The notes below the pieces were generated by a model. It had not been told where the DNA came from and did not search any database. It saw only the letters and a program-made list of their open reading frames with translations. From Oscillospiraceae bacterium Zagget12 (lineage in GTDB: Bacteria; Bacillota; Clostridia; UBA1381): DNA of 64,000 bases. The DNA is taken from assembly GCA_001941225.1 (NCBI GenBank), contig MSHM01000005.1, positions 42,491 through 106,490 on the forward strand, in the 5' to 3' direction. This document shows, piece after piece, positions 1 to 64,000 of this stretch (position 1 is the stretch's first letter; the number at the start of each line of letters is the position of its first letter). A program made the position numbers and the translations under genes.

Positions 1-2
1 AG

Positions 3-998
3 TATCAGGGCACCGTTGTCGGAGCTATGTTTTTCAATACGGGACTTATGAGCATAAAAAAGACAATGCTCAAGCTCTTTTCAATCTTCCTGATTTCCTC
101 GGCATTTTCGATACTTATAGCCGCGGCACTGGTGTATATGCAGTCGAAGAGAATATCAAAGCCGATAGGGGAGATTAATAAGGCGGCGAGAAATATAGCG
201 TCGGGTAATTTTGACAATCGCGTTGCCGTAACAAGCTCCGATGAAATCGGTCAGCTTGCGTCAAGTTTTAATTTTATGGCGGATTCGGTGAAAGAGCTTG
301 AAACGGCGCGGTCGGAATTTATAAGCGATGTGTCGCATGAGCTGCGCACGCCTATGACGAGTATTTCCGGATTTGTAGAGGGCATACTTGACGGCACAAT
401 TCCCGAGGAAAAACGGGACGAGTATCTTAAAATAGTTCTCGACGAGTCAAAACGGCTTACCAAGATGGTAAACGATATGCTTGAAATGTCGAAAATGTCC
501 TCAAGCGAGTATAAACTCGATATAACGAAATTCGACCTGAACGAGCTTACGAGAGTGTGCATAATAAGCCTCGGCAACAGGATTGACGAGAAAAATCTTG
601 AGCTTAATGTGGATTTTGAAAAGGATTCGATGATGGTGCTCGCGGATAAGGACGCTATACAGCGCGTCATAATAAATCTGCTTGACAATGCCATAAAGTT
701 CAGCTATCCCAATACGACCGTGGGCATACGCACATGGACGGAGGACGGCAGAGCGAGATTTTGCGTCGGCAACTTCGGCGACGGAATAAGCGGCGCGGAT
801 TTGAGAAATATTTTTAACCGTTTCTATAAGACGGATAAATCAAGAGTAAATCAAAAGAGCGGCGCGGGGCTGGGATTGTCGTTTGTGAAAAATATACTCA
901 CTCTCCACAGGCAAAATGTGTGGGTTGAGAGCGTCGATACAAAGGAAGGCTCCTCCGTAAAGTATACAAAATTTACATTTACACTGGAACTTGAGTGA
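3..998 (+). CDS. Sensor histidine kinase (HAMP-HisKA-HATPase), 5' end outside window
   Basis: This is the C-terminal part of a membrane sensor kinase that autophosphorylates on His and passes the phosphate to a response regulator. The reading frame is already open at the first bases of the window, so the sensor domain and start are missing. In order it shows a transmembrane helix (about codons 25-45), a HAMP linker beginning near SKRISKPIGE, an H-box SHELRTPMTSISG with the phospho-accepting His, an N-box LLDNAIKFS, and ATP-binding boxes FGDGISG and GAGLGLSFVKNI. The H-box resembles the WalK/PhoR group. The partner regulator would lie to the left. A new promoter follows immediately, so it is probably the last gene of its operon. 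The signal sensed cannot be inferred. Confidence 0.93.
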   Translation, partial: YQGTVVGAMFFNTGLMSIKKTMLKLFSIFLISSAFSILIAAALVYMQSKRISKPIGEINKAARNIASGNFDNRVAVTSSDEIGQLASSFNFMADSVKELETARSEFISDVSHELRTPMTSISGFVEGILDGTIPEEKRDEYLKIVLDESKRLTKMVNDMLEMSKMSSSEYKLDITKFDLNELTRVCIISLGNRIDEKNLELNVDFEKDSMMVLADKDAIQRVIINLLDNAIKFSYPNTTVGIRTWTEDGRARFCVGNFGDGISGADLRNIFNRFYKTDKSRVNQKSGAGLGLSFVKNILTLHRQNVWVESVDTKEGSSVKYTKFTFTLELE

Positions 999-1006
999 TT
1001 TTGCTA

Positions 1007-1035
1007 TTGACTGAAAATGAAAAAAGGTGTAAAAT
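1007..1035 (+). promoter_or_regulatory. Sigma-A promoter ahead of galT leader
   Basis: TTGACT and TAAAAT are separated by 17 bp, just after the kinase stop. The transcript would carry a strong SD (TAAGGAGG, about 1053-1060) and then the short reading frame at 1065, before reaching galT. Confidence 0.6.
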
Positions 1036-1064
1036 AAACTTATAGGAAAATTTAAGGAGGTAAC

Positions 1065-1216
1065 GTGAAAAATAAACTGCGCATCTCACCATTATTCGGA
1101 GCTTGACGTATAAGCATACGACGGCGCTCCTCATAACGGCAATCTGCTTGTTTCTTTTCCACGTTATGATTTGTGCCGCCGCAGGGCGGCGGAATGGAGG
1201 AAATATAAATGGCTGA
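1065..1216 (+). pseudogene. Possible gene remnant between promoter and galT
   Basis: A near-perfect SD is followed by GTG and 12 codons (VKNKLRISPLFG..) that end at TGA. A second frame (about 1106-1216) then encodes a hydrophobic stretch (ALLITAICLFLFH..) whose stop overlaps the galT start, as a translationally coupled upstream gene would. The pieces fit a small membrane protein that suffered an internal deletion or frameshift. The start vaguely recalls SpoIVFB-like M50 proteins, but this is too short to name. It could equally be non-coding leader. Confidence 0.25.
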
Positions 1217-2186
1217 ATTACGTTGGAACCCGCTTATAAAAGACTGGGTAATGATTGCATCGCACCGTCAGAACAGACCGCAGATGCCGAAGGATTGGTG
1301 TCCGTTTTGTCCGGGCTCGGGAAAGGTGCCCGATCATTTCACGGTATACAAGTATGATAACGATTTCCCTGCGCTTTCACAAAATCCGCCTCAGCCCGAT
1401 GATGTGGAAACAAGAATTTACAAAACAAAGCCGTCATACGGCAAGTGCGAGGTTATACTGTACTCTCCGGAGCATACCGTTACCTTGCCTGAGCTCCCCG
1501 TTGACCATATAAGAGAGCTTGTGGATTTGTGGACCGACAGATTTGTTGAAATAAGTAAGGACGAAAAAATCAAGTATGTATTTATATTTGAAAACAGGGG
1601 CGAGGTAGTAGGCGTTACAATGCCTCACCCGCACGGACAGATATACGGCTATTCGGTAGTCCCCAAAAAGCTTGAGCTTGAAATGGCGTCTTGCAAGGAG
1701 CATTTTGAGGAAACCAATAATTGCCTTATCTGCGATATGCTTGAGGACGAGGTTAAAGCCGAAAAGAGAATTATAACGGAAAACGACGACTTTATCGCAT
1801 TTTTGCCGTTCTTCAGCGAATACCCTTACGGTATGTACATAGCCGCCAAACGTCACATTCAGAACCTTTCACAAATGACGGACGGCGAAAAAACAAATCT
1901 TGCCAAGATATTAAAGGAAACTGCGGGCACTCTTGACAGCCTGTTTGATTACACATTCCCGTATATGATGTGTATGTATCAAAATCCCGTAAACGGTGAG
2001 GACGTATCGGACTATTATCATTTCCATATCGCTTTTTATCCTCCGATGAGAAGTGCGGATAAGGTCAAGTTCAACGCGTCTTCGGAAACGGGAGCATGGG
2101 CGCATTGCAACCCGACGGCACCCGAGGAAAAGGCGGAGGAGCTTAGAGCGGCTCACGAGAAATTTCTTAAGAAAATGAACGGTTAA
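1209..2186 (+). CDS. galT: Galactose-1-phosphate uridylyltransferase
   Basis: GalT exchanges UMP between UDP-glucose and galactose-1-phosphate in the Leloir pathway, in the cytoplasm. The 325-residue protein has the HIT-superfamily active site HPHGQIY, whose second His is the uridylylated nucleophile, and an N-terminal zinc pair CPFC. Its length matches the short bacterial type. The ATG at 1209 has an SD (GGAGG) at good spacing. It converges with a galactokinase-like gene across a shared terminator. No galE or functional galK is visible nearby, so the galactose-1-phosphate source must be elsewhere. The expected galK partner is the degenerate homologue at 2236-3297. Confidence 0.93.
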   Translation: MAELRWNPLIKDWVMIASHRQNRPQMPKDWCPFCPGSGKVPDHFTVYKYDNDFPALSQNPPQPDDVETRIYKTKPSYGKCEVILYSPEHTVTLPELPVDHIRELVDLWTDRFVEISKDEKIKYVFIFENRGEVVGVTMPHPHGQIYGYSVVPKKLELEMASCKEHFEETNNCLICDMLEDEVKAEKRIITENDDFIAFLPFFSEYPYGMYIAAKRHIQNLSQMTDGEKTNLAKILKETAGTLDSLFDYTFPYMMCMYQNPVNGEDVSDYYHFHIAFYPPMRSADKVKFNASSETGAWAHCNPTAPEEKAEELRAAHEKFLKKMNG

Positions 2187-2196
2187 AACCGATAAT

Positions 2197-2230
2197 AAAA
2201 AACGCGGCAAAAATTATGCCGCGTTTTTTT
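2197..2230. terminator. Bidirectional terminator, galT / galactokinase-like gene
   Basis: An 8-bp stem (ACGCGGCA/TGCCGCGT) has A-runs on the left and T-runs on the right, so it can serve both convergent genes. Confidence 0.85.
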
Positions 2231-2235
2231 GCATA

Positions 2236-3297
2236 TTAAGCCGGCTCGGATATGCAGAAGGTCGGCTGATAGCCGATGGTGTTTTCAAAATCATTGCGCA
2301 TCATACCGAGTACATAATCAATCTTATCGTTTTCGACGATTGCGATAATTCCGTTTTTCCAAGAGCGCACCGCCTTGACGCCGTCAAGAGAGCGGCTCTC
2401 CCGCGCCAGAAACAAATGCTCCCTGCCCAAATCCCAAAAGCGTTCCATAGACTTCTGCGATGTGTTCATTTCGGTAAACAGGGTTTTAATATCACACCGC
2501 TTAAGCGCCGCGCACGCCGTTTTTATGCGCGCGTTCTCGTTCACAAGGTGATACATATATCTCAGAGCCGTTTTATCCTTGAAGGACGATTTAACGCCGG
2601 AGAACATTTCGGGAGTAACCTCGGATATTGTCCCGATATGCGGATAGACGCGGCGAATTTGGTCAAAAGCGTATTTAATTTGCTTTGAGCGGTCTTTGTC
2701 CTTTTCGGTGCAGTGAGCCGAAAGAATTTTATATCCCGAAAGCGGGAGAGGAAAATTTTTAGGCTCTCCCGACGAGATGAGAGTGCAGTAACCCGTTCTC
2801 GATGAAACAGTCGCGAGATACGGGTCTGTAAGAGAGCCGCGAGCCGCCAAAGCGGCGGTTTCGAGCGCGTCCGTTTCAATACCGCTTACGCGCATAAGCG
2901 ACTGTACAAGAGTGACGGCAAAAGCCTCTTTTCGCGGCAAAAATTCGGGAATTGAGCAATCGTAAAGTATTTGAGCGCCTTTCGCGCCGCGCCGCGCAAG
3001 ACAGTGCATCAGGCTTACCGCGTCAAAGTCAAAGCCGCGGAAAAGCTCCGCTCTGTCGCCGAAATTATATACAAGGCACTTGTTTGTATCGGTGCTTTGC
3101 AGCTTGATTATGTTGCCGCCCATAGCGCGGGCGAACATTTGCACGCGCATAGAAAGCGCACAGGTGAGCGACGGCGCGTATTCAATGCCGCAATGCCCGA
3201 GCAGCGCGCACAAAAGCCCGTTTGAAACAAAATGCAGAAAATTGTCAGAGGCGCTGTAACGCTTGTAAAAATCCTCTTTTAATTCGGGTAAATTCAA
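2236..3297 (-). CDS. Degenerate galactokinase-family (GHMP) protein
   Basis: The protein (about 353 residues) reads as a galactokinase homologue that has lost its catalytic motifs. Family-like parts are the N-terminal region aligning with the galactokinase signature (here LLGHCGIEYAPS instead of the GRvNLIGEHtDY type), the helical segment with HLVNENARIKTACAALKR, which matches the conserved region of the C-terminal half, and the end IGYQPTFCISEPA, which matches the usual GhkPefyv terminus. The ATP-binding GLSSSA-type loop and the Gly-rich C-terminal GGGF motif are not recognisable. TTG at 3297 lies 8 nt from AAGGAG and is preferred over GTG at 3306, which abuts the SD. Convergence with galT supports the assignment. 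It may be a pseudo-kinase with a binding or regulatory role, or an enzyme of changed specificity. Confidence 0.6.
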   Translation of the reverse strand: MNLPELKEDFYKRYSASDNFLHFVSNGLLCALLGHCGIEYAPSLTCALSMRVQMFARAMGGNIIKLQSTDTNKCLVYNFGDRAELFRGFDFDAVSLMHCLARRGAKGAQILYDCSIPEFLPRKEAFAVTLVQSLMRVSGIETDALETAALAARGSLTDPYLATVSSRTGYCTLISSGEPKNFPLPLSGYKILSAHCTEKDKDRSKQIKYAFDQIRRVYPHIGTISEVTPEMFSGVKSSFKDKTALRYMYHLVNENARIKTACAALKRCDIKTLFTEMNTSQKSMERFWDLGREHLFLARESRSLDGVKAVRSWKNGIIAIVENDKIDYVLGMMRNDFENTIGYQPTFCISEPA

Positions 3298-3394
3298 AAA
3301 TATCACTCCTTTTTAATCATTTTACCCAAAAACTGAAAATAAATCCGCGAAAGCGTAAAGATAAAATAATTCAAGGCAGTGATATTTTAAAAAA

Positions 3395-4114
3395 TCAAAG
3401 CGCGTTGTATGCCGCGTCGTCTACGGGTTCAAGCCATTCATTGCTTGCGCCCTCAGCCGGAATTTCCACGGCGATATGAGTAAAATAGCCGTCCTTGCCG
3501 GCTCCGTGCCAGTGCTTAATCTCCGGCGCGATATAAACGACATCACCGGGCATAAGCTTTCTTGCCGGCTTGAGCCATTCCTGATACCAACCCTCGCCGT
3601 CCGTGCATAACAGCAGCTGTCCGCCCTTGTGGTGTATATGCCAGTTATTGCGGCAGCGCGGCTCAAAGGTCACGTTAAAAACTCCGACGCCGTCGGTATT
3701 CAACGGCTTTAGATAGCTTTTGCCTACAAAATACTTAGCGAACGCGTCATTCGGCGCGCCCAATCCAAAGAGCGAATCGCTCTCGCCCAAGCTGTCCTCC
3801 GCGTAAACCTCGCGAACCATAGGGAATACCGCCCAAGCGTTCGGCCAGCCGACATAGAACGCGATGTGAGTGATAATCTCCGCCATTTCGGATTTTGTTA
3901 TGCCGTGATTTTTCGCGTTTTGAATGTGATATTTTAAGGAACTGTCGGTAATTCCCTTTGAAATAAGCGCCGTTACCGTAATCATACAACGGTCGCGCAG
4001 CGACAGCTTATCCTCTCTCGACCAAACCTCTCCGAATAAAATATCATCATTCAGCTCAGCAAATTTCGGAGCTAAATCTCCCAATGAATTTCTTCCCGCT
4101 GTTTGCTTTTCCAT
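3395..4114 (-). CDS. Carboxymuconolactone decarboxylase-like / cupin fusion protein
   Basis: Residues about 15-110 are a CMD/AhpD-like all-helical domain (RDRCMITVTALISKG, then the amphipathic pair ITHIAFYVGWPNAW). It lacks the CxxC of peroxidase AhpD, so an AhpD activity is unlikely. Residues about 135-220 are a cupin with WHIHHKGGQ (metal-ligand His; the usual Glu is Gln) and PGDVVYIAPEIKHWHGA. Such fusions are common in anaerobes and are usually annotated only by domain; a small-molecule decarboxylase/isomerase or oxidative-stress role is inference. It is a single gene with its own promoter (4159-4188) and SD AAAGGAG, divergent from the glycosidase at 4286. Confidence 0.85.
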   Translation of the reverse strand: MEKQTAGRNSLGDLAPKFAELNDDILFGEVWSREDKLSLRDRCMITVTALISKGITDSSLKYHIQNAKNHGITKSEMAEIITHIAFYVGWPNAWAVFPMVREVYAEDSLGESDSLFGLGAPNDAFAKYFVGKSYLKPLNTDGVGVFNVTFEPRCRNNWHIHHKGGQLLLCTDGEGWYQEWLKPARKLMPGDVVYIAPEIKHWHGAGKDGYFTHIAVEIPAEGASNEWLEPVDDAAYNAL

Positions 4115-4158
4115 AGTGTGAATCTCCTTTCCTTTAATCGGTAAATTTTGATAGTTTA

Positions 4159-4188
4159 ATTATACAGCATTGTAAATCAAATGTCCAA
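4159..4188 (-). promoter_or_regulatory. Promoter of CMD-cupin gene
   Basis: On the minus strand TTGGAC is followed after 18 bp by TATAAT, about 45 bp upstream of the ATG. Confidence 0.55.
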
Positions 4189-4214
4189 TACTTATAAAGA
4201 ATAATTATCAATGC

Positions 4215-4243
4215 TTGACGGCTATATTTAAAGAATGTATAAT
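4215..4243 (+). promoter_or_regulatory. Promoter of GH106-like gene
   Basis: TTGACG, 17 bp, TATAAT. It is divergent from the CMD-cupin promoter in the same 171-bp gap. Confidence 0.65.
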
Positions 4244-4285
4244 ACCATATGTAAATAAACCCACGCATAGCATAGGTGAGAATGT

Positions 4286-6385
4286 ATGATAAATAGAATA
4301 ATAAGCGAAATTATAAATCCGAGCAAGGAATTTTCTCCGATACCGTTTTGGTTTTTGAACGATGAGCTTGACGAGGCGGAATTAAAGCGCCGGCTTGAGG
4401 ACTTTAACGAAAAGGGCGTAAACGGAGTTGTACTGCACCCGAGAATAGGGATTCCCGAAAGTACGGAATATTTGTCCGAGGAATACTTTGATATTATACG
4501 ATTTATTGTTAAAACCGCAAAGGAGCTTGATATGCTCATTGTGCTGTATGACGAGGCAATGTATCCGTCCGGCTCGGCGCACGGACTTGTCGTAAATAGC
4601 AACCCCGATTTCGCGTCGGTCGGAATCAAGCTGACGGACAATCCCGACGAAGGCAAGGTAATTGCGGCGTTTGACGACGGTTACTGTATCGTAAGCCGCA
4701 AATGCGGCGGTACGATACGCGGTATTCATTTCGGCGAGGATGACGGCGAGGAAAACGCGCCGCTTTCGGCGGATATATTAAATCCGGACGCGGTCGATAA
4801 ATTTATCAATCTTACGCATAACGCGTATTACAGTCGGCTCAGCGAATATTTCGGCAATACAATTATCGGCTTTTTTACCGATGAGCCGTGTATTCTCGGC
4901 AGAAACTCGGCGGGATATTTCGAGTGGACGGACGGTTTTGAAAATGACATTATACGCGCGGGCGGCAAGCCGGAAGAGCTGCGCGGATTGTTTGACGGCG
5001 AGGAAAACGAAACGGTAAAAATATACGGACGGCTTATTCGTGAAAGGCTAAATAATGTGTATTACAAGCGGCTGTATGATTGGTGCGGCGCGCACGGCGT
5101 CGCGCTTATGGGACACCCCAAAGACAGCGGCGACATAGACGAGGAAAGTTTTTTCCATATTCCCGGGCAGGATCTCGTTTTCAGATGGGTATCGCCCGAG
5201 AACGGAGGAACGGTCGGAGTACATTCGGTGCAGGCAAAATGCTCGTCCGACGCGGCAAGGCACAGCGGCAAACGAAGAAATATGAATGAGTGTTTCGGAG
5301 TATGCTCAAGGGAAAATATACCGTGGTATTTCACAGCCGATGATATGAAATGGTACATTGACTGGCTCGGCGTGAGAGGTGTGAATATGTTTGTGCCGCA
5401 CGCGTTTTACTACAGCTTGACGGGAAAGCGTAAGGACGAGCGTCCGCCCGATGTCGGACCGAACAATATATGGTGGCGGCACTATAAGCTGTTCTCCGAT
5501 TATATCAAGAGAGTGTCGTATATAATGACGGATTCCGAAAACTGCGCCAAAACGGCGGTTTTGTGCGAGAGCGGAGCTGTTCCGTATGAGAGCGTCAGGG
5601 AGCTTTATGAAAGGCAGATTGAATTTAATTATCTTCCGTACAGCCTTCTAAATTCCGCGTGCGCTGAAAACGGCAGACTGAAAATCGCGGGCTATGAATA
5701 CAAATATATCATCGGCGAAACAACGCTCCCGATAAAGTCAATTAAAAGCGCAGACGAGATAGACGAGCGCGATTTCCACACGAGCATACCGGAAAAGGAT
5801 TTACGCGTCAGCCATCTTATAAAGCACGGAGTGCATATGTATTTTATCGTAAACGAGGGCGAGAATGATGTCGGCGTAAAGGCTGATATGCCGCTGTCGG
5901 GAACACCCGTGGCGATGGATTTATGGAGCGGCAAATATTATAAAATGCCGAGCGTATTTAAAGACGGCAGGACGTATATTGACCTGTCCCTGAAATGGCG
6001 CGAAAGTCTGCTGATATTGTTTGACACTGACGGAGATAACGAATATCCCATGATGCCGGAGCAAACCCTGATAGACGGATTGGATTTTAAACTAATCGAG
6101 GAAAACAGTGCGGATATTACCAAAACATATGCCGCCCGTTATCAAAAGCAGGCGGGTGCGCGAAATGAATATTTGCGCGTTAAATTCGACGAAATGGCGG
6201 AATGTTATGTAAACGGCACATTTTGCGGAGCAAGCTTTTTCAACCGAGGATTTCGCATCGGAGAGTATTTAACCGACGGAATCAATGAGATAAGGCTTGT
6301 AATAACGGGGAATATAGCCAACAAATATTCAAATAAAAAAATCTCTTACGGATTGAATTTGCCCGATGATTTTGTCGGAGCATAG
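4286..6385 (+). CDS. Putative cytoplasmic glycoside hydrolase, GH106-like (alpha-L-rhamnosidase-related)
   Basis: This 699-residue protein begins with the pattern of the GH106 and related barrel proteins: PFWFLNDELDEAELKRRL, then GVNGVVLHPR (barrel strand 2) and MLIVLYDEAMYPSGSAHG (the conserved Asp-Glu strand). A (beta/alpha)8 barrel spans about residues 10-450, and the C-terminal part (about 560-690) resembles a jelly-roll carbohydrate-binding fold. There is no signal peptide, so it would act on imported oligosaccharides. Family members cleave terminal rhamnose or are uncharacterised, so the substrate is inferred. Together with the PL11 lyase (22079) and the DUF1961 gene (38210) it suggests rhamnogalacturonan use. 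It has its own promoter and terminator. Confidence 0.7.
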   Translation: MINRIISEIINPSKEFSPIPFWFLNDELDEAELKRRLEDFNEKGVNGVVLHPRIGIPESTEYLSEEYFDIIRFIVKTAKELDMLIVLYDEAMYPSGSAHGLVVNSNPDFASVGIKLTDNPDEGKVIAAFDDGYCIVSRKCGGTIRGIHFGEDDGEENAPLSADILNPDAVDKFINLTHNAYYSRLSEYFGNTIIGFFTDEPCILGRNSAGYFEWTDGFENDIIRAGGKPEELRGLFDGEENETVKIYGRLIRERLNNVYYKRLYDWCGAHGVALMGHPKDSGDIDEESFFHIPGQDLVFRWVSPENGGTVGVHSVQAKCSSDAARHSGKRRNMNECFGVCSRENIPWYFTADDMKWYIDWLGVRGVNMFVPHAFYYSLTGKRKDERPPDVGPNNIWWRHYKLFSDYIKRVSYIMTDSENCAKTAVLCESGAVPYESVRELYERQIEFNYLPYSLLNSACAENGRLKIAGYEYKYIIGETTLPIKSIKSADEIDERDFHTSIPEKDLRVSHLIKHGVHMYFIVNEGENDVGVKADMPLSGTPVAMDLWSGKYYKMPSVFKDGRTYIDLSLKWRESLLILFDTDGDNEYPMMPEQTLIDGLDFKLIEENSADITKTYAARYQKQAGARNEYLRVKFDEMAECYVNGTFCGASFFNRGFRIGEYLTDGINEIRLVITGNIANKYSNKKISYGLNLPDDFVGA

Positions 6386-6404
6386 CAGAGGGTATACAAA
6401 TTCT

Positions 6405-6436
6405 CAATAAAAAAGAGCCTTTCGGCTCTTTTTTAT
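6405..6436. terminator. Bidirectional terminator, GH106-like gene / S8 protease gene
   Basis: A 7-bp stem (AAGAGCC/GGCTCTT) with a TTTC loop is flanked by A- and T-runs. A degraded version of the same sequence sits at 8665-8692 on the other side of the protease gene. Confidence 0.85.
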
Positions 6437-6442
6437 ATGAAA

Positions 6443-8461
6443 TCACTGATTTTCGTAATAGAAATCAAAGGTCCAATAAATCCTGCCGTCCTCGTCCTCG
6501 TCGGACGCGCCTATGCCTATGTGGGTGAAGGTGGTTGACATCATAGTGGTGTACACGGTTCTGTAGCCGGCATTTTTTGTAATATCTTCCATAAGCGCCT
6601 CCGCGTCGCCTATGTACGATACAACCGCCTCGGAATATGTTGCTGACGGGATTACTCCGCTTTGCGTTGCTGCACTGAAACGGTCGTTAATTTCTATTAT
6701 TTTGCCGTTCTCGTCCTCATCATCAAAGGTTGTTGTTCCCACTTTGAGCATATACTGCGAGTGTGAGAGAGCGAACTTCGCCACGTCATCATCATAGATT
6801 AACGCGTCTAATTCCTGATCGGCGCGTGCGGCGTTTATCGCCTCAAACATTGTCTGCTCCGGTGAAGAGGTTTCCGTAGGCTCCGCCGTTTCCGCAGGCA
6901 CTGTTGTTTCCGCAGGCTCCGTTGTTTCTGTAGGCTCCGTTGTTTCTTCGGGTGCGGCTGTTTCTTCGGGTATTGGTGTTTCGGTGGGCAGCGCGGCATA
7001 TTCGTCCGAAACCCAAGCGCTTATGCATGCCATCATACCGTGCCATAGGAATAATTTATCCGGAATCATTTCATTACCCATATTATAGGTGTACACGCCG
7101 TTATCGCTCTCAAGCTCGCTCAGATTTATTATCTTGAGCGAAACAAGCCTGCGCGACTCGTCATAGTCCGCCGCGAAGATAACCGCGTCGGTGTCGTTTG
7201 TTTCAACAGTGATTTCGGCGGTTTCCGCGTTGTATGAAAGATTGCTGTAGTTATTCGGGTCAAATGTAAATTCGGGTGTCGGCGTCGGCTCCTCTGTCGG
7301 CTCCGTTGTGGAATTTATTCCGGCAAGCTCCTCAACGCGCTCGATAACCTTTTCCGCGTCGATAAGTCCGTAGCCGTAGTTGGTATCATAACCCTCATCG
7401 CCCAAATCCTCGGAGGTTTCCTTTAAAATTTCCATAAACTGCGCGGTTGTAAGCTCAGGATATATGCTTTTGGCAACGGCAGCGACAGCCGAAACGTGCG
7501 GAGCTGCCTGGGACGTACCGGAGCAGCCCTCAATCGCGTAGCCGCCGTCGGCAGATTCGACAGGGGAAAGACAGAAGATCGAGTCGTAAGTAGAGTCCGT
7601 TTGAAGATGCTTTCCGCCGGGCGCGACTACAAATACGCTATCGTTCCTCTGCGAGAAATAGCAAAGCTCCTTATCCCTCGAAACCGCTCCGACACCGATT
7701 ACGTTGTCAAACGCAGCGGGATAGGTTAAATCCGCATAATGCACTTCATCGGCTCCACTGTTTCCTACGGACGCGATGATTATTACACCCTTTTCCGTAA
7801 GTGTGTCAATAGGCTCCTTCAGCAGCGCAATTTGATCCTCGTCAAGGTCTGTTGCACCCAAGCTCATATTTATAACGTCCAGACCGTCATACTCGCAAGC
7901 CATGTGGAGCGCGGCTATTATGTGCTCGAGGTCGGACGAGGTGTGGTCGTCGAACACTTTTATAATAATAAGCTCCGCCTCGTCGGCAATTCCGGCAAGG
8001 TATTCTCCGTTATTTGTCTGCGCGGCGATAATTCCCGCTACGGTAGTGCCGTGTCCGCTTGTGTCGGTAACGTCGGTAACATCGGTTACGTCCGATGTGT
8101 CCTCTTCCGTTTCACTGCCGCTGCCGGAGGTATCATCTTCCGTTTCACTGCCGGAGCCGGACGTATCATCTTCCGTTTCACTGCCGGTGCCGGACGCGTC
8201 CTCGTCCGATTCGGCGGTAACATCTGATGTGTCCTCATCTGTTCCATCGGCGTTGTCTGATGTGTCCTCGCTCGATTGGGCGGCATACATATTATATGTA
8301 TAGATTACCTTATCCGAGTTAATGTCCGGGTGCTCCGTAAAAAGTCCGGTGTCGATAATGCAGACCGTCGCTCCGTCGCCGCGGTATTCCTTTTCCCAAA
8401 GGTAAGGAATGTTTATCAGCGGCAGCGACCATTGATAGCCGTAATACGGGTCGTTGGGCAC
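6443..8461 (-). CDS. Subtilisin-family (S8) serine protease with C-terminal CAP domain; 5' end damaged
   Basis: The catalytic triad is intact: Asp37 in IIDTGL, His137 in SGHGTTVAG, Ser317 in GCSGTSQAAPH, with oxyanion Asn234. An acidic, Ser/Thr/Asp/Glu-rich insert of about 70 residues, including three 11-residue repeats, separates Asp and His (about 100 residues apart against about 32 in subtilisin). After the protease come a Pro/Thr linker, a small beta domain (about 390-480, KLFLWHG), a Thr/Glu/Pro repeat linker, and a CAP/SCP domain (about 535-672). The frame opens only at a GTG without SD. Upstream in-frame sequence (ENAPVYLHTSESETQYVP) continues to a TGA at 8540-8542, and the signal peptide start lies in another frame (8567). 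Export is therefore doubtful as the sequence stands. Confidence 0.75.
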   Translation of the reverse strand: MPNDPYYGYQWSLPLINIPYLWEKEYRGDGATVCIIDTGLFTEHPDINSDKVIYTYNMYAAQSSEDTSDNADGTDEDTSDVTAESDEDASGTGSETEDDTSGSGSETEDDTSGSGSETEEDTSDVTDVTDVTDTSGHGTTVAGIIAAQTNNGEYLAGIADEAELIIIKVFDDHTSSDLEHIIAALHMACEYDGLDVINMSLGATDLDEDQIALLKEPIDTLTEKGVIIIASVGNSGADEVHYADLTYPAAFDNVIGVGAVSRDKELCYFSQRNDSVFVVAPGGKHLQTDSTYDSIFCLSPVESADGGYAIEGCSGTSQAAPHVSAVAAVAKSIYPELTTAQFMEILKETSEDLGDEGYDTNYGYGLIDAEKVIERVEELAGINSTTEPTEEPTPTPEFTFDPNNYSNLSYNAETAEITVETNDTDAVIFAADYDESRRLVSLKIINLSELESDNGVYTYNMGNEMIPDKLFLWHGMMACISAWVSDEYAALPTETPIPEETAAPEETTEPTETTEPAETTVPAETAEPTETSSPEQTMFEAINAARADQELDALIYDDDVAKFALSHSQYMLKVGTTTFDDEDENGKIIEINDRFSAATQSGVIPSATYSEAVVSYIGDAEALMEDITKNAGYRTVYTTMMSTTFTHIGIGASDEDEDGRIYWTFDFYYENQ
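8100..8200 (-). repeat. In-frame 33-bp tandem repeat in S8 protease
   Basis: Three units encode SGSGSETEDDT-like 11-mers inside the loop between catalytic Asp and His. This is expandable acidic low-complexity sequence, not a CRISPR. Confidence 0.7.
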
Positions 8462-8567
8462 GTATTGCGTTTCGGATTCGGAGGTATGCAGGTATACCGG
8501 CGCGTTTTCGGCGATAATCGCAATATCGTCCTTGTTTACTCAGTGCCGTTAATTTTATTTTTTTCAT
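8462..8567 (-). pseudogene. Out-of-frame 5' fragment of the S8 protease gene (truncated signal peptide)
   Basis: ATG at 8567 has an SD-like GGAAG and a good promoter (8623-8651). It starts MKKIKLTAL, a classic signal-peptide n-region, but the hydrophobic core is missing and the frame runs into unrelated residues. From 8539 downward, the frame of the protease encodes plausible propeptide (NKDDIAIIAENAPVYLHT). A deletion that also shifted the frame, joining codon 9 or so to mid-propeptide, explains both. Confidence 0.5.
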
Positions 8568-8622
8568 TTTATCAACTTCCATTCTGAATTTATTTTTACG
8601 AGAAATAAAGGTCCTTATTATA

Positions 8623-8651
8623 ATTTTATCATATAAATGTATATTTGTCAA
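8623..8651 (-). promoter_or_regulatory. Promoter of S8 protease gene
   Basis: On the minus strand TTGACA, 17 bp, TAAAAT, about 55 bp upstream of the ATG at 8567. The promoter is intact although the coding start is damaged. Confidence 0.65.
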
Positions 8652-8664
8652 ATAGAAAAACAGA

Positions 8665-8692
8665 TAAAAAAAGAGCCTTTCGGCAATTTTTT
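8665..8692 (-). terminator. Weak, degenerate terminator of gshA
   Basis: On the minus strand GCC-GAAA-GGC is followed by CTC and a T-run. Only the three inner base pairs of the 6405-6436 hairpin remain. Confidence 0.4.
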
Positions 8693-8696
8693 TATA

Positions 8697-9920
8697 TTAT
8701 ATATTCACAGTGCCGCCGCTTTTGGCGAGGAGTAATGTTTTCTCGTGAAAATTCTCTCGGTAACGGTTATACACCTCAACGCACCAACGCTTGTTTTCCT
8801 TAATTTTTTTTATCTGCAAGGCAATATTTTCCTCCGCGGCTGTTCCTTTGTAGAACAGGCGTATATCCTCCAAAAGTCCCAAAGCCGCGTCCTTTGCGTT
8901 GTAGCCGTTTATTGTTTCAGGCTCGTACAGCGCCGCCTCACGGTGATTTTTTATCGCGAGCGTCTGCAAATCGGGAGTAAATTCAAACTCGGGCAGACTG
9001 AGCAGATAAATTATAAAATAATGCGCGAACTCCAAATCCTCGCGCATAATTCCCACGGGAGAGAGCGGATTTAAATCAAACATACGCAGCTCTATGTGGT
9101 CTATGCCGCCGGACAAAAGAGAATCGAGAGTGTTCGCACCGCGCGGCTTAATGCGTACCGGCAGATACAGCTCCGCCGCGGAAAAAAGCGCGCCGTCCTT
9201 TATATATTGCTTTATGCTTTCAATATACGTATGCATATCGGTATAATCAAGCACCGGCAAAAATTTGTTCCAATACCCTTTTTCGCCGTTTCTGCGCGAG
9301 GCAAAGCCGTCAAAGCCGTCGCCGGTGAGGTAATCGCCGTCGAGCGACAGGTCGTATACGGGACTTGCCGCGCTAAGCATCACAATAAGCCAGCTGTATC
9401 GGCATAGGTATTTGTGCAGCCTGAAGTATAACGATGTTTTAAAATCGATAAAGGCGGTTTTGCCGTCGTATACGGAATTCAGAAATTCATCGGTAAAGGA
9501 AAAATTAAAATGTATTCCCGAATAGAGCATAAGCCGCTTTCCGTATCTGCGCTCAAGGTTTAAGCGGTAGTCGCGCTTAAATGATTTTTCACCGAAAAAC
9601 CGCGCAACGGTAATATCCGATTCGGTTTCTATATGCGGCGGATTGCTGTTAAGCCAGAGGTACTCGCCGTTTTTTTCGAGGGTTTTCTTTACGGATTTGT
9701 CAATATCCGATAATATTTGAAACATACCGTCAATACTGCCGCTGACGGGCGTAATCAGCTCAAGCTGATTTTCGCAAAAATCCCTGTCGAGATTTTTGCT
9801 GCTCGGAAAAGGGTGCGGCGTTTTAGCTAAGCGTCCGTCGCTTGTGACGCGGAGCGTTTCGCGTTCAAGACCGAAATGTCCGTCCCAAATATATTTATTG
9901 TCCAAAATCAATGCTTTCAC
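8697..9920 (-). CDS. gshA: Glutamate-cysteine ligase (GshF N-terminal-like), stand-alone
   Basis: The protein (407 residues) catalyses ATP-dependent joining of L-Glu and L-Cys to gamma-glutamylcysteine. It has the family start GLERETLRVTSDG, ENQLELITPV (substrate and Mg site), LYSGIHFNFSF, and RGANTLDSLLSGGIDHIELRMFDLNPLSP. It corresponds to the N-terminal half of the bifunctional Firmicutes GshF; the ATP-grasp glutathione synthetase half is absent and no gshB lies in the window. The end product may be gamma-Glu-Cys, or another ligase acts elsewhere. The start is uncertain: GTG at 9920 has little SD, and TTG codons 3 and 5 codons downstream follow a GGGTGA. It has its own promoter at 9987-10015. 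Confidence 0.87.
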   Translation of the reverse strand: MKALILDNKYIWDGHFGLERETLRVTSDGRLAKTPHPFPSSKNLDRDFCENQLELITPVSGSIDGMFQILSDIDKSVKKTLEKNGEYLWLNSNPPHIETESDITVARFFGEKSFKRDYRLNLERRYGKRLMLYSGIHFNFSFTDEFLNSVYDGKTAFIDFKTSLYFRLHKYLCRYSWLIVMLSAASPVYDLSLDGDYLTGDGFDGFASRRNGEKGYWNKFLPVLDYTDMHTYIESIKQYIKDGALFSAAELYLPVRIKPRGANTLDSLLSGGIDHIELRMFDLNPLSPVGIMREDLEFAHYFIIYLLSLPEFEFTPDLQTLAIKNHREAALYEPETINGYNAKDAALGLLEDIRLFYKGTAAEENIALQIKKIKENKRWCVEVYNRYRENFHEKTLLLAKSGGTVNI

Positions 9921-9986
9921 CCGGTTTCATAGATTTACGCGTTTATGCGGGAAATTCTTATTTCCTATCGACATAGTGGTATTTAC

Positions 9987-10015
9987 ATTATAATATAGTA
10001 TTTTCCAAAAGTCAA
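9987..10015 (-). promoter_or_regulatory. Promoter of gshA
   Basis: TTGACT, 17 bp, TATAAT on the minus strand, about 65 bp upstream of the start. Confidence 0.7.
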
Positions 10016-10071
10016 GATGTTAGCCGATATATTCGCGTTAAAACCAATATCAAGAATTTTTAAATTTAATA

Positions 10072-10100
10072 TAGACTATTTTCAATTTTTATAGTACAAT
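10072..10100 (+). promoter_or_regulatory. Promoter of Gls24 remnant-DAK2-recG operon
   Basis: TAGACT, 17 bp, TACAAT, followed by an SD (AGAAAGGA, 10125-10132). Confidence 0.5.
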
Positions 10101-10132
10101 AATAGCAAGTATAAGGTTTAAATCAGAAAGGA

Positions 10133-10315
10133 ATAAATTTATCGATAGAGGACGACGGAGTTGTGATTGAACTTCATCTTATAGTCGAATACGGCATAAA
10201 TATAAACACGGTTTGCAAAAGCATAGTAAACCGCGTAAGATACACAATAGAAAACGCTGTGGGAATAAAGGTAAACAGAGTGAATGTAAGAGTGGAAGGC
10301 ATAAGAGTTGATTGA
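10133..10315 (+). pseudogene. Truncated Asp23/Gls24-family (DUF322) gene
   Basis: The frame encodes NLSIEDDGVVIELHLIVEYG and ends VNRVNVRVEGIRVD, which is the conserved C-terminal half of Asp23/Gls24 envelope-stress proteins. These precede the DAK2/FakA gene in most Clostridia, as here. The usual first 45-50 residues are missing. A promoter and SD are present, but no ATG/GTG/TTG lies at usable distance; the first candidate is GTG at 10163. An internal deletion has probably joined the SD region to mid-gene. Residual translation from 10163 would give about 50 residues. The gene ends 10 nt before the next frame. Confidence 0.65.
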
Positions 10316-10325
10316 AAAATAAGGA

Positions 10326-12017
10326 GTGATTGAAATAGATACGCTTAACGGAAACATATTCGCGCAAATGATTGTAAGCGGAGCCAATAATCTTTATAAT
10401 CATAAGAAAGAGGTTGACGAGCTTAACGTGTTCCCTGTGCCGGACGGCGATACGGGCACAAATATGTCGCTTACAGCTATTGCCGTGGCGGCGGAAATTG
10501 CGAATAAGGAAAATATATCCGTAACAAAGGCGGCGGACCTAATGTCGTTCGCGGCGCTTAGGGGCGCGAGAGGAAACTCGGGCGTTATTTTGTCGCAGCT
10601 TTTCAGAGGTATGGCAAAAAGCCTCAGCGGCAAAAAGGAATGCAGTGCGCGGGATATGGCTCTCGCTTTAAAGCACGGCTCGGACGCCGCGTATAAGGCT
10701 GTAATGAAACCGACCGAGGGCACAATTCTGACTGTGGCGAGAGAGGCGGCAATCGGCGCGCAGATAGCCGCTAATACCGAAAAGGATATTGCGGCTGTTA
10801 TGGAAAGCGCGGCGGAACGCGGAAATAAGGCGCTTTTGAAAACGCCTCAGATGCTGCCTTTTCTCAGGCAAGCCGGCGTGGTTGACGCGGGCGGCAAAGG
10901 CTTAATGCTTGTGCTTGAGGGTGCGCTGTATTATCTCAAAAACGGTGTTGTAACCGAAAAAGCGGACGGAGAAATACCGCCGCCGGCAATCGAAAAAACT
11001 CGTAAAACGGTAAAACAGGAAAATATAAAATTCAAATACTGCACCGAGTTTATAGTAGAGAAAAAATCAAAGGGACTGAGCGTTGACGCGTTCAGAGAGG
11101 CTATAGCCCCGAAGGGCGACTGTATGCTGGTGATAGACGACGAGGAAATCGTAAAGGTGCATATCCACACAAATCACCCGGGCTTTGTTCTTGAAGAGGC
11201 GATAAAGCTGGGCGAGATGATAAATCTGAAAATCGACAATATGAAACATCAGCATAAGTCAATCATAGACAACGCCAAAAAGGCGGCGCCCGTAAAGGAA
11301 AAAAGTGAAAAGAGCAAAAAAGCGCCCGCGCGCACAGAACCCGAGGTAATCAAGGATTTCGGCTTTGCGGCGGTGTGTATGGGCAAGGGAATGGCAAATA
11401 TATTAAAGGATTTGGGCGTCGATAAGATTATAGAGGGCGGTCAGACAATGAATCCGAGCGCGGAGGATATTTTAAAAGCCGTAAAGCGTGTCAGGGCGAA
11501 AACGGTATATTTGTTCCCGAACAACAAGAATATCATAATGGCGGCAAACCAAGCCGCATCTCTTGCGGACGATAAAAGGGTTATAGTGATTGAAACCCAA
11601 AGCGTGCCGCAGTGCGTAAGCGCTATGATGAGCTTTAACAATAAAAAGGACAGCGCCGCTAACACAAAGGCTATGCAAAGAGCCGCGCAAAACGTCAAAT
11701 CCGGTCAGCTTACCTATGCCGTCCGCGACACCGAGTCCGACGGCTTGAAAATAAAAAAGGGCGATATTATCGGAATGACGGAGGGTAAAATAACCTCCGT
11801 AGGCACCGATACGGACGATGTTTTAAACAGCGTTGTTTCGCAAATGACGGACGAGGATACGGAGTTTATAACGGTGTACTGGGGCAAGGATATAAAAAAG
11901 CAGCAGGCAAACCGTATGCTTAAGGCATTGGAGAAAAAATACGAAAAGGACGAGATAGAGGTATCCTTCAAAAAAGGCGGACAGCCGCTTTACTATTATA
12001 TCATAGCAGTGGAATAA
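10326..12017 (+). CDS. fakA: DAK2 domain fatty acid kinase-like protein (FakA/YloV)
   Basis: This is an ATP-dependent kinase of the FakA family; FakA phosphorylates fatty acids delivered by DegV/FakB binding proteins for membrane lipid synthesis. The N-terminal Dhal domain (about 1-200) has ELNVFPVPDGDTGTNMS for Mg-ADP binding and GARGNSGVILSQ. A middle domain and a C-terminal DegV-like domain (about 340-563) complete the normal length. Identification is strong; substrate specificity is inference. The start is odd: the SD AAGGAG (10321-10326) directly abuts GTG 10326, while the codon at ideal 8-nt spacing is ATA at 10335 (IDTLNG..), where relatives begin with ATG. It is followed at 12 bp by recG, so co-transcription is likely. 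Confidence 0.88.
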   Translation: MIEIDTLNGNIFAQMIVSGANNLYNHKKEVDELNVFPVPDGDTGTNMSLTAIAVAAEIANKENISVTKAADLMSFAALRGARGNSGVILSQLFRGMAKSLSGKKECSARDMALALKHGSDAAYKAVMKPTEGTILTVAREAAIGAQIAANTEKDIAAVMESAAERGNKALLKTPQMLPFLRQAGVVDAGGKGLMLVLEGALYYLKNGVVTEKADGEIPPPAIEKTRKTVKQENIKFKYCTEFIVEKKSKGLSVDAFREAIAPKGDCMLVIDDEEIVKVHIHTNHPGFVLEEAIKLGEMINLKIDNMKHQHKSIIDNAKKAAPVKEKSEKSKKAPARTEPEVIKDFGFAAVCMGKGMANILKDLGVDKIIEGGQTMNPSAEDILKAVKRVRAKTVYLFPNNKNIIMAANQAASLADDKRVIVIETQSVPQCVSAMMSFNNKKDSAANTKAMQRAAQNVKSGQLTYAVRDTESDGLKIKKGDIIGMTEGKITSVGTDTDDVLNSVVSQMTDEDTEFITVYWGKDIKKQQANRMLKALEKKYEKDEIEVSFKKGGQPLYYYIIAVE

Positions 12018-12029
12018 ACGGAGGAAGGA

Positions 12030-14063
12030 ATGTCTGAGGATATTCGATATTTAAAGGGCGTCGGCGAAAAAAGAGCCGCGCTGTTCAATAAAAAGGGAAT
12101 AAAGACAGTCGAGGATTTGCTGTATTATTTTCCGCGCTCATATGAGGACAGGTCGGAAACAAAGGAAATCGCGGACTGCAATGAGGGCGAAACGGTGTGT
12201 ATCAATATCACCGTTTTTTCGCCTGTAAAGGACACGCGCGTAAGGCGCAATATGCTCATATCCACAATGATTGTGTGCGACCAAAGCGGCGCACTGAATG
12301 TGGTTTGGTACAATAATAAATACGTCAAAGGGCAGTTTATGACCGGCGACGAGTATATTATGTACGGCAAAATCACGAAAAACCGCGGCAAAAAGGAAAT
12401 GATAAATCCCGTGTTTGAGAAAAAGGGCAGCGAACGCTTTACGGGAAAGATAGTGCCGCTGTATCCGCTCACGGACGGACTTACGCAGAAAATTTTGCAA
12501 TCCTCTATGGAAACGGCAATCAAGGCGGCGGGACGGCTTGAGGAGTACATTCCCGCCGATATACGCGAGAAATATCACATAGCCGAGCTTAATTACGCGA
12601 TGAAAAATATCCATTTTCCCGATGATTTTGAAAGCTATAATATAGCGCGCGAAAGATTTGTATTTGAGGAGCTGCTTATATTGCAGCTTGCGCTGCTCTC
12701 CAGAAAGGACGATAATACCGCGTGCGACGCCGTTGTGTTTGACGATATATTCTGCGCGCGCGATTTTGTAAAGACGCTGCCGTTTCCGCTCACGGGCGCA
12801 CAGAAACGCGCGCTTAATGAAATTTTAAGCGACTGTAAAAGCGGGGAAATGATGAACCGCCTTGTGCAGGGCGATGTGGGCAGCGGAAAGACGGCTGTCG
12901 CCGCGGCGGCGATATACACGGCGGTGAAAAACGGACATCAGGCGGCTATGATGGCTCCGACGGAAATACTTGCCGCGCAGCACGCCCAAACGCTTGATGA
13001 GTTTTTTAAGGACACGGGCATAAACGTGGTGACGCTGACCGGCAGTATGAAGGCAAAGGAAAAGCGTCTTGCTTACGATATGATTTCTACCGGCGCGGCG
13101 GACGTGGTTGTGGGAACTCACGCTATAATTCAGGACGCGGTTGAGTTTTACGACCTCGCGCTTGTAGTGGCGGACGAGCAGCACCGTTTCGGAGTTGAGC
13201 AGAGGGCAAAGCTTGCGGCAAAGGGTAATAATCCTCATATGCTGATTATGTCCGCCACGCCCATACCCAGAACGCTGGCACTCATTCTTTACGGCGACCT
13301 TGACATATCGGTTATAGACGAGCTGCCGCCGGGCAGGAAGTCCGTGAAAACCTACGCCGTCGGCGAGAATATGCGAAAGCGCATTTTCGCGTTTCTTGAA
13401 AAGAACGTAAAAATGGGAATGCAGGCATACGTTGTATGCCCGCTTGTCGAGGAAACGGAGAAGAGCGATTTGCAGAATGCCGAAATGCTTGCGGAAAAGC
13501 TGCGGACTGTTTTTCCGAATTTCAATATAGGACTTATTCACGGCAAAATGAGAGCAAAGCTCAAGGACGCGGTTATGAGCGAGTTTGTGAGCGGCGCGAT
13601 AAATATACTCGTTTCAACTACGGTAATAGAGGTTGGCGTGAACGTGCCGAACGCTAATATTATGGTGATTGAAAACGCCGAGCGTTTCGGACTTTCTCAG
13701 CTCCATCAGCTGCGCGGACGCGTCGGACGCGGCAGCGAGCAGGCATATTGCATACTGTTCGCTCACGGGAACAACGAGGTTACAAGAAAACGAATGGAAA
13801 CTATGTGTATTTCAAACGACGGCTTTTATATAAGCGAACAGGATTTGAAACTCCGCGGTCCGGGCGACTTTTTCGGAACGCGCCAGCACGGCTTGCCGGA
13901 AATAAAAATAGCCAATCTTTTTGAGGACGGAGATATACTTGCCGTTTCGCAGGCGGCAGCAAAGAGCATTATGGAGGAGGACCCTCGTTTGGAATCCGAA
14001 AAGTACAGAGGACTTAAGAAACGTGCCGAAAGGATAATCAGCGACGGACGAATAATGAATTAG
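12030..14063 (+). CDS. recG: ATP-dependent DNA helicase RecG
   Basis: RecG remodels stalled forks and Holliday junctions. The 677-residue protein has the N-terminal wedge/OB domain (about 50-150, DLLYYFPRSYEDRS at its start), Walker A GDVGSGKTA, the DEQH box VADEQHRFGVEQR, motif III SATPIPRT, and the C-terminal helicase and TRG region with RGRVGRGSEQ. The ATG is preceded by GGAGGAAGGA. Length and all motifs are normal. It is the last gene of the Gls24-DAK2-recG operon before the SASP. Confidence 0.97.
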   Translation: MSEDIRYLKGVGEKRAALFNKKGIKTVEDLLYYFPRSYEDRSETKEIADCNEGETVCINITVFSPVKDTRVRRNMLISTMIVCDQSGALNVVWYNNKYVKGQFMTGDEYIMYGKITKNRGKKEMINPVFEKKGSERFTGKIVPLYPLTDGLTQKILQSSMETAIKAAGRLEEYIPADIREKYHIAELNYAMKNIHFPDDFESYNIARERFVFEELLILQLALLSRKDDNTACDAVVFDDIFCARDFVKTLPFPLTGAQKRALNEILSDCKSGEMMNRLVQGDVGSGKTAVAAAAIYTAVKNGHQAAMMAPTEILAAQHAQTLDEFFKDTGINVVTLTGSMKAKEKRLAYDMISTGAADVVVGTHAIIQDAVEFYDLALVVADEQHRFGVEQRAKLAAKGNNPHMLIMSATPIPRTLALILYGDLDISVIDELPPGRKSVKTYAVGENMRKRIFAFLEKNVKMGMQAYVVCPLVEETEKSDLQNAEMLAEKLRTVFPNFNIGLIHGKMRAKLKDAVMSEFVSGAINILVSTTVIEVGVNVPNANIMVIENAERFGLSQLHQLRGRVGRGSEQAYCILFAHGNNEVTRKRMETMCISNDGFYISEQDLKLRGPGDFFGTRQHGLPEIKIANLFEDGDILAVSQAAAKSIMEEDPRLESEKYRGLKKRAERIISDGRIMN

Positions 14064-14150
14064 TAAAAATTGTATGTTTATATTTTTGTATTTTACATAA
14101 ATTATATGCGGGCGAACACTCATAAACTTTATGTAAAGGAGAAAAATATT

Positions 14151-14324
14151 ATATCAAAAAGCAAAAAATCCGCATTGGAGCAGTTTAAAACAGAGGCGGC
14201 AAAGGAAGTCGGCGTAAATCTTGAGCAGGGCTATAACGGCTCTCTCACGGCAAAACAGGCAGGCTCAATCGGCGGTCAAATGGTAAAGAAAATGATAGAA
14301 AGCTACGAAAATCAAAATAAGTAA
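14151..14324 (+). CDS. Small acid-soluble spore protein, alpha/beta type; ATA at expected start
   Basis: Alpha/beta SASPs coat spore DNA and protect it from UV. The 57-residue frame matches the family: SKKSALEQFKTEAAKEVGVN, with the germination protease site region EAAKEVG, and LTAKQAGSIGGQMVKKMIE. An SD (AAAGGAG, 14136-14141) stands 9 nt before ATA-TCA-AAA-AGC, exactly where relatives have ATG-TCN-AAA. The nearest in-frame ATG is upstream of the SD, around 14106, and would add about 15 unrelated residues. Either an AUA/AUU start is used or the gene was silenced by one G-to-A change. It belongs to the sporulation programme (normally sigma-G); no convincing sigma-G promoter was seen. Confidence 0.85.
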   Translation: MSKSKKSALEQFKTEAAKEVGVNLEQGYNGSLTAKQAGSIGGQMVKKMIESYENQNK

Positions 14325-14358
14325 CAATTAAACCAGTCGGCTACGCTGCCGACGCTCG

Positions 14359-14386
14359 GAAAACGGCATAGATGTGCCGTTTTTTG
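14359..14386 (+). terminator. Terminator after SASP
   Basis: A 7-bp stem AACGGCA/TGCCGTT with a 6-nt loop is followed by T6. Confidence 0.75.
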
Positions 14387-14407
14387 ATTTTCTGCAAATT
14401 TTTGGTA

Positions 14408-14437
14408 TTTACAACAATCATAAAGATGTGTTATAAT
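14408..14437 (+). promoter_or_regulatory. Promoter of PfkB kinase gene
   Basis: TTTACA, 18 bp, TATAAT, about 75 bp upstream of the ATG. Confidence 0.6.
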
Positions 14438-14510
14438 AAATTAACTTAATCGAAATGTTGCGCCTTGATTTGGGCAAGCACCGTCATCTTGACGGGACGG
14501 AGGTAGAGCA

Positions 14511-15479
14511 ATGAAAAAATATGATGTAACCGCATTGGGCGAGCTGCTTATAGATTTTACCGAAAACGGGATAAGCGCGCAGGGAAATCCGCTTTTTGAG
14601 GCTAATCCCGGCGGCGCGCCCTGCAATGTTCTCGCGATGCTTGCGGGACTTAATAAGCGCACCGCGTTTATAGGAAAAATAGGCAAGGATATGTTCGGCG
14701 ATATGCTGCGCTCCGCGCTCGACGGCATAGGAATAGATACCGAAAATCTTATTTCCGACGGCGGCTATAATACAACCCTCGCATTTGTGCATACGCTTGC
14801 TGACGGCGACAGAGAATTTTCTTTTTACAGAGATTTCGGCGCGGATATGATGCTGTCCGCCGAGGAGGTAAACGCGGATATTATAAAAAACAGCCGTATT
14901 TTTCATTTCGGAACTCTTTCCTCAACGCACCCTGTCTGCCGTGAGGCGACAAGGTATGCCGTTAATACAGCCGCCGAAAACGGAGTGATGATTTCGTTTG
15001 ACCCGAATTTAAGAGAAAACTTGTGGAAATCGCTTGACAATGCGAGAGCGGAAATTATATACGGCTTGTCCAAGTGCAATATTCTTAAAATTTCCGATAA
15101 TGAGCTTGAATTTCTGTGCGGGAAAACCGCCGATTACGATATTGCGATGAATGACCTGATGAAGACGTACAAAAATATCAAAATAGCGTTTTTGACCTGC
15201 GGCGCGGACGGCTCGAGAGCGTATTATAAGGGAATAACAGAAAAAGCGGACGCCGTTTCGAGCGTTAAGGTGATTGACACCACCGGCGCGGGCGATACGT
15301 TTACCGGCTGCGCCCTGAGCCGAATTCTCGATTACGGTATTGAAAACTTTAACGAAAAAATCCTGAAAGAAACCTTGATTTTCGCCAATGCCGGCGCGGC
15401 GTTTGTGACCGAGAAGAAGGGCGCGTTAAAGGTAATGCCGACAAAGGACGAAATTTACGCTTTGGCGGCGGAGCTTTAA
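14511..15479 (+). CDS. PfkB-family carbohydrate kinase, probably fructokinase
   Basis: The 322-residue ribokinase-fold kinase starts with ALGELLIDFTENG. It has the PfkB signature 1 area (GGAPCNVLAMLAGL, GKIGKDMFGDML) and signature 2 DTTGAGDTFTG with the catalytic Asp. The GGAPCN and FDPNLRENLW patterns resemble fructokinases (scrK type), but 2-keto-3-deoxygluconate kinase is an alternative, which would suit pectin breakdown. The ATG follows GGACGGAGG. It is monocistronic and converges on birA. No sucrose or KDG genes are adjacent to decide the substrate. Confidence 0.85.
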   Translation: MKKYDVTALGELLIDFTENGISAQGNPLFEANPGGAPCNVLAMLAGLNKRTAFIGKIGKDMFGDMLRSALDGIGIDTENLISDGGYNTTLAFVHTLADGDREFSFYRDFGADMMLSAEEVNADIIKNSRIFHFGTLSSTHPVCREATRYAVNTAAENGVMISFDPNLRENLWKSLDNARAEIIYGLSKCNILKISDNELEFLCGKTADYDIAMNDLMKTYKNIKIAFLTCGADGSRAYYKGITEKADAVSSVKVIDTTGAGDTFTGCALSRILDYGIENFNEKILKETLIFANAGAAFVTEKKGALKVMPTKDEIYALAAEL

Positions 15480-15501
15480 TGCACGGGGACTTCGGGCATA
15501 A

Positions 15502-15531
15502 CAAAAAGAGTGTCGGCATTTGACACTCTTA
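15502..15531. terminator. Terminator of birA (minus), possibly also of PfkB kinase
   Basis: A 9-bp stem AAGAGTGTC/GACACTCTT has an A5 run on the left, which gives a T-run for the minus transcript. The plus side has no clear T-run. Confidence 0.7.
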
Positions 15532-15574
15532 AGATGATTTTCCGAAAGCGACTCACATCACAGCCGCTTTTTTG

Positions 15575-16531
15575 TCATATATACCCGTAAATTCCTCTGA
15601 CGGACACCTCTCCGGAATTAACGGTAATTTTTTCGCCGCCGCGCTCAATCACAAGCGAGCCGGTATTATCAATATCCGCAGCCTTCGCGGTGAATACCTC
15701 TCCTTGATACGTAACCTTGACTTCGCGGTTAAGCGTGACGCATAGCGATTTGTATTCGGGCAGGATATTTTTAAGACCGTTTTCAAGAAAATCGGTGTAA
15801 AGCGATTCAAATTCATTAAGTACCGCGGAAACTGTTTCGGCGCGGTTGAGCGTTTCACCTGTTTCAATCAGGAGAGAGGTTGCTTTTTCGGAAAGCTCGT
15901 CATCAAAACCCGCGGTATTTACATTGATACCGATACCGCAGACTACATAATTTACCATATTGATTTCAGCCGACATCTCGGTCAGTATGCCGCAGACCTT
16001 TTTTGTGCCGATAACAATATCGTTTGGCCATTTAATCACAGCGCCGTTTCCTATCGCGCGGCAAACCGCAAGACCGGCAACCAAAGTAATTTGAGATATG
16101 TCGGCGAGTGAAATACGCGGTTTTAAAAGCAGACTCATCCATATTCCGGTGCCGGACGGCGACGCCCAGCTCCTGCCGAGCCTGCCCTTGCCTCCGGTCT
16201 GCACATCGGCGATAAACAAGCTGCCGTCGGGCGCGGAGCTGCATTCCTTGGCGCGGTTGTTTGTCGAATCGGTCACATCGTAAACATAGACGCTGTGCCC
16301 GATAAAGTCGGTTTTAAGACCGCTTTTAATGCCGTCCTCGGTCAGAATATCGGGCGAGGAAACAAGACGGTAGCCCTTGTTTGTAACAGATTCTATTTCA
16401 TATCCGTTCTCTTTCAGCTTTTTGATGTGTTTCCACACCGCCGCGCGCGAAATGCTGAGCGTTTCACTTATCCTTTCACCGGAGATATACCCGTCCGCGC
16501 TTTTTAAAATATCTAAAATTTTCTCTTTCAA
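15575..16531 (-). CDS. birA: Biotin-protein ligase / biotin operon repressor BirA
   Basis: BirA activates biotin as biotinyl-AMP and attaches it to carboxylase carrier domains. The two-domain form also binds DNA. An N-terminal winged helix (about 1-60: RISETLSISRAAVWKHIKKL) precedes the ligase with TGGKGRLGRSWASP (biotin loop), KWPNDIVIGTKKVCGIL and the C-terminal SH3-like domain. TTG at 16531 is preferred because AAAGGG lies at good spacing and relatives begin LKEKIL; an upstream frame extension to 16657 is not family-like. The HTH indicates that it is also a repressor. A promoter about 200 bp upstream and a terminator hairpin in between suggest leader attenuation or a separate RNA. Confidence 0.93.
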   Translation of the reverse strand: MKEKILDILKSADGYISGERISETLSISRAAVWKHIKKLKENGYEIESVTNKGYRLVSSPDILTEDGIKSGLKTDFIGHSVYVYDVTDSTNNRAKECSSAPDGSLFIADVQTGGKGRLGRSWASPSGTGIWMSLLLKPRISLADISQITLVAGLAVCRAIGNGAVIKWPNDIVIGTKKVCGILTEMSAEINMVNYVVCGIGINVNTAGFDDELSEKATSLLIETGETLNRAETVSAVLNEFESLYTDFLENGLKNILPEYKSLCVTLNREVKVTYQGEVFTAKAADIDNTGSLVIERGGEKITVNSGEVSVRGIYGYI

Positions 16532-16617
16532 ATTTATCAACCCTTTCGGCTTTTGAAAATCGATTGCCGCAGAACGGCGGCGGTTTCGTAACGTTTTATG
16601 TCCCTTATCGGACAGAA

Positions 16618-16732
16618 AGAAAAAAATGAGCCGTCTGCCGCAATCAGATAGGCTCACTATTTTTAGGAATTATCCCTAAATAAAGTATCCGTATCAATGT
16701 GGCAACCGTCTTTAGATTTCCACATTTTTTAC
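16618..16732 (-). ncRNA. Structured RNA or birA leader with terminator (candidate)
   Basis: Minus-strand RNA of about 115 nt from the promoter at 16739-16767. It carries three possible hairpins: CACATT/AATGTG close to the start, TTTAGG/CCTAAA in the middle, and a strong terminator (GAGCC-TCTG / CAGA-GGCTC) followed by T7. No gene on this strand ends upstream, so the terminator belongs to this transcript. A 20-codon frame starting MWKSKDGCH lies inside without an SD and ends before the terminator. It is either an independent small RNA or the attenuating leader of birA, whose start is about 85 nt beyond. Confidence 0.55.
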
Positions 16733-16738
16733 AATGTG

Positions 16739-16767
16739 ATTATACCACATTATTTCCCGAAAGTCAA
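16739..16767 (-). promoter_or_regulatory. Promoter of birA leader / small RNA
   Basis: TTGACT, 17 bp, TATAAT on the minus strand; a strong sigma-A match. Confidence 0.7.
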
Positions 16768-16912
16768 CGCCCTTTTTGCCTAATATATCTCGAAATAATT
16801 CATACTAAACCCATATTATTTAGGGTGAGAATTTAATCAAAAAAAACAATCCATTTTAACATTCCTGAAACAATAGGTCGAATTTTGTATTCATTTTGTA
16901 AAATAAAACTTA

Positions 16913-16941
16913 TTGCAATTATAAACCAAGTATGTTATAAT
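16913..16941 (+). promoter_or_regulatory. Promoter of nrdDG
   Basis: TTGCAA, 17 bp, TATAAT, followed within 40 bp by two NrdR-like boxes. The transcript has a leader of about 170 nt. Confidence 0.7.
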
Positions 16942-16944
16942 ATG

Positions 16945-16992
16945 CTACAAGATATAGAGATTAGCGGAGCTGTAATACACAAAATATAGTGG
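16945..16992 (+). promoter_or_regulatory. Tandem NrdR boxes upstream of nrdDG
   Basis: ACACAAAATATAGTGG (16977-16992) matches 14 of 16 positions of the NrdR consensus ACACwATATATwGTGT. A weaker box CTACAAGATATAGAGA (16945-16960, about 11 of 16) lies 32 bp upstream, three helical turns, the usual NrdR spacing. Both are just downstream of the -10, so repression by NrdR-ATP/dATP is predicted. Confidence 0.7.
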
Positions 16993-17118
16993 TCGGACAT
17001 CGTTGTGAATTTGTACGGAATACGCCGGAAATGCAGGAAAAGAGCGGCGTGGAACATACAGATTTTTTTGACCTGAGGGATTTGTATATTGCGGCATTAA
17101 AGAAAGGAAATGGGGAAA

Positions 17119-19245
17119 ATGAGAGTACAAAAACGCGATGGCAGAATAGTTGGTTATGACGCGTATAAAATTGCCGCCGCAATCCAAAAAGCGAATGTGG
17201 AGGTTACGCCGTCACAAAAAGCTAATGAGGAGCTTATAAACGAGGCGATAGAAAATGTCGAAAAAACAACGGGCGATGTTATTCCCGTTGAAACAATACA
17301 GGATATAATCGAAAAGACTCTTGTAGGTCACAATAAGTATGTGCTTGCCAAGAAGTATATGATATACAGATACCAGAGAAGTCTTTTAAGAAAGTCCAAC
17401 ACTACCGACGAGTCTATTTTAAAGCTCATCAGAAATGAAAATAAGGAGCTTGCGGAGGAAAATTCCAATAAGAATACGGTTCACGCTTCCACGCAGAGAG
17501 ATTATATAGCCGGCGAGGTTTCGCGCGACGTTACAAAGCGTCTGCTTTTGCCGGAGCATATAACGCTCGCGCACGAGAACGGCATACTGCATTTTCACGA
17601 TGCGGATTATTTTATTCAGCCTATATTCAACTGCTGCCTTATAAACATCAAGGATATGCTTGAAAACGGCACCGTTATGAACGGCAAAATGATTGAAACG
17701 CCGAAGAGCTTTCAGGTTGCCTGCACTGTTACGACGCAGATTATCGCCGCCGTGGCAAGCAATCAGTACGGCGGACAGTCTGTCAACGTCGCTCATCTCG
17801 GCAAATATCTGAGAGTGAGCCGCGACAAATTCATAAAAGAGGCAAAGGCTAAATTCGGCGATACCCTTGACGATGAGGCGATAGAAAAAATAGTTGAAAT
17901 GCGCGTGGACGATGAGCTTAAATCGGGCGTGCAGACCATACAGTATCAGATTAACACTCTAATGACCACCAACGGTCAGTCGCCGTTTGTAACGCTGTTT
18001 TTGTATATCGACGAGAACGACGAGTATGTCGAGGAAAATGTAAGAATAATAGAAGAAATACTTCGTCAAAGACTTGAGGGCATAAAGAATGAGCAGGGCG
18101 TGTACGTAACGCCGGCATTCCCCAAGCTTGTGTACGTTTTGGACGAAAACAACTGCCTAAAGGGCGGAAAATACGATTACGTTACAAAATTAGCCGTTAA
18201 ATGCAGCGCGAAGAGAATGTATCCCGACTATATTTCGGCTAAGAAGATGCGCGAGAATTACGAGGGAAATGTGTTCGGTCCGATGGGCTGCCGCTCGTTC
18301 CTCGCACCGTGGAAGGACGAAAACGGCGAGTATAAATGGGAGGGACGCTTTAATCAAGGCGTTGTCAGCATAAACCTGCCGCAGATGGGAATTATCGCCA
18401 AGGGCGATATGGATAAATTCTGGAAAATGTTTGACGAAAGACTTCAGCTTTGCTATGAGGCGCTTATGTGCCGCCATAAGGCTCTTGAAGGCACTCTTTC
18501 GGACGTAAGCCCGATACACTGGCAGTACGGAGCAATAGCAAGACTGGGCAAGGGTGAAAAGATTGATAAGTACCTTCACAATGGATATTCCTCAATTTCT
18601 CTGGGATATATAGGACTTTACGAGCTTACCTATCTTATGACGGGCGAGAGCCAAACCCACGGAAAGGGTAAGGAGTTTGCGCTTAAGGTTATGAACCATC
18701 TGCGCGACAAGGTAAACGAGTGGAAAAAGGAAACCGGAATAGGTTTCGCGCTTTACGGAACACCGGCTGAAACCCTGTGCTACCGTTTCGCGAAAATCGA
18801 CCGTGAAAAATACGGTGTTATCGAGAACGTGACCGACAAGGGATATTACACAAATTCGTATCACGTTGACGTTAGGGAAAAGATAAACGCGTTCGATAAA
18901 TTTGACATTGAGAACGAATTCCAGAGTATTTCACTTGGCGGAGCCATTTCGTATGTGGAGATACCGAATATGCAGAATAATCTTCCCGCGCTTGAAACGC
19001 TTGTGAAGTATATATACGACAATATACAGTACGGCGAATTCAATACCAAATCCGATTACTGCCAGCAGTGCGGCTTTGACGGCGAGATAATAATAAACGA
19101 CGATTTGGAATGGGAATGTCCGCAGTGTCACAATAAAGACCATAACAAGCTCAGCGTTACGCGCCGCACATGCGGATATTTGGGCGAGAACTTCTGGAAT
19201 ACGGGCAAGACAATGGAAATAAAGAGCCGTGTTCTGCATCTGTAA
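17119..19245 (+). CDS. nrdD: Anaerobic (class III) ribonucleoside-triphosphate reductase
   Basis: NrdD makes dNTPs from NTPs using a glycyl radical, only without oxygen. An N-terminal ATP-cone (about 1-90, VQKRDGRIVGYDAYKI) gives allosteric control. The catalytic core is followed by the C-terminal zinc site (CQQC...CPQC) and the glycyl-radical loop RRTCGYLGENFWNTGKT near the end. Length (about 708 residues) is normal. ATG 17119 (MRVQKRDG) has a better-spaced SD than ATG 17110. It forms an operon with nrdG 9 bp downstream, under promoter 16913-16941 and NrdR boxes. Confidence 0.97.
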   Translation: MRVQKRDGRIVGYDAYKIAAAIQKANVEVTPSQKANEELINEAIENVEKTTGDVIPVETIQDIIEKTLVGHNKYVLAKKYMIYRYQRSLLRKSNTTDESILKLIRNENKELAEENSNKNTVHASTQRDYIAGEVSRDVTKRLLLPEHITLAHENGILHFHDADYFIQPIFNCCLINIKDMLENGTVMNGKMIETPKSFQVACTVTTQIIAAVASNQYGGQSVNVAHLGKYLRVSRDKFIKEAKAKFGDTLDDEAIEKIVEMRVDDELKSGVQTIQYQINTLMTTNGQSPFVTLFLYIDENDEYVEENVRIIEEILRQRLEGIKNEQGVYVTPAFPKLVYVLDENNCLKGGKYDYVTKLAVKCSAKRMYPDYISAKKMRENYEGNVFGPMGCRSFLAPWKDENGEYKWEGRFNQGVVSINLPQMGIIAKGDMDKFWKMFDERLQLCYEALMCRHKALEGTLSDVSPIHWQYGAIARLGKGEKIDKYLHNGYSSISLGYIGLYELTYLMTGESQTHGKGKEFALKVMNHLRDKVNEWKKETGIGFALYGTPAETLCYRFAKIDREKYGVIENVTDKGYYTNSYHVDVREKINAFDKFDIENEFQSISLGGAISYVEIPNMQNNLPALETLVKYIYDNIQYGEFNTKSDYCQQCGFDGEIIINDDLEWECPQCHNKDHNKLSVTRRTCGYLGENFWNTGKTMEIKSRVLHL

Positions 19246-19254
19246 GGAGAAAAT

Positions 19255-19752
19255 ATGAATTACGCAGCTATAAAAATGACGGACATAGCGAACGGTCCGG
19301 GCGTCAGAGTGTCGCTTTTCGTAAGCGGGTGCCGCCGCCACTGCAAAAATTGCTTTAACAGTGAAACGTGGGACTTTAATTACGGCGATAAATTTGACAT
19401 TGACACGGAAAATAAAATTTTCGAGGGCCTTGATAAGAGCTATATAGAGGGTTTCAGCCTTTTGGGCGGAGAACCGTTTGAGAAAGAGAACAGGGAAACC
19501 GTCCGCAATCTTCTCCGCAAGGTGAGGGCACGTTATCCGAATAAAACAATATGGTGCTACAGCGGATTTAAGTTTGAAGAGCTGATTAAGGATGCGGCGG
19601 ATATACTTGAAAATATAGACGTTTTGGTGGACGGCGAGTTTATAGACGAGAAGAAAAATTTAAAGCTGAAATTCCGAGGCTCGGAAAATCAACGTATTGT
19701 AGACGTAAAGAAATCTATGGAAAGCGGCAAGGTCGTTGAAATAGATATGTAA
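19255..19752 (+). CDS. nrdG: Anaerobic RNR-activating radical SAM protein
   Basis: NrdG uses S-adenosylmethionine and a 4Fe-4S cluster to install the glycyl radical on NrdD. The cluster motif CRRHCKNC is the CxxxCxxC variant with the third Cys followed by Phe, as in the NrdG family. GGEPF is the SAM-binding GGE motif. 165 residues is a normal length. It overlaps functionally and in transcription with nrdD (SD AAGGAG just after the nrdD stop) and ends in a strong terminator. Confidence 0.96.
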   Translation: MNYAAIKMTDIANGPGVRVSLFVSGCRRHCKNCFNSETWDFNYGDKFDIDTENKIFEGLDKSYIEGFSLLGGEPFEKENRETVRNLLRKVRARYPNKTIWCYSGFKFEELIKDAADILENIDVLVDGEFIDEKKNLKLKFRGSENQRIVDVKKSMESGKVVEIDM

Positions 19753-19770
19753 ATTAAATACAGACAAACA

Positions 19771-19802
19771 AAAAAAGGAGTTGGTCGCCAACTCCTTTTT
19801 AT
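19771..19802. terminator. Bidirectional terminator, nrdG / deacetylase gene
   Basis: A 9-bp stem AGGAGTTGG/CCAACTCCT with a TCG loop is flanked by A7 and T5. Confidence 0.88.
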
Positions 19803-19806
19803 TATG

Positions 19807-21003
19807 TTATTGAATTACAATCGCTCCCGTTGACGCTGGCACCGCAGTAGGTCTGGGCGTAGCCTCCTCCGGCTCCGGCTCGGAGGTTTCGGTTAAATCG
19901 CCGTCCTCCTCATCAGAGGATTCATTGTCGTTTTCATCATCTGACGATGAATCGCTATCCGAAGATGAGCTGTTACCCGACGATGAAACGCTCGTATTAT
20001 CCGACGATGTTTCGTTTTCACTGCCTGCGGCTGAGGACGTTTCGCTCTCGCCGCTCGATGTGCTGCCGGTCTGAACCGATGATTTACTGCCCTGGTAGTC
20101 AATATCGTCAAGACGGTGGAAGGTATATCCCTCGCCGCTCAGATACTCTATAATCGAGCCGAGCGCGTCAACCGTTGACTGCTTTGACGATGCGTCGTGC
20201 ATAAGAACTATAAGGTTATTGTAACCCGCCGAGCTTTCCTTAAGAAATTCGAGCAAGTCCTCGGCGTCCTTGGTTTTGCCCTGAGCGTCGCCGTTGGCGC
20301 AGTTCCAGTTTATATAATAGTAATTGTTATCCTTCAGAGTTTGTATGCAGTCCTGCTTGATTGACGCGTATTCGCCCTCCTCGTAGCTGCCGCCCAGGAA
20401 ACGTATAAGGTTAAACGGCACTTCACCGTTCGTAACGCTTTTTATTGCGTTTTCACATTCCAGTATATCGGTAATAAAACTTTCGGTTGACGCATATAAT
20501 TTCTCATAGTTATGTCCGTATGAGTGGTTGGCTATAAGATGACCCTCCTCGTATACGCGTCTTGCCACATCGGGATTGGATTCTATAAGAGTACCCACCT
20601 CAAAGAATGTGGCTTTGACATTATATCGGCGCAGAACATCGAGAATTTGAGGCGTTATCTCCTCCGTTGGACCGTCGTCAAATGTAAGATAGCAGTGCTT
20701 TGTCTGACCCGCGTCGGCGATGATTTGCAGTAAATTATTTTCCTCCGCCGCTGACGGAATAGCGAGAGTGCTTGTCGGTATGGCTGTCGGAATCAATTCC
20801 TCCGGTGAGAGCGTAGCCTCCGCCGCGTCGCCGCCCAAAGACTGATTGCCGTTATTTTTGCAGTTTGACACCGCTACGCATACTATGATGATAACCGCGA
20901 TAAAAGCAATCAAAATAATCGCCGCGCGTATGCGTTTTTTTCTAAGACGTGCGCGGCGTCTGCGCGCGCGCCTGTTACGTTCAAAATCACTTGCTGTAGA
21001 CAT
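19807..21003 (-). CDS. Membrane-anchored polysaccharide deacetylase (NodB domain, CE4)
   Basis: This is a type II membrane protein: a highly basic N-terminus (RRARRRRARLRKKR), a transmembrane helix (about 28-46), then a CE4 domain (about 100-300) with TFDDGP (catalytic and metal Asp), NHSYGHN (metal His pair) and VLMHDAS. It would de-N-acetylate peptidoglycan or another surface glycan outside the cell. The C-terminal roughly 90 residues are Ser/Asp/Glu low complexity ending in a Pro/Thr tail, unusual for the family and probably a flexible wall-spanning or surface extension. It has its own promoter (21033-21061) and SD AGGGGG. Confidence 0.87.
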   Translation of the reverse strand: MSTASDFERNRRARRRRARLRKKRIRAAIILIAFIAVIIIVCVAVSNCKNNGNQSLGGDAAEATLSPEELIPTAIPTSTLAIPSAAEENNLLQIIADAGQTKHCYLTFDDGPTEEITPQILDVLRRYNVKATFFEVGTLIESNPDVARRVYEEGHLIANHSYGHNYEKLYASTESFITDILECENAIKSVTNGEVPFNLIRFLGGSYEEGEYASIKQDCIQTLKDNNYYYINWNCANGDAQGKTKDAEDLLEFLKESSAGYNNLIVLMHDASSKQSTVDALGSIIEYLSGEGYTFHRLDDIDYQGSKSSVQTGSTSSGESETSSAAGSENETSSDNTSVSSSGNSSSSDSDSSSDDENDNESSDEEDGDLTETSEPEPEEATPRPTAVPASTGAIVIQ

Positions 21004-21032
21004 ATTAATCCCCCTAAAAACAATATATACTT

Positions 21033-21061
21033 ATTATATACCAAAGTTCATTAAAATTCAA
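21033..21061 (-). promoter_or_regulatory. Promoter of deacetylase gene (19807-21003)
   Basis: TTGAAT, 17 bp, TATAAT on the minus strand. Confidence 0.6.
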
Positions 21062-21178
21062 CATTATTTTAACATTTAATATGTAATATTATGCAAAAAA
21101 ATTAACGTATTCCGGACTTATCGCGCCCGCGGATAAGCCTTTGGGACAATTTTGCGGGCAGAAAGGCAGTGCAACAAT

Positions 21179-21979
21179 ATGAAAAAAGCAATAATACCGA
21201 TTTTATGCGCGGTTATGCTGCTGGGCGGCTGTTCAAACTCCGCCGAAACAATGAACGGCACCGCGGAACAAGAGAACGTGCCCTATGAGCAGCTCAGCGG
21301 AGAGGGAACCGGCTGGGGTTTTGTGCGAAAAAAGGGCGCCGCGCCGGAAATACCGAACGCGCAAAAAGAGGTTCTGAGCCGATACGATTGCTACTACATA
21401 GACGAAAATTCACCCAAAACGCTGTATCTCACCTTTGATGAGGGCTATGAAAACGGATATACCTCAAAAATACTTGATGTGCTCGAGCAGACCGGCACAC
21501 CGGCGGCATTTTTCGTTACCGGACCGTATCTGGAAAATCAGACCGAGCTTGTGCAAAGAATGATAGATAACGGGCATATCCTGGGCAATCATACGGTAAA
21601 TCACCTTAATTTGCCCGAGCAATCTGTCGAAACGGTTCAAAGCGAGCTTTCCGAGCTTAATAAGACCTGTGAGGAAATGTACGGAGTGACTATGAAATAT
21701 ATGCGCCCGCCCGAGGGAGAATACAGTGAAAGAGTGCTGTCCGTGGCAAAGGATATGGGATATAAGACTATCCTATGGAGCTTTGCCTACAAGGATTGGG
21801 ACATAAATATGCAGCAGGGAGCCGATTACGCCTTTTCGCAGGTGACGCCGTACCTGCACGACGGAGCTATACTTCTGCTGCACGCGGTGTCCTCCGACAA
21901 TGCCAACGCTCTTGAGGACATAATAAATTACGCAAAAAACGAGGGATATGTCTTTAAAAGTCTGGACGATATTAAATAA
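21179..21979 (+). CDS. pdaA: Lipoprotein delta-lactam-type deacetylase (PdaA family)
   Basis: PdaA-type enzymes remove acetyl groups from muramic acid in spore cortex synthesis so that muramic delta-lactam can form. ATG 21179 is chosen because it gives an immediate signal peptide with lipobox MLLGGC; the frame extends upstream without an SD. The mature part has the PdaA-specific motif TFDEGYENGYT (in place of TFDDGP), GNHTVNHLNLP, RPPEGEYS and LLHAVSSDN. Length is about 267 residues. A sporulation role fits spoVT, spoIVB and SASP in the window. It is not in an evident operon. Confidence 0.88.
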   Translation: MKKAIIPILCAVMLLGGCSNSAETMNGTAEQENVPYEQLSGEGTGWGFVRKKGAAPEIPNAQKEVLSRYDCYYIDENSPKTLYLTFDEGYENGYTSKILDVLEQTGTPAAFFVTGPYLENQTELVQRMIDNGHILGNHTVNHLNLPEQSVETVQSELSELNKTCEEMYGVTMKYMRPPEGEYSERVLSVAKDMGYKTILWSFAYKDWDINMQQGADYAFSQVTPYLHDGAILLLHAVSSDNANALEDIINYAKNEGYVFKSLDDIK

Positions 21980-22078
21980 TTAAGAAAAAATTTGAAAAAT
22001 CTCATTAAAACCCCTTTATTATTTTGAATTTTTGGTGTATAATTAAATATTATAACGTATTTTATTTTAGAGAGGAAT

Positions 22079-24901
22079 ATGATATTAATGAGAGAGGCAA
22101 GCTTTGATTTTGGAAAAAAACCTCCGGTTGACGGTTATACAAAAATAACGGAGAAAACTATTTACTCAAAGGAAAAGGGCTTTGGTCTTTTAAACGAGGC
22201 TGAGGCGGTGGAAAGAGAAATCGGCGAAAAGGAGCTTAACCGCGACTTTCTTCTTATGGACGGAAACAGCTTTACTGTCGATATGGATAACGGCGAGTAT
22301 ATGGTGCGCGTATCCACGGGCGACTACGTTGACGAGGGCGACGTTGTGACCCTTTTCCGCGTGAACGGCAAAAAGAACGGAGTTTGGGTAATGGACGGCT
22401 GCGTTGAGGAAAGAGTTTTTCCGGTAACGGTCACGGACGGAAAAATCGAATTTGCCTTCGAGCCGGGCAGACATACCTGTCTTAACAGTATAGACATCGC
22501 CGAGAAAAAGGACATTAAAATAACCGGCGTAAAAAGCGAGATTACCGCCAAGCGCGACAAGGCGGCGGTAAAGCTTTCCTGGGATAAGGCAGACGGAGTT
22601 ATAGGCTACAGAATATCACGCAGAAATCCGAAAATCAACGAAATCGAAAAGGTTGCGGATGTTGTCACCGAGGAATTTACAGATGAAGATGTGGAGCTCT
22701 GCCAAAAGCACGAATACACAATCTGCGGATTGTACGCGCATAAATTCCGCACGGAGGATAAAGTAAAGCTTGATATTGAGGTTACGGACGGCAAAAAACT
22801 CGAGAACGAAATCACCGGCCTTGACGCGCGCGAAACGGCAAATTCCGTCACTCTTATTTGGAACGGAATTAAGGAGGCTGTATGGTATAACGTATATCAA
22901 AAGGCGCCCTACGGAATATATAAATACATAGGAAAAACAACGGAGTGCAGATTTATCGACGACAAGGTTGTGACAAACGTACCGTTTATATATGCCGTTG
23001 AGGCTGTCACGACGAGCGGCATATCAAAGCGCCGCGAGGTCACAATAGATATGGAGGCTCAGCCGAAGAAACGTAAAATGGAAACTCTCGGCAGAGGCGC
23101 GGTCGCTATGATGACCGAGGACGGAGTATTTTTAAGCTGGCGTCTTAACGCGTATGAGTACGAGCAGGATATAAACTTTATCGTCCTCAGAAACGGCGAA
23201 AAAATTTCTGATATTATAACCGATTCCACGAATTACCTTGATAAGGACGGCGCCGCGGAGGATATTTACACAATAAAAGCCGTAAAGGGAAATAAGGCGG
23301 AGAAAAAGGGCGTCGATGTTAAGGTCGTAAACGCTCCGTATATCTCTATTCCGCTTGATAAGCCCGAAAATTATATCGACCCTCACGGTAAGTCATATCC
23401 GTATACCGCCAATGACGCGTCCGTTGCCGACCTTGACGGCGACGGCGAATACGAGATTATACTCCGTTGGGACGCGAACGGCAAGGATAACTCTCATAAG
23501 GGCTACACGGGCGAGTGTATTCTTGACGCGTATAAGCTTGACGGAACCCATATGTGGAGAATTAATTTGGGCAGAAATATCCGCTCGGGTTCACATTATA
23601 CTCAGTTTATGGTCTATGACTTTAATAATGACGGCAAGGCGGAGCTTGTCTGCAAGACGGCGGACGGCACAACGGACGGCGTCGGAAATGTAATCGGCGA
23701 TAAGGACGCCGACTACAGAAACAAGGATGGATTTATCCTTGAAGGTCCGGAATTTTTAACTCTGTTCAACGGAGAAACGGGCGAGATTATGGATACCGTG
23801 GATTATGACCCGCCGCGCGGAAACGTGAGAGAGTGGGGCGACAGCTGGGGCAACAGAGTTGACCGTTTCCTTGCGTGCGTAGCTTATCTTGACGGAGAAA
23901 ATCCGAGCGTAGTAATGTGCCGCGGATATTATGACCACGGCTGCCCGACGGTTCTTGTCGCGTATGACGTTATAGACAATAAGCTGGTAAAGCGTTGGAA
24001 ATTCCTTGCGAATAAAGACCAAAATATAGAATATACAAATCAGGGTAATCACAATCTCGGCGTCGGCGATATTGACGGCGATGGACTTGATGAAATAGTA
24101 TACGGCGCTATGGCTGTCGATCACGACGGAACGGGAATTTATTCCACCGGACTTGAGCACGGCGACTGTATGAATTTAGGAAACTTCACGAAAAAGACTC
24201 CGAACCTCGACTTTTTCCAAATACACGAGCACGAGCACGCGGAGTACGGATACGAGGTGCGCGACCCCGCAACGGGTGAAATCAAGTGGGGAAAGTACAC
24301 CGGACGCGACACCACAAGAGGATTGTGCGCGAAAATCGACCCGAGATATGAGGGAAATCAGTGCTGGGTTATGGACGACGGTATTTTCACTATGGAGGGT
24401 GAAATGATAAACGAGCACGGTCCCGAATCCATAGACTTTGCAATATGGTGGGACGGCGACCTTATCCGCGAGCTTTTGGATCACGAGTTTGACGAGAAAG
24501 CGGAAATGGGATACCCGAAAATATACAAGTGGGATTATGAGAATAATAAGCTTGTAACAATTCTTGACCCAAAGGGAGTGCTTTCAAACAACTGGAAGAA
24601 GGGTACTCCGTGTATACAGGCGGATATACTCGGCGACTGGAGAGAAGAGGCTGTGTGGAGAAACGAGGATAACACCGAGCTTAGAATATATACTACAACG
24701 GACATCACGCATCATAAATTCTATACATTTATGCACGACAGCGTATACCGTTTGAGCGTAGCGTTCCAGAATACCGCGTACAATCAGTGTACGCAGACGG
24801 GATTTTATATAGGTCCCGAAATGGATAAGCCGCCCGTTCCGAACAATGAATATGTACGCGGCGTAAATATTCCGGATTTCACCGAAGATATTGACGATTA
24901 A
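22079..24901 (+). CDS. Rhamnogalacturonan lyase (PL11) with N-terminal accessory domains, no signal peptide
   Basis: PL11 enzymes cut the rhamnose-galacturonate backbone of rhamnogalacturonan I by beta-elimination. The PL11 module (about 335-940) starts LGRGAVAMMTEDGVFLSWRL and has calcium-type repeats DLDGDGEYEI and DFNNDGKAEL, plus KTADGTTDGVG, RGYYDHGC and QGNHNLGVGDIDGDGLDEI. In front are a roughly 150-residue beta-sandwich like the N-terminal domain of rhamnogalacturonan acetylesterases (YSKEKGFGLL) and two Fn3-like domains. There is no signal peptide, so it acts inside the cell, like B. subtilis YesX rather than secreted YesW. Two possible ATGs (22079, 22088) follow GAGAGGA. A TATAAT at 22038 with a weak TTTATT gives a probable promoter. 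Confidence 0.93.
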   Translation: MILMREASFDFGKKPPVDGYTKITEKTIYSKEKGFGLLNEAEAVEREIGEKELNRDFLLMDGNSFTVDMDNGEYMVRVSTGDYVDEGDVVTLFRVNGKKNGVWVMDGCVEERVFPVTVTDGKIEFAFEPGRHTCLNSIDIAEKKDIKITGVKSEITAKRDKAAVKLSWDKADGVIGYRISRRNPKINEIEKVADVVTEEFTDEDVELCQKHEYTICGLYAHKFRTEDKVKLDIEVTDGKKLENEITGLDARETANSVTLIWNGIKEAVWYNVYQKAPYGIYKYIGKTTECRFIDDKVVTNVPFIYAVEAVTTSGISKRREVTIDMEAQPKKRKMETLGRGAVAMMTEDGVFLSWRLNAYEYEQDINFIVLRNGEKISDIITDSTNYLDKDGAAEDIYTIKAVKGNKAEKKGVDVKVVNAPYISIPLDKPENYIDPHGKSYPYTANDASVADLDGDGEYEIILRWDANGKDNSHKGYTGECILDAYKLDGTHMWRINLGRNIRSGSHYTQFMVYDFNNDGKAELVCKTADGTTDGVGNVIGDKDADYRNKDGFILEGPEFLTLFNGETGEIMDTVDYDPPRGNVREWGDSWGNRVDRFLACVAYLDGENPSVVMCRGYYDHGCPTVLVAYDVIDNKLVKRWKFLANKDQNIEYTNQGNHNLGVGDIDGDGLDEIVYGAMAVDHDGTGIYSTGLEHGDCMNLGNFTKKTPNLDFFQIHEHEHAEYGYEVRDPATGEIKWGKYTGRDTTRGLCAKIDPRYEGNQCWVMDDGIFTMEGEMINEHGPESIDFAIWWDGDLIRELLDHEFDEKAEMGYPKIYKWDYENNKLVTILDPKGVLSNNWKKGTPCIQADILGDWREEAVWRNEDNTELRIYTTTDITHHKFYTFMHDSVYRLSVAFQNTAYNQCTQTGFYIGPEMDKPPVPNNEYVRGVNIPDFTEDIDD

Positions 24902-24974
24902 TGTGTACAATGTATCAAAAAGATTACAAAACCTTTGATATTTTATGTAAATTCTAAAAAAAACAGTAACATAG

Positions 24975-25003
24975 TTGACCTTTTGCAAAAATTAGGATAG
25001 AAT
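24975..25003 (+). promoter_or_regulatory. Promoter of rsmD-coaD operon
   Basis: TTGACC, 17 bp, TAGAAT, about 27 bp upstream of the rsmD start. Confidence 0.6.
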
Positions 25004-25029
25004 ATAGAATATTACGTGGAGGACTGCGC

Positions 25030-25569
25030 ATGAGAATAATATCCGGAATAAGACGCGGACATAAGCTTTTTGAGTTTGAGGGCGAGGACGTTCGCCCTAC
25101 TACGGACAGGGTTAAGGAGTCCGTATTCAATCTCATACAGCAATTTCTGCCGGACGCCGTGTGCCTTGATATGTTTGCCGGCAGCGGAGCGCTCAGCTTT
25201 GAGGCAATTTCAAGGGGCGCGAAAAAAGCCGTCTGTATCGATGCGGACAAGCGTTCCGTGGATATTATAAAGAAAAATGCCGATTCTCTGTGTTTTTCCG
25301 ATAATTGTGATATTATCAATATGTCGTGCTTTGACTATATAAATAAGACCGATGAAAAATTCGATATAATCTTTCTCGACCCGCCGTATAACAAAAACTT
25401 CATTGAACCGGCGCTCGGCGCTATAGTCGAAAATGATGCCTTGAATGAGGGCGGTATAATAGTTTTGGAAAGCGACAATACCGATTTCAGAGGAGATTTC
25501 GACGGCTTGGAAATATACAGGCAGAGGAAATACGGCAGAACGTATATCACGATTTACAGGAAAATTTAA
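25030..25569 (+). CDS. rsmD: 16S rRNA (guanine966-N2)-methyltransferase
   Basis: RsmD methylates G966 of 16S rRNA with SAM. The 179-residue Rossmann protein has MRIISGIRRGHKL at the start, RPTTDRVKESVFN, the SAM motif LDMFAGSGALSFEAISRGA, and the catalytic motif DPPYNK. Length is normal and the SD is GTGGAGG. coaD follows at 44 bp, the order conserved in most Firmicutes. Confidence 0.95.
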   Translation: MRIISGIRRGHKLFEFEGEDVRPTTDRVKESVFNLIQQFLPDAVCLDMFAGSGALSFEAISRGAKKAVCIDADKRSVDIIKKNADSLCFSDNCDIINMSCFDYINKTDEKFDIIFLDPPYNKNFIEPALGAIVENDALNEGGIIVLESDNTDFRGDFDGLEIYRQRKYGRTYITIYRKI

Positions 25570-25613
25570 ATTATTTTACCGTTTGCCCGGAATACGGATA
25601 AGGAAGAGGAAAA

Positions 25614-26090
25614 ATGAGGATTGCAGTTTATCCCGGCAGCTTTGACCCGATAACAAACGGTCATCTTGACATCATTGAGCGCGCAAGCCGTGTTTATGAT
25701 AAGGTTGTGGTCGGAGTTCTCAGCAACGCGAGTAAAAAGCCGCTCTTTACCGCTGAGGAAAGAGTAGAGATGATACGCGCTGTGACGGAGCATCTCGAAA
25801 ATGTGGAGGTTGACGCCTTTGCGGGACTTTTGGTTGATTTTGCCGCAAGCAAAAACGCAACCGTGATTGTGAAAGGACTGCGTACCGTAGCTGATTTTGA
25901 ATACGAATTTCAGATGGCGCTTTTAAATAAGGCGCTTAATCCGGAATTTGAAACCATGTTTATGATGACGGATACAAAGTATTCCTATATCAGTTCAAGT
26001 ATGGTGAGAGAGCTTGCGGGTTTTCACGGGGACTTGACAGGACTTGTGCCTTGTGAGATAATAGAAACAATCAAAGAAAAATATAAGTAG
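25614..26090 (+). CDS. coaD: Phosphopantetheine adenylyltransferase
   Basis: CoaD transfers AMP to 4'-phosphopantetheine in coenzyme A synthesis. The 158-residue nucleotidyltransferase shows [14 protein letters not shown] (the TxGH motif), [12 protein letters not shown] and the C-terminal [13 protein letters not shown]. It lies between rsmD and the coiled-coil gene, co-directional and closely spaced, in the usual Clostridial arrangement. Confidence 0.96.
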
Positions 26091-26110
26091 GACGGAAAGG
26101 ATTGAAAAAA

Positions 26111-26566
26111 ATGGAGATGGACATGGATATCATTGAAATTGTCGATATGATGGAGGAAACTATTGAAAAGGCATCGGCGGTGCCGCTTACGGGCAAGGTA
26201 ATGGTCGATAAGGAGGAGCTTTTGGACTATATCCAGGAAATTCGTCTTGTATATCCCGATGAGCTTAAGGAGGCAAAATGGGTTAAAGAGGAAAGACAGA
26301 GAATTTTGTCGGAGGCTGAAAGCAGAGCCGAGGCTATTCAGAAGAATGCCGAGGAAACTCAGATGCAGCTTATTGACGAGCATGAAATCACAAAGTGCGC
26401 GTATGAGCAGGCGAATGAGCTTGTAAACGCGGCTCAGCAGAAATCCATTGAAATCAAGACGGATACCGACCAGTATGTGGACGATATTCTGAACGACGCG
26501 GAGCATCGTTTGGACTTGCTTTTGAGAAAAATCCGTGAGGACAGAAGTTATTTTAACAATAATTAA
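26111..26566 (+). CDS. Coiled-coil protein of the rsmD-coaD cluster, function unknown
   Basis: A soluble, acidic, mostly helical protein of about 151 residues. An N-terminal segment (about 1-45, with VDKEELLDYIQEIR) is followed by a long coiled coil (about 55-150) rich in Glu, Gln and Ala. Homologues at this position in Clostridia are often auto-named ATP synthase F0 subunit b-like or DivIVA-like because of the coiled coil. It has no membrane segment, so it is not an ATPase subunit. ATG 26111 is preferred over TTG 26102, which abuts the SD GGAAAGGA. The position suggests a cell-envelope or division role, but this is inference only. Confidence 0.7.
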   Translation: MEMDMDIIEIVDMMEETIEKASAVPLTGKVMVDKEELLDYIQEIRLVYPDELKEAKWVKEERQRILSEAESRAEAIQKNAEETQMQLIDEHEITKCAYEQANELVNAAQQKSIEIKTDTDQYVDDILNDAEHRLDLLLRKIREDRSYFNNN

Positions 26567-26646
26567 GAGATAAAAAATAAAATATACAGGGCTGGATGAA
26601 TTATTACTGTTCAGCTCTATTTGTATTACAAGGGGGATAAAAGACT

Positions 26647-28317
26647 ATGCTGTCAGATATTGAAATCGCGCAGGGCGCCGAGATGAAACACATAAGAGAT
26701 ATAGCCGCGTCCATAGGAATTGACGAGAATGATTTGGAGTATTACGGAAAATATAAGGCGAAGATGTCGTCGGATTTATGGGACAAGGTAAAGGATAACG
26801 CGGACGGCAAGCTTGTGCTTGTAACGGCTATTAATCCCACTCCGGCGGGCGAGGGAAAGACCACCACGACCATCGGACTTGGCGACGCGCTTACGAAAAT
26901 GGGCAAAAAATGTACTCTCGCGCTCAGAGAACCGTCATTGGGACCGGTAATGGGCTTAAAAGGCGGCGCGGCAGGCGGCGGCTACAGTCAGGTTGTGCCT
27001 ATGGAGGATATAAATCTCCATTTTACCGGCGATATGCACGCCATAACGGCTGCGAATAATCTGCTTTCGGCTATGATAGATAATCATATTCATCAGGGCA
27101 ACGAGCTTGATATAGACGTTACCAATATAGTATGGAAACGCGTTATAGACACAAACGACAGAGCCTTAAGAAAAATCGTTGTTGGTATGGGCGGAAAAAT
27201 AAACGGCGTGCCGCACGAGGACGGATTTATGATTACCGTCGCGTCGGAGGTTATGGCTATTCTTTGTCTTGCGTCTGACCTTGACGATTTAAAAAAACGC
27301 CTCGGTGAAATAATAATTGGCTACAACAGAAAAGGCGCGCCTATAAAGGCATCGGATTTAAACGCGCAGGGCGCGATGGCGGCACTGCTCAAGGACGCGA
27401 TAAAGCCCAATCTTGTTCAGACGCTTGAGCATACTCCGTGTTTTATCCACGGCGGACCGTTCGCAAATATCGCTCACGGCTGCAACAGCGTTCAGGCTAC
27501 AAAGCTCGCGATGAAATTATCCGATTACACGATAACCGAGGCGGGTTTCGGCGCGGATTTGGGCGCGGAAAAGTTTATGGATATAAAGTGCCGTATGGCG
27601 GGAATAAGTCCCGACGCGGTTGTTATAGTGGCTACCGTGCGCGCGCTGAAGTATAACGGCGGCGTAAGCAAGACCGATCTTAAGGAGCCGAATGTTGACG
27701 CGCTGAAAAAGGGTATTGTCAATCTTGAAAAGCATATAGAAAATATGAAATCCTACGGTGTGCCGGTCGTTGTGGCGGTGAACCGTTTTGACACGGACAG
27801 CGACGAGGAGCTTGACACCGTTATGGAAAGATGCGCTCGGCTCGGAGCGTCCTGTGCGCTCAGCGAGGTGTTCGCAAAGGGCGGCGCGGGCGGAATTGAC
27901 CTCGCGGAAAAGGTTATATACGCGGTTGAAAACGAAACCGCGTCCTACAGACCCGCGTATGACGTAGATATGTCGATAAAGGATAAAATAAACGCGGTTG
28001 TGACCAAGATTTACGGCGGCAGCGGCGTTACATACACCGCGGCGGCGAATAAGCAGATAGCAAGGCTTGAGGAGCTGGGACTCGATAAAAAGCCTGTCTG
28101 TATGGCAAAGACGCAGTATTCGCTGTCGGATAATCCCAAGCTTTTGGGACGTCCGGAGGGCTTTGAGGTTACGGTGAGCAATGTGAGAGTATCAAACGGC
28201 GCGGGATTTATAGTGGCGGAAACGGGCAATATTATGGTAATGCCGGGACTTCCGAAAATACCCGCCGCAAATAATATAGACGTTGACGCGGACGGAAAGA
28301 TAACAGGGTTGTTTTAA
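26647..28317 (+). CDS. fhs: Formate-tetrahydrofolate ligase
   Basis: Fhs makes 10-formyl-THF from formate, THF and ATP, feeding purine synthesis and one-carbon metabolism (and acetogenesis where present). The 556-residue protein has the P-loop [34 protein letters not shown] (family signature) and [17 protein letters not shown] sequence (here [13 protein letters not shown]). Length is normal. The ATG is preceded by AAGGGGGA. tsaE begins 1 bp after its stop, so the two are probably co-transcribed. Confidence 0.97.
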
Positions 28318-28318
28318 T

Positions 28319-28747
28319 ATGAATTATACTTCAAGCAGCTATGAGGAAACAACGCAAATTGCGGCGCAGTTTGCCAAAAGCCTCAAAAAAGGCGACGTGC
28401 TTTGTATGTACGGCGATTTGGGCGCGGGCAAAACGGCGTTTGTTCAGGGACTTGCAAAGGGACTCGGAATTGACGAGATTGTCACAAGTCCGACGTTTAC
28501 CATAGTAAACGAATACAGCGGCATAATGCCCTTGTATCATTTTGACGTTTACCGCATTGCGGACTGCGACGAAATGTACGAGGTCGGTTATGAGGAATAT
28601 GTGTACGGCGAGGGCGTAAGCGTAATCGAATGGCCTCAGCTTATAGCCGACGTACTTCCGGAAAATCGGTACGACATAACCATATCAAAGGATTACGGCA
28701 AGGGCGAGAATTACAGAAATATAGAAATTAAGGAGGTCGGGAAATGA
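28319..28747 (+). CDS. tsaE: tRNA threonylcarbamoyladenosine biosynthesis ATPase TsaE
   Basis: TsaE is the small P-loop ATPase that drives the TsaB-TsaD complex in t6A37 formation. It has Walker A GDLGAGKTAFVQG and YHFDVYRI, and SVIEWPQLIADVLP near the end. 142 residues is typical. Its stop overlaps the tsaB start (ATGA). Confidence 0.95.
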   Translation: MNYTSSSYEETTQIAAQFAKSLKKGDVLCMYGDLGAGKTAFVQGLAKGLGIDEIVTSPTFTIVNEYSGIMPLYHFDVYRIADCDEMYEVGYEEYVYGEGVSVIEWPQLIADVLPENRYDITISKDYGKGENYRNIEIKEVGK

Positions 28748-29463
28748 GAGTGTTGGCGGTAGACACCTCCTCAAACGTGGCTACGGCGGCGGTAATGGAG
28801 GACGACCTCCTTTTGGGAGAGTACATTTTAAACCATAAAAAGACACATTCCCAAAAGATAATGGTAATGATAGAGCAGCTGCTTAGCGACCTTGATTTAA
28901 CCGTTCGTGACATTGATATATTCGCGGCGGCGGTGGGCCCCGGCTCTTTCACCGGACTGCGTATAGGTGTGGCGACGGTTAAGGCGCTAGCGCACGCGGC
29001 GGGCAAGAGGGTTGTCAGCGTCGGCACGCTTGAGGCGCTTGCTTACAATGTTCCGTACGCGGAGCATATAATAGTTCCCATTATGGACGCGCGGCGCGAT
29101 AACGTATTCACGGCAAGCTATATATGGGACGGAGAATTTAAGGAAATAGGCGCGCCCGAGGCGATAACAATTCGGGAATGTGTTGAAAGCTGCGGAAATT
29201 TTTTGGATACGATTTTTGTCGGCGACGGAGTTAAGGCGCACCGCGATTATATAAAGGAACGGCTTGGCGAGCACGCGATATTTCCGCACGGAGCGGCGCT
29301 TAATTCAAGGGCGTCGTCTGTGGCGGCAATCGCGCTTGACAGGGCAAAAAAGGGTTTGACGCAGTCCTATTCGGAAATGAAACCGTACTATATAAGAAAA
29401 TCGCAGGCGGAGCGCGAATTGGAAGAAAAAAGGAGTAAAGCAAATGATAGCAATAGGCAGTGA
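28744..29463 (+). CDS. tsaB: tRNA threonylcarbamoyladenosine biosynthesis protein TsaB
   Basis: TsaB is the non-catalytic ASKHA-fold partner that dimerises with TsaD for t6A synthesis. Visible hallmarks are MRVLAVDTSSNVATAAVM, HSQKIMVMIEQLL and the conserved AVGPGSFTGLRIGVATVK. At 239 residues it is normal. It overlaps tsaE by 4 bp and rpiB by 20 bp, a tightly coupled run. tsaD and rimI are not in the window. Confidence 0.95.
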   Translation: MRVLAVDTSSNVATAAVMEDDLLLGEYILNHKKTHSQKIMVMIEQLLSDLDLTVRDIDIFAAAVGPGSFTGLRIGVATVKALAHAAGKRVVSVGTLEALAYNVPYAEHIIVPIMDARRDNVFTASYIWDGEFKEIGAPEAITIRECVESCGNFLDTIFVGDGVKAHRDYIKERLGEHAIFPHGAALNSRASSVAAIALDRAKKGLTQSYSEMKPYYIRKSQAERELEEKRSKANDSNRQ

Positions 29464-29881
29464 CCACGGTGGTTTTGAATTAAAGGGACATATCATAGAC
29501 CACCTAAACGAAAAGGGAATAGAGGTAAAGGATTTCGGAGTATACACCGAGGAAAGCACGGATTATCCCGACTGCGCCAAACCCGTATGCGATGCGGTGC
29601 TCTCCGGTGAGTGCGAGCGCGGAATACTGGTGTGCGGCACGGGAATAGGCATCTCGATAGCCGCGAATAAGTTCAAGGGCATACGCGCGGCGCTTTGCGG
29701 CAATGTATTCAGCGCAAAAATGGCAAAGGAGCATAATAATGCTAATATAATATGCCTCGGCGGCAGAGTCACGGGCAGAGAGCTTGCCAATATGATTGTC
29801 GATACATATCTTGAATCGCAGTTCCTCGGCGGCAGACACGCTGAAAGAGTAAAGAAAATACACGAAATCGAAAATATTTGA
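29444..29881 (+). CDS. rpiB: Ribose-5-phosphate isomerase B
   Basis: RpiB interconverts ribose-5-phosphate and ribulose-5-phosphate in the pentose phosphate pathway. It has the LacAB/RpiB motifs SDHGGFELK, YPDCA and CGTGIGISIAANKFKGIRAAL, with the active-site Cys in VCGTG. The family is 140-150 residues and this is 145. An SD (AGGAG) sits inside the end of tsaB. Confidence 0.95.
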   Translation: MIAIGSDHGGFELKGHIIDHLNEKGIEVKDFGVYTEESTDYPDCAKPVCDAVLSGECERGILVCGTGIGISIAANKFKGIRAALCGNVFSAKMAKEHNNANIICLGGRVTGRELANMIVDTYLESQFLGGRHAERVKKIHEIENI

Positions 29882-30006
29882 CATAAAGCGGGTGCGATTC
29901 ATTGTGTGAGCGCGGCCGCTTTTTCTGTTTCGCAAAATACCTGTAACCCTGCGCGATATATCTACCTAAAAACTGCATAAAAATTTATATTTGTTGCTAA
30001 TAACGG

Positions 30007-30036
30007 TTGAAAAACGCTTGCGAAATATGTTATAAT
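30007..30036 (+). promoter_or_regulatory. Promoter of toroid-repeat surface protein gene
   Basis: TTGAAA, 18 bp, TATAAT. Confidence 0.6.
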
Positions 30037-30080
30037 AATAAATTGATATAGAGTATTTAATACCGGAAGGGATTTTTACA

Positions 30081-31601
30081 ATGAAAAATAGAATCATAGC
30101 GCTTTTGTGCGCGATAATGATAATACCGTCAATATGTGTTGCGGCGAAATATGAAGAAGATGATTTACAAGAAATAATAGAGGACGCCATAGAGTGGAAA
30201 GATGAAAATGACAATCCTTTTTACAGTATCGGCACAAACAGCTCAAACTTGTATATTATCGCTCTTAACAGAATGGGAAACAGCTGTGATTACGCCTCCT
30301 ATCTTTCCGGACTGGACGGAATAGCGGCGGGCTACGGCGCGGAGCATAACGCGTCCGATATGCAGAGAACTGCCATTGCGGTAGTGGCGTCGGGCGGCGA
30401 CCCGAGAAATGTGGGCGGCAGAGATTTAATAGCCGACGGCGTATATTACAGGGACGCCGTATCTCCGATAGACAAAGAGGGTGTAAACGGATATTCGTGG
30501 GCGCTGATTGCACTTGACGCGGGTGACTATGATATTCCCGATTGGGCGCTGAAAAACAGAAATGATATAATATCCGGAATACTTTCACACCAAAATACAA
30601 ACGGAAGTTTTGACGATGACACTTACGCTACTGCGGCGGCGGTAACGGCGCTTGCGCCGTATTATTATACAAGCGGCGCGTATACAATTACCCGGAGCGA
30701 AACCGGTCAAACGCTTGATTTAAGTCCGCGCGACGCGGTTGATAAGGCGATTGAGTATCTTTCGGATTCGCAGACAAAGGACGGAGATTGGGGCGATTTA
30801 AACTCGACGGCTATGACCGTTATCGCGCTTAGCACAATGGGAATAAACGCCGACGGCGACGACCGCTTTACGGCGAAAAAAGGAACCGCATTGGACGGAC
30901 TTATGATGTATAAGGAAAGCGACGGCGGATTTTCGGCGGATCTCAGAAATTCCGACGGCGAGGCGACATCAATCGCACTGTGCGCTGTCGTAAGCCATTT
31001 GAGAAACTCTCAAGGCAAAGCGGCAATCTTTAATTTCCGTATTGGCGACACGATTACGTTTAAAACGCCGGTGCCCGCCGCTACTGCGAAAGCAAGCGGC
31101 AGCTCATCATCGTCAAGCGCGACAACAAAGCCTAAAGCGACTGCGAAGGCGTCCGCCACAGTGAAACCTACGGCTACGGTAAAACCGTTGAATACCGTAC
31201 AGCCTAAGAAAACGACGGCTCCGAAACCGTCCGCATCTCCCACGCCAAAGCCTACAAAGCGTCCGGCGCTTGTGGGACCGGTAGAGATGCCCGGACCTAT
31301 GCCGTCACCGGAGCCTACAGCCGAGCCGGAGAAAGAAAACGCGAACAGCAGCTCAAAGTCAAACGGCGCGGCGTCTGCGTCCGGCATTATAGCAGTGCTT
31401 GCGTTATGCGCGGTAATACTTATAATGTATATGAAAAATAACGATAAGCTAAGCGGTTTGGCTAAGCTTTTGGGATTGAAAAAGCCTGTCGAGGATAAAC
31501 CCTATAAGGCAAAGAGGCATAGAAAAACGGAAGAACACAGGCGATTTGAAACGCGTCAAAGATATAAGAACAGAAGAAAGTATAACAATCGAAGAAGATA
31601 A
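30081..31601 (+). CDS. Secreted, membrane-anchored prenyltransferase/squalene-oxidase-repeat protein
   Basis: The protein has a signal peptide (about 1-22), then an alpha/alpha-toroid (about 25-330) made of repeats such as GYSWALIALDAGDYDIPDWA, NGSFDDDTYATAAAVTAL, DGDWGDLNSTAMTVIALS and DGGFSADLRNSDGEA. A Lys/Pro/Thr-rich linker (about 345-430), one transmembrane helix (GIIAVLALCAVILIMYM) and a strongly basic cytoplasmic tail follow. The toroid fold is shared by terpene cyclases, prenyltransferases and cobalamin-binding proteins. A DxDD cyclase motif was not recognised, so a ligand-binding or surface role is more likely than cyclisation. It is monocistronic with its own promoter and terminator. 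Confidence 0.78.
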   Translation: MKNRIIALLCAIMIIPSICVAAKYEEDDLQEIIEDAIEWKDENDNPFYSIGTNSSNLYIIALNRMGNSCDYASYLSGLDGIAAGYGAEHNASDMQRTAIAVVASGGDPRNVGGRDLIADGVYYRDAVSPIDKEGVNGYSWALIALDAGDYDIPDWALKNRNDIISGILSHQNTNGSFDDDTYATAAAVTALAPYYYTSGAYTITRSETGQTLDLSPRDAVDKAIEYLSDSQTKDGDWGDLNSTAMTVIALSTMGINADGDDRFTAKKGTALDGLMMYKESDGGFSADLRNSDGEATSIALCAVVSHLRNSQGKAAIFNFRIGDTITFKTPVPAATAKASGSSSSSSATTKPKATAKASATVKPTATVKPLNTVQPKKTTAPKPSASPTPKPTKRPALVGPVEMPGPMPSPEPTAEPEKENANSSSKSNGAASASGIIAVLALCAVILIMYMKNNDKLSGLAKLLGLKKPVEDKPYKAKRHRKTEEHRRFETRQRYKNRRKYNNRRR

Positions 31602-31607
31602 CGGAAT

Positions 31608-31644
31608 AAAAAAAGATGTGCGGTTTTAATCGCACATCTTTTAT
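31608..31644. terminator. Bidirectional terminator, surface protein / spoVT
   Basis: A 10-bp stem AAGATGTGCG/CGCACATCTT is flanked by A7 and T4. Confidence 0.88.
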
Positions 31645-31664
31645 ATACGGTAAAAATCGATTTT

Positions 31665-32201
31665 TCAGCCCTCCATATGCTTTCCGAGAAATCCGGCAGC
31701 CGATTCCACAAGCTTTTCATCAATTTCGGACGCCTTTTCGCCCTCTTTCATTATGAAAAGAACAGAACCGATGGTGTCGCCCTCCGATACTATCGGTACA
31801 ACAACTCCGGCGTTGTATTTTTCAACTCCGTCCGCGACCGATACCGGCTTGCCGTCCTTGTAGCTCACGACGATTTTTTCGTTCATAACCGTTTCAAGCT
31901 CGGGACTTACAGGCTTTTCAATAAGCTCCTTTTTCGGGAGCCCCGAAACAGCGATTACGTTGTCGCGGTCGGTTATGCAGGCGCCGTGTCCGCTTGCCTT
32001 TGCGAGCGTTTCCACATAATTTGACGCAAAATCACCAAGCTCGCCGATGGGCGAGTATTTTTTAAATATTACCTCTCCGTCCTTTTCGGTATAGATTTCT
32101 AAAGGGTCCCCCTCGCGTATGCGCATAGTGCGGCGTATTTCCTTCGGAATAACGACTCTTCCCAAATCATCTATTCTTCTTACTATCCCTGTGGCTTTCA
32201 T
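31665..32201 (-). CDS. spoVT: Stage V sporulation protein T (AbrB-family regulator)
   Basis: SpoVT tunes sigma-G dependent genes in the forespore. The N-terminal swapped-hairpin DNA-binding domain (1-50: ATGIVRRIDDLGRVVIPKEIRRTMRIREGDPLEI) is joined to a GAF-like ligand domain (about 55-178). The 178-residue length matches B. subtilis SpoVT. Upstream is a sequence matching the sigma-G consensus (32252-32282), as expected for this gene, with SD AGGAGG before the ATG. Confidence 0.95.
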   Translation of the reverse strand: MKATGIVRRIDDLGRVVIPKEIRRTMRIREGDPLEIYTEKDGEVIFKKYSPIGELGDFASNYVETLAKASGHGACITDRDNVIAVSGLPKKELIEKPVSPELETVMNEKIVVSYKDGKPVSVADGVEKYNAGVVVPIVSEGDTIGSVLFIMKEGEKASEIDEKLVESAAGFLGKHMEG

Positions 32202-32251
32202 AATAAATTCCTCCTGTAATTTATATAATTAATATTTATTAGCTATGAACT

Positions 32252-32282
32252 TATTATGATTTTTTTTCATACGTATTATTCA
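32252..32282 (-). promoter_or_regulatory. Sigma-G-type promoter of spoVT
   Basis: On the minus strand TGAATA, 18 bp, CATAATA, against the sigma-G consensus TGAATA / CATACTA (one mismatch). It lies 50 bp upstream of the spoVT ATG. Confidence 0.65.
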
Positions 32283-32347
32283 AATTTTTACATAATTCTT
32301 ATAAAGGGAAAAATAGGATAGATTAAGAAATTTTATCAAATTTTCGG

Positions 32348-32671
32348 TTAATAATTGCGTGCTTTTTTATATTTCGTTCCCCAGTCAACCATCGCGTCAA
32401 GTATAGGCTTTAGGCTGTAGCCGGTATCGGTCAGAGTATACTCCACCCTCGGCGGCACCTCGGCATACACCTTTCTTGTAAGCAAGCCGGACTGCTCCAT
32501 ATCGCGGAGGTTTGATGTCAAAACCTTTTGCGAAATCGTTCCGACAGATTTTTTCAATTCCCCGAAACGCTTTGTACCCGTCAGTAAATCGCGTATAATC
32601 AATACCTTCCAACGGTCGGAAATGAGCATAAGCGTTGTTTCCACAGGACAAGTGGGTAATTCTTGACTCAT
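32348..32671 (-). CDS. HxlR-family winged-helix transcriptional regulator
   Basis: HxlR proteins are small MarR-related regulators, many sensing electrophiles or redox state through a Cys near the N-terminus. This 107-residue protein starts MSQELPTCPVETTLMLISDRWKV, with the canonical CPVe Cys, followed by the wHTH (GELKKSVGTISQKVLTSNLRDMEQSGLLTR). ATG 32671 is chosen over GTG 32680 because it has AAAGGGTGA at proper spacing. It is divergent from the macrodomain-SirTM operon. Its own promoter (32721-32749) abuts the conserved operator-like element 32750-32795, so it probably regulates itself and the operon. Confidence 0.93.
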   Translation of the reverse strand: MSQELPTCPVETTLMLISDRWKVLIIRDLLTGTKRFGELKKSVGTISQKVLTSNLRDMEQSGLLTRKVYAEVPPRVEYTLTDTGYSLKPILDAMVDWGTKYKKARNY

Positions 32672-32720
32672 TTTTATCACCCTTTCAAAATTATTGGTAT
32701 AAAAAAGTAACTATAGATTT

Positions 32721-32749
32721 ATTATATACCATTGAAATTCATATGTCAA
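32721..32749 (-). promoter_or_regulatory. Promoter of hxlR-family gene
   Basis: TTGACA, 17 bp, TATAAT on the minus strand, a perfect sigma-A match, immediately beside the duplicated regulatory element. Confidence 0.75.
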
Positions 32750-32817
32750 TAGTATCTTTCGGAAACTACGGCACAATATTGTGCTTACTTTACAAAACGC
32801 CGTAAAAAGTGTATCAT
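32750..32817 (+). promoter_or_regulatory. Operator-like element copy 1 plus promoter of macrodomain-SirTM operon
   Basis: TAGTATCTTTCGGAAACTAC is followed by the perfect 14-bp palindrome GCACAATATTGTGC (32771-32784), then TTTACA (32789-32794), 17 bp and TATCAT (32812-32817). The same arrangement recurs at 34517-34585. Confidence 0.7.
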
Positions 32818-32852
32818 AATATTGAGGTAAATTACGAAAAGGCGGTAAATTT

Positions 32853-33626
32853 ATGACACAGCTTGAACGATTAAATTATTTAATATCATATCTTTTGGCG
32901 GAGCAAGCGCGGTATTCGGATATTGAAATCCCGCGCAACACATCGGACAAAAAGCGGCTTTTGCGCTCGCTTATGAATGTGCGTCCTCCGCGCAAGGTAA
33001 GTGCGGAATTTTTGAAAATACAGGACGAATATCTACGGGAGGAAACACGGCAAAAGGGCATAACGAACGCGCGGGATTTAACGCCCGTGCGCGGTAAGCT
33101 GTGCTTATGGCAGGGCGATATTACAACGCTCAAGTGCGGCGCGATTGTAAACGCCGCGAACAGCGCAATGCTCGGCTGCTTTGTGCCGTGCCACGGCTGC
33201 ATCGACAACGCGATTCACACATACGCGGGTGTTGAGCTGCGCGCGGAATGTGCGGAGCAAATGCGCGGCGGCAGTGAGCCTACCGGCTCGGCGCGGGTGA
33301 CGATGGCATATAATTTGCCGTGCGATTATGTCATTCATACGGTCGGTCCGATTGTCGGAGGGCGATTAACCGACACGGATTGTGAGCTGCTTGCAGACTG
33401 CTATAAATCCTGTCTTAAAGCGGCGGATGACAACAATATAAAATCAATCGCGTTCTGCTGTATCTCCACCGGCGAATTTCATTTTCCAAACGAGCGCGCG
33501 GCGGAAATCGCTATAGACACGGTGGAAGAATATTTGCCGAAAAGTAAGATAGAAAGGGTGATTTTCAATGTTTTTAAGGACTCAGACCTCGAAATATACA
33601 AAAGACTTCTCGCAAGCCGCCTATAA
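32853..33626 (+). CDS. Zinc-dependent macrodomain protein-ADP-ribosyl hydrolase
   Basis: This 257-residue protein belongs to the macrodomain class linked to SirTM sirtuins, which removes mono-ADP-ribose from the protein modified by SirTM. An N-terminal helical region (1-85) precedes the macrodomain: LWQGDITTLKCGAIVNAANSA, the zinc-ligand motif FVPCHGCIDNAIH, RVTMAYNLPCDYVIHTVGP and CCISTGEFHFPNERAAEIA. The zinc Cys-x-x-Cys/His set marks the S. aureus/S. pyogenes type. The SirTM gene overlaps its 3' end by 59 bp. Function comes from family knowledge, not from this sequence. Confidence 0.92.
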   Translation: MTQLERLNYLISYLLAEQARYSDIEIPRNTSDKKRLLRSLMNVRPPRKVSAEFLKIQDEYLREETRQKGITNARDLTPVRGKLCLWQGDITTLKCGAIVNAANSAMLGCFVPCHGCIDNAIHTYAGVELRAECAEQMRGGSEPTGSARVTMAYNLPCDYVIHTVGPIVGGRLTDTDCELLADCYKSCLKAADDNNIKSIAFCCISTGEFHFPNERAAEIAIDTVEEYLPKSKIERVIFNVFKDSDLEIYKRLLASRL

Positions 33627-34443
33627 GCTCAAGAACGCGCTCGAAAGCTCGGACGCCGTTCTTATCGGCGCGGGCGCGGGACTTTCGACATCGGCGGGTT
33701 TAACCTATTCGGGCGAAAGATTTGAAAAAAATTTTGCGGATTTTTCCGAAGAATACGGCTTTTCGGATATGTATTCGGGCGGCTTTTATCCGTATGGTAC
33801 ATTGGAGGAATATTGGGCGTTTTGGTCGCGGAATATTTATATAAACCGCTATGAGGACGCGCCGACATCGGTATATAATGATTTGCTCGATTTGGTTCGT
33901 GACAGGGACTATTTTGTGCTGACAACGAACGTTGACCACTGCTTTCAGAAAAGCGGATTTGATAAGCACCGTCTTTTCTACACGCAGGGCGATTACGGAC
34001 TTTTCCAATGCTCAAAGCCGTGTCACGATAAAACCTACGATAACGAGGAGATTGTCAAGCAAATGTACGACACTCAACGCGATATGAAAATACCGTCGGA
34101 GCTTATTCCGCACTGTCCCAAATGCGGTGCGCCTATGACGATGAATCTGCGGTGTGACGATACATTTGTTCAAGACGACGGCTGGTACGCCGCGGCGAAT
34201 CGCTACGATGATTTTGTGCGTCGGCATAAGAATATGAAAATCCTGTTTCTTGAGCTTGGCGTGGGCGGCAACACGCCCGTTATTATCAAATACCCGTTTT
34301 GGCGTATGACTTCCGAAAACCCGCAAGCAACCTATGCCTGCATAAATTACGGTGAGGCGGTATGTCCCGAGGCAATAGAGCGGCAATCAATCTGTATAAA
34401 CGGCGACATTGGCGAGATTTTGACGCGTTTGAAAAATTTTTAA
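33568..34443 (+). CDS. SirTM-class sirtuin (protein ADP-ribosyltransferase)
   Basis: Class M sirtuins use NAD+ to mono-ADP-ribosylate a lipoylated GcvH-like carrier in known operons, in a redox response. This 291-residue protein shows LIGAGAGLSTSAGL (NAD+ binding), LTTNVDHCFQKSGF with the sirtuin Asn and Asp, YTQGDYGLFQCSKPC and the zinc pair CPKCGAP. The ATG at 33568 lies inside the macrodomain gene with SD AAAGGGTG 7 nt away, so translational coupling is likely. The usual GcvH-L and lipoate-ligase partners are not adjacent, which is unusual. The locus is under the element at 32750-32817. Confidence 0.9.
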   Translation: MFLRTQTSKYTKDFSQAAYKLKNALESSDAVLIGAGAGLSTSAGLTYSGERFEKNFADFSEEYGFSDMYSGGFYPYGTLEEYWAFWSRNIYINRYEDAPTSVYNDLLDLVRDRDYFVLTTNVDHCFQKSGFDKHRLFYTQGDYGLFQCSKPCHDKTYDNEEIVKQMYDTQRDMKIPSELIPHCPKCGAPMTMNLRCDDTFVQDDGWYAAANRYDDFVRRHKNMKILFLELGVGGNTPVIIKYPFWRMTSENPQATYACINYGEAVCPEAIERQSICINGDIGEILTRLKNF

Positions 34444-34516
34444 AAATTTTTTTCAAGCCTTATTTAAGCGTAAACCCACATAACTGCGCAAAGGTTTCCT
34501 TTCGGTAACCGTCTGA

Positions 34517-34585
34517 TAGTATCTTTTGGGTAACTACAGCACAATATTGTGCCTACTTTACAAGAGAAACAAACAGCGTTATACT
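34517..34585 (+). promoter_or_regulatory. Operator-like element copy 2 plus promoter of MBL-like gene
   Basis: TAGTATCTTTTGGGTAACTAC is followed by the same palindrome GCACAATATTGTGC (34539-34552), TTTACA (34557-34562), 17 bp and TATACT (34580-34585). About 40 of 46 positions match copy 1, with one inserted base. Confidence 0.7.
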
Positions 34586-34651
34586 AAAATCAATAAATGA
34601 GGTGTGACGCTCAAGGGCGGCTGACTCAAAAAAAGAAAGGAGTTCTGTATT

Positions 34652-35449
34652 ATGAACAAGAATACATTTAACAAAATCAATTTGGCAAAGGGCGAGGTCA
34701 ATGTTTACGACTTCGGAAACATCAAGCTGCACGCGTATAAGACGAACGACTTTATTGATGATGAGGTTTTCATCGTTGAAAAGGGCGGCAATGCGGTTGT
34801 AATCGAATCGCCGTGCTTCTTCGATAACAACACGGAGCTTGAAAAGTACATTGCCGATAACAAAATGAATGTTGAAGGCGTTTTGCTTGCGTACCATATG
34901 GCAGGCGCGGGATTTTTGGCGAACGCTAAGAAGTATTCCACCAAGAATGCCGATGAATACGGACACAACGGCGGCGGAAAAGCGCTTATAGATAATTTCA
35001 CGGCGGCGTTCGGAGATATTTTCGACAAGGGCATACACACCGTAACGGATTATATCAGTGAGGGCGCTGTGACGATAGGCGGAATTGATTTTAACATCAC
35101 AATAACCGATGATGCGTTTGATATTGAAATTCCGGAAATAAACGCGGTTTACACTCATATGCTCGGACACGATTGTCATTCCATCGTAGCGGGCGGCGCG
35201 CATGCGGACGGCATAATCGCGCAGCTTAACGGATATTTGGATAAGGGCTACACGCTGATTTTAACATCACACTATACGCCGGAGGATTTAAAGGACGTTG
35301 AAACAAAAATCAGCTACTTGAATGAATTGAAAGCCATTGCCGAAAAGTGCGGCTCGGCAGAGGAGTTTAAGAGCGAGGTTAAGAAGGAATACGGAAACTA
35401 CAGCGGAGAAAATTATCTCGATATGACAGCAGGATTTTTCTTTGCATAA
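34652..35449 (+). CDS. Metallo-beta-lactamase-fold-like protein without the HxHxDH motif
   Basis: The 265-residue protein has the N-terminal strand pattern of MBL-fold proteins (VFIVEKGGNAVVIESPCFFDNNTELEKYI). Where the metal-binding HxHxDH should follow, it has YHMAGAGFL, and later AVYTHMLGHDCHSIV and LILTSHYTPEDL. Metal binding is therefore altered or lost. There is no signal peptide. It carries its own copy of the promoter-operator of the macrodomain-SirTM operon, so it should be co-regulated and may act in the same stress response. It ends at a strong terminator. The function is unknown. Confidence 0.6.
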   Translation: MNKNTFNKINLAKGEVNVYDFGNIKLHAYKTNDFIDDEVFIVEKGGNAVVIESPCFFDNNTELEKYIADNKMNVEGVLLAYHMAGAGFLANAKKYSTKNADEYGHNGGGKALIDNFTAAFGDIFDKGIHTVTDYISEGAVTIGGIDFNITITDDAFDIEIPEINAVYTHMLGHDCHSIVAGGAHADGIIAQLNGYLDKGYTLILTSHYTPEDLKDVETKISYLNELKAIAEKCGSAEEFKSEVKKEYGNYSGENYLDMTAGFFFA

Positions 35450-35472
35450 TAATCCACTTTATACAGACAGCG

Positions 35473-35501
35473 AAAAAAGCGTTTCAACAACGCTTTTTTT
35501 G
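35473..35501. terminator. Bidirectional terminator, MBL-like / AbrB-zinc-finger genes
   Basis: An 8-bp stem AAAGCGTT/AACGCTTT with a TCAAC loop is flanked by A6 and T7. Confidence 0.88.
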
Positions 35502-35518
35502 TTATTTTAAATGAATAG

Positions 35519-35773
35519 TTATGATTTCAGAGCATTTCGTATTTCTTCGGCGCATTTTCGGCATATATCCGTTTGAATACTTTCTACCGAAAAAACGTCC
35601 GTGTTTGTGCCGCAAAGCACACATTCCTTGCCATTACCGAAAACGGCGGCAATCTGTGAATCGTGCTTGAAATTCACTTCATCTCCGTCTTTTAGACCAA
35701 GCTCTATACATACGCCTTTTGGAAGTGTTATGCTGTTATCTTCTCCGAAGTGCAAAATTGTTGGATTTTTCAT
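35519..35773 (-). CDS. AbrB/MazE-type DNA-binding domain fused to a C4 zinc finger
   Basis: A small, 84-residue protein. Residues about 5-45 read as an AbrB/MazE/SpoVT swapped hairpin (ITLPKGVCIELGLKDGDEVNF). Residues about 50-80 hold two Cys pairs, CVLCGT and ICRKCAEEI, typical of a treble-clef or ClpX-like zinc finger. Such a fusion suggests a small transcription regulator whose stability or partner binding depends on the zinc domain. No toxin gene is adjacent. The 5' region is unusual: its promoter (35966-35994) is followed by a highly structured RNA and a terminator only about 30 nt before the SD AAAGGAG, so expression is probably controlled by antitermination. Confidence 0.8.
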   Translation of the reverse strand: MKNPTILHFGEDNSITLPKGVCIELGLKDGDEVNFKHDSQIAAVFGNGKECVLCGTNTDVFSVESIQTDICRKCAEEIRNALKS

Positions 35774-35805
35774 AATAATTCTCTCCTTTGTGTTAATTTA
35801 GTAAT

Positions 35806-35963
35806 AAAAAAGTGCGCAGCCAAAGCCGCGCACATAAAAACGCAGCTTTGATTATTGTTGCGACACAATCGAATATCAACACCAGGATATTACAAATCAA
35901 AGCTAACGTTTTTTGCAAACGTTAGCCTGGTGTCGAAAAAAATTATTCGAATATGTCGCAAAT
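35806..35963 (-). ncRNA. Candidate riboswitch-like RNA upstream of AbrB-zinc-finger gene
   Basis: Read on the minus strand, the RNA starts at stem P1 (TTGCGACA/TGTCGCAA, 35954-35961 with 35858-35865). Inside are P2 (35944-35949/35870-35875), P3 (ACACCAGG/CCTGGTGT, 35879-35886 with 35926-35933) and P4 (GCTAACGTT/AACGTTAGC, 35902-35910 with 35918-35926; it shares base 35926 with P3). A 15-nt bulge lies between P3 and P4. AATCAAAGCT (35844-35853) can pair for 10 bp with bulge AGCTTTGATT (35895-35904), as a pseudoknot, or its overlap CAAAGCTGCG (35841-35850) with CGCGGCTTTG (35821-35830), which is the 5' half of the terminator GTGCGC/GCGCAC-T6. These choices are mutually exclusive. No known riboswitch consensus was recognised. 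Confidence 0.6.
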
Positions 35964-35965
35964 AC

Positions 35966-35994
35966 ATATTATCATAATTAAAGCAATTTGTAAA
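35966..35994 (-). promoter_or_regulatory. Promoter of the structured RNA / AbrB-zinc-finger gene
   Basis: TTTACA, 17 bp, TAATAT on the minus strand; transcription would begin at about 35959, in the first strand of P1. Confidence 0.55.
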
Positions 35995-36073
35995 GATATA
36001 TTTTAATTATTATTTTCCGCAGCTGTTTTGACAAAAGCGGCAAAGAAAACGGTGCATTTTGCTTTTAATTACA

Positions 36074-36189
36074 CAATAAAAAAGTGCGCAGCCAAAGCCG
36101 CGCACATAAAAACGCAGCTTTGATTATTGTTGCGACACAATAGAATATCAGCAATAGGATAATATTACAAATCAAAGTCTACGTTTTTT
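36074..36189 (-). repeat. Second, 5'-truncated copy of the structured RNA, in the glmS 3' region
   Basis: The first 67 or so bases (plus-strand order, from AATAAAAAAGTGCGC to GCGACACAAT) are identical to 35804-35870. Similarity then continues more weakly through ATTACAAATCAAAG to ACGTTTTTT and stops at 36189. The 5' strands of P1, P2 and P3 are missing and P4 is lost. The terminator and both competing 10-base segments remain. Lying 14 bp after the glmS stop, it can act as the glmS terminator. Confidence 0.8.
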
Positions 36190-36202
36190 ACAGATTTTTA
36201 TG

Positions 36203-38029
36203 TTATTCAACCGTAACAGACTTAGCCAAATTTCTGGGCTTGTCAATATCGCAGCCTTTAAGCGACGCGACATAGTAGCCGAACAGCTGCAGGGGTACAA
36301 CCGTAAGCGACGGCAGCAGCATTTCGTGAGCCGGCGGAATTTTTATTGTATAATCCGCGACATCGTCCATGGTGTCGTGCAGCGTTGTGGTGACGCCCAT
36401 AACAACGGCGCCTCTTGCCTTAACCTCTTTCACATTTGAAACGGTCTTGTCAAACAGCTCCTGACCCGTGGCAAGAGCGACAACCAAGGTGCCGTCCTCG
36501 ATAAGCGAGATTGTACCGTGCTTTAATTCGCCCGCGGCGTATGCCTCGCTGTGAATATACGAGATTTCCTTTAATTTCAGAGAGCCTTCAAGCGATACCG
36601 CGTAATCCAGATTTCTTCCGATAAAGAATATCGAATGACAGTTGAAGAACTTCGATGCAAGATACTGCACATCTTTCTTTTGCTTGAGTATCTCCTCGAC
36701 CTTGTCGGGCAGAGCCTCTATTTCCGATATGAAATTAGCGTATTCGCCCGATGTGAGCATACCGAGCTTTTCAGCCATATAAGCGGCTATAAGATATATA
36801 ACGGCAAGCTGAGTGCTGTATGCCTTTGTTGTCGCAACGGCGATTTCCGGACCCGCCCATGTGTATATAACATCGTCCGACGCGTTCGCGATTGCGCTGC
36901 CGACTACGTTTACAATGGACAATATTCTCGCGCCGTGATTTTTAGCCTCTTTAAGCGCGGCAAGAGTATCCGCCGTTTCACCCGACTGACTTATTACAAT
37001 AACAAGGTCGTTTTTCTTTATTATAGGGTCGCAGTAGCGGAATTCCGACGCTACCTGCACCTCAACGGGAATACGGCACATTTTTTCAATAACGTATTTG
37101 CCGACGACGCCGACGTGATACGCACTTCCGCAGGCTACAATATAAATCTTGTTGATGTTTTTGATGTCCTGTGTGGTAAGAGAAATATCGTCAAGAACGA
37201 TTTTGCCGTCCTTGATTCTCGGACTGATTGTGTCACGCAGAGCCTTCGGCTGCTCCTCCATTTCCTTCATCATAAAATGCTCGTAGCCGCCCTTTTCGGC
37301 AGCGCTCACGTCCCAGTCAACCGTGAATTTCTCTTTTTTGACTTCTTCCTTGTCTTTGTTATAAACCTTTACGCTGTCCTTTTTCAGAACGACTATTTCA
37401 TTGTCCTCAAGGTAATAAATATCCCTTGTGTGTTTCAAAATAGCGGTAACGTCCGACGCGATGAAATTCTCGTTTTTACCAAGACCGACAATCATCGGAC
37501 TTGACTTTCTCACAGCGACAAATTGATCCGGATAATCCGAGCAAAGCACGCCGAGAGCGTATGAACCCTCAACGCGGTTTATAACCTTAATCATAGCGTC
37601 CATAATATCGCCCTTGTAGTAATACTCAAAAAGATGCGCGATAACCTCGGTATCTGTTTCGGAAATAAACTCAAAGCCTTTATCCGTAAGCTTTTTCTTA
37701 AGAGAAATGTAGTTTTCGATTATGCCGTTATGAACGACCGCAAATCTGCCCGACATTGAAAGATGAGGGTGCGAGTTCACGTCTGACGGTTCGCCGTGCG
37801 TTGCCCAACGGGTGTGTCCTATGCCCATGGTGCCGCTTACGGCATTTCCGTTGTCGGTTTTTTCGGCAAGCACCTCAAGTCTGCCCTTTGCCTTTGCAAC
37901 CTCTATTTCATTGCCGCTGAAAACAGCTATTCCGGCACTGTCATAGCCTCTGTATTCAAGCTTTGAAAGCCCGTCAAGAAGAATGGGCGCAGCTTGATTT
38001 TCACCAATATATCCAACTATACCGCACAT
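36203..38029 (-). CDS. glmS: Glutamine-fructose-6-phosphate aminotransferase (isomerizing)
   Basis: GlmS makes glucosamine-6-phosphate for peptidoglycan and other amino sugars. The N-terminal glutaminase domain starts MCGIVGYIG with nucleophile Cys2. Two SIS domains follow (VACGSAYHVG and ISQSGETADTLAAL) and the C-terminus KPRNLAKSVTVE is the conserved end. 608 residues is normal. The leader from the promoter (38085-38113) to the ATG is only about 60 nt, too short for the glmS ribozyme found in many Firmicutes. The 3' region carries the truncated structured-RNA copy. Confidence 0.97.
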   Translation of the reverse strand: MCGIVGYIGENQAAPILLDGLSKLEYRGYDSAGIAVFSGNEIEVAKAKGRLEVLAEKTDNGNAVSGTMGIGHTRWATHGEPSDVNSHPHLSMSGRFAVVHNGIIENYISLKKKLTDKGFEFISETDTEVIAHLFEYYYKGDIMDAMIKVINRVEGSYALGVLCSDYPDQFVAVRKSSPMIVGLGKNENFIASDVTAILKHTRDIYYLEDNEIVVLKKDSVKVYNKDKEEVKKEKFTVDWDVSAAEKGGYEHFMMKEMEEQPKALRDTISPRIKDGKIVLDDISLTTQDIKNINKIYIVACGSAYHVGVVGKYVIEKMCRIPVEVQVASEFRYCDPIIKKNDLVIVISQSGETADTLAALKEAKNHGARILSIVNVVGSAIANASDDVIYTWAGPEIAVATTKAYSTQLAVIYLIAAYMAEKLGMLTSGEYANFISEIEALPDKVEEILKQKKDVQYLASKFFNCHSIFFIGRNLDYAVSLEGSLKLKEISYIHSEAYAAGELKHGTISLIEDGTLVVALATGQELFDKTVSNVKEVKARGAVVMGVTTTLHDTMDDVADYTIKIPPAHEMLLPSLTVVPLQLFGYYVASLKGCDIDKPRNLAKSVTVE

Positions 38030-38084
38030 ATAAATGTACCTCCTTATTGTCCTGACTGATATATCTTAACATATATACGCAATT

Positions 38085-38113
38085 ATTTTATACCATATTC
38101 AATATTTTTTCAA
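38085..38113 (-). promoter_or_regulatory. Promoter of glmS
   Basis: TTGAAA, 17 bp, TAAAAT on the minus strand. Confidence 0.55.
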
Positions 38114-38143
38114 TGCTTTTTTTATATTTCATTCAAAATTGAG

Positions 38144-38172
38144 TTGTATTTAGTCAATTTTGCTGATATAAT
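38144..38172 (+). promoter_or_regulatory. Promoter of DUF1961 gene
   Basis: TTGTAT, 17 bp, TATAAT, divergent from glmS. Confidence 0.55.
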
Positions 38173-38209
38173 ATGAGTTAGCGAGATATTTTTGTGGAGG
38201 ATTAATTTA

Positions 38210-38872
38210 ATGGAAAAGAAACTGATTTATGAAAATAAGCTGTCGTGTGAGGACGACGTTAAGGATTTTGTAATGGAGGGCAGCGTGCAGGTTTACTTTG
38301 AAAACGGAAAAATGCGTATGAAAAATGCTCTTTCCGCGGACCTTGGACAGAAATCGAATTTTGTATACTGGTGCAATGTTGATTTTCCGTCGGACGTGGC
38401 TATAGAATGGGATTTTAAGCCGATAGAGGAGCCGGGACTCGCGATATTGTTTTTCAGCGCGAAAGGCTGTAACGGTGAGGATTTGTTTGATAAATCGCTC
38501 TCTCCTCGCGACGGACAGTATAATCTGTATCATTCGGGCGACATTAACGCGTACCACGTTTCATATTTCCGCAGAAAATGGGAGGACGAGCGCGGTTTTC
38601 ATACCTGCAACCTCAGGAAAAGCAAGGGATTCCACCTTGTGGTGCAGGGAGCCGACCCTATTCCGAGCTGTGAGGACGCGTTTGACAGCTACCATATACA
38701 GCTTGTAAAGAAAAACGGAAAAATAGATTTTGCGGTAAACGATTTAACGGTATTCTCATGGCAGGACGACGGAAGTACATACGGACCTGTTTTGGGCGGC
38801 GGAAAAATCGGTTTTCGCCAAATGGCGCCGATGATAGGAGAATACTCGAATTTAAAGGTATACGAAATTTAA
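38210..38872 (+). CDS. DUF1961 family protein (YesU-like)
   Basis: The 221-residue protein matches the DUF1961/YesU family in layout: a jelly-roll (concanavalin-like) fold with KLIYENKLSCEDDVKDFVMEG at the start, WDFKPIEEPGLAILFFSA, the strongly conserved YHSGDINAYHVSYFRRKW, and GKIGFRQMAP at the end. In B. subtilis yesU sits in the rhamnogalacturonan yes cluster. The molecular role is unknown; carbohydrate binding or hydrolysis is inferred. ATG 38210 has SD TGGAGG; a TTG at 38192 precedes the SD and is not used. mutS2 follows at 44 bp and may be co-transcribed. Confidence 0.82.
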   Translation: MEKKLIYENKLSCEDDVKDFVMEGSVQVYFENGKMRMKNALSADLGQKSNFVYWCNVDFPSDVAIEWDFKPIEEPGLAILFFSAKGCNGEDLFDKSLSPRDGQYNLYHSGDINAYHVSYFRRKWEDERGFHTCNLRKSKGFHLVVQGADPIPSCEDAFDSYHIQLVKKNGKIDFAVNDLTVFSWQDDGSTYGPVLGGGKIGFRQMAPMIGEYSNLKVYEI

Positions 38873-38915
38873 CAAAATCAGCGTGAAACTTGCTTTTCAC
38901 GCCCGGAGGGTGAAG

Positions 38916-41309
38916 ATGGATAAAAACAGCAAAGCGTTCAAAACGCTTGAATTTGACAAAATACTTGAACGTCTTTCATCATACACTGAAAGCGCGGACG
39001 TAAAAAAGCGTATAGGAGAGATTGTTCCCTATACGGAGATAGACGGAGCCAAAGCCGCGCAGAGAGAAACCACCGAGGCGATGAGTACGCTTTTAAAGCT
39101 CGGCTCACCGCCGGTCAATTTGTCCGTGGAAAACGTCCTCGGTGAGGTTAAGCGCACCGAGATAGGCGGAGTGCTGCACACAAAGGAGCTTATGAATATT
39201 TCGCGGCTTTTGTATGTGGCAAGACGTATGAAGTCATATCTCGGCGAGGCGGCGGACGAGTGCGCGCAGCTGCACGGTATAGAGGAAAGTATAATAACGG
39301 CAAAGCAGCTTGAAGATAGGATAAACTCGTGTATAATATCGGAAAATGAAATCGCGGACGACGCGTCCGGCGAGCTTAACACGATAAGACGAAAAATACG
39401 CAATTTAAACGGCAAAATCAAGGAAAATTTAGATTCAATGGTGCGCTCGGCGCATTACAAGAAATTCTTGCAGGACCCGATTGTAACAATGCGATCGGAC
39501 AGATATGTAATACCGGTAAAGAGCGAGTACCGCGGCGAGGTGAACGGAATAGTGCATGACACCTCCGCAAGCGGCGCGACGCTGTTTATAGAGCCTATGA
39601 GCGTGGTAAACAGCAATAATGAGATACGCGACCTGCGCGCAAAGGAACAGCAGGAGATAGAGCGTATTTTAGCGGAGCTTTCCGCACTGGTGTCGGAGAA
39701 CAGCCACACTGTATTTGTAGATTATGAGCAGGTTACAAATCTTGATTTTATCTTCTGCAAGGGCAGGCTGTCGCTTGATATGGACGCAAACGAGCCAAAG
39801 CTCAACGATAAGGGTATAATCCGCTATAAAAAGGCGCGTCACCCGCTTATTGACAAGGATAAGGTCGTGGCGAACGATATTATGCTCGGCGGCGAGTATG
39901 ACACGCTTGTTATAACAGGTCCCAATACGGGCGGCAAGACCGTCACGCTGAAAACAATAGGATTGTTCTCGATTATGGCGGCGGCGGGACTGCATATACC
40001 GGCGGGAGAGTCAAGCGAGGCGGCAGTGTTCCATAATATATTCGCGGACATCGGCGATGAACAGTCGATTGAGCAGAGCCTGTCCACGTTCTCATCGCAT
40101 ATGGTGAATATAGTTAAGATACTTGAGAGGATAGATTTTAATTCCCTTGCCCTGTTTGATGAGCTCGGCGCGGGAACAGACCCGACCGAGGGCGCGGCTC
40201 TTGCCGTTTCGATATTGGAATTTTTGCGCGCGAGAAAGGTCACTACCGTTGCGACCACGCATTACAGCGAATTAAAGCTGTTCGCGCTGTCCACGGACGG
40301 AGTGGAGAATGCCTCCTGCGAATTTAACGTGGCAACATTACAGCCTACCTATAAGCTGCTTATAGGTGTGCCGGGCAAATCGAACGCGTTCGCGATTTCA
40401 AGACGGCTCGGACTTGACGAGCGTATTATAGACAGAGCGAATGATATTCTGTCAGATGAGGATATAAAATTTGAGGACGTAATAACCGACCTTGAACAGA
40501 ACAGAGCGCGGGCGCGCAAGGAGGCGGACGATGCCGCGAGAATGAAACGCGAGCTTACGGATTTAAGACGTCAGTTGGAGAACGACAGAATAAAGCTCAA
40601 GGAGAATAAGTCGCGCATACTTGACGACGCAAGACGCGAGGCGAAAATACTTGTTATGGACGCGAAGGAGGAGGCTAACGGCATAATTCGCGACCTTGAA
40701 AAGATGCGCAGACAGGGCGCGGCAAACGCTGATTTCGACAAGAAAACGGCGGCAATGCGCGATAAGCTGAAAAAGAAAGAGGACACCATAGACAAGGCTA
40801 TGGCGCGCGCGGCAAAGCCTAAGAAAACGTATGCCGAGCCGCCCAAAGACTTAAAGCCGGGAGCAACCGTAAAAATCGTGGATATGAATCAGGAGGCGAC
40901 CGTGCTTAAGGCGCCCGATAAAAACGGCAATGTACGCGTGCAGGCGGGTATCATAAAAATGGACGTGCATATAACGAATTTGAAAAAGGTAGAGGACAAC
41001 AAGTCCAAGGAGCTTGCGGAAAAGTACGTCAGAAATACAAGAGCCTTTGAGTCAAAGTCCAAGAATGTGTCAACCGAGGTTGACGTGAGAGGACAAAACC
41101 TTGAGGAGGCGTGGATGAATGTTGAAAAATTCCTTGATGACTGCTATCTTGCCGGCATATCGCCCGTGAGCATAATTCACGGTAAAGGCACCGGCATACT
41201 CAGAAAGGGCATACAGGGATATTTGAAAAAGCACCGTTATGTGAAGTCCTACCGCAACGGACGTTACGGAGAGGGCGAGGACGGAGTTACCATAGTGGAA
41301 TTAAAATGA
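38916..41309 (+). CDS. mutS2: MutS2 family ATPase/endonuclease
   Basis: MutS2 suppresses recombination and, in B. subtilis, splits collided ribosomes; it is not a mismatch-repair MutS. The ATPase core has GPNTGGKTVTLKT (Walker A), STFSSHMVNI and LFDELGAGTDPTEGAAL (Walker B). A long coiled coil (about 510-620), a KOW-like segment and the C-terminal Smr nuclease domain (VDVRGQNLEEAW, IIHGKGTGILRKG) follow. ATG 38916 follows CGGAGGGTG; the upstream frame extension lacks an SD. Length, about 797 residues, is normal. It overlaps the next gene. Confidence 0.96.
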   Translation: MDKNSKAFKTLEFDKILERLSSYTESADVKKRIGEIVPYTEIDGAKAAQRETTEAMSTLLKLGSPPVNLSVENVLGEVKRTEIGGVLHTKELMNISRLLYVARRMKSYLGEAADECAQLHGIEESIITAKQLEDRINSCIISENEIADDASGELNTIRRKIRNLNGKIKENLDSMVRSAHYKKFLQDPIVTMRSDRYVIPVKSEYRGEVNGIVHDTSASGATLFIEPMSVVNSNNEIRDLRAKEQQEIERILAELSALVSENSHTVFVDYEQVTNLDFIFCKGRLSLDMDANEPKLNDKGIIRYKKARHPLIDKDKVVANDIMLGGEYDTLVITGPNTGGKTVTLKTIGLFSIMAAAGLHIPAGESSEAAVFHNIFADIGDEQSIEQSLSTFSSHMVNIVKILERIDFNSLALFDELGAGTDPTEGAALAVSILEFLRARKVTTVATTHYSELKLFALSTDGVENASCEFNVATLQPTYKLLIGVPGKSNAFAISRRLGLDERIIDRANDILSDEDIKFEDVITDLEQNRARARKEADDAARMKRELTDLRRQLENDRIKLKENKSRILDDARREAKILVMDAKEEANGIIRDLEKMRRQGAANADFDKKTAAMRDKLKKKEDTIDKAMARAAKPKKTYAEPPKDLKPGATVKIVDMNQEATVLKAPDKNGNVRVQAGIIKMDVHITNLKKVEDNKSKELAEKYVRNTRAFESKSKNVSTEVDVRGQNLEEAWMNVEKFLDDCYLAGISPVSIIHGKGTGILRKGIQGYLKKHRYVKSYRNGRYGEGEDGVTIVELK

Positions 41310-41320
41310 ATGGAGTAAAA

Positions 41321-41812
41321 ATGGCAAAGGATAAAAAAACCGTAACCAACGCGATGCGTCTTTTGAGCGCGGCGAAAATTGATTATGAAACCGTCGAATA
41401 TGAAACCGATGAAGTCGGCGACCATTTCGGCGAGGCTATAGCGCACTTGACGGGCATACCGCCCGAAAAATCCTTTAAAACGCTTGTGCTGCGCGGGGAT
41501 AAAAGCGGAATAATTGTCGCTTGTGTGCCTGTCAAATGTGAGGTTGACCTCAAAAAGGCGGCAAAGGCATCGGGCAATAAAAAGGTTGAAATGACGCACG
41601 TAAAGGAATTACTTGCGCTTACCGGATATATACGCGGCGGAGTATCGCCCGTGGGAATGAAGAAAAAATATCCCACTTATATTGACAAAAGCGCAGAGGA
41701 TTTCGACACCATAGCGATAAGCGGCGGCAAATGCGGCTGTACGCTGCTCCTTGCGCCGTCCGATGTGAGGAAAGCGACAGATTGCGAATTTATCGATATT
41801 ATAAGAAATTAA
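41321..41812 (+). CDS. ybaK: Cys-tRNA(Pro) deacylase YbaK/EbsC
   Basis: YbaK hydrolyses Cys mischarged on tRNA-Pro. The 163-residue protein has KKTVTNAMRLLSAAKIDYE, EKSFKTLVLRGD with the catalytic Lys, VKCEVDLKKAAKA and GGVSPVGMKKKYPTYID, all hallmarks of the bacterial YbaK subgroup. ATG 41321 has SD TGGAG; ATG 41306, overlapping the mutS2 stop, is possible. It is in the mutS2-ybaK-DUF1015 run. Confidence 0.93.
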   Translation: MAKDKKTVTNAMRLLSAAKIDYETVEYETDEVGDHFGEAIAHLTGIPPEKSFKTLVLRGDKSGIIVACVPVKCEVDLKKAAKASGNKKVEMTHVKELLALTGYIRGGVSPVGMKKKYPTYIDKSAEDFDTIAISGGKCGCTLLLAPSDVRKATDCEFIDIIRN

Positions 41813-41827
41813 AAAAGGAGAAAGAAT

Positions 41828-43087
41828 ATGTCAATTTTTAAAAGCGCGGATATACTGATTCCGCAAAACATAGATTTCACAAAATGGAGCGTGGTCGCGT
41901 GCGACCAGTATACATCGGAGCCACAGTATTGGGAGGACGTGAAAAGCATAGTAGATGACAGTCCGTCCGCACTCAATATAATATTTCCGGAGGTGTACCT
42001 TGAGGACGGCGGCGCTGACGAGCGAATAAAGAAAATAAACGCGGTAATGGAGGAGTATTTAAGCTCCGGACTTTTCAGGCAAACAGACGACAGCTTTATA
42101 TACGTAAAGCGCACGCAGCCGAACGGCAAAACGCGTCACGGAATAGTCGGCGCGCTTGACCTTGAGGAATACGACTTCAGAAAAGGATCACAGTCCAAAA
42201 TCCGCGCGACCGAGGGAACAATAATAGAGCGCATACCGCCCAGACAGCGCATAAGAAAGAACGCGCCGCTTGAATCGCCGCATATTCTGATGCTTATGGA
42301 CGACAGGGAAAAATCCGTCGTGGAGCCGCTTGAAAATATGACAGACAATTTTGAAAAAGCGTATGATTTTGATTTGATGAAAGGTTCGGGTCATATCACG
42401 GGCTACATAGTGAATGAAACGGCAAAGAGGAATATACTTGAGGCGATAGAAAAGCTGGGCGATAAGGACGCTTTTGAAAGGAAATATGGCGTAAAGGACA
42501 AGGGCGTGCTTGTCTTTGCGGCGGGTGACGGAAACCATTCGCTTGCGACCGCCAAGACCTGTTGGGAGGAAATAAAAAAGGGACTGACGGACGAGGAAAT
42601 AAAGACGCATCCGGCGCGGTTCGCGCTTGTGGAGCTTATGAATATCCATGATGACGCGCTCGAGTTTGAGCCGATACAAAGGGTTATATTTGATACAGAG
42701 CCGAAAAAACTTCTTGACGCGCTTGTTTCGTATTATAACGCGTCATACGAGGACAACGGCGGACAGCGCATCGACTACACATACGCCGCAACCGAGGGAA
42801 GTATATATATAACCGAAACAAGCTCAAATCTCCCCGTGGGAACATTGCAGAAATTCCTCGATAAGTACCTTGCCGAAAACGGCGGAAGAATAGATTATAT
42901 TCACGGAAACGATGTCGTCAGAAATCTTGCAGGCAAGGAAAACACAATAGGCTTTATGGTGGATTCAATGGAGAAGAACGACCTGTTCACCACGGTTATC
43001 AAGGACGGCTCTCTGCCGAGAAAGACATTCTCGATGGGCGAGGCGGCGGATAAGAGATTTTATCTTGAATGTAAGAAAATAAGATAG
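41828..43087 (+). CDS. DUF1015 family protein
   Basis: A 419-residue cytoplasmic protein of the DUF1015 family, recognised by the start IPQNIDFTKWSVVACDQYTSEPQYWE, by KTRHGIVGALDLEEYDF, IRATEGTIIERIPPR, and the central FAAGDGNHSLATAKTCWE. The family is widespread in Clostridia and often near serine-biosynthesis genes; some relatives are linked to ADP-dependent kinase activity, but no reaction can be assigned here. SD AAAGGAG is ideal. It is the last gene before the tmRNA. Confidence 0.88.
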   Translation: MSIFKSADILIPQNIDFTKWSVVACDQYTSEPQYWEDVKSIVDDSPSALNIIFPEVYLEDGGADERIKKINAVMEEYLSSGLFRQTDDSFIYVKRTQPNGKTRHGIVGALDLEEYDFRKGSQSKIRATEGTIIERIPPRQRIRKNAPLESPHILMLMDDREKSVVEPLENMTDNFEKAYDFDLMKGSGHITGYIVNETAKRNILEAIEKLGDKDAFERKYGVKDKGVLVFAAGDGNHSLATAKTCWEEIKKGLTDEEIKTHPARFALVELMNIHDDALEFEPIQRVIFDTEPKKLLDALVSYYNASYEDNGGQRIDYTYAATEGSIYITETSSNLPVGTLQKFLDKYLAENGGRIDYIHGNDVVRNLAGKENTIGFMVDSMEKNDLFTTVIKDGSLPRKTFSMGEAADKRFYLECKKIR

Positions 43088-43149
43088 TATACCCTATGCG
43101 AAGATGTCTTGCTTTTGCGCGGCTTTTTGAAAAAACGTGTACATAAAAA

Positions 43150-43177
43150 TAAAAACCGCACGGCTGTGCGGTTTTTT
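43150..43177 (-). terminator. Terminator of tmRNA (bidirectional)
   Basis: An 8-bp stem AACCGCAC/GTGCGGTT has T-runs on both sides. It lies between the DUF1015 gene and ssrA. Confidence 0.85.
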
Positions 43178-43183
43178 GGTAAT

Positions 43184-43537
43184 TGGTGGAGCTGACGAGA
43201 GTTGAACTCGTGTCCGAAAACAAATCCATAAGAACTTCTCCGAGTGCAGGTTATGATTAAAATTCCCTTTGACGCTGTTTCATAACCAAAGCTGCGTCAT
43301 CGGTAGGCTTTATTGCATGGCGGAAACCAAGCCGCTTTTCCGCTCACGTTCACCGCATAAAATTATGCCAAGCCCTAAGCGGCGGTAAGCTTAGGGGTGA
43401 CAACGCCGCGCTTAGGCAGCGTAAGCTAAATCGTATTTATTAGCGTTTATTTTAAAATTGAGACCTTTTAAAGTGGCTGCCTCAACCACTACTCGCTATT
43501 CAAACTTCACTGTCCCCGTCGAAACCGTGACAGCCCC
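43184..43537 (-). ncRNA. ssrA: Transfer-messenger RNA (tmRNA)
   Basis: tmRNA with SmpB rescues stalled ribosomes. The minus-strand RNA begins GGGGCTGTCACGGTTTCGAC and ends GTTCAACTCTCGTCAGCTCC-ACCA, so the tRNA-like acceptor and T arm (TTCAA loop) are complete and CCA is encoded. The tag frame probably resumes at GCT and reads ANKYDLAYAA-stop, ending in the normal AA degron. Pseudoknot-rich sequence fills the rest. Length is about 354 nt. A promoter (43558-43585) and terminator frame it. smpB is not in the window. Confidence 0.95.
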
Positions 43538-43557
43538 ATATAGAAGTGACATATACT

Positions 43558-43585
43558 ATTATACCACTTTTAATGAGTTTTACAA
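43558..43585 (-). promoter_or_regulatory. Promoter of ssrA
   Basis: TTGTAA, 16 bp, TATAAT on the minus strand, about 20 bp before the tmRNA 5' end. Confidence 0.6.
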
Positions 43586-43623
43586 GTGTTTTATGTGAAC
43601 TTTTCGTGAACTTTTTTCACAGA

Positions 43624-43662
43624 AAAAAGCCGCGGGATTTAAAAAATCCTGCGGCTTTGCTT
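43624..43662 (-). terminator. Terminator of argG
   Basis: A 14-bp stem with one wobble, AAAGCCGCGGGATT/AATCCTGCGGCTTT, has an A6 run on the left giving T's on the minus transcript. Confidence 0.8.
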
Positions 43663-43676
43663 AAAATCCGAAATTT

Positions 43677-44897
43677 TTATTTATCCAAACCGTTCTTTTT
43701 CTTCATCATAGCGCGAACCTTGAGCGGAAGTCCGAACAGATTGATAAATCCCTCGCTGTCCTTGTGGCTGTAAAGCTCGTGGCTGTCGCCGAATGACGCG
43801 ATGTCCTCGTTGTATAATGAGTACGGCGATTTAGCGCCCGCCGGAGTTACGCTGCCCTTGTACAGCTTAAGTCTTACTTCACCGGTAACCGTTTCGTCCA
43901 TTACGTCGAACATAGCCGACATCGATTCACGCAGCGGCGTGAACCATTTGCCGTCGTATACAAGCTCAGCAAACTTGATAGCGCTCTGACGCTTGAAAGC
44001 CTGCGTGTCACGATCCAAGCAGAGATATTCAAGCTCCTGAATAGCGGTGTAAAGAATTGTGCCGCCGGGAGTTTCATAAACGCCTCTCGATTTCATACCC
44101 ACAAGTCTGTCCTCAACTATGTCAGCGATACCTACGCCGTAAGCGCCGCCGAGCTTATTAAGCTCCTCAACCAACGGACGCGGAGCCATTTTCTTGCCGT
44201 CAAGAGATACCGGCTCGCCCTTTTCAAATCCGATTGTTATGTACTTCGGCGAATCGGGAGCCTTTTCCGGTGAAACGCCGAGCTTTAAAAGACTGTCAAG
44301 CTGCGGTTCGTTCGCGGGATCCTCAAGGTCCATACCCTCATGGCTGATGTGCCAGATGTTTCTGTCACGCGAATAAAGGTCTTTCTTTGTGACCGGAATT
44401 TCAATATTGTGAGCCTCCGCGTAATCAACGGCGTCCTCACGCGATTTAATGTCCCATATTCTCCACGGAGCGATAATCTTAAGCGACGGGTCGAGAGCCT
44501 TTATTCCAAGCTCAAAACGAACCTGGTCGTTACCCTTACCGGTAGCACCGTGACATATAGCTACAGCGCCTTCCTTGTGCGCGATTTCCACAAGCTTTTT
44601 CGCTATAATCGGTCTTGCGTGAGAGGTACCCAAGAGATATTTGCCCTCATATACAGCGCCCGCCTTTAAGGTCGGGAATATATAATCCTTTACGTAATCA
44701 TCTCTCAAATCCGCGATGTAAAGCTTTGACGCGCCGGCTTTTTTCGCTCTTTCCTCAAGTCCGTCTGTTTCCTTGCCCTGTCCTACGTCGCCGCATACGG
44801 CGATTACGTCATAATCGTAGTTTTCCTTTAACCAGGGAATAATGATTGAAGTATCAAGTCCGCCGGAGTAGGCGAGAACAACTTTTTCCTTTGCCAT
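43677..44897 (-). CDS. argG: Argininosuccinate synthase
   Basis: ArgG joins citrulline and aspartate with ATP in arginine synthesis. ATG 44897 ([17 protein letters not shown], the ATP pyrophosphatase P-loop) has SD GGAGG; a longer open frame upstream (to 45137) is non-coding. Other hallmarks are [42 protein letters not shown] and [14 protein letters not shown]. At 406 residues it is complete. argH is not adjacent. It has its own promoter at 44947-44975. Confidence 0.97.
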
Positions 44898-44946
44898 ACT
44901 TGCAATTCCTCCTAAAATATTATAAAATATATTTTGTACTTTGTAT

Positions 44947-44975
44947 ATTATACAACAAACCGCACAGATATTCAA
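44947..44975 (-). promoter_or_regulatory. Promoter of argG
   Basis: TTGAAT, 17 bp, TATAAT on the minus strand, about 50 bp upstream of the ATG. Confidence 0.65.
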
Positions 44976-45012
44976 TAGCAAAAATGACGAAAATAAAGGA
45001 GATATTAAATAA

Positions 45013-45516
45013 ATGATTATAATAGGTATAGACCCGGGATACGCGATAGTGGGAATAGGAGTGGTGGAATACGTCGGAAATAAGTTCAGGACGCTTGAAT
45101 ATAACGCGATAACAACTCCTGCCGGAATGCCGACCACGGAACGCCTTAAAAAGATTTATCAGGAAATGACAATGTATATAGAAAAATATAAGCCCGACGC
45201 GGTAGCAATAGAGGAGCTGTTTTTCAATTCAAATCAAAAAACAGCGATTAACGTGGCGCAGGCGAGAGGCGTTTTGCTTGTAGCCGTCGCAAATAAAAAT
45301 ATTCCCATATGCGAATACACTCCTCTTCAGGTTAAGCAGGCTGTCACGGGCTACGGCAGAGCGGATAAAAAGCAAATACAAACAATGGTTAAAATGCTGC
45401 TCGGACTTAACGCTATTCCAAAGCCGGACGATGCCGCAGACGCGCTTGCCATCGCGATATGCCACGCGCACTCGAACAAGATGAACAATATGCTCGGAAT
45501 GAACGGCGTAAGATGA
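45013..45516 (+). CDS. ruvC: Holliday junction resolvase RuvC
   Basis: RuvC cuts Holliday junctions moved by RuvAB. The 167-residue protein has the RNase H-like acidic residues: Asp in [11 protein letters not shown], Glu in [14 protein letters not shown], and the Asp pair in [14 protein letters not shown]. The SD is AAAGGAG. It is separated from ruvAB by 275 bp of AT-rich sequence with its own promoter, so ruvC is not in the ruvAB operon. Confidence 0.96.
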
Positions 45517-45559
45517 TTGTATATTGTGTATCAAAAGATTTAAACACAATATATGGTAT
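45514..45559 (+). promoter_or_regulatory. NrdR-like box pair after ruvC (candidate)
   Basis: ACACAATATATGGTAT (45544-45559) matches about 14 of 16 NrdR consensus positions. TGATTGTATATTGTGT (45514-45529) matches about 12 and lies 30 bp upstream. A TATACT lies at 45557. Together they also form an inverted repeat (TATATTGTGT/ACACAATATA). No nrd gene follows, and the rest of the gap to ruvA is AT-rich with nothing recognisable except the ruvA promoter. Confidence 0.3.
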
Positions 45560-45743
45560 ACTTTGTAACATTAGTGTAATATTAATGAAAAAATTCTGAA
45601 ATATAGTAATTTTGTTGAATAATACTGAATAAACAGCAAATAATCGCTGAAAATTCATCAGAAATCCACAATAAATTTTTCTAAAAATTAAGAAATATTA
45701 AAATTAACCGAAATTATTTAATAATTTTGTAACATTTTACAGG

Positions 45744-45772
45744 TTGACATAATTGTAATATTATTGTATTAT
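45744..45772 (+). promoter_or_regulatory. Promoter of ruvAB
   Basis: TTGACA, 17 bp, TATTAT, 20 bp before the ruvA start. Confidence 0.65.
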
Positions 45773-45791
45773 ATAACCGTGAGGTAAAAAT

Positions 45792-46376
45792 ATGTATTAT
45801 TATATAAAAGGTACGTTGGTACAAAAAAGCGATAGTTATATGGTGGTTGACGCAAACGGAGTAGGATATATGATATATACTTCGCTTACAAGTCTTGCGG
45901 GTGCGGGAGAGATTGGAAATGAGATTACCGTATACACATATCTTCACGTCAGAGAGGACGTAATGGATCTTTTCGGATTCACTGCGCTTGAAGAGAAAAA
46001 TTTGTTTATGCAGCTTATATCCGTATCGGGTGTCGGTCCGAAAGCGGCTTTGGCGATTTTATCCGTAACAACTCCGGCAAAATTTGCCGCCGCCGTTATT
46101 ACGAATGATGTGAAAGCAATCACAAAGGCGGCGGGCGTGGGGCCCAAAATGGCGCAGCGCGTCATTCTTGAATTAAAAGACAAGGTTAAAACGGACAATT
46201 TGCCGCTTGATAATGATGAGCCGGAATATATCGAGTCGGACAGCGCAGGTGAGGCGGTAAGCGCGCTTGTGGTTTTGGGTTACAGCGTTTCCGACGCGCA
46301 GAAGGCGGTCGGCGGTATAGACCCGAAACTGGGCGTTGAGGAAATTATTAAGCGGGCGCTTTCAAAACTATTGTAA
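45792..46376 (+). CDS. ruvA: Holliday junction DNA helicase subunit RuvA
   Basis: RuvA binds the four-way junction and loads RuvB. The OB fold (1-62: MYYYIKGTLVQKSDSYMVVDANGVGYMI), the tandem helix-hairpin-helix domain (about 70-130: LISVSGVGPKAALAIL, ITKAAGVGPKMAQRVILELK) and the C-terminal RuvB-binding domain (from about 148) are present in 194 residues, a normal length. ruvB follows at 18 bp. Confidence 0.96.
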   Translation: MYYYIKGTLVQKSDSYMVVDANGVGYMIYTSLTSLAGAGEIGNEITVYTYLHVREDVMDLFGFTALEEKNLFMQLISVSGVGPKAALAILSVTTPAKFAAAVITNDVKAITKAAGVGPKMAQRVILELKDKVKTDNLPLDNDEPEYIESDSAGEAVSALVVLGYSVSDAQKAVGGIDPKLGVEEIIKRALSKLL

Positions 46377-46394
46377 AAACAGGAGGTAAAATCA

Positions 46395-47402
46395 TTGTTT
46401 GATGAGGATCAAAGATTTGTCACAAGTGATTTTATAAGCGAGGACGCGGAAATAGAGGTTGGTTTAAGACCGAGAACTCTTTCCGAATATGTCGGACAGG
46501 AAAAAGCCAAGTCAAATCTACAGATATACATACAAGCGGCGCTTGACAGGCGCGAGGCGCTGGATCACGTACTGTTGTACGGCCCTCCGGGATTGGGAAA
46601 GACCACACTTGCGAGTATAATAGCGAATGAAATGGGAGTAAATATAAGAATCACCTCGGGACCCGCGATAGAAAAGGCGGGTGACCTTGCGGCGATACTT
46701 ACAAATCTTTCCGAACACGATATTTTGTTTATAGACGAGATACACCGTATGTCAAGAACCGTGGAGGAAATTTTGTATCCCGCTATGGAGGATTACGCGC
46801 TTGATATAATCATAGGCAAGGGACCCGCGGCAAAATCCATAAGGATAGACTTGCCTAAGTTTACTCTTATAGGCGCGACGACAAGGGCGGGATTGCTCAC
46901 GGCTCCTTTGCGCGACCGTTTCGGAGTTATAAGCCGGCTTGAGCTTTACAGCGTCGAGGAAATACAGGAAATCGTAAAGAGGAGCGCCGCAATTTTAGAG
47001 GTGGAAATTGACGACGAGGGCGCGGCTGAAATAGCGTCGCGTTCGCGAGGCACACCGAGAATTGCAAACCGTTTCCTAAAGCGTGTGCGTGATTTCGCGC
47101 AGGTTAAGCACGACGGAAAAATAACCTATAGGGTTGCCGCCGAGGCACTCAGAAGTATGGAGGTTGACGAGCTGGGGCTTGACGTTATAGACAGCCGTAT
47201 GATAAAGACTATGATAGAAAATTTCGGCGGAGGTCCGGTGGGATTGGATACGCTTGCCGCCACAATCGGCGAGGAACCCAATACCATAGAAGATGTGTAT
47301 GAGCCGTATCTTTTGCAGCTCGGCTTTATTTCAAGGACTCCGAGAGGTAGAATAGCGACAAAATTGGCTTACGACCATTTTGACATTCCTTACGCGGAAT
47401 AA
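46395..47402 (+). CDS. ruvB: Holliday junction branch migration ATPase RuvB
   Basis: RuvB is the hexameric AAA+ motor for branch migration. It has [18 protein letters not shown], Walker [12 protein letters not shown], Walker [12 protein letters not shown], sensor 1 [18 protein letters not shown] and the C-terminal winged helix with [10 protein letters not shown]. The start is TTG at 46395 behind SD GGAGG. 335 residues is normal. Confidence 0.97.
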
Positions 47403-47457
47403 TAAATTTTTGCAATGTATAGATATAGGATAAAATGTAAAGGAGTTGATATGCAAA

Positions 47458-49005
47458 ATGAGAAAACTCAGCGTATCGTTTATAACGGTAATAATGCTTT
47501 TGTTTTGCAGTATGACGTTCGCGTCCGCGGAAACCGTCCTGCTTGAATATGACGGCGGTATCCACGAGTATAACGGAGCTTTATACGCGTTGGTGGTTAA
47601 TAACCAGGTGATTGAAACGCCGCTTGAGCCTATTATTTTCAATGACAGAGCGCTTGTTCCGGTAAGAGAAATCTTTGAGGAAGTCGGCGCGACGGTGAAT
47701 TATATAGGCGAAACTCAGACCGTGGAAATATTTTATAATTCAGACTATATCAGAATGAGCATTAACGACAATATCGCGTACATAAACGGCGAAAAAACAA
47801 ATATTCCGGATAATGTTGTTCCAAAGCTCATCTCAAAGCTCGGCGGCGAAACAAAAACAATGGTTCCGGTCAGGTTCATAAGTGAAACGATAGGACTTGA
47901 TGTTGAATTTGACTCGGAGGACGGCGCTATATTGATTTCGGACGGATATACGATGTATGACGAGGAACAATCACCGACGGTTGACGAAATTGTAAATTCG
48001 CAGCAGTCGGATATTCAAACGGACACATCGGTAACTCCGTATGTATGCGATGTTTCATATGAGATTACCGACGATACAAATGTAAGAATAATTGTCACCA
48101 CGGACAGCGACATATCGGGTTATTCGGACTTTACGCTAAGCTCGCCGGAAAGAGTAATTCTCGATTTGACAAACGCAAAGCTGAATGTAACCGCCGATTC
48201 GATAAGCGTTAATTCGTCGGGAGTGACGTCAATAAGGCTCGGCGATAACGATGAAAGGGCAAGGGTTGTGGTTGACGTGACAAATTTTCAAAGCTATTAT
48301 ATTGAGGAGCTTGCATCAAATATGCTTGCGATAAATGTTACGACAAAAGAAACCGTATCGCCTACCGCGGCGCCGTCAAACGCGACTGAGCAAGGCGGCA
48401 ATGTAAGCGTAACGCCGGACAGCAGTAAGCTTATAGTGCTTGACGCGGGACACGGCGGCACCGACCCGGGAGCAATAGGATATATTGACGGTGAGGCGAT
48501 TTTAGAAAAGGATCTTACGCTTGAAATTACATATAAGGTAAAAGAGATACTTGAGGAGGCGGGATATACCGTTTCAATGACCCGCACGGGCGACACTCTG
48601 CCGTCGCTTACGGAGCGCCCCGCTCAGGCAAACGAGGAAAACGCGGCGGTATTCGTAAGTATACATATTAATTCGGTTGAGAACGCGCCGGAGGCAAACG
48701 GCACCGAGGTATATTACGCAACGGAAAATAACGGCGACGAATACGGAACAACAAGCGAAAAGCTTGCCACCAACATATTAAACAGAATGCTCTATTATAT
48801 GGGTTCCACAAACAGAGGCGTCAAAACCGCCGAACACGCGGTTACGCGAAGATGCGAGATGCCGGCGGCACTAGTGGAGGTAGGCTTTATAACCAACGCG
48901 GAGGAGGTATATAATATGACCACCGAGGAATATCAATACAAAGCCGCGCAGGGCATAGCCGAGGGCATAATGATTACGCTAAAGGATATTACAGTCCCGA
49001 ATTAA
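47458..49005 (+). CDS. N-acetylmuramoyl-L-alanine amidase with stalk and AMIN domains
   Basis: This secreted cell-wall hydrolase cleaves the lactyl-peptide bond in peptidoglycan. A signal peptide (about 1-23) is followed by a copper-amine-oxidase-N-like stalk domain (about 35-155: LVPVREIFEEVGATV, VPVRFISETIGLDV), an AMIN domain (about 190-290), a short linker, and an Amidase_3 domain (about 325-515) with zinc ligands in LDAGHGGTDPGAIG, SIHINS, and the catalytic Glu in LVEVGFITN. ATG 47458 is preferred; TTG 47446 abuts the SD and gives a poorer signal peptide. It is monocistronic and ends at a strong terminator. Confidence 0.93.
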   Translation: MRKLSVSFITVIMLLFCSMTFASAETVLLEYDGGIHEYNGALYALVVNNQVIETPLEPIIFNDRALVPVREIFEEVGATVNYIGETQTVEIFYNSDYIRMSINDNIAYINGEKTNIPDNVVPKLISKLGGETKTMVPVRFISETIGLDVEFDSEDGAILISDGYTMYDEEQSPTVDEIVNSQQSDIQTDTSVTPYVCDVSYEITDDTNVRIIVTTDSDISGYSDFTLSSPERVILDLTNAKLNVTADSISVNSSGVTSIRLGDNDERARVVVDVTNFQSYYIEELASNMLAINVTTKETVSPTAAPSNATEQGGNVSVTPDSSKLIVLDAGHGGTDPGAIGYIDGEAILEKDLTLEITYKVKEILEEAGYTVSMTRTGDTLPSLTERPAQANEENAAVFVSIHINSVENAPEANGTEVYYATENNGDEYGTTSEKLATNILNRMLYYMGSTNRGVKTAEHAVTRRCEMPAALVEVGFITNAEEVYNMTTEEYQYKAAQGIAEGIMITLKDITVPN

Positions 49006-49010
49006 AAATT

Positions 49011-49049
49011 AGGTTGTTGCAAAACTATTGCAACAGCCTTATTTTTTTG
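49011..49049 (+). terminator. Terminator after amidase gene
   Basis: A stem GGTTGTTGCA/TTGCAACAGCC (about 10 bp) is followed by TTATTTTTTT. Confidence 0.85.
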
Positions 49050-49087
49050 GTATACTATATACTGATAATATCAAAAAAGAGGTAAGA

Positions 49088-50116
49088 ATGTTGAAAAGAA
49101 CAGATTTTTATTATGATTTACCCGAGGAGCTTATAGCGCAGGAGCCGCTTGCCGAAAGAAGTTCCTCGAGGCTTATGGTGCTCGATAAGAATACGGGAGA
49201 TATTTGGCATAAGCATTTCTATGATATAGCCGATGAGCTGAAAGAGGGCGACGCTCTTATACTGAATGATACAAAGGTACTTCCGGCGCGTCTTTACGGT
49301 CAAAAGGAGGGAACCGGCGGAGCTATAGAATTTCTGCTTTTGCATAAGCATACGCTCGATACGTGGGAGGTTATCCTAAAACCCGGAAGAAAAGCAAAGC
49401 CGGGCGCGAAATTTATATTCGGAAACGGCGAACTTAAAGCCGAGGTGCTTGAAATTATAAACGACGGAAACAGACTTGTTAAGTTCACCTATGACGGCGT
49501 TTTCGAGGCGGTATTGGACAAGCTGGGAGAAATGCCGCTGCCGCATTATATAACCAAAAAGCTTGAGGATAAGGACAGATACCAAACGGTGTACGCAAAA
49601 AATCCGGGCAGCGCGGCGGCTCCGACCGCGGGACTGCATTTCACGCCGGAGCTGCTTGAAAAAATAAAGGCAAAGGGCGTAAACATCGGATATGTGACTC
49701 TCCACGTAGGACTGGGCACATTCAGACCTGTAAAGGCGGACGACATACTTGACCATAAGATGCACTCGGAATTTTATATTCTGCCGCAGAAAACGGCTGA
49801 TTTGGTGAACGAAACAAAGCAAAACGGCGGCAGGGTGGTGTCTGTCGGAACCACCGCCACACGCGTGCTTGAAACCGTCGGCGCGGCGGGCGGCGAGTTA
49901 AAGGAGCAAACGGGTTGGACGGATATATTTATTTATCCGGGAAAGAAATTTAATGTAATAGACGCGCTGATAACCAATTTTCATCTGCCGGAATCAACTC
50001 TTATAATGCTTGTGAGCGCACTCGCCGGACGCGAAAACGTCCTCAGAGCGTACAACGAGGCGGTAAGAGAAAAGTATCGCTTTTTCTCATTCGGCGACGC
50101 GATGTTTATACGATAG
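49088..50116 (+). CDS. queA: tRNA preQ1(34) S-adenosylmethionine ribosyltransferase-isomerase
   Basis: QueA adds the epoxycyclopentane ring from SAM to preQ1 in tRNA, making epoxyqueuosine. Motifs: [15 protein letters not shown] at the start, [38 protein letters not shown] and [19 protein letters not shown] 49088 has SD AGAGGT; the frame open to 49028 runs into the terminator region. 342 residues is normal. tgt, the enzyme that inserts preQ1, is 1.8 kb downstream with a regulator gene between. Confidence 0.96.
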
Positions 50117-50128
50117 AGATGTTACTGT

Positions 50129-50160
50129 AAAGCATATCGAAAAATCGGTATGCTTTTTTG
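50129..50160 (+). terminator. Terminator of queA
   Basis: A stem AAAGCATATCG/CGGTATGCTTT (one wobble) is followed by T6. Confidence 0.82.
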
Positions 50161-50201
50161 TGTGCAAAATTTTTGAATTTTAATAAAAAAAGTCGGCGTG
50201 A

Positions 50202-50219
50202 CACTATAATGCTATAGTG
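50202..50219 (+). promoter_or_regulatory. Inverted repeat upstream of orphan regulator gene
   Basis: A perfect 7-bp inverted repeat CACTATA-ATGC-TATAGTG lies just upstream of the -35. It is a candidate operator for the adjacent HTH protein. Confidence 0.5.
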
Positions 50220-50227
50220 ACAGTTTA

Positions 50228-50256
50228 TTGAAATCGGTATCAAAATATGGTATAAA
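50228..50256 (+). promoter_or_regulatory. Promoter of orphan regulator gene
   Basis: TTGAAA, 17 bp, TATAAA. Confidence 0.6.
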
Positions 50257-50285
50257 TAATAGAAAGGGGCGGGAGGAGTGAACAA

Positions 50286-51647
50286 ATGAAAATCGGAGAA
50301 TATTTAAAGGAAGTATTAAAATCAAAGAATATTTCCGTTTCGGAATTATCAAGGAGCCTGGGTCTTGCAAGCAGAAACGAGCTGTATCGTCTGTTCAACG
50401 GCTATCACAGCTACGATAAGCAAAAACGTATGATTAACGCTATAATCGCACAGGTACCGTTTTCTGCGGAGGAAACGAAAACATTGCGCTGCCTGCTGAA
50501 AAAAAGCAAGGAGGGCGAATTTGCGCTTGAGGTAAAAAGAATATTAAACTATATATACGCGCCCGATATAAAGCCGCTTACCGTGCGGCGCGGCAGCATA
50601 AAAAAGAAATTATCGGCGGCGCTTTGCAGTCATAAGGGTGAAAAAATCATTATCGCGTCGGGCATAAAAAGCGAGCGGGTTATACAGGAAATGTATGACG
50701 TATTGAAGAAAAATCCGAATCAAGAGATTTATAACTATATGAGCTTTCCGCAGGGCGACGTGCTCACGGCTTACGAAATTTTGGCGCTTGTAAAGCTTGC
50801 GGAATTTACGGGATACATACCTTTGGAATGTGACGAGGCACCTCAAGCCGGATTGCAGATAATCGGCACGGAAAAGGGAAAGCCGTACTTGCAGCTGCTG
50901 GAGCTTGCGGACGGCGAGCCGGTATTGATTGAAACGAATATAAGCAATGAAATGTACCAATATATGCTTGACAGAAATCAAAGAATGAAAAGCGAATGCA
51001 GACCGATAAAAGAAACAATCGGACGCGTACCGGATTATATGCAGATTCTCGGCGACGTCCTTGAAATAGATAAGGGCGATGTTATTTCAAGCGAGGGCAC
51101 ATTGTGTTTCGGATATTTGCCGGCGGAGATACTATGCGAAATGTTTGAGCAAATAAACTTTTTCGGCTATCCGAAAGAGCACCCGTATCCGCAGGAGCTT
51201 ATGCGGCTTGTCCGCGACAGAGAGGCGAGACTTCACAGCGCCGGCAGCAGGAATATGATTTTTGATGAGGAGAATGTCAAAAATATGCTGCTCACGGGTA
51301 TTTCGGTTGACCACTTGGAGGGATTTCCGCCTATGAATCCCGAGCAGAGGGCGAGGAGCTTTAAGTATCTTATCGAATATTCAAAGCGGCATCCGGAGAG
51401 TATGCGCTTTCGAATGTTAAAGGATGGCACCGTTGAATATCCTTACGCGTATGAAAAGGGAAGAATGTTGTATATCTACCGATCAAACACGAGCGATGCG
51501 GGCGATTCCGTTATTATGCTTGTAAATAAAAACGTTAATGAGGTTATGACTATTTTCACGGATTACGTCTGGGAAACCCGCACCGCCTCCGATACCGAAA
51601 CCGCCGAAAAACTGGAAAATATGATGAAGAAGTACTTGGGCATATGA
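50286..51647 (+). CDS. HTH (XRE-like) protein with large uncharacterised C-terminal region
   Basis: The 453-residue soluble protein begins with a lambda-repressor-like HTH (about 1-60: IGEYLKEVLKSKNISVSELSRSLGL). The rest (about 80-453) matches no family I recognise. Visible blocks are a basic segment followed by GEKIIIASGIKSERV, a helical middle, DYMQILGDVLEIDKGDV, and a C-terminal mixed region with YPYAYEKGRMLYIYRSN and MIFTDYVWETR-like sequence (here MTIFTDYVWETR). Similar layouts occur in large sensory repressors of Clostridia. An SD (GGGAGGAG) and an upstream inverted repeat suggest autoregulation. It lies between queA and tgt, but no functional link is shown. Confidence 0.6.
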   Translation: MKIGEYLKEVLKSKNISVSELSRSLGLASRNELYRLFNGYHSYDKQKRMINAIIAQVPFSAEETKTLRCLLKKSKEGEFALEVKRILNYIYAPDIKPLTVRRGSIKKKLSAALCSHKGEKIIIASGIKSERVIQEMYDVLKKNPNQEIYNYMSFPQGDVLTAYEILALVKLAEFTGYIPLECDEAPQAGLQIIGTEKGKPYLQLLELADGEPVLIETNISNEMYQYMLDRNQRMKSECRPIKETIGRVPDYMQILGDVLEIDKGDVISSEGTLCFGYLPAEILCEMFEQINFFGYPKEHPYPQELMRLVRDREARLHSAGSRNMIFDEENVKNMLLTGISVDHLEGFPPMNPEQRARSFKYLIEYSKRHPESMRFRMLKDGTVEYPYAYEKGRMLYIYRSNTSDAGDSVIMLVNKNVNEVMTIFTDYVWETRTASDTETAEKLENMMKKYLGI

Positions 51648-51698
51648 AAAAGAATGGGAAATTAAAAGGGACACATAAATATTAAATTTAAAACAATA

Positions 51699-51734
51699 AA
51701 CTGACACCGCTTTTTGAGTGATGTCAGTTTTGTA
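51699..51734 (+). terminator. Terminator of orphan regulator gene
   Basis: An imperfect stem ACTGACAC/ATGTCAGT is followed by TTTTGTATTT. Confidence 0.6.
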
Positions 51735-51794
51735 TTTGAGTGAATTGCACATCATTTATAGGATAAAAATTTTCAAAATAGTTTAACAAATATG

Positions 51795-51823
51795 TTGCCT
51801 TTTAGCGCGATAGGCTGTATAAT
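51795..51823 (+). promoter_or_regulatory. Promoter of tgt
   Basis: TTGCCT, 17 bp, TATAAT. Confidence 0.65.
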
Positions 51824-51903
51824 GTAGAGAAGAAAAAAGGTTTAAATTGCCGCGAGTATTCAGAAAGCGGCTTTTTAAATTACAGCAGCACAAGGAGATA
51901 GAT

Positions 51904-53034
51904 ATGTTTAAAATTTTACACACGGACGGTCTTGCAAGACGCGGAGAATTTCATACGGTGCACGGCGTGGTGCAGACGCCCGTTTTTCAGAATGTGGGCA
52001 CCATAGCCGCGATAAAGGGAGCGGTAAGCTCTATGGATTTAAAGGAGGTGGGCTGTCAGGTTGAGCTGTCGAACACCTATCATCTGCATTTAAGACCGGG
52101 CGACAAGGTGATAAAGCAGCTGGGCGGACTGCATAAGTTTATGAATTGGGACAGACCCATTTTAACCGACAGCGGCGGTTTTCAGGTGTTTTCGTTGGCG
52201 GGACTTCGCAAAATAACCGAGGAGGGTGTGAGCTTTAATTCGCATATAGACGGACATAAAATTTTTATGGGACCTGAGGAAAGTATGCAAATACAGTCAA
52301 ATCTCGCGTCCACGATTGCGATGGCGTTTGATGAGTGTATAGAAAATCCCGCGCCGTATAAATATGTAAAGGATTCCTGCGACAGAACGTACCGTTGGCT
52401 TGCACGGTGCAAGGCTGAAATGAACAGGCTCAATTCACTTGACGACACGATAAACAAAAATCAGCTTTTGTTCGGAATAAATCAGGGCGGAACCTATGAC
52501 GATATAAGAATCGACCATATGAAAAGGATTGCGGAGCTTGATTTGCCGGGATATGCCATAGGCGGACTTGCCGTGGGCGAGAGCCACGAGGAAATGTATC
52601 ACATTCTTGACGTTACTCTTCCTTACGCGCCGGCGGACAAACCGAGGTACCTTATGGGAGTGGGAACTCCGTCTAACATAATAGAATCCGTGGCGAGGGG
52701 CGTGGACTTTTTCGACTGCGTTATAGCATCAAGAAACGCGCGTCACGCGTTTATATTCACGCGCAACGGAACAATGAATTTGATGAATCAAAAGTACGAG
52801 CTTGACACGCGCCCGATAGACGAGGAGTGCGGCTGTCCGGCGTGCAGACATTATTCAAGGGCATATATAAGACATCTGTTCAAGGCAAAGGAGATGCTTG
52901 CGATGCGTCTTTCGGTTCTGCACAATCTGTATTTTTACAATGAGCTTATGGAGCGCATAAGAAAGGCAATCGAGGAGGACCGCTTTGAGCAATTCAGAAA
53001 GGATAACGTGGAAAAGCTTGCGCGGAGGCTGTAA
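51904..53034 (+). CDS. tgt: Queuine (preQ1) tRNA-guanine transglycosylase
   Basis: Tgt exchanges guanine-34 for preQ1 in tRNAs with GUN anticodons. It has PVFQNVGTIAAIKG, the catalytic Asp region ILTDSGGFQVFSL, GINQGGTYDDIR, GGLAVGE, the nucleophile-containing GVDFFDCVIASRNARH and a zinc site beginning CGCPAC. ATG 51904 follows AAGGAGATAG; the frame is open to 51847 without an SD. Length (376 residues) is normal. Confidence 0.97.
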   Translation: MFKILHTDGLARRGEFHTVHGVVQTPVFQNVGTIAAIKGAVSSMDLKEVGCQVELSNTYHLHLRPGDKVIKQLGGLHKFMNWDRPILTDSGGFQVFSLAGLRKITEEGVSFNSHIDGHKIFMGPEESMQIQSNLASTIAMAFDECIENPAPYKYVKDSCDRTYRWLARCKAEMNRLNSLDDTINKNQLLFGINQGGTYDDIRIDHMKRIAELDLPGYAIGGLAVGESHEEMYHILDVTLPYAPADKPRYLMGVGTPSNIIESVARGVDFFDCVIASRNARHAFIFTRNGTMNLMNQKYELDTRPIDEECGCPACRHYSRAYIRHLFKAKEMLAMRLSVLHNLYFYNELMERIRKAIEEDRFEQFRKDNVEKLARRL

Positions 53035-53078
53035 ACTTAGCCGTTGTTAATTTTAATGGTAAATATATCAATTCGATA

Positions 53079-53107
53079 TTGCATTTTTGTGAAATATACT
53101 GTATAAT
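53079..53107 (+). promoter_or_regulatory. Promoter of pyrH-frr-uppS cluster
   Basis: TTGCAT, 17 bp, TATAAT, about 40 bp before pyrH. Confidence 0.65.
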
Positions 53108-53147
53108 AAAATACAACAATGAACAAATTTGAAGGAGGATACTGTAT

Positions 53148-53867
53148 ATGAAAGCAAAGTACAAAAGAGTGCTTTTAAAAATCAGCGGCGAGGCGCTTGC
53201 CGGACCGAACGGTTTCGGACTTGACGAGGATACTCTTGCTCATATAAGCGAGAATGTTAAGAAGATTGCAGATATGGGAGTGCAGGTATCAATCGTTGTG
53301 GGCGGAGGCAATATATGGCGCGGACGCAGCAGCGAAAATATGGACAGAACAAGAGCCGACCATATGGGTATGCTTGCCACGGCGATTAACGCGCTTGCGC
53401 TTTGCAGCGCGCTTGAAAATCTTGACGTTCCCACAAGAGTTCAGACGGCTATTGAAATGCGCCAGGTTGCCGAGCCTTATATAAGAGGAAAGGCTGAAAG
53501 ACATCTTGAAAAGGGCAGAGTGGTTATATTCAGCTGCGGAACGGGAAATCCGTTTATGTCCACGGACACGGCGGCGGCTCTCCGCGCGGTCGAAACAGAG
53601 GCGGATATTATACTTCTCGCCAAAAAGGTGGACGCTGTGTATGACAGCGACCCGAATATCAATCCGAACGCGAAAAAATACGATGTATTATCCTTCAGCG
53701 ATATACTTTCAAAGAATCTCGGAGTAATGGATTCCACAGCGGCATCGATGTGCCGCGACAATAATTTGCCGATACTCGTTTTCGGACTTAACGATCCGGC
53801 GAACATAGTCAGAGCGGTCAAGGGCGATAAAATAGGCACCCTTGTAAATAACAGCGGAAAACTTTAA
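53148..53867 (+). CDS. pyrH: UMP kinase
   Basis: PyrH phosphorylates UMP to UDP; it is the hexameric bacterial amino-acid-kinase-fold enzyme. Motifs are [46 protein letters not shown] and [20 protein letters not shown]. 239 residues, SD GAAGGAGG. It heads the pyrH-frr-uppS-cdsA-dxr-rseP-ispG order typical of Firmicutes. rpsB and tsf, often upstream, are absent here. Confidence 0.97.
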
Positions 53868-53890
53868 TTAAACGATAGGAGGAATAAAAA

Positions 53891-54442
53891 ATGGGTAAAT
53901 ATCCTGAAATAGAATCAAAAATGGAAAAGAGAATAAACGGCTACGCAAGCGAGCTTAAAACAATCAGAGCGGGACGCGCGAACGCGTCCGTATTGGACAA
54001 GGTTGCCATCGATTATTACGGCACGATGACTCCGATACAGCAGGTGGGCTCGATTTCATCACCCGAGGCAAGACTGCTTGTAATTCAGCCGTGGGACGCA
54101 AGCGTTTTAAAGGCTATAGAAAAGGCTATAAACGCGTCCGATATAGGCATAGCGCCGCAGAATGACGGAAAGGTTATTCGTCTTAACTTCCCGCCTCTTA
54201 CCGAGGAAAGAAGAAAAGAGCTTGTTAAGACCGTAAAGAAATACACGGAGGAGGCAAAGGTTCAAATCCGCAATGTAAGACGCGACGCTTTGGAGAGCTT
54301 TAAGGCGCAGAAGAAGAACGGCGAAATAACGGAGGACGACCAAAAGCAAGCGGAAAAGGATATTCAAAATCTTACCGACAAGTATATAAAGGAAATTGAC
54401 AATATATGCGCGGACAAGGAAAAGGAAATCCTTGAGGTTTAA
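53891..54442 (+). CDS. frr: Ribosome recycling factor
   Basis: RRF splits post-termination ribosomes together with EF-G. The 183-residue protein shows [31 protein letters not shown] sequence near the start, then [51 protein letters not shown] and the C-terminal helical hairpin. SD AGGAGG. Confidence 0.97.
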
Positions 54443-54462
54443 TTAAATTGCGAATTATATTA

Positions 54463-54496
54463 ACCGGCAGGCAGTAATTTTGTACTGTCTGCCGGT
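54463..54496 (+). other. Hairpin between frr and uppS without T-run
   Basis: A 14-bp stem with one mismatch, ACCGGCAGGCAGTA/TACTGTCTGCCGGT, lacks a following T-run. It is more likely an RNA processing or stability element than a terminator. Confidence 0.5.
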
Positions 54497-54521
54497 ATTA
54501 TGCTAATACGAGGGATACAAT

Positions 54522-55259
54522 ATGTTTTTTTCAAAGAAGAAACAGCATGAAATAGATATGTCAAGACTGCCGGAGCATATCGGTATAATAATGGACGGAA
54601 ACGGCAGATGGGCAAAGCGGCGCGGACTTCCGAGGAGCGCGGGACACAGCGCCGGAGCCGAATCCTTAAAAAAGATAATAACCGAGGCGAACAATATAGG
54701 AATAAAATATATAACGGTCTACGCCTTTTCAACGGAAAATTGGAAAAGACCCAAGGACGAAGTTGATTATCTTATGTCGCTGCTGCTTGATTATCTTAGG
54801 AACGCGGAAAAAACGCTTTCGGGTGAAAATGTGGTTATACGTGCGATAGGCTCAAGAGAGGGACTGTCTGAGGAAATCTGTAAGCAGATAGACAAAACCG
54901 AGAAATTCACAAGCAAAAATACCGGCATAGTTATGAATATAGCGCTCAATTACGGCGGCAGAGAGGAAATCGCAAGCGCGGCAAAGGCTGTTTGCGCCGA
55001 CGTGCAAAGCGGCAAAATCTCAGCGGCGGATATAGACGATAAGCTATTTTCCGAGTATCTTTACACAAAAAATCAACCCGATGTTGATTTGCTTATAAGA
55101 ACCAGCGGCGAACAGCGCCTATCCAATTTTATGCTGTGGCAGGTGAGCTATGCGGAAATGTGGTTTACAAATAAGCTGTGGCCCGACTTCAAGCCCGCGG
55201 ATCTGCATAAGGCGATTATAGATTTTCAAAACCGAGGAAGAAGATTTGGAGGTGTGTAA
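54522..55259 (+). CDS. uppS: Isoprenyl (undecaprenyl) diphosphate synthase
   Basis: This cis-prenyltransferase makes the C55 carrier for cell-wall synthesis. It has HIGIIMDGNGRWAKRRGLPR (catalytic Asp), YAFSTENWKRP, LIRTSGEQRLSNFMLWQ and AEMWFTNKLWPDF. 245 residues is normal. The stop lies 3 bp before the cdsA start. Confidence 0.97.
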   Translation: MFFSKKKQHEIDMSRLPEHIGIIMDGNGRWAKRRGLPRSAGHSAGAESLKKIITEANNIGIKYITVYAFSTENWKRPKDEVDYLMSLLLDYLRNAEKTLSGENVVIRAIGSREGLSEEICKQIDKTEKFTSKNTGIVMNIALNYGGREEIASAAKAVCADVQSGKISAADIDDKLFSEYLYTKNQPDVDLLIRTSGEQRLSNFMLWQVSYAEMWFTNKLWPDFKPADLHKAIIDFQNRGRRFGGV

Positions 55260-55262
55260 CCG

Positions 55263-56075
55263 ATGAAAACAAGAATAATTACGTCCGTGGTTGCACTTGC
55301 GGTATTTGCCGCTCTGCTGCTCGCACCGCCCGTTGTGTTTACAATAGCCGTTGCGGCGGTTATACTTATGATGCTGTATGAGTGCTACAGCGCCACAAAA
55401 GCCGATTTGGCAATGAAAATCGTAGGCTTTGTGTCCGCGGTTATACTTATGACTGCCGTATACGCACTGAAAGATTTTGCCGCTCTTGCGTTTGTCGCGG
55501 TAATATTGTTATATATGATGTTGGTGGTATTTGAGCATTGCAAAAAAGGTTATAAATCTGTGCTTTCCAATGGGTTTATAACCCTATATATAGTCGTGTC
55601 GATGTGCTGTATATGGCTTACAAAGGAAAGCAAAGGCACGGCATATATGCTGCTGATATTTATAAGCGCGTGGTCAACCGATACATTCGCATACTTTACC
55701 GGTCGGCTGTGCGGCAAGCATAAGCTTATACCGCACGTCAGCCCGAACAAAACCGTTGAAGGCTCAATAGGCGGCGTGATAGGCTCGATGGCGGTGTGCA
55801 TAATATATATGTGCGTCATTATGAAATTGCAAGGCTCCGAGCTTTCCGCAATTTCCGATTGGTTTCCGCTATGCGCTGTATTCGGCGCGCTGATAGGCGC
55901 CGTCGGCGGCATATTTTCTCAGGTCGGCGACCTTGCCGCGTCGGCGATAAAGCGCGACGAGGATATAAAGGATTTCGGGTGGATATTCCCGGGTCACGGC
56001 GGATTTATGGACAGATTTGACAGCGTAATTTTTGTCGCGCCTATCATATTTGTGATAATGGGAATAATAAAATAA
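55263..56075 (+). CDS. cdsA: Phosphatidate cytidylyltransferase
   Basis: CdsA makes CDP-diacylglycerol for phospholipid synthesis in the membrane. The 270-residue protein has about seven to eight membrane helices and the C-terminal family signature around HGGFMDRFDSVIFVAPI, preceded by SVGDLAASAIKRDEDIKDFG-like sequence (here QVGDLAASAIKR). It is coupled to uppS and dxr. Confidence 0.95.
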   Translation: MKTRIITSVVALAVFAALLLAPPVVFTIAVAAVILMMLYECYSATKADLAMKIVGFVSAVILMTAVYALKDFAALAFVAVILLYMMLVVFEHCKKGYKSVLSNGFITLYIVVSMCCIWLTKESKGTAYMLLIFISAWSTDTFAYFTGRLCGKHKLIPHVSPNKTVEGSIGGVIGSMAVCIIYMCVIMKLQGSELSAISDWFPLCAVFGALIGAVGGIFSQVGDLAASAIKRDEDIKDFGWIFPGHGGFMDRFDSVIFVAPIIFVIMGIIK

Positions 56076-56087
56076 AGGGAAGTAAAT

Positions 56088-57245
56088 ATGGAATTTGAAC
56101 ATAGAATATCAGTATTGGGTTCCACGGGTTCAATCGGAACTCAAACTCTTGAAATCGCCCGTGAATATAAGGGCATAAGCATAGAGGCAATGTCCGCTCA
56201 TTCCAACATAGACCTGCTCGAAAAGCAGGCGAGAGAGTTTACTCCCAAGCTGGTATGCGTTACAGACGAGGAAAAGGCAAAGGATTTAAAAATAAAGCTT
56301 GCCGACACCGATATAAAGGTTGTCGCCGGCAAGGACGGACTTGACGAGGCGGCGACGGCGAACGGCGCAAAGACGGTTGTGACGGCGGTTGTCGGCATTT
56401 CCGGACTTGAGCCTACCATAGAGGCGATAAAGGCAAAGAAAAATATCGCTCTTGCAAATAAGGAAACGCTTGTAACGGGCGGTCATATTGTGATGAATCT
56501 CGCAAAGGAAAACGGCGTTTCGATTTTGCCGGTGGACAGCGAGCACAGCGCAATCTTTCAGTCGCTGCAAGGCTGCCGTGACAGAAAAGAAATTAAAAAC
56601 ATACTGCTTACGGCGTCCGGAGGACCTTTTTTTGGGAAAAAGCGCGGAGAATTGGAAAATATCACTCCGGCAGACGCGCTTAATCACCCGAACTGGAATA
56701 TGGGCGCAAAGGTAACGATAGATTCTTCTACTCTTGTCAACAAGGGTTTGGAGGTAATCGAGGCAAAATGGCTGTTCGGCACGGAGAATATTAAGGTACT
56801 GGTGCATCGCCAGAGCGTTGTACATTCAATGGTGGAGTTTACGGACAACAGCGTGATAGCGCAGATGGGCGCGCCGGATATGCGTTTGCCGATACAATAC
56901 GCGCTTACGTATCCGAACAGACTGCCTATGAAAAATAACGAGCTTGATTTGCTTAAATACGGTGCGCTTACCTTCGAGGAGCCTGACACCGATACATTTT
57001 TCGCGCTGCGCCTTGCGTTTGAGGCTTTGCGCGACGGAGGAATAAAGCCGACCGTGTTTAACAGCGCCGACGAGGCGGCGGTTGATTTGTTTCTGAAAGG
57101 TAAAATATCGTATCTCGAAATCTCAGAGGCTGTCGCAAGGGTTATGAGTGCGATTAAAAACATTGAAAATCCGACGGTTTCGGATATATTTGAAACGGAT
57201 AGATTATCGCGTGAAATCGTTTACGGATTGAAAGGGAGAGCTTAA
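56088..57245 (+). CDS. dxr: 1-deoxy-D-xylulose-5-phosphate reductoisomerase
   Basis: Dxr makes MEP from DXP in the non-mevalonate isoprenoid pathway. The NADPH-binding start is SVLGSTGSIGTQTLEIARE. Other motifs are LANKETLVTGGHIV, PVDSEHSAIFQSLQG, TASGGPFFGK, NHPNWNMGAKVTIDSSTLVNKG-type sequence and the C-terminal helical domain. At 385 residues it is complete. It is the first MEP-pathway gene here; ispG is two genes downstream. Confidence 0.97.
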   Translation: MEFEHRISVLGSTGSIGTQTLEIAREYKGISIEAMSAHSNIDLLEKQAREFTPKLVCVTDEEKAKDLKIKLADTDIKVVAGKDGLDEAATANGAKTVVTAVVGISGLEPTIEAIKAKKNIALANKETLVTGGHIVMNLAKENGVSILPVDSEHSAIFQSLQGCRDRKEIKNILLTASGGPFFGKKRGELENITPADALNHPNWNMGAKVTIDSSTLVNKGLEVIEAKWLFGTENIKVLVHRQSVVHSMVEFTDNSVIAQMGAPDMRLPIQYALTYPNRLPMKNNELDLLKYGALTFEEPDTDTFFALRLAFEALRDGGIKPTVFNSADEAAVDLFLKGKISYLEISEAVARVMSAIKNIENPTVSDIFETDRLSREIVYGLKGRA

Positions 57246-57246
57246 T

Positions 57247-58398
57247 TTGGTAACTGCGATTGTGTCAATAGCGATGTTTCTTGTAATGATTTCATTACAC
57301 GAATTCGGTCATTTTATTATTGCGAAAATCCTCAATTTTAAGGTTGACGAGTTTTCCGTGGGTATGGGTCCCGCCATATTCAAAAAGAAAAAGGGCGAAA
57401 CGCAATACTCCGTGAGAGTGCTGCCGCTCGGTGGCTACTGCAAATTTGAGGGCGAGGACGAAAAGGACAATAAAGACCCGAGAGCTTTTACAAACCAAAA
57501 GCCTTGGAAACGTCTGCTTGTGCTTTTGGCAGGCGGAACCTTTAATGTTATTTTGGGATTTGTGCTTTTTCTCATAATTGTTCCGTCAATATCGCCGGTA
57601 AGCTCAAACGTTATTGATACGGTGGTTGAGCACAGCTATATTGAGGACGCGGGAATAATGTCCGGAGATAAGATAGTGGAGATTAACGGCAAGCACGTTA
57701 ATTTTTATAACGATATAACTCTTTACACGCAAAGCTTTCAAAAAGATGAGGAGGCGACCGTTACCGTTCTGCGTGACGGAGAAAGGATAGAATTTACGTT
57801 TAAACCAACGGAGCAGATTATAAAATACACCTACGGCGAAAGCGGCATACAGGTTGACAGCTCTATAAACGGATACACAACGGGACAATTTGTTGAATAT
57901 TCCGATGCAAATCCCAAGGACGACGCACTTGTGGGACAGTCCGAAACGGTCACAAGATATATAATCGGATTTACGCCGCAGGCGAAGTATATCAATATCG
58001 CTAATGTATGGGGCGAGGCTCTTAATTATACAAAATTTGTCGTAAAGCTCGTGTATCAGTCGCTGTGGCAGATGATAACGGGCAAAGTCGGCGTTGACCA
58101 GATGTCGGGTCCCGTAGGAATAGTCAGCGAGGTAAACAGCGCGGTCAATTCCGGCAGCTACAGCCTGCTTAACGTGCTTAATTTGGTAGCGCTTTTGACA
58201 ATAAATCTCGGCATTTTTAATCTCTTGCCGATACCCGCTCTTGACGGCGGACGAATATTGTTTGTCCTTATTGAGATGGTAAGAAGAAAGCCTATACCGC
58301 CGGATAAAGAGGGCATAGTACACGCGGTAGGAATGCTTTTGCTGCTGTTATTTATTGTGTTTGTGTCATTTAACGATATTGTCAGATTATTGGGGTGA
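57247..58398 (+). CDS. rseP: RseP-type site-2 protease (M50)
   Basis: RseP is an intramembrane zinc protease that cuts anti-sigma factors or remnant signal peptides. It has HEFGHFIIAK (zinc His pair and Glu), a PDZ domain (about 125-200: GIMSGDKIVEINGKHV) and the C-terminal LLPIPALDGGRILF with the third zinc ligand. At 383 residues it has a roughly normal length. The start is TTG at 57247, 1 bp after the dxr stop. Confidence 0.95.
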   Translation: MVTAIVSIAMFLVMISLHEFGHFIIAKILNFKVDEFSVGMGPAIFKKKKGETQYSVRVLPLGGYCKFEGEDEKDNKDPRAFTNQKPWKRLLVLLAGGTFNVILGFVLFLIIVPSISPVSSNVIDTVVEHSYIEDAGIMSGDKIVEINGKHVNFYNDITLYTQSFQKDEEATVTVLRDGERIEFTFKPTEQIIKYTYGESGIQVDSSINGYTTGQFVEYSDANPKDDALVGQSETVTRYIIGFTPQAKYINIANVWGEALNYTKFVVKLVYQSLWQMITGKVGVDQMSGPVGIVSEVNSAVNSGSYSLLNVLNLVALLTINLGIFNLLPIPALDGGRILFVLIEMVRRKPIPPDKEGIVHAVGMLLLLLFIVFVSFNDIVRLLG

Positions 58399-58403
58399 TA
58401 TTA

Positions 58404-59468
58404 GTGAGAAAGAAAAAAAGAGTTGTAAATATAGGCGGCGTGAAAATCGGCGGCGATAATCCGATTGCGATACAGTCGATGTGCAATACCGATACGCGCG
58501 ATGTAAATTCAACGGTAAATCAGATACACGAGCTTGAAAACGCCGGCTGTGAAATAATTCGAGTAGCCGTTCCGGATATGGAGGCGGCGCGGGCGGTGCA
58601 GGATATAAAAAAGCAAATTCATATACCGCTCGTGGTTGATATTCATTTTGATTACAGACTTGCTTTGGAATGTATGAAAAACGGCGCGGATAAGGTGCGG
58701 ATAAATCCGGGAAATATCGGCGACACAGACAGAGTAAAGCAGGTCGTTGAAATGGCGAAATCAAGGCAAATTCCGATAAGAATAGGAGTAAACGGCGGTT
58801 CGCTCGAAAAAAGCCTGTTGGAAAAATACGGCGGCGTAACCGCGGACGCGCTTGTTGAAAGCGCTATGGGACATATCGCCATACTTGACGAGCTGAATTT
58901 TTCCGATATAGTTGTGTCGATAAAAATTTCCGATGTGCCTAAAATGCTTGACGCGTACAGAAAATTCAATGAAATATCCGATATACCTTTGCACATAGGC
59001 GTTACCGAGGCGGGGACACTGAAAAGCGGAACAATAAAATCCTCGGTCGGAATAGGCGCACTGCTTGCGGAGGGAATAGGAGACACAATGCGCGTATCGC
59101 TTACCGCAAATCCGGTTGAGGAAATCTATACCGCCTATGATATACAAAGGGTCTTGGGACTGCGGAAAACGGGCGCGGAAATAGTATCCTGTCCCACCTG
59201 CGGAAGAACTCAGATTGATTTGGTTCCCATTGCCAATGAGGTCGAAAGACGCGCCGCTAATATAAAAAAGCCGATAAAAATAGCCGTTATGGGCTGTGCG
59301 GTAAACGGTCCGGGCGAGGCTCGCGAGGCTGATATAGGAATAGCCGGAGGAAAGGGCGAGGGACTTATCTTCAAAAAAGGCGAAATTATAAAAAAGGTTC
59401 CCGAGGATAAAATCATTGACGAGCTGATGCTTGAAATTGAAAAAATGATTGGAGATGTTGATTTTTGA
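58404..59468 (+). CDS. ispG: 4-hydroxy-3-methylbut-2-en-1-yl diphosphate synthase
   Basis: IspG is the 4Fe-4S enzyme converting MEcPP to HMBPP in the MEP pathway. Motifs: NPIAIQSMCNTDTRDV, DIHFDYRLALECM, INPGNIG, and cluster cysteines in SCPTCGRTQ and MGCAVNGPGEA. About 354 residues. GTG 58404 has SD GGGGTGA; GTG 58395 would overlap rseP. Its stop overlaps the aroQ start. Confidence 0.96.
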   Translation: MRKKKRVVNIGGVKIGGDNPIAIQSMCNTDTRDVNSTVNQIHELENAGCEIIRVAVPDMEAARAVQDIKKQIHIPLVVDIHFDYRLALECMKNGADKVRINPGNIGDTDRVKQVVEMAKSRQIPIRIGVNGGSLEKSLLEKYGGVTADALVESAMGHIAILDELNFSDIVVSIKISDVPKMLDAYRKFNEISDIPLHIGVTEAGTLKSGTIKSSVGIGALLAEGIGDTMRVSLTANPVEEIYTAYDIQRVLGLRKTGAEIVSCPTCGRTQIDLVPIANEVERRAANIKKPIKIAVMGCAVNGPGEAREADIGIAGGKGEGLIFKKGEIIKKVPEDKIIDELMLEIEKMIGDVDF

Positions 59469-59899
59469 AAAAGTATTTGATTATAAACGGAGTAAATTTG
59501 AATATGCTCGGCATACGCGAGCCGGGAATATACGGAAACAGCACTCTTAAGGATTTGGAAAATAATTTAACGAGAAAAGCCGCCGAGCTTGGAGCGGAGG
59601 TTGACTTTTTCCAGAGTAATTTCGAGGGTGAAATAGTGGAAAAAATTCACGCCGCAATGGGAAAATATAACGGAATAATAATAAATCCGGGCGCTTTCAC
59701 GCATTATTCATACGCGATTCGCGACGCGTTCGCCTCCGTGAATATGGACGTTATTGAGGTTCACATATCGAATATACATAAGCGCGAGGAATTTCGCCAT
59801 ACGTCCGTTATCGTGCCGGAATGTATAGGTCAGATTTGCGGACTCGGATTTAAAGGCTATGAACTCGCATTGGAGGCGCTTATATGCAGAGCAGAATAG
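59465..59899 (+). CDS. aroQ: 3-dehydroquinate dehydratase, type II
   Basis: AroQ dehydrates 3-dehydroquinate in the shikimate pathway. It has INGVNLNMLGIREPGIYG with the catalytic Tyr, QSNFEGEIVEKIH, INPGAFTHYSYAIRDA and EVHISNIHKREEFRHTS. 144 residues. The TTG start overlaps the ispG stop, and its end overlaps the peptidase start by 16 bp. Confidence 0.96.
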   Translation: MKKYLIINGVNLNMLGIREPGIYGNSTLKDLENNLTRKAAELGAEVDFFQSNFEGEIVEKIHAAMGKYNGIIINPGAFTHYSYAIRDAFASVNMDVIEVHISNIHKREEFRHTSVIVPECIGQICGLGFKGYELALEALICRAE

Positions 59900-60936
59900 A
59901 CAAGCTTTGTGAAAAGCTGCACGATAATGAGGCTGTTTTAATTTCAAGCTATCCCAATATTTTCTATTACAGCGGCTTTACGTCCGAGGACGCGTATCTT
60001 TTGATTTCGCACAGCGGCAGATATATCCTGACCGATTCGAGATACACCTTGCAGGCGCGGGAGCAGGCAAAGGGGTTTGAGGTTCTTGATATTAAAGACG
60101 GCTTTGAAAGAATGTTCGCCAAAACCTCGGCGAAGTATATAGGCTTTGAGGAAAATTATATGAGCGTCAAGGAGATGAGACGCCTTAGAACAAAGCTATG
60201 CGATAATCAGGATTTTGTGGAAATGCAGAAAACCATAAACGAGCCGCGCAGAATTAAAGGCGCCGATGAAATTAAAAGGATTGCCGAGGCGGAGAAAATA
60301 GGGGACGAGGCGTTCAAATACATTCTCGGCAAAATACAAGCGGGAAAAACAGAGAGAGAAATAGCTCTTGAATTGGAGTTTTTTATGAAAAAGCAAGGCG
60401 CGTCGGCGCTTTCCTTTGACACAATCGCGGCATCGGGAAAACGCAGCGCAATGCCGCACGGCGTTGCCAGCGGTAAGGAACTGGAAAACGGCGATTTTTT
60501 AACACTCGATTTCGGCTGCGTATTTGAGGGATATTGCTCGGATATGACCAGAACGGTTGTCATAGGCAAGGCGAGCGATAAGCAAAGAGAAATATATGAT
60601 ATAGTCCTGTCGGCGCAAAATGCCGCGTTGAATACGATTAAATCCGGCATACCCTGTTATACGGTTGACGCGGCGGCGAGAGATATTATCAAAAACGCGG
60701 GCTACGGCGATAATTTCGGGCACAGCCTGGGACACAGCGTCGGTATAGAAATACACGAAAATCCGTCGTTTTCACCCAAAAGCGACGATATTATCAAGGA
60801 CGGCAATGTTATCACCGTTGAGCCGGGAATATATATAGATGGGTTCGGCGGAGTAAGAATAGAGGATTTGATTGCCGTGCAGAACGGTGAGGCGGTAAAT
60901 CTGACATCATCACCGAAACAGCTTATAGAAATTTAA
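59884..60936 (+). CDS. pepP: Xaa-Pro peptidase (M24 family)
   Basis: This M24 metallopeptidase removes N-terminal residues before proline. The creatinase-like N-terminal domain (1-120) precedes the pita-bread domain with metal ligands LDFGCVFEGYCSDMTRTV (two Asp), GHSLGHSVG (His), HENPSF and VEPGIY (Glu), and VRIEDL (Glu). 350 residues, as in the short Firmicutes YqhT-type enzymes. In many Firmicutes it lies between aroQ and efp; efp is not present here. Confidence 0.93.
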   Translation: MQSRIDKLCEKLHDNEAVLISSYPNIFYYSGFTSEDAYLLISHSGRYILTDSRYTLQAREQAKGFEVLDIKDGFERMFAKTSAKYIGFEENYMSVKEMRRLRTKLCDNQDFVEMQKTINEPRRIKGADEIKRIAEAEKIGDEAFKYILGKIQAGKTEREIALELEFFMKKQGASALSFDTIAASGKRSAMPHGVASGKELENGDFLTLDFGCVFEGYCSDMTRTVVIGKASDKQREIYDIVLSAQNAALNTIKSGIPCYTVDAAARDIIKNAGYGDNFGHSLGHSVGIEIHENPSFSPKSDDIIKDGNVITVEPGIYIDGFGGVRIEDLIAVQNGEAVNLTSSPKQLIEI

Positions 60937-60939
60937 AAT

Positions 60940-60996
60940 AAGGCGGCGGATTTCGCTTAATTTCTCCGGTGAAATTAAAAATCCGCCGCCTGTTTT
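60940..60996. terminator. Long bidirectional terminator, pepP / spoIVB
   Basis: An outer stem AGGCGGCGGATTT/AAATCCGCCGCCT (13 bp) and an inner stem TTAATTTC/GAAATTAA form one long hairpin between convergent genes, followed by TGTTTTAATTT. Confidence 0.8.
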
Positions 60997-60999
60997 AAT

Positions 61000-61989
61000 T
61001 TAGTCCGCGATTTTGCTTGACATATCAATCATATTTTCGGCAAGCGCGCCGTATCCCTTTAAGGGGTTATTCACAAATACGTGTGTGACCGCGCCGACCA
61101 ATCTGCCGTCCTGGATAATGGGCGAACCGCTCATACCCTGCACAATGCCTCCGCAGCCCTCAATCAGCCTTTGATCCGTTATTTCTATGACAAGGCTTTT
61201 TTCGGCGTCGTTGGTAATTTTGTCGATTTTTACCGAATATTGATTATTTTCATCACCGAGCGCATCGGAAATGATATACGCGTCACCCTCGTGAATTTGC
61301 TCCTTTGCCGCCACGGGTATCGCGCCGCCGATGTCCGCAAATTCACTGCCGGTCATTTTACCGAAAATACCGACTTGAGAATTTATTTCCAAATCGCCGA
61401 TTTTTTCTCCGTCAAAAGCTCCGTTTATTTCTCCGGGAGAGCCTTTCGCGCTTTTTGTTACCGACAAAATGTCGCAATTAAGAATATTACCCGATTTTAC
61501 GGATAAAATATTACCTGTATCGACATCGTTTATTGAGTGCCCGAGCGCGGCGAATGTACCGCTTGCGGGGTCAAAATACGTCACAGTACCGATTCCGGCG
61601 GTACTGTCGCGTACCCATAATCCAAGACGGTAAACATTATCCTCCGATAACACGGGAACGGCATTAATCTCAATATTTTGATTATCCCGCGTTACGGACA
61701 GTGTCACTCCGTCGGGATTGCTGTTCACTATTTGAGCGAACTCCTCCGATGAGTCAATATATTCGCCGTTTATTTCTTTTATACAGTCGTTCACTTTAAT
61801 TCCGCTTTTTTTCGCGACATTTTCACCGTTTACTTCGGAGGTTCCCACAACAAGCAGACCGTCCGTATAAATTCTTACTCCGACTGCTCTGCCCACGGGA
61901 ATTACGCGAATTTCCTCCGCGTAAACGCCCGAGGCAACGCAAAAACTCAAAACGAGAAATAAAATTACTTTTCGGGAAAAACATTTCAA
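61000..61989 (-). CDS. spoIVB: SpoIVB peptidase (S55)
   Basis: SpoIVB is a forespore-secreted serine protease that activates pro-sigma-K processing. It has an N-terminal signal/anchor helix (VILFLVLSFCVASGVYA), a PDZ domain (about 55-125) and the S55 domain with AALGHSINDVDTG (catalytic His and Asp) and VQGMSGSPIIQDGRLVGAVTHVF (catalytic Ser). TTG 61989 behind AAAGGTGGTGA is preferred over GTG 62001. Length, about 329 residues, is slightly short for the family. No clear sigma-G promoter was found upstream. Confidence 0.93.
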   Translation of the reverse strand: MKCFSRKVILFLVLSFCVASGVYAEEIRVIPVGRAVGVRIYTDGLLVVGTSEVNGENVAKKSGIKVNDCIKEINGEYIDSSEEFAQIVNSNPDGVTLSVTRDNQNIEINAVPVLSEDNVYRLGLWVRDSTAGIGTVTYFDPASGTFAALGHSINDVDTGNILSVKSGNILNCDILSVTKSAKGSPGEINGAFDGEKIGDLEINSQVGIFGKMTGSEFADIGGAIPVAAKEQIHEGDAYIISDALGDENNQYSVKIDKITNDAEKSLVIEITDQRLIEGCGGIVQGMSGSPIIQDGRLVGAVTHVFVNNPLKGYGALAENMIDMSSKIAD

Positions 61990-62067
61990 AGCTATCACCA
62001 CCTTTCACAAGATTAAATTTGCCGAAATTCGACACGATTATACCGAAAAACATATTGAAGAAATGGC

Positions 62068-62096
62068 TTTAAATTTTGCGCGAATTGTGGTATAAT
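62068..62096 (+). promoter_or_regulatory. Promoter of pcrA
   Basis: TTTAAA, 17 bp, TATAAT, about 45 bp before the ATG. Confidence 0.6.
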
Positions 62097-62138
62097 TATT
62101 GTGTTGTACAAATTAAACGGATAATCGGGAGAAGATTT

Positions 62139-64000
62139 ATGAGCAATATACTTGAAAAGCTAAATGACAGACAAAGAGAGGCGGTATTGGCAACCAAAGG
62201 CGCCGTACTGGTTCTCGCGGGCGCCGGCAGCGGAAAAACGACGGTGCTTGTAAACAGAATCGCGTATATGATTTCGGAAAAGAACATCGCGCCGTGGAAT
62301 ATATTGGCAATAACATTTACAAATAAAGCCGCCAACGAAATGAAAGAAAGAACAGAAAGGCTGCTCGGCGACGCCGCGAGGGATATGTGGGCGGGCACGT
62401 TCCATTCGGTATGTGTCAGAATTTTGCGTACCTGCATAGACCTTTTGGGATATAACCGCGATTTCGTTATATATGACACCGCCGATACAAGAACCTTGAT
62501 GAAGGAATGTTTAAGAGAGCTTAATATTGACGAGAAAAGCTTTCCGGTGAGGAATGTGCTGTCAATAATCAGCAATGCGAAAAACGACCTTATGGACGCG
62601 CCTACTTTTGAAAATGTATACAGAAATGATTACAGAATGAGTATCATTTCAAAAATATATTTCAGGTATCAGACCAAGCTCAAGAACAATAACGCGGTTG
62701 ATTTTGACGATATAATTATAAACACAATAAAAATATTTACCCAAAATCCCGATGTTCTCAATAAGTATCAGGATAAATTTCAATACATATTGGTTGACGA
62801 GTACCAGGATACGAACAATTCGCAGTATCTTCTTATTAATATGCTGTCGCAGAAACACGGAAATCTTTGCGTGGTCGGCGACGATGACCAGAGCATATAT
62901 AAATTCCGCGGAGCGAATATAAACAATATTCTTAATTTTGAAGATGATTACCCCAATGTCAGGAAGATTACGCTTGACAGAAATTACCGCTCAACGCAGA
63001 ATATTCTTAACGCGGCAAACAGCGTAATTGCCAATAACGGCGGCAGAATGGGCAAATCTCTTTGGACGTCGAACGGCGACGGAAACAAGGTTTTTGTTTA
63101 TACCGGCACGAACGAGTATGACGAGGCTCGCTACATTGCCCGCCAAATAAAGACGAGGTTTGATGAAACGGGAGATTTTTCCGAAAACGCGGTGCTTTAC
63201 AGAACGAACGCTCAGTCGCGTGTTATAGAGGAAATGCTGATGCGCGAATCGATACCCTACAAGGTGCTGTCGGGACTGAGATTCTACGACAGAAAGGAAA
63301 TCAAGGACATAATAGCTTATCTGCGTGTAATTCACAATCAAAACGACGATGTAAGTCTTGCACGTATTATAAACGAGCCTAAGCGGAAAATAGGAAACGC
63401 CACTCTTGATAAAGCAAGGGACATAGCGCTTGAAAACGGCACAAGCCTGTTTAACGTGGTATCTCACGCGGATAATTATCCGGAATTTAAAACGGCGATT
63501 AAAAAGCTTTTGGCATTTTCGGAAATTATCAACTCATTGATTAAAATAAAGGATACAGTGCCGCTTGCGGAGCTGACGACGCGCGTTTTAAACGATACCG
63601 GATATATGTCCGCGCTTGTGCTGGAGGACACAACCGAAAGTAAAACAAGGATAGAAAATATCGGTGAATTTATGTCGGTTATAGCGGAATTTGAAAAGGA
63701 CGAGGAAACGGGCAATACGCTCGGAGAATTTCTTGAAAGCATCACGCTTGTTTCGGACGTTGACGGTTATGACGAAAATCAGGACTGCGTGACGCTGATG
63801 ACAATACACAGCGCGAAGGGACTTGAATTTCCCGTTGTGTATTTGACGGGACTTGAGGAGGGCTTATTCCCGGGAATGCGCTCAATGGAATCCGACGATG
63901 ATATTGAGGAGGAGCGCCGTCTTTGCTATGTGGCGATAACGCGCGCAAAGGAACAGCTTTATATAACAAAAGCGCTCAGCCGCACAATACACGGCAAAAC
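62139..64000 (+). CDS. pcrA: UvrD/PcrA-type DNA helicase, 3' end outside window
   Basis: PcrA is a 3'-5' superfamily 1 helicase for repair and plasmid replication. The ATG follows GGGAGAAG, and about 620 codons are present before the window ends. Motifs: Q-motif LNDRQREAVLATKG, Walker A LAGAGSGKTTVL, TFTNKAANEMKER, Walker B VDEYQDTN, VGDDDQSIYKFRGA, LDRNYRST, IHSAKGLEFPVVYLTG, and motif VI RLCYVAITRAK. The missing part is the C-terminal 100 or so residues. It is divergent from spoIVB. Confidence 0.97.
   Translation, partial: MSNILEKLNDRQREAVLATKGAVLVLAGAGSGKTTVLVNRIAYMISEKNIAPWNILAITFTNKAANEMKERTERLLGDAARDMWAGTFHSVCVRILRTCIDLLGYNRDFVIYDTADTRTLMKECLRELNIDEKSFPVRNVLSIISNAKNDLMDAPTFENVYRNDYRMSIISKIYFRYQTKLKNNNAVDFDDIIINTIKIFTQNPDVLNKYQDKFQYILVDEYQDTNNSQYLLINMLSQKHGNLCVVGDDDQSIYKFRGANINNILNFEDDYPNVRKITLDRNYRSTQNILNAANSVIANNGGRMGKSLWTSNGDGNKVFVYTGTNEYDEARYIARQIKTRFDETGDFSENAVLYRTNAQSRVIEEMLMRESIPYKVLSGLRFYDRKEIKDIIAYLRVIHNQNDDVSLARIINEPKRKIGNATLDKARDIALENGTSLFNVVSHADNYPEFKTAIKKLLAFSEIINSLIKIKDTVPLAELTTRVLNDTGYMSALVLEDTTESKTRIENIGEFMSVIAEFEKDEETGNTLGEFLESITLVSDVDGYDENQDCVTLMTIHSAKGLEFPVVYLTGLEEGLFPGMRSMESDDDIEEERRLCYVAITRAKEQLYITKALSRTIHGK

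Follow-up and report, generated by a model that had tools for sequence, protein, structure and literature searches.

A multi-copy leader RNA of Clostridia with the predicted form of a five-strand-exchange transcription attenuator

The locus and its leader RNA

The window analysed here, a stretch of 64,000 nucleotides, carries on its minus strand a sequence (35959-35806) that reads as a structured RNA, for which a separate promoter and terminator are predicted. The gene for an 84-aa protein (35519-35773, minus strand; ATG at 35773) begins about 30 nt 3' of this leader RNA and is preceded by a Shine-Dalgarno sequence, AAGGAG, at 35783-35788 on the same strand. The protein has an AbrB/MazE-like N-terminus, where MazE_antitoxin (20.6 bits, cut-off 24.7) and TIGR01439 (18.6 bits, cut-off 28.3) both score below their cut-offs, and a zinc-finger-like C-terminus of the form CxxC...CxxC; a homologue search with the 84-aa sequence found only the protein itself. 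Among the other features of the window are a full SpoVT-type AbrB regulator with a SpoVT_C domain (31665-32201, minus strand), some 3.3 kb away from the gene for the 84-aa protein, a Macro-domain gene (PF01661) overlapped by a 291-aa gene (32853-34443, plus strand), the latter sirtuin-like by eye and without a Pfam match at 1e-5, and a tmRNA gene (43184-43537, minus strand; Rfam RF00023, 167.8 bits).

The predicted promoter (35966-35994, minus strand) is read from the sequence and from the count of -10 elements in the family of related RNAs described below. It consists of a -35 element, TTTACA (35994-35989), and, after a 17-nt spacer, a -10 element, TAATAT (35971-35966), which has two mismatches to TATAAT and a TG one base upstream. 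This reading puts the predicted +1 at 35959, the same base that the original prediction had given as the start of the RNA. In the family, a -10 element with at most one mismatch is present in 157 of 182 copies, as against a mean of 57 and a maximum of 68 in 20 letter shuffles, and in 102 of these 157 copies it sits 5 nt before the first stem, P1.

The leader RNA (35806-35960, minus strand, as are all its parts) is matched by our covariance model R2 at 35960-35807 with 134.1 bits. The 5' strand of P1, TGCGACATA (35952-35960), is the very start of the RNA and pairs with the 3' strand TGTGTCGCA at 35867-35859 (duplex z -19.8). The junction J1/2 holds an AAUA motif (35944-35947). In the family model this is a conserved element without pairing partners, whereas the minimum-energy fold of the window copy itself pairs it; its conservation is seen in the consensus of 93 copies, and 133 of 183 copies have AATA between nt 10 and 24. 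The 5' strand of P2 (35927-35936) pairs in the window fold with 35885-35876, the 3' strand, which is also identified by covariation in the family.

Five further segments follow in order. Segment 1 (GCTAACGTTT, 35917-35926), recognised as inverted repeat I4, is the 5' strand of P3, and segment 2 (35895-35914) combines the P3 3' strand with a bulge that we call alpha (AAAAAACGTTAGCTTTGATT) and can pair with segment 1 or segment 3. Segment 3, the alpha' strand AATCAAAGCTGCGTTTTT (35836-35853), can pair with segment 2, in what we propose as the OFF state, or with segment 4, in the ON state. Segment 4 (35821-35833) is the 5' arm and loop of the terminator and also the antiterminator partner, while segment 5 (35806-35820) is made up of the terminator 3' arm (35820-35812) and a T6 tract (35811-35806). 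The terminator stem (35833-35825 with 35820-35812) is 99.3% paired across the family.

At the centre of this arrangement is the stretch 35853-35841 (AATCAAAGCTGCG, minus strand), which is complementary to 35904-35895 (AGCTTTGATT) and also, with one G-U, to 35830-35821 (CGCGGCTTTG). The original prediction had described just this, one segment with two exclusive partners in the bulge and in the 5' half of the terminator, and its reading of the sequence is borne out base for base. The 10-bp pairing that it proposed for the bulge is present, although it is longer than had been thought and runs into the P3 3' strand. As a whole, the 158-nt window RNA folds to -66.1 kcal/mol, compared with -33.9 kcal/mol (sd 3.6) for its shuffles (z -8.96; none of 200 shuffles was as low), and its isolated 50-nt tail folds as the antiterminator.

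A second, truncated copy of the RNA lies at 36079-36192 (minus strand), directly behind the stop codon of glmS, and is 91% identical over 100 nt. It is without the 5' half of P1/P2 and keeps segments 2-5, and no promoter was seen in its sequence. Its present role may be that of a terminator for glmS.

A family of RNAs in Clostridia and its conserved structure

A blastn search with the leader RNA found diverged copies, several per genome and some in tandem, both in the genome of the window and in many relatives. We built two covariance models, R1 from 20 aligned copies and R2 from 90 copies. The window's own genome has nine R1 matches at E <= 0.01 and 11 at E <= 1, and 53 of the 61 genomes in the search of relatives (the window's own included) have R1 matches, with a maximum of 29 in one genome. 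Among 391 genomes drawn across Clostridia, R2 matches 98, including 67 of the 317 of high quality; these belong to 21 families, a few of which rest on single weak matches, and copy numbers from this class-wide scan are lower bounds because seven candidates were scored per genome. In a phylum-wide draw of 299 genomes the window's own was matched and none of the 298 others, at least nine of which are also Clostridia; both the class-wide and the phylum-wide scans used stricter filters, which lose weak matches. An exact pattern search among named genomes gave 11 stretches, five from uncultured Monoglobus bins and six from bins labelled only 'Clostridia bacterium', and R2 matches all 11.

Some copies lie close to each other, with 24 of 182 having another within 450 nt downstream. 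Arrays of two or more tandem copies occur at G015:C59, G036:C106, G326:C138 (L239), G309:C80 (L236) and elsewhere (our designations for genomes, contigs and loci), and neighbouring copies on opposite strands at G018:C8 and G033:C17. We rejected the view that the RNA is cargo of phages or plasmids, as one exact conserved pattern had no match in viral contigs and the window RNA none in plasmids. Two fecal contigs labelled 'UNVERIFIED: Bacteriophage sp.', which are without annotation and whose phage label is unverified, do carry a copy (MT837627.1, L270:3954-4110, 95.8 bits; MT835845.1, L271:2076-2230, 100.1 bits).

The original prediction had recognised no known riboswitch class in the RNA, and Rfam bears this out at its thresholds. 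With Rfam 15, no family reaches its gathering score on the window RNA (the only hit elsewhere in the window is the tmRNA), and in 20 of the 80 loci fetched from other families the only hit is a Gut-1 RNA (RF01706; L258:3405-3476, minus strand) near a copy of the leader RNA, with none for the copies themselves. The best near-match, Leu_leader (RF00512), reaches 32.0 bits against a gathering score of 50; membership of a known RNA family is rejected on these scores. No description of this RNA was found in the literature covered, which included the motif-discovery papers PMC11109978 and PMC8040213 apart from supplementary candidate lists. We therefore call the RNA apparently undescribed, by which we mean that it has no match at threshold in Rfam 15 and no description in that literature.

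Covariation was assessed in 93 copies from other families (92 distinct) over 36 pairs, five of which belong to the pairing of the bulge with alpha'. Standard pairs make up 93.9% in these copies compared with 78.1% in shuffles, 33 of the 36 pairs have changed on both sides (21.5 in shuffles), and the covariation score is 0.558 compared with 0.242, a signal that is destroyed by sliding the partners. In P1, seven pairs are 99.1% and two are 97.8% paired, and all nine change on both sides; inner P2 is 92.9% paired, and all five of its pairs do so. Covariation of the stems across homologues, on which the original prediction had staked its case, is thus present, and the comparison of sequences indicates that the structure of the leader RNA is under selection. 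Conserved unpaired bases are few in the consensus of the 93 copies, so a ligand pocket is not evident.

Since an alignment fitted to a model leans towards the structure of that model, we added a test of duplex energy, in which the segments of each copy are compared with those of other copies. Both ALTERNATIVES co-evolve, alpha with alpha' and alpha' with the terminator 5' arm. In 87 of the 90 copies of the first set, alpha:alpha' (2:3) comes to -12.0 kcal/mol with its own partner and -8.35 with foreign ones (z -13.7), and alpha':terminator 5' arm (3:4) to -11.8 compared with -8.9 (z -12.0); for alpha and the terminator arm, which are not partners and served as the control, z is +0.65. When partners are permuted within genomes, which keeps relatedness, 2:3 gives z -8.1, 3:4 gives z -7.5 and the control +1.3 (69 copies, 15 genomes). 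The other families alone (88 of 93 copies) yield z -9.1 for 2:3 and -6.8 for 3:4, with three controls at -0.5 to -1.4.

In the largest test, on 181 of 183 copies, P3 (1:2) has z -18.3 (-8.9 within genomes) and the core of 2:3 has z -14.7 (-7.4 within genomes). The extension of 2:3, in which the P3 3' strand pairs with GCGUUUUU after alpha', has z -14.0 (-7.0 within genomes). The 3:4 pairing is weaker in this test (z -6.2, within genomes -3.7), where the alpha' segment, longer in the test on 87 copies, is cut before GCG. One control, which pairs the terminator arm with the 3' strand of P3, is at -4.9 overall and at -0.9 within genomes, and we therefore rely on the values obtained within genomes; the remaining three controls give +2.4, +0.1 and +1.6. 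On the fixed alignment, 3:4 is modestly above expectation, with 79.3% paired compared with 75.9% in shuffles, and its count of pairs changed on both sides is reached by 125 of 500 shuffles.

Proposed strand exchange and mechanism

Taken together, the five segments can pair as 1:2 and 3:4 or as 2:3 and 4:5, and each of these pairings co-evolves. As the P3 3' strand covaries with the stretch after alpha', strand 3 can displace the P3 part of strand 2 and not only occupy the bulge, so that the downstream strand can invade the P3 3' strand over about 17 bp. The RNA has, as an expression platform requires, mutually exclusive structures, of which 3:4 is the weaker on the fixed alignment. On these grounds, we consider it quite probable that the leader RNA, with its predicted promoter and terminator, is a transcription attenuator working by exchange among five strands, and that it forms a multi-copy family in 98 of 391 sampled Clostridia genomes. 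The riboswitch logic of the original prediction holds insofar as there is a switch-like leader with exclusive partners and covarying stems, placed before a gene; its restriction of the pairing to the bulge does not hold, as the pairing invades P3.

In the mechanism that we propose, the ON state would consist of 1:2 and 3:4, P3 and the antiterminator, with the terminator unformed and read-through into the gene some 30 nt on. The OFF state would consist of 2:3 and 4:5, the invasion helix and the terminator. The P1/P2 domain with its conserved AAUA would sense a signal on which the invasion of P3 by segment 3 depends, and this signal would be, as our first choice, a small molecule bound directly by the RNA or, as our second, a protein.

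The energies of the competing hairpins bear on the order of events. At minimum energy, the tail folds as the antiterminator in 81 of 182 copies and as the terminator in 101; when the two elements are considered separately, however, the terminator hairpin is the more stable one in 172 of 182, with a median advantage of 5 kcal/mol over the antiterminator segment. The terminator may therefore win at equilibrium even without the 2:3 helix, in which case the ON state would hinge on the growing transcript forming the antiterminator first. The link from the 3' strand of P1 to segment 3 is about 4 nt in the window copy, so that the 2:3 helix could coexist with a straight P1/P2 only under strain and a bend at J1/2 would be needed. 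It is a speculation of ours that this bend couples sensing to strand exchange. A -10-like element in the early transcribed region can be a promoter-proximal pause signal, and the conserved TnAATAt found class-wide at about +10 to +18 of the RNA resembles a -10 element; by this analogy it might be a pause signal instead of a sensor loop.

Putative target genes, candidate signals and comparison with known systems

Six of the 183 copies are too near a contig end to be judged; an ORF with an SD-like site lies within 160 nt downstream of 127, and the other 50 have none. The distance from the end of the model to the start codon has a median of 31 nt (IQR 22-44 nt). A strict rule, requiring a Shine-Dalgarno sequence and an ATG, finds a downstream ORF in 90 of the 161 copies with enough flank, compared with 15 and 10 in two positional controls. 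The loose rule finds one in 120 of 161 compared with 42 and 37 in the controls, from which it follows that about a quarter of positions pass it by chance. The family is thus a conserved structured RNA in a 5' leader, as expected of a riboswitch, though 50 of the 177 copies with usable flank are orphans, having no leader gene.

By a simple hydropathy rule, 62 of the 127 leader proteins, and 57 of the 77 that are at least 100 aa long, have a signal- or membrane-like N-terminus, compared with 40 of 282 neighbouring ORFs of at least 100 aa. Pfam was run on 44 of the 54 first-set and 58 of the 68 second-set candidate leader proteins, near-duplicates and doubtful ORFs being excluded; the 44 were drawn from a gene table that treated ORFs beginning within the RNA incorrectly. 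BspA-type LRRs were found in 10 and 13 proteins of the two sets, respectively, copper-amine-oxidase-N-like domains in three and 10, dockerin in four and one, and SLH, ricin, CHAP and others in one or two each. The largest single-linkage cluster holds 52 proteins from 11 families. Small leader proteins, mostly without a family match, also recur: a Cys-rich type in 11 copies (families f20 and f47), a type of 77-86 aa in five families and one of 38-59 aa in seven copies from three families. The gene neighbours suggest a regulon that combines proteins of the cell surface with small cytosolic ones. The window's own AbrB/zinc-finger type comes from three genomes in two families. The hint in the original prediction that the zinc finger points to metal or redox sensing finds no support, and we rejected such sensing as a general role because this cluster accounts for only three of the 127 leader genes.

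Several candidate signals can be weighed by their distribution across 41 relatives. Nine of these have no GGDEF match, and seven of the nine carry the leader RNA; c-di-GMP is for this reason disfavoured as a necessary signal and unlikely as the general ligand, with the reservation that several of those genomes are incomplete. We also rejected leader-peptide attenuation: an ATG precedes segment 3 in 171 of 183 copies, yet a start codon with an SD-like site and at least five codons before segment 3 is found in only 31 of 183, and 12 examples share no peptide.

That a single intracellular signal, read by a new class of riboswitch with a global role, sets surface and small proteins through invasion of P3, with up to about thirty promoter-sensor-terminator cassettes per genome, is a reading that we put forward tentatively. 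Somewhat more doubtful, if still plausible, is that the same attenuator is set by an RNA-binding protein holding P1, P2 and J1/2, in the manner of LicT-, ANTAR- or HutP-type antitermination. The scarcity of conserved unpaired bases and the conserved stem-loop sequence would also fit a protein site, and the same RNA before many genes would fit a global protein. The two candidates tested, however, are not required: a CAT_RBD (LicT) protein occurs in two of the 41 relatives, both without the leader RNA, and an ANTAR match is absent from 13, 11 of which carry it. LicT and ANTAR are accordingly disfavoured as necessary factors by their presence and absence across these relatives. The two with a LicT-type CAT_RBD (G009 and G012), the only ones among the 41, are also the two same-genus genomes in which the leader RNA had no match.

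The orphans and arrays raise a different question, whether the functional form is the terminated product, about 155 nt long, acting in trans as a stand-alone small RNA, with the downstream gene incidental. Orphans keep both pairings as strongly as other copies do (no difference, p 0.23 and 0.73), their terminators being slightly weaker (-15.0 compared with -16.3 kcal/mol, p 0.0005), and 17 of the 50 lie just upstream of another copy. Control of a gene in cis therefore fails to explain the orphans, and simple cis control does not explain tandem cassettes, each with its own predicted RNA start and terminator. A predicted promoter and terminator belonging to each copy, and a P1 that spans the very 5' end, also suit a free RNA. 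However, the leader position far exceeds that in the two controls, the distance to the start codon is short, and an RNA that is simply terminated would have no need of the covariation seen between alpha' and the terminator arm. We regard a purely trans-acting RNA as unlikely; a second function in trans of the terminated RNA is possible.

A MITE-like mobile or repeated element that spreads a promoter-terminator cassette without any regulatory role is very improbable. It would account for the many copies per genome, the tandem and head-to-head arrangements, the truncated copy behind glmS and the terminal inverted repeat that P1 forms, but that inverted repeat excludes the promoter, the distances to start codons are short and regular, and copies within one genome have diverged and yet retain compensatory changes. 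Chance, with a commonplace long hairpin ahead of a commonplace terminator, a combination of which the Leu_leader near-match is an instance, can practically be dismissed given the fold z-score, the class-wide homologues and the covariation.

On the evidence of sequence comparison, we thus regard the RNA as probably a real, apparently undescribed, multi-copy transcription attenuator, for which the small-molecule riboswitch is the leading, though unproven, subtype. It is present in 98 of 391 sampled Clostridia genomes, and a single genome of the relatives search has as many as 29 matches, yet it had no Rfam 15 match at threshold in the loci searched. Its position singles out a group of surface proteins (BspA-type LRR, copper-amine-oxidase-N-like, dockerin, SLH) along with small proteins, and knowing its signal would reveal what these Clostridia sense when setting their surface. 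The five-strand exchange, moreover, leads to precise, testable predictions for mutations.

Leader-peptide attenuators of the trp/leu type are built as a chain of competing strands, and the exchange of 1:2 and 3:4 against 2:3 (and 4:5) is shared with them, Leu_leader included; the difference lies in the peptide, as no conserved one was found here and the Leu_leader score is below its cut-off. T-box, RAT/LicT and ANTAR antitermination elements are bistable antiterminator/terminator leaders, as this RNA is predicted to be, although carriers here do not need LicT or ANTAR domains; T-box, judged through Rfam only, had no match at its gathering score in the window or in the 20 of 80 other-family loci. 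The c-di-GMP-I and c-di-GMP-II riboswitches occur in several copies per genome and have adhesin and surface-protein targets in Clostridia, so that multiple copies, surface-protein targets and the leader position are common to both. The present RNA differs from them in being unmatched at Rfam thresholds and in its presence in most of the relatives that lack a GGDEF match. With transcription-terminating riboswitches in general it shares a leader RNA in which a sensor-like domain is followed by an exclusive antiterminator and terminator, and an internal bulge that pairs with a strand further downstream in the manner of a pseudoknot. It stands apart from these in its few conserved unpaired bases, its many copies per genome and its targets, which are surface and small proteins as opposed to the genes of one metabolic pathway.
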